Positions 1 through 14,089 of a stretch of DNA of 14,089 nucleotides are shown here, in pieces. Location: positions 1-14,089 of the forward strand of contig JAOZHK010000059.1 of NCBI GenBank assembly GCA_026014905.1, written 5' to 3'. Under the pieces are notes generated by a model. That model searched no databases, was not told where the DNA came from, and saw only the letters and a list, made by a program, of their open reading frames with translations. The stretch is from Candidatus Bathyarchaeota archaeon (lineage in GTDB: Archaea > Thermoproteota > Bathyarchaeia > RBG-16-48-13 > GCA-020355125). A program made the translations under genes and the position numbers. Within the stretch, counting starts at the first letter, position 1. Each line of letters starts with the position of its first letter.

Positions 1-560
1 TTCCTCTTGTAATCCTGAAACTCGAAGCATCCTTAAAGAAACTTGATGTCATAGGCGAGACACTAAAACGAGAAGATAATCAGCTGTTCGAGAGATGTGT
101 CGAGGCACGACTGAAAGGCGATAACGTTCATGCAATGATGTATGCCAACGAGTGTGCAGAAATCCGAAAGATCGCCCTCCACGTAGTCAGTAGTAAATAT
201 GCACTTGAACAAATGGTACTACGATTACACACTGTAACCAAACTTGGAAACATTCTTGTAACTGTGACTCCTGTCGTTGATGTCATTAAAGAAACTCAGA
301 GTCGTTTGGTGGGAATAGTTCCAAGTATCGCCAATAATCTCAATGACGCTAACAAGATATTGGTCGATTCTTTGTCAAAAATGGGCACCAGTGATCTCCG
401 AACCGCAACTCAGAAGCCTCTTGTTTATAGCAGCGGTGCTGAAAAAGTCTTAGAAGAAGCCAAAGCAGCAGCAGAAGATACGATTCGAGAGAAGTTTCCA
501 AAGATTCCAGGAACTTTGAAAGACATCGTTAAGCAAGAAAGTGAAATTTTAACAAATTAA
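1..560 (+). CDS. cdvB: CdvB, ESCRT-III-like cell division protein (5' end missing)
   Basis: The reading frame enters from the left edge (first full codon at base 3) and ends with TAA at 558-560, giving about 185 C-terminal residues. The ATG at 135 is internal. The helical ESCRT-III core is visible: a charged helix with LFERCVEARLKGD, then YANECAEIRKIA, then LEQMVLRL, and a segment ending in VVDVIKETQSRL. This matches the CdvB pattern of TACK archaea, where CdvB polymerises on the membrane at midcell and is disassembled by the Vps4-like ATPase CdvC. Near the C-terminus FPKIPG (495-512) resembles a MIM2 motif, the proline-containing peptide that binds MIT domains. That reading is inference. No cdvA or cdvC lies in the window, so the rest of any cdv cluster would have to be to the left. 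An Asgard Vps2/24-like protein is a less likely alternative. Confidence 0.85.
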   Translation, partial: PLVILKLEASLKKLDVIGETLKREDNQLFERCVEARLKGDNVHAMMYANECAEIRKIALHVVSSKYALEQMVLRLHTVTKLGNILVTVTPVVDVIKETQSRLVGIVPSIANNLNDANKILVDSLSKMGTSDLRTATQKPLVYSSGAEKVLEEAKAAAEDTIREKFPKIPGTLKDIVKQESEILTN

Positions 561-637
561 CCAGCTGGAACAAATAACAGGAACCTGACGATCAGAGCAA
601 TCAGTGTACATGAGTCGAGACGACGAGTAGACTGAAA

Positions 638-662
638 CTAATTGAGCTTTATGCCCAATCAG
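638..662 (-). terminator. Hairpin after alcohol dehydrogenase
   Basis: On the minus strand a 10-bp stem (bases 662-653 pairing with 647-638, two G-U pairs) closes a 5-nt AUAAA loop, starting 9 nt after the dehydrogenase stop. The plus-strand version has two mismatches, so the fold favours minus-strand RNA. Only a short U tract (UUU) follows, so it may be a 3' end stabiliser or processing site and not a classical terminator. The remainder of the 561-670 gap shows nothing recognisable. Confidence 0.4.
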
Positions 663-670
663 GCTTCATA

Positions 671-1714
671 TTATGTCAGGTTAAAATCTACCACTACCCG
701 TTCGACATGTTCTTTCCCACTCTCTATTAATTTGACTCCATCATTGATTGCATGAAGTGGGATATGATGAGTTATTGATTTATCCAGATTGATTTTTTTG
801 GTTTCCATTAATCGAATTACTCGCTGTAAATCATCACGTGTGTGATCACCAGAAACCATTAGTCGCCCTTCACGAAGTCCCCAATACTCAACTTGAATAG
901 GCGTTATTTGAAGTCCCACACTCACCACGCTGCCTGATTCATATCTATTTTTACCTTTAATCGCGTCTATAGCTTGTTTCATAGCAATTGGTGCGCCCGA
1001 ACATTCAATGGCGACATCCACGCCCCAACTATCGGTGATCGCCTTCACCTCTCTGTTAATATTTTCCCGTGTGGGATTCAACAGGACATCTGCTCCATAT
1101 TCTTTGGCCACATTCAATTTGCTGTCAATGGGATCAACAGCAATCACGGTTCCAGCACCAAAGAACTTCGACCATAACACTGCATGTAGCCCGACGCCAC
1201 CAACACCAAACACGATGGCGGTTCCTCCTCGCAGAAGACCAGAAATTTCAATAGCATGATACGCTGTTGAAACAGCGCAAGCAGCAATCGCACCCCAATC
1301 AAAGGGTATTGTTTCACTCATCTTTAATACGCTTCGCGCAGGGACTTTGATGTATTCCGCAAACGTACCATCAATATGGCTACCAATTGATTTACGATTT
1401 CGACAACGGTTATCGAATCCTTGCAGACATGGCTCACAGTTACCACAAGACACGATGTAATGCACAATCACGGGATCTCCGACTTGAAGATGGGTAACAT
1501 TCTTTCCGACCGCAGAGACGACTCCTGCTCCCTCATGTCCTAATGTTAGAGGGATATAATAGGGTGCGAACTCACCTGAATGATAATGAACATCGGTACC
1601 ACAAACCCCCGCAGCACGAATATTAACTAATACATCATTCGATCCAATAGAAGGAACCTCGATTTGCTCAACAACAAAGGGTTTTCCCGCTTCTTTAAAT
1701 CTCGCAACTAACAT
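671..1714 (-). CDS. Zinc-dependent alcohol dehydrogenase (MDR family)
   Basis: 347 residues, the normal length for a medium-chain zinc alcohol dehydrogenase, which oxidises an alcohol or polyol with NAD(P)+. Catalytic zinc ligands are visible as C38 (GVCGTD), H60-E61 (GHEGAG) and C146 (ACAVSTAYHA). The structural zinc site is intact: C90, C93, C96 and C104. The nucleotide-binding turn is GVGGVG at 170-175, and D194 at the end of the next strand suggests a preference for NAD+. Substrate cannot be read from sequence; sorbitol/threonine-type and simple alcohol dehydrogenases share these motifs. The gene is monocistronic in view and divergent from the 1783-2790 genes. A BRE/TATA pair lies 27 nt before the ATG with no Shine-Dalgarno, so the transcript is probably leaderless. 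A hairpin follows the stop. Confidence 0.92.
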   Translation of the reverse strand: MLVARFKEAGKPFVVEQIEVPSIGSNDVLVNIRAAGVCGTDVHYHSGEFAPYYIPLTLGHEGAGVVSAVGKNVTHLQVGDPVIVHYIVSCGNCEPCLQGFDNRCRNRKSIGSHIDGTFAEYIKVPARSVLKMSETIPFDWGAIAACAVSTAYHAIEISGLLRGGTAIVFGVGGVGLHAVLWSKFFGAGTVIAVDPIDSKLNVAKEYGADVLLNPTRENINREVKAITDSWGVDVAIECSGAPIAMKQAIDAIKGKNRYESGSVVSVGLQITPIQVEYWGLREGRLMVSGDHTRDDLQRVIRLMETKKINLDKSITHHIPLHAINDGVKLIESGKEHVERVVVDFNLT

Positions 1715-1736
1715 GGATGAAGCTGGGGCTTGTTTC

Positions 1737-1751
1737 TATATTTAACTTTCG
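1737..1751 (-). promoter_or_regulatory. BRE/TATA promoter of the dehydrogenase, possibly bidirectional
   Basis: Read on the minus strand: CGAAAG (BRE-like) followed by TTAAATATA. The box centre (about 1741) is 27 nt from the A of the ATG at 1714, placing transcription start at or next to the start codon. On the plus strand the same bases read TATATTTAA and could serve the rightward genes, with a start near 1768. Confidence 0.65.
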
Positions 1752-1782
1752 ATTTCCATTAGCGTCGGGATAGATCCGGATC

Positions 1783-1848
1783 ATGGCGCTTCTCAAGAAA
1801 AAGAAAGGATTATTTGGAGTCATAGCAACTATGATTAAAGGTGTTTAG
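1783..1848 (+). CDS. Possible 21-residue basic peptide or leader ORF
   Basis: ATG to TAG encoding 21 residues: a start rich in lysine (four Lys in a row after MALL) followed by a hydrophobic GLFGVIATMIKGV tail. The stop lies 3 nt before the ATG of the luciferase-like gene, so it would be translationally coupled. A perfect 10-bp palindrome GATCCGGATC (1773-1782) touches the start codon, and GGGA at 1768-1771 is a weak ribosome-binding candidate. The Lys-rich head and hydrophobic tail suggest a membrane-associated peptide. It could also be chance; short ORFs of this size are common. Confidence 0.3.
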   Translation: MALLKKKKGLFGVIATMIKGV

Positions 1849-1851
1849 AAA

Positions 1852-2790
1852 ATGACTTCAGACATTAAATGGGGTGCCTTCATATGGCCTGAAGGCCTCA
1901 ATTTCGAAGAAATGAAACAGTTCTGTTTGCGAGCTGAGGAGTTACGCTTTGATCTGTTCCAGACAACCGATCACTTTATGAATATGAGACAGCCTACACG
2001 TCCCGACAGGCATCCTCTTGAAAGCTGGACAACATTAGCAGGGTTAGGTGCAGTCACAACAAAGATTCTCCTCGGTCCTTTGGTCGCGTGCTATGCATAT
2101 CGTGCTCCACCTGTTTTAGCTAAAATGGCAACCACTGTCGATATAATTTCCAATGGACGAGTTATCTTAGGCGTTGGAGCGGGCTGGCATGAAGCTGAGT
2201 TCAAAGCGTATTTTGGACGTTTTCCTCCGGTTCGAGAACGATTACAAGGTCTAGAAGAGACGGTAGAAATCTGTAAAAGCATGTTCAATAACAAATACTC
2301 GACTTATCGTGGAAAACTCTTCTCTGTTAAAGACGCACTCAATTCCCCAGCATCAATTCAACAACCTATTCCTATTATGGTGGGGGGCGGTGGAGAGAAG
2401 GTCACTTTAAAAATCGTGGCTAAGCACGCAGACATGTGTCACTTCTTCGCTAATGATCTCGCAACACTCGATCGAAAGCTTGCAGCATTGAAAAAGCATT
2501 GTAAAACTGTTGGGAGAGATTACAATGAAATCACGAAATGCGTTGGAATTGCCACGATTGTAGGCAACACTACAACTGAAGCTGAAAACAGGTTGGCGCG
2601 TCTCGCAAAGCTCTTCCATATTTCCCCCGATGCGCAGCGAAAGCAATTAGGAAAAGTGTATGGAGCCCCCGATGAGGTCGCTGATTATCTCCAGAATTAC
2701 GTAAGTCGAGGCGTCCAAGTTTTAACGCCGAGATTTTTCTATATGGATTCGATGGAAGCCTTCGCGACAGAGGTTATGCCCAAGGTATAA
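1852..2790 (+). CDS. Luciferase-like (LLM) flavin/F420-dependent oxidoreductase
   Basis: 312 residues, the usual size of a bacterial-luciferase-like monooxygenase/F420-dependent reductase with a TIM-barrel fold. Visible family marks: WGAFIWPEG at the first strand, DLFQTTDHF, the long middle block ending in ISNGRVILGVGAGWHEAEF, and PIMVGGGGEKVTL in the second half. In archaea such proteins often use F420 (for example methylenetetrahydromethanopterin reductase and F420-dependent alcohol dehydrogenase relatives), but FMN is equally possible here. The ATG is preceded by AAGGTG (1838-1843) at 8 nt. The divergent alcohol dehydrogenase suggests a shared redox role, though no substrate is indicated. 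A T-rich terminator follows. Confidence 0.88.
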   Translation: MTSDIKWGAFIWPEGLNFEEMKQFCLRAEELRFDLFQTTDHFMNMRQPTRPDRHPLESWTTLAGLGAVTTKILLGPLVACYAYRAPPVLAKMATTVDIISNGRVILGVGAGWHEAEFKAYFGRFPPVRERLQGLEETVEICKSMFNNKYSTYRGKLFSVKDALNSPASIQQPIPIMVGGGGEKVTLKIVAKHADMCHFFANDLATLDRKLAALKKHCKTVGRDYNEITKCVGIATIVGNTTTEAENRLARLAKLFHISPDAQRKQLGKVYGAPDEVADYLQNYVSRGVQVLTPRFFYMDSMEAFATEVMPKV

Positions 2791-2796
2791 TCGCAT

Positions 2797-2819
2797 TTCT
2801 CTTTTTTCCACCTTTTTTT
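2797..2819 (+). terminator. T-rich terminator after luciferase-like gene
   Basis: TTCTC, six T, CCACC, seven T, beginning 6 nt after the stop at 2790. Poly-T tracts without a required hairpin terminate archaeal RNA polymerase. The same design recurs after the nitroreductase at 7089-7108. Confidence 0.7.
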
Positions 2820-2853
2820 CATCATACTGGAAACCTTTATTCTAAGAACAGAC

Positions 2854-2928
2854 AATAAGTGCTTTACCTCACACTACATAATTTAAGTGAGGAAACCCAA
2901 AGTAGGGTACGTAGCGGTATCCCTTATT
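2854..2928 (+). other. Possible structured RNA or leader element
   Basis: This stretch lies in the 267-nt gap between genes. AATAAG (2854-2859) can pair with CTTATT (2923-2928), closing two inner hairpins: CCTCAC/GTGAGG (2867-2872 with 2887-2892) and ACCC/GGGT (2895-2898 with 2905-2908). The layout is a three-way junction of about 75 nt. No tRNA T-loop, C/D box or known riboswitch core was recognised. Stems are short and could be chance, and the strand is not certain. Confidence 0.25.
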
Positions 2929-3057
2929 ATTCATTGCAGGATGCAGAGCAATTTTTATTAGCATTTTTCAGGTAGAACACTTCTCCAGGATTCAGGTTTT
3001 TGTAGTCTAAATGTAAATAACGAAAAAATAACGTAATACGAACCTATCTTCATAACG

Positions 3058-3870
3058 ATGGATAATCAATTTCGTGTTCATGCAGTTGACTCTAAATTAA
3101 ACCTGTCAGGACACTTTCAGCAGACGCCACGATACGTAGTTCACCTCAATAAAGAAATCGCTAATAAATTAGGTTTCATTGACGGCGATCTTATTGAAGT
3201 ACGTGGGAAAAAAGCGACAGCCGCGAAGGTAATTGCTACGGATAAAGAGAGTCTAGAAGGCGACGCTATTGGATTAAGTAATCTGTTACGAAACAACGCG
3301 AGGGTCACAACGGAGGATTTAGTTACCGTTCATAAAGCGAAATCTCGCTCAGCGGATACAATAGTGTTTGCGCCAATAGGTAAACACCTTAAAAAAAGTG
3401 AATTACTCAAAATCGTCGCAAAAAAAAGCTTCTTGAATGAACCCTTTGTTGAAGGCGATGTAACCTATTTACGATCAAAAATTATGCGCTACCTCTTGGG
3501 TTCAGTGACTTGGCTACGTGTAATTAAGACCGACCCCCAGGGGATAGTGATCGCAACTGACGATACAAATATTGAGATCGTATCAGATCCAATAACAGTC
3601 GGGGATCCAATCTTAGATGATAATCTAGACGAATTACCAGATCTTGAGACCGAAGTTACCAGTGAGGACATAACAGAAACAGACTTGCTAAATACCGAGG
3701 ATTGGGATAAGATAAGTGCCCTCGTGGAACTCGGGCTCTTCCGCAATATCAGCGACGCACTTAGCTTCTTTATTAAAGAAGGAATCAAAGCTAAAAGCGA
3801 TTTATTCGAAAAAAGCCTCTCTGTTTTACACCAGATCAACTCATTAAAAAAACACGTCATCAATCCGTAA
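3058..3870 (+). CDS. Standalone Cdc48/p97 N-domain-like protein with C-terminal helical module
   Basis: 270 residues. Residues 1-95 match the Cdc48 N-terminal double-psi beta-barrel, including the GFIDGDLIEVRGKKATAAKV block and NARVTTEDLVTV. Residues about 98-175 match the second N-subdomain (IVFAPIG, PFVEGDVTYLR, LLGS, then VIKTDPQGIVIATDDTNIEI). The two AAA+ ATPase modules that normally follow are absent, so it cannot unfold substrates by itself. In Cdc48/p97 this domain binds cofactors and substrates. Residues 182-215 are an acidic linker and 216-268 a helical module (ALVELGLFRN, SDALSFFIKEGIKA, then a coiled-coil-like helix). No Shine-Dalgarno precedes the ATG; CGAAAAAATAA at 3021-3031 may be a BRE/TATA with a leaderless start. 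It is first in a run with an unknown gene and a Snf2 translocase. A VAT-like adaptor is an alternative reading. Confidence 0.75.
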   Translation: MDNQFRVHAVDSKLNLSGHFQQTPRYVVHLNKEIANKLGFIDGDLIEVRGKKATAAKVIATDKESLEGDAIGLSNLLRNNARVTTEDLVTVHKAKSRSADTIVFAPIGKHLKKSELLKIVAKKSFLNEPFVEGDVTYLRSKIMRYLLGSVTWLRVIKTDPQGIVIATDDTNIEIVSDPITVGDPILDDNLDELPDLETEVTSEDITETDLLNTEDWDKISALVELGLFRNISDALSFFIKEGIKAKSDLFEKSLSVLHQINSLKKHVINP

Positions 3871-3876
3871 AGCCAC

Positions 3877-3896
3877 TAGCAAGCTAATTCTTGCTA
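3877..3896 (+). other. Perfect 7-bp inverted repeat between genes
   Basis: TAGCAAG and CTTGCTA flank a 6-nt CTAATT loop, 7 nt after the stop of the Cdc48-N-like gene, followed by a run of seven A. There is no T tract on the plus strand, so it is not a typical terminator. It may be an mRNA processing or stability element inside the operon. Confidence 0.35.
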
Positions 3897-3931
3897 CAAA
3901 AAAAGTAGTCAGTTCCAGTATTCGCGTCTAT

Positions 3932-3948
3932 GGAGAAAAGACATATTG
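3932..3948 (+). promoter_or_regulatory. Shine-Dalgarno deciding a TTG start
   Basis: GGAG at 3932-3935 lies 10 nt before a TTG at 3946-3948 (a second TTG follows directly). The ATG at 3930 is in another frame and the next in-frame ATG is codon 12, which has no such site. This supports the TTG start. Confidence 0.55.
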
Positions 3949-4521
3949 TTGGATAGCTCACCACTTCTTCAACTATTCATGGGAAACCCTGCCGTTGGAT
4001 TTCTGAGTCTTCATGAGCATGAAAAAACAGAATATCTAGGTTCTTTACTTATCACAAACTTAGCCGGAACCCCCTTAGAGTTTCGATGCACTCAGCCAAT
4101 TATTCCGGATGCAATACAACGATCTTTGTATGGGACCGGTTTATTAGAATATCTTGGAGTAGAAGTTTGTGGACGCCCTCTCATTCGTTCAGTTAAATTA
4201 AAACCTAAATTTATTTTTATAGAACAACCCTTTCTCATGACGCTCAATGATTACGTATCAAATCCAATCATTTTTGTCCGAGAATTTCGAGGCGAGGAAC
4301 CCCCGTCCCCAATTACACTCAAGTATCCATATCAATCCGACGTCGTTAAACCCCATCAACAAGATCACAACCTTTTGCAGATTGCACAAAAAGATGCAAT
4401 AGAAGCAAAGACGATAGAATTCATCACTCAGCTATCTTACAAATTCAACTTCGTGGAATCGTTTGACCGAATGCGACAAGCAGTACAAAATCTCCATCAA
4501 CTAACCCTGCCCTCTCCCTAG
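3946..4521 (+). CDS. Uncharacterised 191-residue protein between Cdc48-N and Snf2 genes
   Basis: Starts at TTG with a Shine-Dalgarno at 10 nt. I do not recognise a named family. The N-terminal half has a regular pattern: VGFLSL, YLGSLLITNLAGTPLEFRCT, PIIPDAIQRSLYG, LLEYLGVEVCGRPLIRSV. It reads like a small alpha/beta domain in which a strand pair is followed by a conserved-looking Pro-Leu-Glu-Phe-x-Cys-Thr motif. The pattern resembles uncharacterised bacterial proteins I recall, but I cannot confirm this here. The C-terminal third is probably helical (QIAQKDAIEAKTIEFITQL). No signal peptide or membrane segment is seen. The stop is 10 nt before the GTG start of the Snf2 gene, so the two are likely co-translated and may act in one complex. 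Confidence 0.65.
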   Translation: MLDSSPLLQLFMGNPAVGFLSLHEHEKTEYLGSLLITNLAGTPLEFRCTQPIIPDAIQRSLYGTGLLEYLGVEVCGRPLIRSVKLKPKFIFIEQPFLMTLNDYVSNPIIFVREFRGEEPPSPITLKYPYQSDVVKPHQQDHNLLQIAQKDAIEAKTIEFITQLSYKFNFVESFDRMRQAVQNLHQLTLPSP

Positions 4522-4531
4522 AGGCAAAGAG

Positions 4532-6349
4532 GTGGGAACATCGCGCCGAGAGAGCAGTAGGTCTTCCACAGGATCACAGTTGATTAATAACTTTAAAACC
4601 ACAGTCAAACGTGTCTTTCATCAAGCCACCCATCCAGAACGGTTCTGGTCAACTTCAATCACTACTTCCGCTCATCTAACCAACGACACGATATTCACTA
4701 AGAACCAATTCGCCCCCTTTTCGCGTCCCCAAATCTGTTCATATTTCCCTACTATAACCCTATCTTCCGACTTCATTATTGAAGTTGATACCCACATTCA
4801 GCCCCCTTCAATCCAGGATGTTTTTTCACCAATAAATGATCTCACAATAGAGAGTTATGAACTTCAAGATTTCACTCCTTCGCTTGCGATGCGGTTCTTC
4901 CCCGAGAAAACACAAATTCAACCGCACCACCTCGCTCTTCTTAATCTCTTTCCGACACAAACTATTGACTTTCATAAATTACTCGATTTTAATGGAAAAT
5001 CACTATACTCATATCAAAAAGACGGAGTACGTTTTCTCATTGAACACTCTCAAGCTCTGTTAGCTGATGAAATGGGGTTAGGTAAATCCATTCAAGCCAT
5101 TGTTGCACTACGCCTCTTATTTGGCGCAGTGTCAATAACAAACTGCTTGATTCTCTGTCCTAAATCAGTATTGACCGATTGGGCGAACAAATTTGAATCC
5201 TGGGCTCCTGAATTAATGATAACAGAAGTCAGTGGAAGCTCTGCACAACGTCGAACACTCTGGGAGACCCCAAGTCAAATCTATCTAACCACTTATGACA
5301 GTTTAAAAGAAGACATCACCGCACTAACGGAAACTACCACTCTCGAATTTGACCTTGTAATCTTGGATGAAATTCAGCGGATTAAAAACAGTACCACAAA
5401 AACCTTTCACGCTGTGAACCATATTCAAAGTCGTATTCGTTGGGGACTTTCCGGTACGCCTTTAGAGAATCGAGTCGAAGAAATCGTCACCATTTTCCGT
5501 TATCTAAATCCCTCGCTTTTCTCCAGTAGCAACGTCACTGATTCAGATTATGTCAAATCCCTTATTGCACCTTTTACACTTCGCCGAACAAAACAGGCTG
5601 TTTTAACAGAACTACCCACAAAAACCCAAGAAAACGTGCTATTAGATTTATCTCCCAAACAACGGGCAGTCTATAACCTTGTCGAGACACACGGGGTTCT
5701 TGAAATTAAGGAAAAGGGATCTACCGCAACTGCAACTCATATCATGGCATTGATCTCTAAATTGAAACAAATCTGTAATCTTGAACCGGTCTCCGGCGAA
5801 AGCTGTAAACTCGATTATATTGAAGATGTGCTGACAACCCTCAATGAGACAGGAGACAAAATGGTCTTGTTCTCACAATACCCTTTCAAAACGCTTCAAC
5901 TCATCCAACCGCGCCTTCACCGCTTTAACCCATTAATCTATTCGGGGGCTCTCTCGAGTAAACAACGGGCAGCGGTCGTTCAACAATTTGAAGAAGATCC
6001 AACTGTCAGAGTACTCTTAATCTCACTAAAAGCCGGAGGGCTGGGATTAACCTTAACTGCCGCAAATTACGTGGCACACTTTGATTCCTGGTGGAATCCC
6101 GCAACTATGTCACAGGCAGAAGATCGAACTCATCGTATCGGTCAAAAGAAAAATGTAACGGTTCTCTCGTTAATATCCAAACATACTATTGAGGAACGGA
6201 TACAAACAATTCTTGAAGAAAAGAAAATCCTCTTTCAAGAAGTTGTGGGCGACATCTCTGAAGACGGGCTCTCACATCACTTAACAGAACACGAATTATT
6301 CGGTTTATTTGGCCTCCAACGCGCCCATTCTGAGGAAAAACAGATTTAA
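4532..6349 (+). CDS. Snf2-family DNA translocase/helicase-like ATPase
   Basis: 605 residues, GTG start with GAGG (4521-4524) at 7 nt. The Snf2 ATPase core is complete: Walker A DEMGLGKS (179-186), Walker B DEIQ (279-282), motif III LSGTP (306-310), FTLRRTKQAVLTELP, then lobe 2 with YSGALSSKQRA, AGGLGLTLTAANYV, and motif VI QAEDRTHRIGQ (528-538). These proteins translocate on double-stranded DNA and remodel protein-DNA complexes. The core most resembles the archaeal/bacterial SSO1653 group, with DEIQ in place of the usual DEAH/DEAQ. The first about 155 residues are unlike known accessory domains, and there is no zinc-binding SWIM motif, often present before such cores. The protein is third in a run with the Cdc48-N-like and 191-residue genes, suggesting a remodelling complex. 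Confidence 0.9.
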   Translation: MGTSRRESSRSSTGSQLINNFKTTVKRVFHQATHPERFWSTSITTSAHLTNDTIFTKNQFAPFSRPQICSYFPTITLSSDFIIEVDTHIQPPSIQDVFSPINDLTIESYELQDFTPSLAMRFFPEKTQIQPHHLALLNLFPTQTIDFHKLLDFNGKSLYSYQKDGVRFLIEHSQALLADEMGLGKSIQAIVALRLLFGAVSITNCLILCPKSVLTDWANKFESWAPELMITEVSGSSAQRRTLWETPSQIYLTTYDSLKEDITALTETTTLEFDLVILDEIQRIKNSTTKTFHAVNHIQSRIRWGLSGTPLENRVEEIVTIFRYLNPSLFSSSNVTDSDYVKSLIAPFTLRRTKQAVLTELPTKTQENVLLDLSPKQRAVYNLVETHGVLEIKEKGSTATATHIMALISKLKQICNLEPVSGESCKLDYIEDVLTTLNETGDKMVLFSQYPFKTLQLIQPRLHRFNPLIYSGALSSKQRAAVVQQFEEDPTVRVLLISLKAGGLGLTLTAANYVAHFDSWWNPATMSQAEDRTHRIGQKKNVTVLSLISKHTIEERIQTILEEKKILFQEVVGDISEDGLSHHLTEHELFGLFGLQRAHSEEKQI

Positions 6350-6444
6350 ACTGCCCTCTTTTACTCCGGAAGGATTTATTCATGTACGTATGCTTGTGGA
6401 TTATGTTGAAAAATTCTTAGAGGACATGAGTTACCCGAAAACGA

Positions 6445-6453
6445 TTTAATATA
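6445..6453 (+). promoter_or_regulatory. Possible TATA box of the nitroreductase
   Basis: TTTAATATA in the 137-nt gap after the Snf2 gene. A start about 27 nt further (near 6476) would leave a short leader containing GGAAG at 6482-6486. Nothing else in the gap is supported. Confidence 0.4.
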
Positions 6454-6495
6454 CATCATGTCCTATATGATTCGTTTAAATGGAAGATGAAACTC

Positions 6496-7065
6496 ATGAC
6501 CTATGAAAGAATAATCAACCGACGCTCAATACGATTTTTTACTTCGACGCCAATACCCAAAGAGATTCTAGTAAACTGTGTTGATGCCGCTCGATTATCC
6601 CCCTCTGGAGCCAATCGCCAGCCTTTAAAATTCATCATCATCCATGATTCTCCTCTTGTCAAACAAACTTTTTCGTTAACTCGATGGGCGGGGCACTTAC
6701 CCGATTACTCTCCCTCACAAGCTGAGATGCCGATGGCTTACATCGCTATTTTACTGGATACAGCCATTCAGCAACGTCCTGGACACGACGCAGGTATTGC
6801 AGCGATGAGTATTTCTCTTGTAGCTGATGAAGCAGGTCTAGGCACCTGTATGCTCGGTTCAGTTAACCGCGAGAAACTTCGTCCCCTACTAAATATCCCC
6901 GATAATCTGGAAATCATAATGCTCGTGGCTTTAGGCTACACCAAAACGAAACCCATTATTGATCAAGTCAAAGATGGCGATATAAAATATTGGCTTGATG
7001 AAGCAGGGAAGCTTCATGTGCCCAAACGGGCTCTCGACGACATTCTCAGCTGGAACACATATTAA
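6496..7065 (+). CDS. Nitroreductase-family FMN-dependent oxidoreductase
   Basis: About 189 residues. FMN-binding marks of the nitroreductase fold are visible: RRSIR near the N-terminus and SPSGANRQP about 30 residues later, then the helix DAGIAAMSISLVADEAGLGTC and LGYTK near the C-terminus. The end, HVPKRALDDI, is typical of a broad nitroreductase subfamily. These enzymes reduce quinones, nitro compounds or other acceptors with NAD(P)H; the physiological substrate is unknown. An in-frame ATG also occurs at 6487, but GGAAG at 6482-6486 lies 9 nt before the ATG at 6496 and abuts the earlier one, so 6496 is preferred. It is convergent with the methyltransferase genes to the right. Confidence 0.88.
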   Translation: MTYERIINRRSIRFFTSTPIPKEILVNCVDAARLSPSGANRQPLKFIIIHDSPLVKQTFSLTRWAGHLPDYSPSQAEMPMAYIAILLDTAIQQRPGHDAGIAAMSISLVADEAGLGTCMLGSVNREKLRPLLNIPDNLEIIMLVALGYTKTKPIIDQVKDGDIKYWLDEAGKLHVPKRALDDILSWNTY

Positions 7066-7088
7066 TAAGCTAGGGGTACATGCCTCTC

Positions 7089-7108
7089 TTCTCTTTCCAC
7101 CCTTTTTT
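7089..7108 (+). terminator. T-rich terminator after nitroreductase
   Basis: TTCTC, three T, CCACCC, six T, starting 24 nt after the stop. The last T bases overlap the stop codon of the convergent methyltransferase gene (7107-7109). Design matches 2797-2819. Confidence 0.65.
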
Positions 7109-8264
7109 ATTGCATCTCCTGTCTTGATATTGGATACTGTCCCATTTCTTTAACAACCCCGATCATCGTTTCAATATTTTGAACCGGTGCACCACTCCGA
7201 GGTGGTCCGCCGCCCGTTGACAAGAGGAATCCTCCATCGACGCCGCCTCTCATAATAGCCTGAACGCAGGCTTCCCGAACTTCCTGAGGGGAACCCGATG
7301 GGAAGGTATATACTGGATCGATATTTCCAAACAGGGCGAGATTATTACCTACTATTGTCCGAATTTCTGACAGATTGGTTTCAGGTCCAACTTGAAAAGC
7401 ATCAAATCCCGCAGCAGGAATAAGATGTACCAAGTGTAAAATATGCCCTTCATTGTGATAGATCCGTAAGGCGCCATTAAATGCCTTATTGACACGTTGA
7501 ACAAAGGGAACCCAAAATTCTTGGGCTTGAGATTCTGACATAAACGTGGTGCAGTGATCAGCGATCGTAAGTTTGGTTATCTTTCCCATCGCCGTCTCAA
7601 TGAGTTTAAGCGCATTGATCACATATTCTGTGGTGATCTCGCAGATTGCATGAACTTTATCAGGCCAAAGCCGCATACCAATAAGAAATTGTTGATATGA
7701 CAGGAGACCTTGATCAACAACATCTTCAACACATCGAGTGGACGCCCACCCCTTCATGCCAGCCGCAACATGATCCTCGAGTCCCGCATATGTTTCGGCT
7801 TCAATCTGCAATTGGAGACTTACATTTTCAAGAGCTTGTTGCATCGCCGGCTCATCTTGAAGCTTGGGTACAAAAAGATCTCGTACATCGAACTCGGCTA
7901 AATTTTGAATCAATGGCTGAGAATAGGCATAGCCACCTTTACTAGATTCTTTGAGGACAACAGGTATGCGAAGATGCTGACCTAAAATTGGTGCGAGATG
8001 CACTGACTTATCTCCGTGACCACCACTGCCAATCGAGGTACATACACAGATCTCTGGAAATCGCTTCGCAAAATTCACGTTAAATTCGATAGCCTTCCGA
8101 ATCCGCGTACTTCTATCCCATTTTGGATAGTGTGGATTAGCGCGCCCCGCACTCTCCATTAACTCGGACACACCTTGAACAGGAAAAGGAGGAATGGCAA
8201 TGGGAACCTGATCGGGTTGCTTACAAAAATATGCTAATAACATCCGCTCGTAGGGTGATAACAT
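7107..8264 (-). CDS. UroD-family corrinoid-linked methyltransferase
   Basis: 385 residues with the uroporphyrinogen decarboxylase TIM-barrel fold, the fold of MtaA/MtbA/CmuA methyltransferases, which move a methyl group between a corrinoid protein and an acceptor such as coenzyme M or tetrahydrofolate. LFGNIDPV (311-318) is a typical UroD-fold signature. The start codon is directly next to the stop of the corrinoid protein gene (zero spacing), so the two are surely partners; a GGCGGG lies 8 nt upstream as a ribosome-binding candidate. At the usual zinc site (His-x-Cys, then a Gly-Cys near the C-terminus) it has HNEG (270-273) and STGGG (349-353), so both Cys ligands are missing. It may therefore use a different metal set or acceptor. 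True heme-pathway HemE is unlikely given the neighbour. Confidence 0.85.
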   Translation of the reverse strand: MLSPYERMLLAYFCKQPDQVPIAIPPFPVQGVSELMESAGRANPHYPKWDRSTRIRKAIEFNVNFAKRFPEICVCTSIGSGGHGDKSVHLAPILGQHLRIPVVLKESSKGGYAYSQPLIQNLAEFDVRDLFVPKLQDEPAMQQALENVSLQLQIEAETYAGLEDHVAAGMKGWASTRCVEDVVDQGLLSYQQFLIGMRLWPDKVHAICEITTEYVINALKLIETAMGKITKLTIADHCTTFMSESQAQEFWVPFVQRVNKAFNGALRIYHNEGHILHLVHLIPAAGFDAFQVGPETNLSEIRTIVGNNLALFGNIDPVYTFPSGSPQEVREACVQAIMRGGVDGGFLLSTGGGPPRSGAPVQNIETMIGVVKEMGQYPISRQEMQ

Positions 8265-8924
8265 CTATTGTTCCCGCCGTTTTTGGGTCATAAACTTGTT
8301 TGCTGTGACGACGCCGTCCATGGCGGTCTCACAGTACGCGTCCGCTCCATATTGCTCCGCGGTCTGTTGACTGGTCGGTCTTCCCCCGATCATAATGTAA
8401 ACTTGTTTTCGAAGACCTGTGCATTCCAGTGCGTCAATAACTTCTCCGATACCTGGCATAGTAGTTAGGAGGAGTGCGGATAACGCAACGATATCGGGTT
8501 GAAAGTCACGGACTTTTTGTACGAACACGTCAGGGGATACATCTTCGCCTATGTCGTACACTTCGTAGCCAGCCGCTTGAAGTAACGAGATCGCGATATT
8601 TTTTCCGATGAAATGAAAGTCTCCTTCCACGGTTCCAAAGACAATTTTTCCCTGCAGCGTGTCTTCACCCACCTCTTCTTTGAGTTTCTCGCTGATTTCA
8701 GGCATGACTTGTTCCATTATATATGCGGCCACCATCAATTCAGCAAGAAAGTATTGTTGATTAGCAAAGAGTTCACCCACTTGATCTAAGCCTTTTGACA
8801 GACCTTTCTCAAGAATTGTTCGCGCAGGGATTCCGGCTTGAACAGCTTGTTTTGTGAGCGCCCTCGTGGTATCAAGATCGAGCCGAGTGAATGCCTCAAT
8901 AATCTCAAGCAATATGGTCGACAA
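8265..8924 (-). CDS. Methyltransferase corrinoid protein (B12-binding)
   Basis: 219 residues, matching MtaC/MtbC/MtmC-type proteins, which carry the methyl group on cobalamin between two methyltransferases. Residues 1-88 form the helical cap (GLDQVGELFANQQYFLAELM), and 93-215 the Rossmann-like B12 domain. The cobalt-ligand motif D102-x-H104-x-x-G107 is present, in the form GDFHFIGKN where the family usually has DIHDIGKN or similar. SALLLTT (149-155) and IGGRP (179-183) follow at the expected places. TTG is the start: a TAA stop sits in frame immediately upstream and no Met lies near. No clear Shine-Dalgarno is seen. The downstream UroD methyltransferase abuts it. The first methyltransferase (MtaB/MttB type) that would load the corrinoid is not in the window. 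Confidence 0.92.
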   Translation of the reverse strand: MSTILLEIIEAFTRLDLDTTRALTKQAVQAGIPARTILEKGLSKGLDQVGELFANQQYFLAELMVAAYIMEQVMPEISEKLKEEVGEDTLQGKIVFGTVEGDFHFIGKNIAISLLQAAGYEVYDIGEDVSPDVFVQKVRDFQPDIVALSALLLTTMPGIGEVIDALECTGLRKQVYIMIGGRPTSQQTAEQYGADAYCETAMDGVVTANKFMTQKRREQ

Positions 8925-8968
8925 TTAAATCATTACTCAGTTTATTTAGGGAATGGTTGAATGAAACG

Positions 8969-8977
8969 TTATTTAAA
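8969..8977 (-). promoter_or_regulatory. TATA box of the corrinoid/methyltransferase operon
   Basis: TTTAAATAA on the minus strand, preceded by ATAACC. A start about 27 nt on (near 8946) leaves a leader of about 22 nt before the TTG. The 119-nt gap is shared with the divergent amidohydrolase, for which no convincing box was found. Confidence 0.55.
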
Positions 8978-9043
8978 GGTTATTTCATAATTAGAAACGA
9001 TATCATCAACAATTATTCATCTGTTAGTAGTGGCGAATAAACG

Positions 9044-10630
9044 ATGCAATATGACCTCACAATTATCAATGGACACGTCATTGATGGAACGGGGAAATCT
9101 CGATACACAGCGAACATCTATGTAACAGAAGGCAAAATCGTGAAAATTGATTCTTCCGGACCTACTACTGGAGAATCTGTTATCGATGCCAAGGGGCTTA
9201 TTATCTGCCCCGGGTTTATTGATATGCATAGTCACGCGGATTTAACCCTCTTCGGTAATCGACGGGCTGACAGTTTTATTCATCAAGGCGTGACCACACT
9301 GTATGTCACTCCTGATGGGTGGTCACCTGCACCGGTAATCAATGATCATCGACAAGATTTGAAAGACTATTATGAGACATTGACGTTTGGAGCTTCATTA
9401 CCCTTTACTTGGACAACTTATACCGAGTATTTCCAGGAATTACAGGACGGGGGACTAGGTGTCAATGTGCGAGCAAACGTTGGCTTCGGCACCGTCCGCA
9501 CGAATGTTCTTGGGTATGCTATGCGCCCTCCTACCCAATCTGAACTAGAACTGATGAAAGAACAGATTCACACCGCATTTCTCGAAGGCGTATGTGGATT
9601 ATCGACGGGACTGAGTTATCATCCACAATGTTACTCAACAACCAAGGAAGTTGAAGAATTATGCCGGGTGGCGGTCCAGCATGGAGGCCTCCATCACACG
9701 CATACCCGTGGAGGCACCTCTGGCTTGCGCGAGGCTATCATTCTCAGCGAACGTACCGGGATCCCCGTTAATATTACCCACACTACGCCTTCAGATGAGC
9801 AGTTAGGGATTATTGAGTCCGCGGCATCTCGCAACATCGATATCACGTTTGATGCATATCCTTACACCGCTGGATCCAGTTTTCTTTCAGGAATCTATCT
9901 ACCGGGATGGGTTCATGAAGGTGGGCGCGCGCAAATGCTTCAGCGGATCAAGAGTCCAGCAATTCGAGATCGAATTCAAACAGAATGGCAGCAGAACCTT
10001 CCAAATCAATGGCCGAATGGTCCACGAAACACGCCGCTGATAGCATGGTGTCAAAATTCGAGCATGCGTAAGTATGAAGGTAAAACAATTGACACAGTAG
10101 CGGAAATGATGGATGTTCAACCCGTCGACGCAATGTGTAATCTCCTTCTCGAGAATAATGGAAACGTTATGCGAATCGGGCTTCATTCTCGCCCCCATCG
10201 TCATGTCCAACGTGCTTACCAACATCCATTAATGCTGGTGGGTTCAGATGGCTGGGCAATGACGCCCTCAGGACCGCTTCATGTTGGATACCCCCATCCT
10301 CGATGCTACGGTACGTTTCCAAAAGTGTTGGGGATGTATGTACGATTAATGGGGCTTCTGACACTTGAACAGGCGATTAACAAAATGACCGCAGCACCCG
10401 CTCAAAGAATGCAGTTAAACGATCGCGGAGTTCTCCGAAAGGGTATGGCAGCTGACATCACACTCTTTAATCCCGACACAATCATTGACAACGCAACATA
10501 CTGGCACCCGCACCAATATTCTACAGGAATTGAATACGTAATCCTAAATGGCCAACTCGTTATTGATCGTGGCCAACACACACAGGTCCTAGCTGGACAC
10601 GTCCTCCGATTTCGCTCTAAGCTGTCCTAA
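9044..10630 (+). CDS. D-aminoacylase-like amidohydrolase
   Basis: 528 residues of the N-acyl-D-amino-acid deacylase family, which hydrolyses N-acyl-D-amino acids or related amides. The start MQYDLTIINGHVIDGTG and the C-terminal small beta domain (KGMAADITLFNPDTI, then EYVILNGQLVI) are classical. Metal residues: H62 and H64 (DMHSHAD), a later THTRGG, NITHTTPS, and catalytic Asp in GSDGWAM. In the D-aminoacylase pattern GNCGxSP the Cys bridges or binds metal; here the block is TPDGWSP (89-95), with D91 in its place. The fold and most ligands are kept, so activity is likely but with altered metal binding or substrate range. The stop overlaps the stop of the convergent uL15 gene by two bases. Dihydroorotase/hydantoinase relatives are alternatives. 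Confidence 0.87.
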   Translation: MQYDLTIINGHVIDGTGKSRYTANIYVTEGKIVKIDSSGPTTGESVIDAKGLIICPGFIDMHSHADLTLFGNRRADSFIHQGVTTLYVTPDGWSPAPVINDHRQDLKDYYETLTFGASLPFTWTTYTEYFQELQDGGLGVNVRANVGFGTVRTNVLGYAMRPPTQSELELMKEQIHTAFLEGVCGLSTGLSYHPQCYSTTKEVEELCRVAVQHGGLHHTHTRGGTSGLREAIILSERTGIPVNITHTTPSDEQLGIIESAASRNIDITFDAYPYTAGSSFLSGIYLPGWVHEGGRAQMLQRIKSPAIRDRIQTEWQQNLPNQWPNGPRNTPLIAWCQNSSMRKYEGKTIDTVAEMMDVQPVDAMCNLLLENNGNVMRIGLHSRPHRHVQRAYQHPLMLVGSDGWAMTPSGPLHVGYPHPRCYGTFPKVLGMYVRLMGLLTLEQAINKMTAAPAQRMQLNDRGVLRKGMAADITLFNPDTIIDNATYWHPHQYSTGIEYVILNGQLVIDRGQHTQVLAGHVLRFRSKLS

Positions 10631-11076
10631 CTTTCAGCTTGACTGTCAACTGCAAGAATCTGTCCCCCTGCCGCCTCAATTTTCTGAGCAGCAGTAGCAC
10701 TCCATGATCTAACAGTAACTCGTAGGGGCTTCGAGACACGTCCAGAACCAAGCAATTTTGCAATCCCTAATTCATCGAGATTGATGAAATATCCCGTATC
10801 TTCTTTTCGCATCACTTCATGGGCTACAAGCTCTTTGATTTGAGTATCCAGCTCCCCCACATTCATAGTGGTTGGTCTATTCACCCATGATCGTTGAAAA
10901 CCATGTTTACCAAAATAATTGCGATCATGCTTGATGACCCAGGTCCATTTATGTTTCTTACGTCCGGCTTTACCACGACCACCACGCATACCAATTCCAC
11001 GGTGTTGACCGACTTGTCCCCACCCATGAGTTCTTGATCCGCGTTGTTTCCGAACTTTTCGCAATCGATGGGGCAT
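10627..11076 (-). CDS. rpl15: 50S ribosomal protein uL15
   Basis: 149 residues from the ATG at 11076. An in-frame upstream ATG at 11106 lies inside the uL13 gene and adds ten residues not found in the family; GGAGG sits 10 nt before 11076, so the short form is chosen. The N-terminus carries the basic uL15 signature (RGSRTHGWGQVGQHR, then RGGRGKAGRKKHKWTW and FGKHGF), as in TACK archaea and eukaryotes. The C-terminal domain GIAKLLGSGRVSKPLRV is normal. It binds 23S rRNA in the large subunit. The gene follows uL13 by 2 nt, an unusual pairing: uL15 normally ends the uS5-uL30-uL15 run before secY, and neither is here. Confidence 0.93.
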   Translation of the reverse strand: MPHRLRKVRKQRGSRTHGWGQVGQHRGIGMRGGRGKAGRKKHKWTWVIKHDRNYFGKHGFQRSWVNRPTTMNVGELDTQIKELVAHEVMRKEDTGYFINLDELGIAKLLGSGRVSKPLRVTVRSWSATAAQKIEAAGGQILAVDSQAES

Positions 11077-11078
11077 GC

Positions 11079-11552
11079 CTAGGTTGCCTCCAAAGGATTT
11101 TTCCACCCAAATATCGTCAATAATTCGCCCACCGTCATCGCAGGTCGAAGCGTCTTTTGTGCGTGTGGAATATACGTATGGTGGGCTTTTTTCAAGTCTT
11201 CCGGCGTACTGATATACACCTTCAACCTACGAAATGCATTTCTACCACGTGCTTTTTTCCAAGGCAACATGCCTCGGATCACTCTCCGGACATAGGTATC
11301 CGGTCTTCTCGGATGCTTGGGCGCTTTTTTTTGGGAGCCCCACGTTTTTGTCCCCAAGTGTTGCTTAAAATCATTGACAATTCTCTGTTTTTTTCCGGAA
11401 ATCACAGCTTTTTCAGCATTGACTATCACAATTTCATTGCCAATGAGAACTTGTTTCGCCGCATAACTTGCCAAGCGACCTAAAATTGTACCTGACGCAT
11501 CAATAACTGTTCGTTGTCTCCCCTGATGATGCGTGGTATCTGTATGCTCCAT
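11079..11552 (-). CDS. rpl13: 50S ribosomal protein uL13
   Basis: 157 residues. Family marks are TVIDASGTILGRLASYAAK near the N-terminus, VIVNAEKAVISGKK, HPRRPDTYVRRVIRGMLPWK in the middle and the archaeal-type basic C-terminal part. It sits at the large-subunit surface and helps assembly. ATATATAAT at 11575-11583 is centred 27 nt before the ATG, so a leaderless transcript of uL13-uL15 is likely. In most archaea uL13 lies between eL18 and uS9, but neither is present; the neighbours upstream are a small ORF and a GIY-YIG protein. Confidence 0.93.
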   Translation of the reverse strand: MEHTDTTHHQGRQRTVIDASGTILGRLASYAAKQVLIGNEIVIVNAEKAVISGKKQRIVNDFKQHLGTKTWGSQKKAPKHPRRPDTYVRRVIRGMLPWKKARGRNAFRRLKVYISTPEDLKKAHHTYIPHAQKTLRPAMTVGELLTIFGWKNPLEAT

Positions 11553-11553
11553 C

Positions 11554-11700
11554 TTAATTCACGCCTTCTCCTGCATTATATATGGTTCGTAATAAGCACT
11601 TACCCATATGACCATCCGAGAAATATGCTCGGATAATCTTCTTGCCTCCCACATGTCCAAGTTCAAGCTTATAAAGATACTGTCCTCTGCTTAAACTCAT
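11554..11700 (-). CDS. Possible 48-residue protein before uL13
   Basis: ATG at 11700 to TAA at 11556-11554, 48 residues with a plausible codon pattern. The sequence is basic and aromatic (SLSRGQYLYKLELGH, then GGKKIIRAYFSDGHMGK) and contains one Cys. It starts 5 nt after the GIY-YIG stop and ends 1 nt before the uL13 start, filling the gap exactly, which favours a real gene in the operon. I do not recognise it; it is not eL18, eL34, RpoN or RpoK by pattern. No clear Shine-Dalgarno is present. The uL13 TATA box lies inside it, so it could instead be mostly promoter DNA. Confidence 0.4.
   Translation of the reverse strand: MSLSRGQYLYKLELGHVGGKKIIRAYFSDGHMGKCLLRTIYNAGEGVN
11575..11583 (-). promoter_or_regulatory. 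TATA box of uL13-uL15
   Basis: ATATATAAT on the minus strand with its centre 27 nt from the uL13 ATG. Same geometry as the dehydrogenase and flavin reductase promoters, suggesting leaderless uL13 mRNA. Confidence 0.55.
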
Positions 11701-11705
11701 GTTAG

Positions 11706-11975
11706 CTAACATTTCATTTTCGTTTTCAACTTGATAAGAGCGGACTTAGCGTCATGAGTTAATCGTTTTATGGCTTTTTCTCGTTGCATGGCTTCACTGC
11801 GGGAATGGAAGCTTTCCATGTATACAATCTGCTTGGGCTTATTCATTTGTGTGTATCTCGCCCCTTTACCACTCCAATGCTGGCAGAGCCGCGTTTTTAA
11901 GTCACTCGTATACCCCGTGTAATAGCTTCCATCTTGACATAACAGGACATATACCTGATATAGTATATTCGACAA
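11706..11975 (-). CDS. GIY-YIG nuclease superfamily small protein
   Basis: 89 residues, the size of YhbQ/UPF0213-like proteins made only of the GIY-YIG domain. The two Tyr motifs appear as VYV (8-10) and YTG (19-21), followed by the catalytic-type Arg R29 in LKTRLCQHWSGKGARYT and by E61 and E66 in a helix. Such proteins have nuclease-like folds and are linked to DNA repair or nucleic acid processing; activity of this one is untested. Start is TTG at 11975, 2 nt after the flavin reductase stop, so it is coupled to that gene. No good Shine-Dalgarno is visible. The C-terminus is strongly basic (Lys-rich). Confidence 0.88.
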   Translation of the reverse strand: MSNILYQVYVLLCQDGSYYTGYTSDLKTRLCQHWSGKGARYTQMNKPKQIVYMESFHSRSEAMQREKAIKRLTHDAKSALIKLKTKMKC

Positions 11976-11977
11976 AG

Positions 11978-12487
11978 CTAAAAACCGTGGAATCTACGGT
12001 TTCCCTGTTCGTCGGGCCCCATATTGAACAGTACTTGGTGAGCTTCGTCTGAAATATGTGCGTTGAGAATCTCGCCAGCAAATAATGTGTGATCCCCTGT
12101 ACGCATTTCTCCAATGACTCGGCACTCCATATTCACAACGGCTTCTTTAACGAGTGGTGGTTGCACATATTTTGCAGGAACAGGCGTTAAGCCTGTTTCC
12201 TGAAACTTATCAACATTGCGACCCGAATAGGTGCCACAATACATCACTTGATTTTGCATTTCGTAACTTGGGAAAACAAGGACAAATTCCTTGTTCTCAT
12301 GGATGAGTTGGTGACTATAACGTGTGATCCCGATGGAAATAGCTGCGATGGGGGGTGAATGAGATGTGGGCATATTCCATCCCAGCGCAATCAGATTTGC
12401 TCGTCCTGTCGAATCGACAGATGCTGCAAGAACCGTACGTTCTGGATATTTCCGTAACCATGCTTCGTCTGCAGATACTTCTCTCAT
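11978..12487 (-). CDS. Flavin reductase-like protein (copy 1)
   Basis: About 169 residues of the flavin reductase-like/DIM6-NTAB split beta-barrel family, which binds FMN and reduces it or uses it to reduce a partner. Marks: NLIALGWNMP, CGTYSGRNVDKFQETGLTP, PPLVKEAVVNMECRVIG and the end LFAGEIL. An upstream TTG at 12502 would add five residues, but the ATG at 12487 has a GAGAG-rich purine stretch at suitable distance. It lies 30 nt after copy 2 and 2 nt before the GIY-YIG start. Copies 1 and 2 share the CGxxSGRxxDKF block, so they are paralogues and may pair as a heterodimer. Confidence 0.85.
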   Translation of the reverse strand: MREVSADEAWLRKYPERTVLAASVDSTGRANLIALGWNMPTSHSPPIAAISIGITRYSHQLIHENKEFVLVFPSYEMQNQVMYCGTYSGRNVDKFQETGLTPVPAKYVQPPLVKEAVVNMECRVIGEMRTGDHTLFAGEILNAHISDEAHQVLFNMGPDEQGNRRFHGF

Positions 12488-12517
12488 TTTTCTCTCTTCC
12501 AAACATTCTCGTGTATG

Positions 12518-13084
12518 TTATTGAGTGGATTCTTGCTTAGAGAATCCATGTCTCCCTATTTGTTCTTTCAGGCTCCAATATTCTCCTTGATTATAGACGA
12601 TGGGAGACGCCTGTGTGAAGTTAATATGTCCTTTCTCCATCAGAATTTCTGAATTGACATGCACTTGGATGATCTCAGCTAGAAAGAGATAATGTGAACC
12701 AAGATTGACACGATTTTTAATGATACATTCAAGGTTGACGGGACATTCACGGATTAGCGGCGGCTTGACATGAGTGGCTGGCTCAGCTGATAACCCGGTA
12801 GCTGTAAACTTGTCTCGATCTCGGCCAGAGACGATGCCACAGAAATCGGTTTGTTTTAGAATTGCAGTAGTGGGAATATTCACTACGACTTCCACGGATT
12901 CCTGAAGAACTGAGAAAGAAAAGCGACTCGGACGAATACTAAAGCCTATCATCGGCGGATCAGAACACACAGTGCCCGTCCATGCCAGTGTAATAATGTT
13001 TGTCGAGCCTTGGTCATCCTGACATGTAAGGAGGATAATGGAACATGGATATAATGCTGTTGATGGCGGCTTTTTTATCTTCAT
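12518..13084 (-). CDS. Flavin reductase-like protein (copy 2)
   Basis: 188 residues of the same FMN-binding family. Visible: STALYPCSIILLTC, NIITLAWTGTVCSDPPMIG, SIRPSRFSF, FCGIVSGRDRDKFTATGL and LECIIKNRVNLGSHYLFLAEI. This copy keeps the classical family form more than copy 1. An in-frame ATG exists at 13105, but it overlaps the TATA box (13107-13115) that lies about 27 nt before the ATG at 13084, so 13084 is chosen; the protein then begins MKIKKPP. No Shine-Dalgarno is seen, fitting a leaderless mRNA. It is the first gene of the likely flavin reductase/GIY-YIG run. Confidence 0.87.
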   Translation of the reverse strand: MKIKKPPSTALYPCSIILLTCQDDQGSTNIITLAWTGTVCSDPPMIGFSIRPSRFSFSVLQESVEVVVNIPTTAILKQTDFCGIVSGRDRDKFTATGLSAEPATHVKPPLIRECPVNLECIIKNRVNLGSHYLFLAEIIQVHVNSEILMEKGHINFTQASPIVYNQGEYWSLKEQIGRHGFSKQESTQ

Positions 13085-13106
13085 ACCAGCTATGTAATGA
13101 ACCACC

Positions 13107-13115
13107 CATATTTAA
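13107..13115 (-). promoter_or_regulatory. TATA box of the flavin reductase operon
   Basis: TTAAATATG on the minus strand, preceded by TCTAAG as a weak BRE. Its centre is about 27 nt from the ATG at 13084 and it overlaps the alternative ATG at 13105, which decides the start. Confidence 0.6.
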
Positions 13116-13159
13116 CTTAGATATTACAGGGTCGTCTTTGAGCTTATAAAGGAAATACA

Positions 13160-13492
13160 CTAAACTGGTGGATACTCCTTGAAGATGTTGGTGCTTTCTA
13201 ACTCAAATATGGGGATATGGGCGCTCTGACCATCTGAACTAAATTGATCACTATACGTGATTTCCCCCCGGTAACGATTAAAAACAACGTATTTTTCTTC
13301 GATTCGACTATCTAGATCGGCAAAATATACCATTTTTCCCCCGCCAAAACTAGTAATTTGGACAAAATAGACGTGTTTACCCGATGTATTAACATGGAAC
13401 AGAAATGGCGTGGGAGACATGCCCACGAACCGTACTAAATCATCAAATCTACGCAATTTTGCGTAGGTCAGAGCTTGACTCATATGAATCAT
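13160..13492 (-). CDS. Uncharacterised 110-residue protein
   Basis: 110 residues from the ATG at 13492 (or 107 from 13483). I do not recognise a family. It is soluble-looking, with no signal peptide or membrane helix. A short helical start (SQALTYAKLRRFDDLVRFVG) is followed by a strand-rich body: FLFHVNTSGKHVYFVQI, GGGKMVYFADL, EEKYVVFNRYRGEITYSD, HIPIFELE. The run of alternating hydrophobic strands suggests a small beta barrel or beta sandwich. It is between the TFB gene and the flavin reductases on the same strand. An 18-nt dyad (13449-13466) lies in its first codons. TTTTAAAA overlaps the start, too close to serve as its own TATA box. Confidence 0.6.
   Translation of the reverse strand: MIHMSQALTYAKLRRFDDLVRFVGMSPTPFLFHVNTSGKHVYFVQITSFGGGKMVYFADLDSRIEEKYVVFNRYRGEITYSDQFSSDGQSAHIPIFELESTNIFKEYPPV
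13449..13466. repeat. Perfect 8-bp inverted repeat near a gene start
   Basis: CTACGCAA and TTGCGTAG separated by TT. It lies about 27 to 44 nt into the unknown 110-residue gene. It could be an operator-like dyad or an mRNA hairpin affecting early translation, or it may only reflect coding sequence. Confidence 0.4.
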
Positions 13493-13524
13493 TTTAAAAT
13501 GGGGTATGGTCGGTCATAAATCTA

Positions 13525-13543
13525 TCTCAGATCCCGTCTGAGA
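13525..13543 (-). terminator. Hairpin after transcription factor B gene
   Basis: TCTCAGA and TCTGAGA pair perfectly (7 bp) around a 5-nt loop, beginning 7 nt after the TFB stop. No strong T tract follows on the minus strand, so it may protect the 3' end or partly terminate. Confidence 0.4.
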
Positions 13544-13550
13544 ATGCGTA

Positions 13551-14089
13551 TTAGTACCGACTGCTTCGGAGCCCGAGATGAAGTGTGTTATCAAGCCCTT
13601 TATAGCGGTTCCGAACAGTAACCTCGGTTACATCTGCGGCTTTCGCGAGTTCGCGTTGGGTGATGGTCTTGCCATTCATGATCGACGCAATGTAAAGAGC
13701 GGCTGCTGCTATCCCTGTTGGACCTTTTCCCACTAATCCATTGATCTGTTTTGCTTGTTGTAATAACTCAATGGCAAGGTTCTGCGTTTTTTGGTCCAGC
13801 TGTGACTTGGATGCGATTTTGGAGATGAATTTGAGAGGGTCATCAACTGGCATATTGACATTAAGGCGGCGTTGAATAAGACGATAGCATCGAGCAATTT
13901 CTTTTCGGTCACGGGGACTTGATTCCACGATCTCTTTTAGGCTGCGAGGGGTCCGCGTTAATCGACATGAGGCATATAGAGCGGCGGCTGCGATGCTTCG
14001 GATAGAGCGTCCGCGTATTAATCCACAATCTAATGCTTTGCGATAAATGAGGGCTGCATTCTCTTCTACTGCTTGGGGTATATGTAGGC
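13551..14089 (-). CDS. tfb: Transcription initiation factor B (TFB), N-terminal part outside the window
   Basis: The frame is open to the right edge, giving about 178 C-terminal residues; the GTG at 13928 is internal. The first cyclin-like repeat is partly present (IRGRSIRSIAAAALYASCR, TPRSLKEI) and the second is complete (GLVGKGPTGIAAAALYIAS, then TITQRELAKAADVTEVTVR). The last helix-turn-helix is the part that contacts the BRE upstream of the TATA box. TFB recruits RNA polymerase to TBP-bound promoters. The N-terminal zinc ribbon and B-finger must lie beyond base 14089. A perfect hairpin follows the stop. Many archaea have several TFBs; which one this is cannot be told from the visible part. 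Confidence 0.93.
   Translation of the reverse strand, partial: LHIPQAVEENAALIYRKALDCGLIRGRSIRSIAAAALYASCRLTRTPRSLKEIVESSPRDRKEIARCYRLIQRRLNVNMPVDDPLKFISKIASKSQLDQKTQNLAIELLQQAKQINGLVGKGPTGIAAAALYIASIMNGKTITQRELAKAADVTEVTVRNRYKGLDNTLHLGLRSSRY

Follow-up and report, generated by a model that had tools for sequence, protein, structure and literature searches.

Pairing of a Snf2-family translocase gene with an RNase H-like partner gene, and a stand-alone Cdc48 N-domain gene upstream, in Bathyarchaeota

Do three consecutive genes of a Candidatus Bathyarchaeota archaeon, coding for a Cdc48 N-domain fold, a small protein and a Snf2 motor, encode one remodelling complex, as a preliminary description of the DNA proposed? 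Snf2 family motors translocate on double-stranded DNA and are often contained in defence systems; to our knowledge, the roles and partners of their archaeal members are poorly known. The stretch analysed here (the window) comprises 14,089 nt of contig JAOZHK010000059.1 (assembly GCA_026014905.1), read on the forward strand. The ORF coordinates confirm three genes in one direction, and the 10-nt gap reported between the second and third is present. We refer to the Cdc48-N protein, the 191-aa middle protein and the Snf2 translocase as the products of genes 1, 2 and 3:

3012..3057, forward strand: AT-rich candidate promoter of gene 1 itself (upstream stretches compared by eye)
3058..3870, forward strand: gene 1, stand-alone Cdc48 N-domain protein, 270 aa (Pfam, model, fold matches, alignment of 30)
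3946..4521, forward strand: gene 2, RNase H-like (endonuclease V-like) protein, 191 aa (model, Foldseek, VIA-align, column counts)
4532..6349, forward strand: gene 3, Snf2-family translocase, 605 aa (Pfam, structure search, motifs, alignment with locus L001)

Gene 3 contains a complete Snf2 core, in agreement with the earlier assignment. Pfam places SNF2-rel_dom at residues 161-416 and Helicase_C at 426-537, and motifs I-VI can be read in the two RecA lobes. The nearest solved structure is the Sulfolobus Snf2/Rad54-family helicase 1z63 (E 1.3e-80), with which the Snf2 core is common, while gene 3 differs in having its own N-terminal region, of which about 150 aa are poorly conserved in the alignment with L001, and an adjacent partner gene.

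The gene 1 product had been described as a Cdc48-N fold without AAA+ modules, with failure to fold in that way in a model named as the finding against it, and Pfam (CDC48_N and CDC48_2), the structure model and the fold matches all bear this out. As in the Cdc48/VAT ATPases, the N domain has two subdomains, a double-psi barrel half at about 25-95 and a second half at about 105-180. Neither of the two AAA modules expected to follow it in Cdc48/VAT is found in the 270-aa product by ORF reading or Pfam; the model instead places an acidic low-confidence linker at 184-211 and a helical region at 213-267. Compared with 26 true Cdc48 N domains, the protein has an insert and a net charge of about +2.4 in its second half, as against -2.1, and lacks D1. 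The C-terminal helices match no known domain: the tail of the window copy has no Pfam match, and a PDB comparison gave nothing better than 0.29. A match to ACOX was seen in 1/6 tails (0.015) and was taken as chance. We take the gene 1 product to be a paralogue of the substrate- and cofactor-binding domain of Cdc48 in which the AAA rings have given way to an acidic linker followed by a helical tail.

Ufd1 offers a close parallel, since its UT3 domain and Cdc48 N have a common architecture, and it is an ATPase-less protein of this type able to serve Cdc48 (PMC4192671, from the available part of the text). Gene 1 resembles this eukaryotic adaptor in its Cdc48-N-type fold without ATPase and differs in its neighbour, which is Snf2 where that of Ufd1 is Npl4. 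When solved structures were searched by sequence, on two occasions, Ufd1 was absent among the matches listed (best 60 of 82 and best 60 of 91). A different VAT-N-like domain occurs on a haloarchaeal Vps4-like ATPase, and the available text of that report describes no stand-alone one (PMC10936438); the available parts of PMC6393860 and PMC5070193 likewise hold nothing on a stand-alone N domain.

Gene 2, previously listed as unrecognised, turned out to have an RNase H-like fold of the endonuclease V (EndoV) type. The model is of high confidence (pLDDT 89, pTM 0.86), and Foldseek and VIA-align match it to EndoV, Endo_dU, PIWI, UvrC and NurA, with EndoV and Endo_dU on top. No Pfam family is matched at E<=1, thus neither Endo_dU (PF01949) nor NurA (PF09376). 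Profile comparison with hhalign gave a weak match to EndoV (probability 3.8%, P 0.011), a non-significant one to Endo_dU (0.6%, P 0.1) and 0.3%, P 0.2 for NurA, the family sets covering 25/25, 11/25 and 18/25 loci, respectively. We therefore do not retain any of the three as a sequence relative, although this test of kinship is weak both ways because control pairs sharing the fold scored no better (NurA-EndoV P 0.028, Endo_dU-EndoV P 0.55).

In the hhalign alignment, which sets the register and is itself weak, the first-strand catalytic Asp of EndoV falls on gene 2 position 21. This residue is Ser21 in the window and Asp in 5/49 rows (P0088, P0108, P0145, P0154 and P0155), which sets gene 2 apart from EndoV, Endo_dU (DUF99), NurA and PIWI, as do the missing Pfam match and the pairing of its gene with Snf2. 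An acid at the second site, position 93, is present in 24/49 rows, and none of the 49 has acids at both positions. These columns suggest that nuclease activity has probably been lost. The missing Asp is not proof of inactivity, since Endo_dU cleaves DNA without the canonical (full DEDD) tetrad and depends on the last H/D/R residue of its final helix, according to the available text of PMC11585767. Genes 2 and 3 might accordingly be an active DNA-repair module, in which the Snf2 motor delivers or clears a non-canonical nuclease of the Endo_dU/EndoV type. The top fold matches are in line with such a module, as are the five relatives retaining Asp21 and the conservation of E171 (47/49 rows) and R175 (48/49) near the last helix together with the invariant residues P43, F46, R47, T49, Q58 and G63. 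Yet no row combines both acids, Endo_dU is supported neither by Pfam nor by hhalign, and the two other genomes that carry gene 2 (G001 and G218, see below) already possess Endo_dU and EndoV genes. On this evidence we regard an active repair module as rather unlikely and prefer an RNase H-like partner without a canonical nuclease site.

To see how the three genes are distributed we used 256 genomes of the class of G001 (Bathyarchaeota); their completeness is not given, so that absences are soft. Gene 2 (E<=0.001) is found in two of them, G001 and G218, and a trio-type Snf2 (E<=1e-100; next best 1.3e-77) in the same two, adjacent to it. With the window counted, genes 2 and 3 are thus neighbours in 3/3 loci, and the pair is known from these three only. 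Stand-alone Cdc48-N proteins (E<=1e-100) occur in 4/256 genomes, G001-G004. Among 250 Thermoproteota genomes (E<=1e-40) only G001 has one. A search with gene 1 found five genome loci, three in Bathyarchaeota, one in Thermoproteota and one in Rhizobiales (34% match).

The complete trio is present in a second organism. L001, the locus in G001, has the same order as the window, with Cdc48-N at 1483-2292, gene 2 at 2474-3067 and Snf2 at 3064-4977, at identities of 54%, 43% and, for residues 124-603 of Snf2, 65%. Fourteen other genes of the window were tested and have no match in L001, so the order is kept although the flanks are unrelated. The arrangement is not fixed, however. G003 and G004 have the stand-alone Cdc48-N protein with gene 2 not found in the genome (again with completeness not given); in G004 nothing matches Snf2, and the Snf2 of G003 belongs to another clade and lies elsewhere. 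In G218 gene 2 adjoins Snf2 and no Cdc48-N gene lies within the 19 kb read; the best gene 1 match of this genome (1.4e-27) is inside a 723-aa frame, with two weaker matches besides. G002 is uninformative on the trio, because its contig stops 9 nt past the Cdc48-N gene; the protein encoded there and its G001 counterpart are 90% identical. Genes 2 and 3 were not found elsewhere in G002. Hence the proposed trio holds as a recurring gene order and not as a constant set, and the scattering of relatives that had been named as the finding against it is seen for gene 1, which is separable, and not for the pair of genes 2 and 3.

Shorter frames of G024, G014 and G220 that match Cdc48-N were considered as further stand-alone proteins and rejected as ordinary Cdc48, because the DNA shows AAA sequence following in each, the frame being cut short by a frame break, a masked stretch or a contig end. 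This reading covers the listed gene 1 matches; two of the three in G218 are among the weaker ones beyond. In G004 the C-terminal tail typical of this Cdc48-N family occurs once by itself (L053, 6925-7233); the matched stretch contains an in-frame stop, and this is perhaps a decayed second copy. Close to the Cdc48-N gene of G002 lies a 60% relative (L002, 1339-1911) of the window nitroreductase (6487-7065), and in G218 a gene facing Snf2 (L049, 11555-12301) has a weak eRF1 domain 3 match under the cut-off.

Metagenomic clusters provide an indirect view of linkage. For two cluster pairs the longest contig is of equal size (P0018/P0067, 15134; P0031/P0064, 3993). With lengths jittered by 10% and 48 by 38 rows, the 38 gene 2 rows being the best 38 of 109, two or more such coincidences have a chance probability of 0.022 and one over 10 kb of 0.002. 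With all 109 gene 2 rows a third equal size of 1543 appears (P0020/P0096), and the corresponding values are 0.030 for three or more and 0.004 for one over 10 kb. The equal sizes lend indirect support to the genes travelling together, the placement of paired proteins on one contig being putative.

Spacing and upstream sequences also distinguish gene 1 from the pair. Genes 2 and 3 are separated by 10 nt in the window and 17 nt in G218 and overlap by 4 nt in L001, and this tight spacing suggests that they are jointly translated. Genes 1 and 2 are 75 nt apart in the window and 181 nt in L001. A TATAAT precedes the Cdc48-N ATG by 30-31 nt in L001-L003, L001 and L002 being near-identical there, and suggests a promoter belonging to gene 1; by eye, neither the window nor L004 shows one as clear. 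In L001, gene 2 is preceded at about 89 nt by a TTTAAATA element. The upstream sequences and the tight junction of the second and third genes both speak for a gene 2-3 core to which gene 1 is more loosely attached.

The Cdc48-N gene might then be independent of the pair, lying upstream by chance and working by itself, for instance by serving as a decoy or by competing for ligands of the Cdc48 in the same cell, a reading compatible with a gene 2-3 core. Its occurrence in G003 and G004, where gene 2 was not found in the genome and Snf2 does not adjoin it, its possible promoter and wider spacing, and the full-length Cdc48 frame also present in G002-G004 all fit such independence. The order kept between unrelated flanks and the cluster pairs of equal contig size speak against it, and we consider it a serious possibility that nevertheless falls short of an even chance.

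Our preferred reading, held tentatively and at just under an even chance, is a two-protein core of a Snf2 double-stranded DNA translocase and an EndoV/RNase H-like partner without a canonical nuclease site, most likely a DNA-binding, targeting or regulatory subunit, with the upstream Cdc48-N protein as an accessory kept by some lineages. The motor would move along double-stranded DNA in a probable physical complex with the gene 2 product, which would position or regulate it and may target it to DNA. Lineages that have the Cdc48-N protein may use it as an adaptor that binds protein targets; the link of gene 1 to Cdc48 and the proteasome suggested in the preliminary description is speculation. 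A bolder version, to which we assign only a small chance, is an undescribed prokaryotic DNA remodeller of archaea and bacteria, built from a Snf2 motor and a dedicated pseudo-EndoV subunit, to which some Bathyarchaeia added a Ufd1-like Cdc48-N adaptor handing proteins stripped from DNA to Cdc48. A search of the open-access literature, whose coverage excludes subscription papers, listed no paper whose title or opening abstract lines concern this gene set. An adjacent RNase H-like partner lacking the canonical active site would give a concrete handle on the roles and partners of archaeal Snf2 motors. If real, a Cdc48-N fold that has been separated from its ATPase and kept next to a DNA motor would provide archaea with a simple parallel to the way in which eukaryotes couple DNA-bound proteins to Cdc48.

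Beyond the class, the gene 2 profile reaches named proteins of Chloroflexota and Dehalococcoidales. G001 gives the sole convincing match in 300 Thermoproteota genomes, where two further matches (E ~8e-4) cover positions 87-186 with an in-frame stop. None was found in 398 Pseudomonadota genomes, a set without any known-matching genome that therefore shows little.

A defence system built around the Snf2 motor is very improbable. Motors of this family are common in defence and gene 3 does score against the ZorD, DpdE and DrmD models, but its scores fall far short of the curated NCBIfam cut-offs for defence models. At E<=0.01 neither gene 1 nor gene 2 matches a PADLOC model, so the partners of Zorya, Dpd or DISARM are not seen in them. 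A weak match of phrog_12007 (PHROG) to gene 1 residues 155-252 (4e-4) prompted a scan of viral contigs, in which no gene 1 relatives were found; gene 2 has none there either, and its bacterial relatives used as queries found none in plasmids (P0132, P0150) or phages (P0120). The window flanks consist of metabolic, ribosomal and transcription genes. TFIIB repeats (Pfam), L15/L27A- and L13-family ribosomal proteins and the CdvB-like fragment described below mark the DNA as archaeal.

Several other genes of the window deserve mention. A CdvB-family ESCRT-III protein is represented by its C-terminal part 2.5 kb upstream of the trio (3-560, forward strand; NCBIfam CdvB1/B2 E 5.8e-38, under the curated cut-off). 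A 110-aa ORF without Pfam match at E<=0.001 adjoins TFB (13160-13492, reverse strand), and a small GIY-YIG domain protein (11706-11975, reverse strand, E 3.9e-17) has ribosomal L13 on one side and a flavin reductase-like gene on the other. At 7107-8924 on the reverse strand, a URO-D family protein adjoins a B12-binding protein, an arrangement resembling a corrinoid methyltransferase pair.
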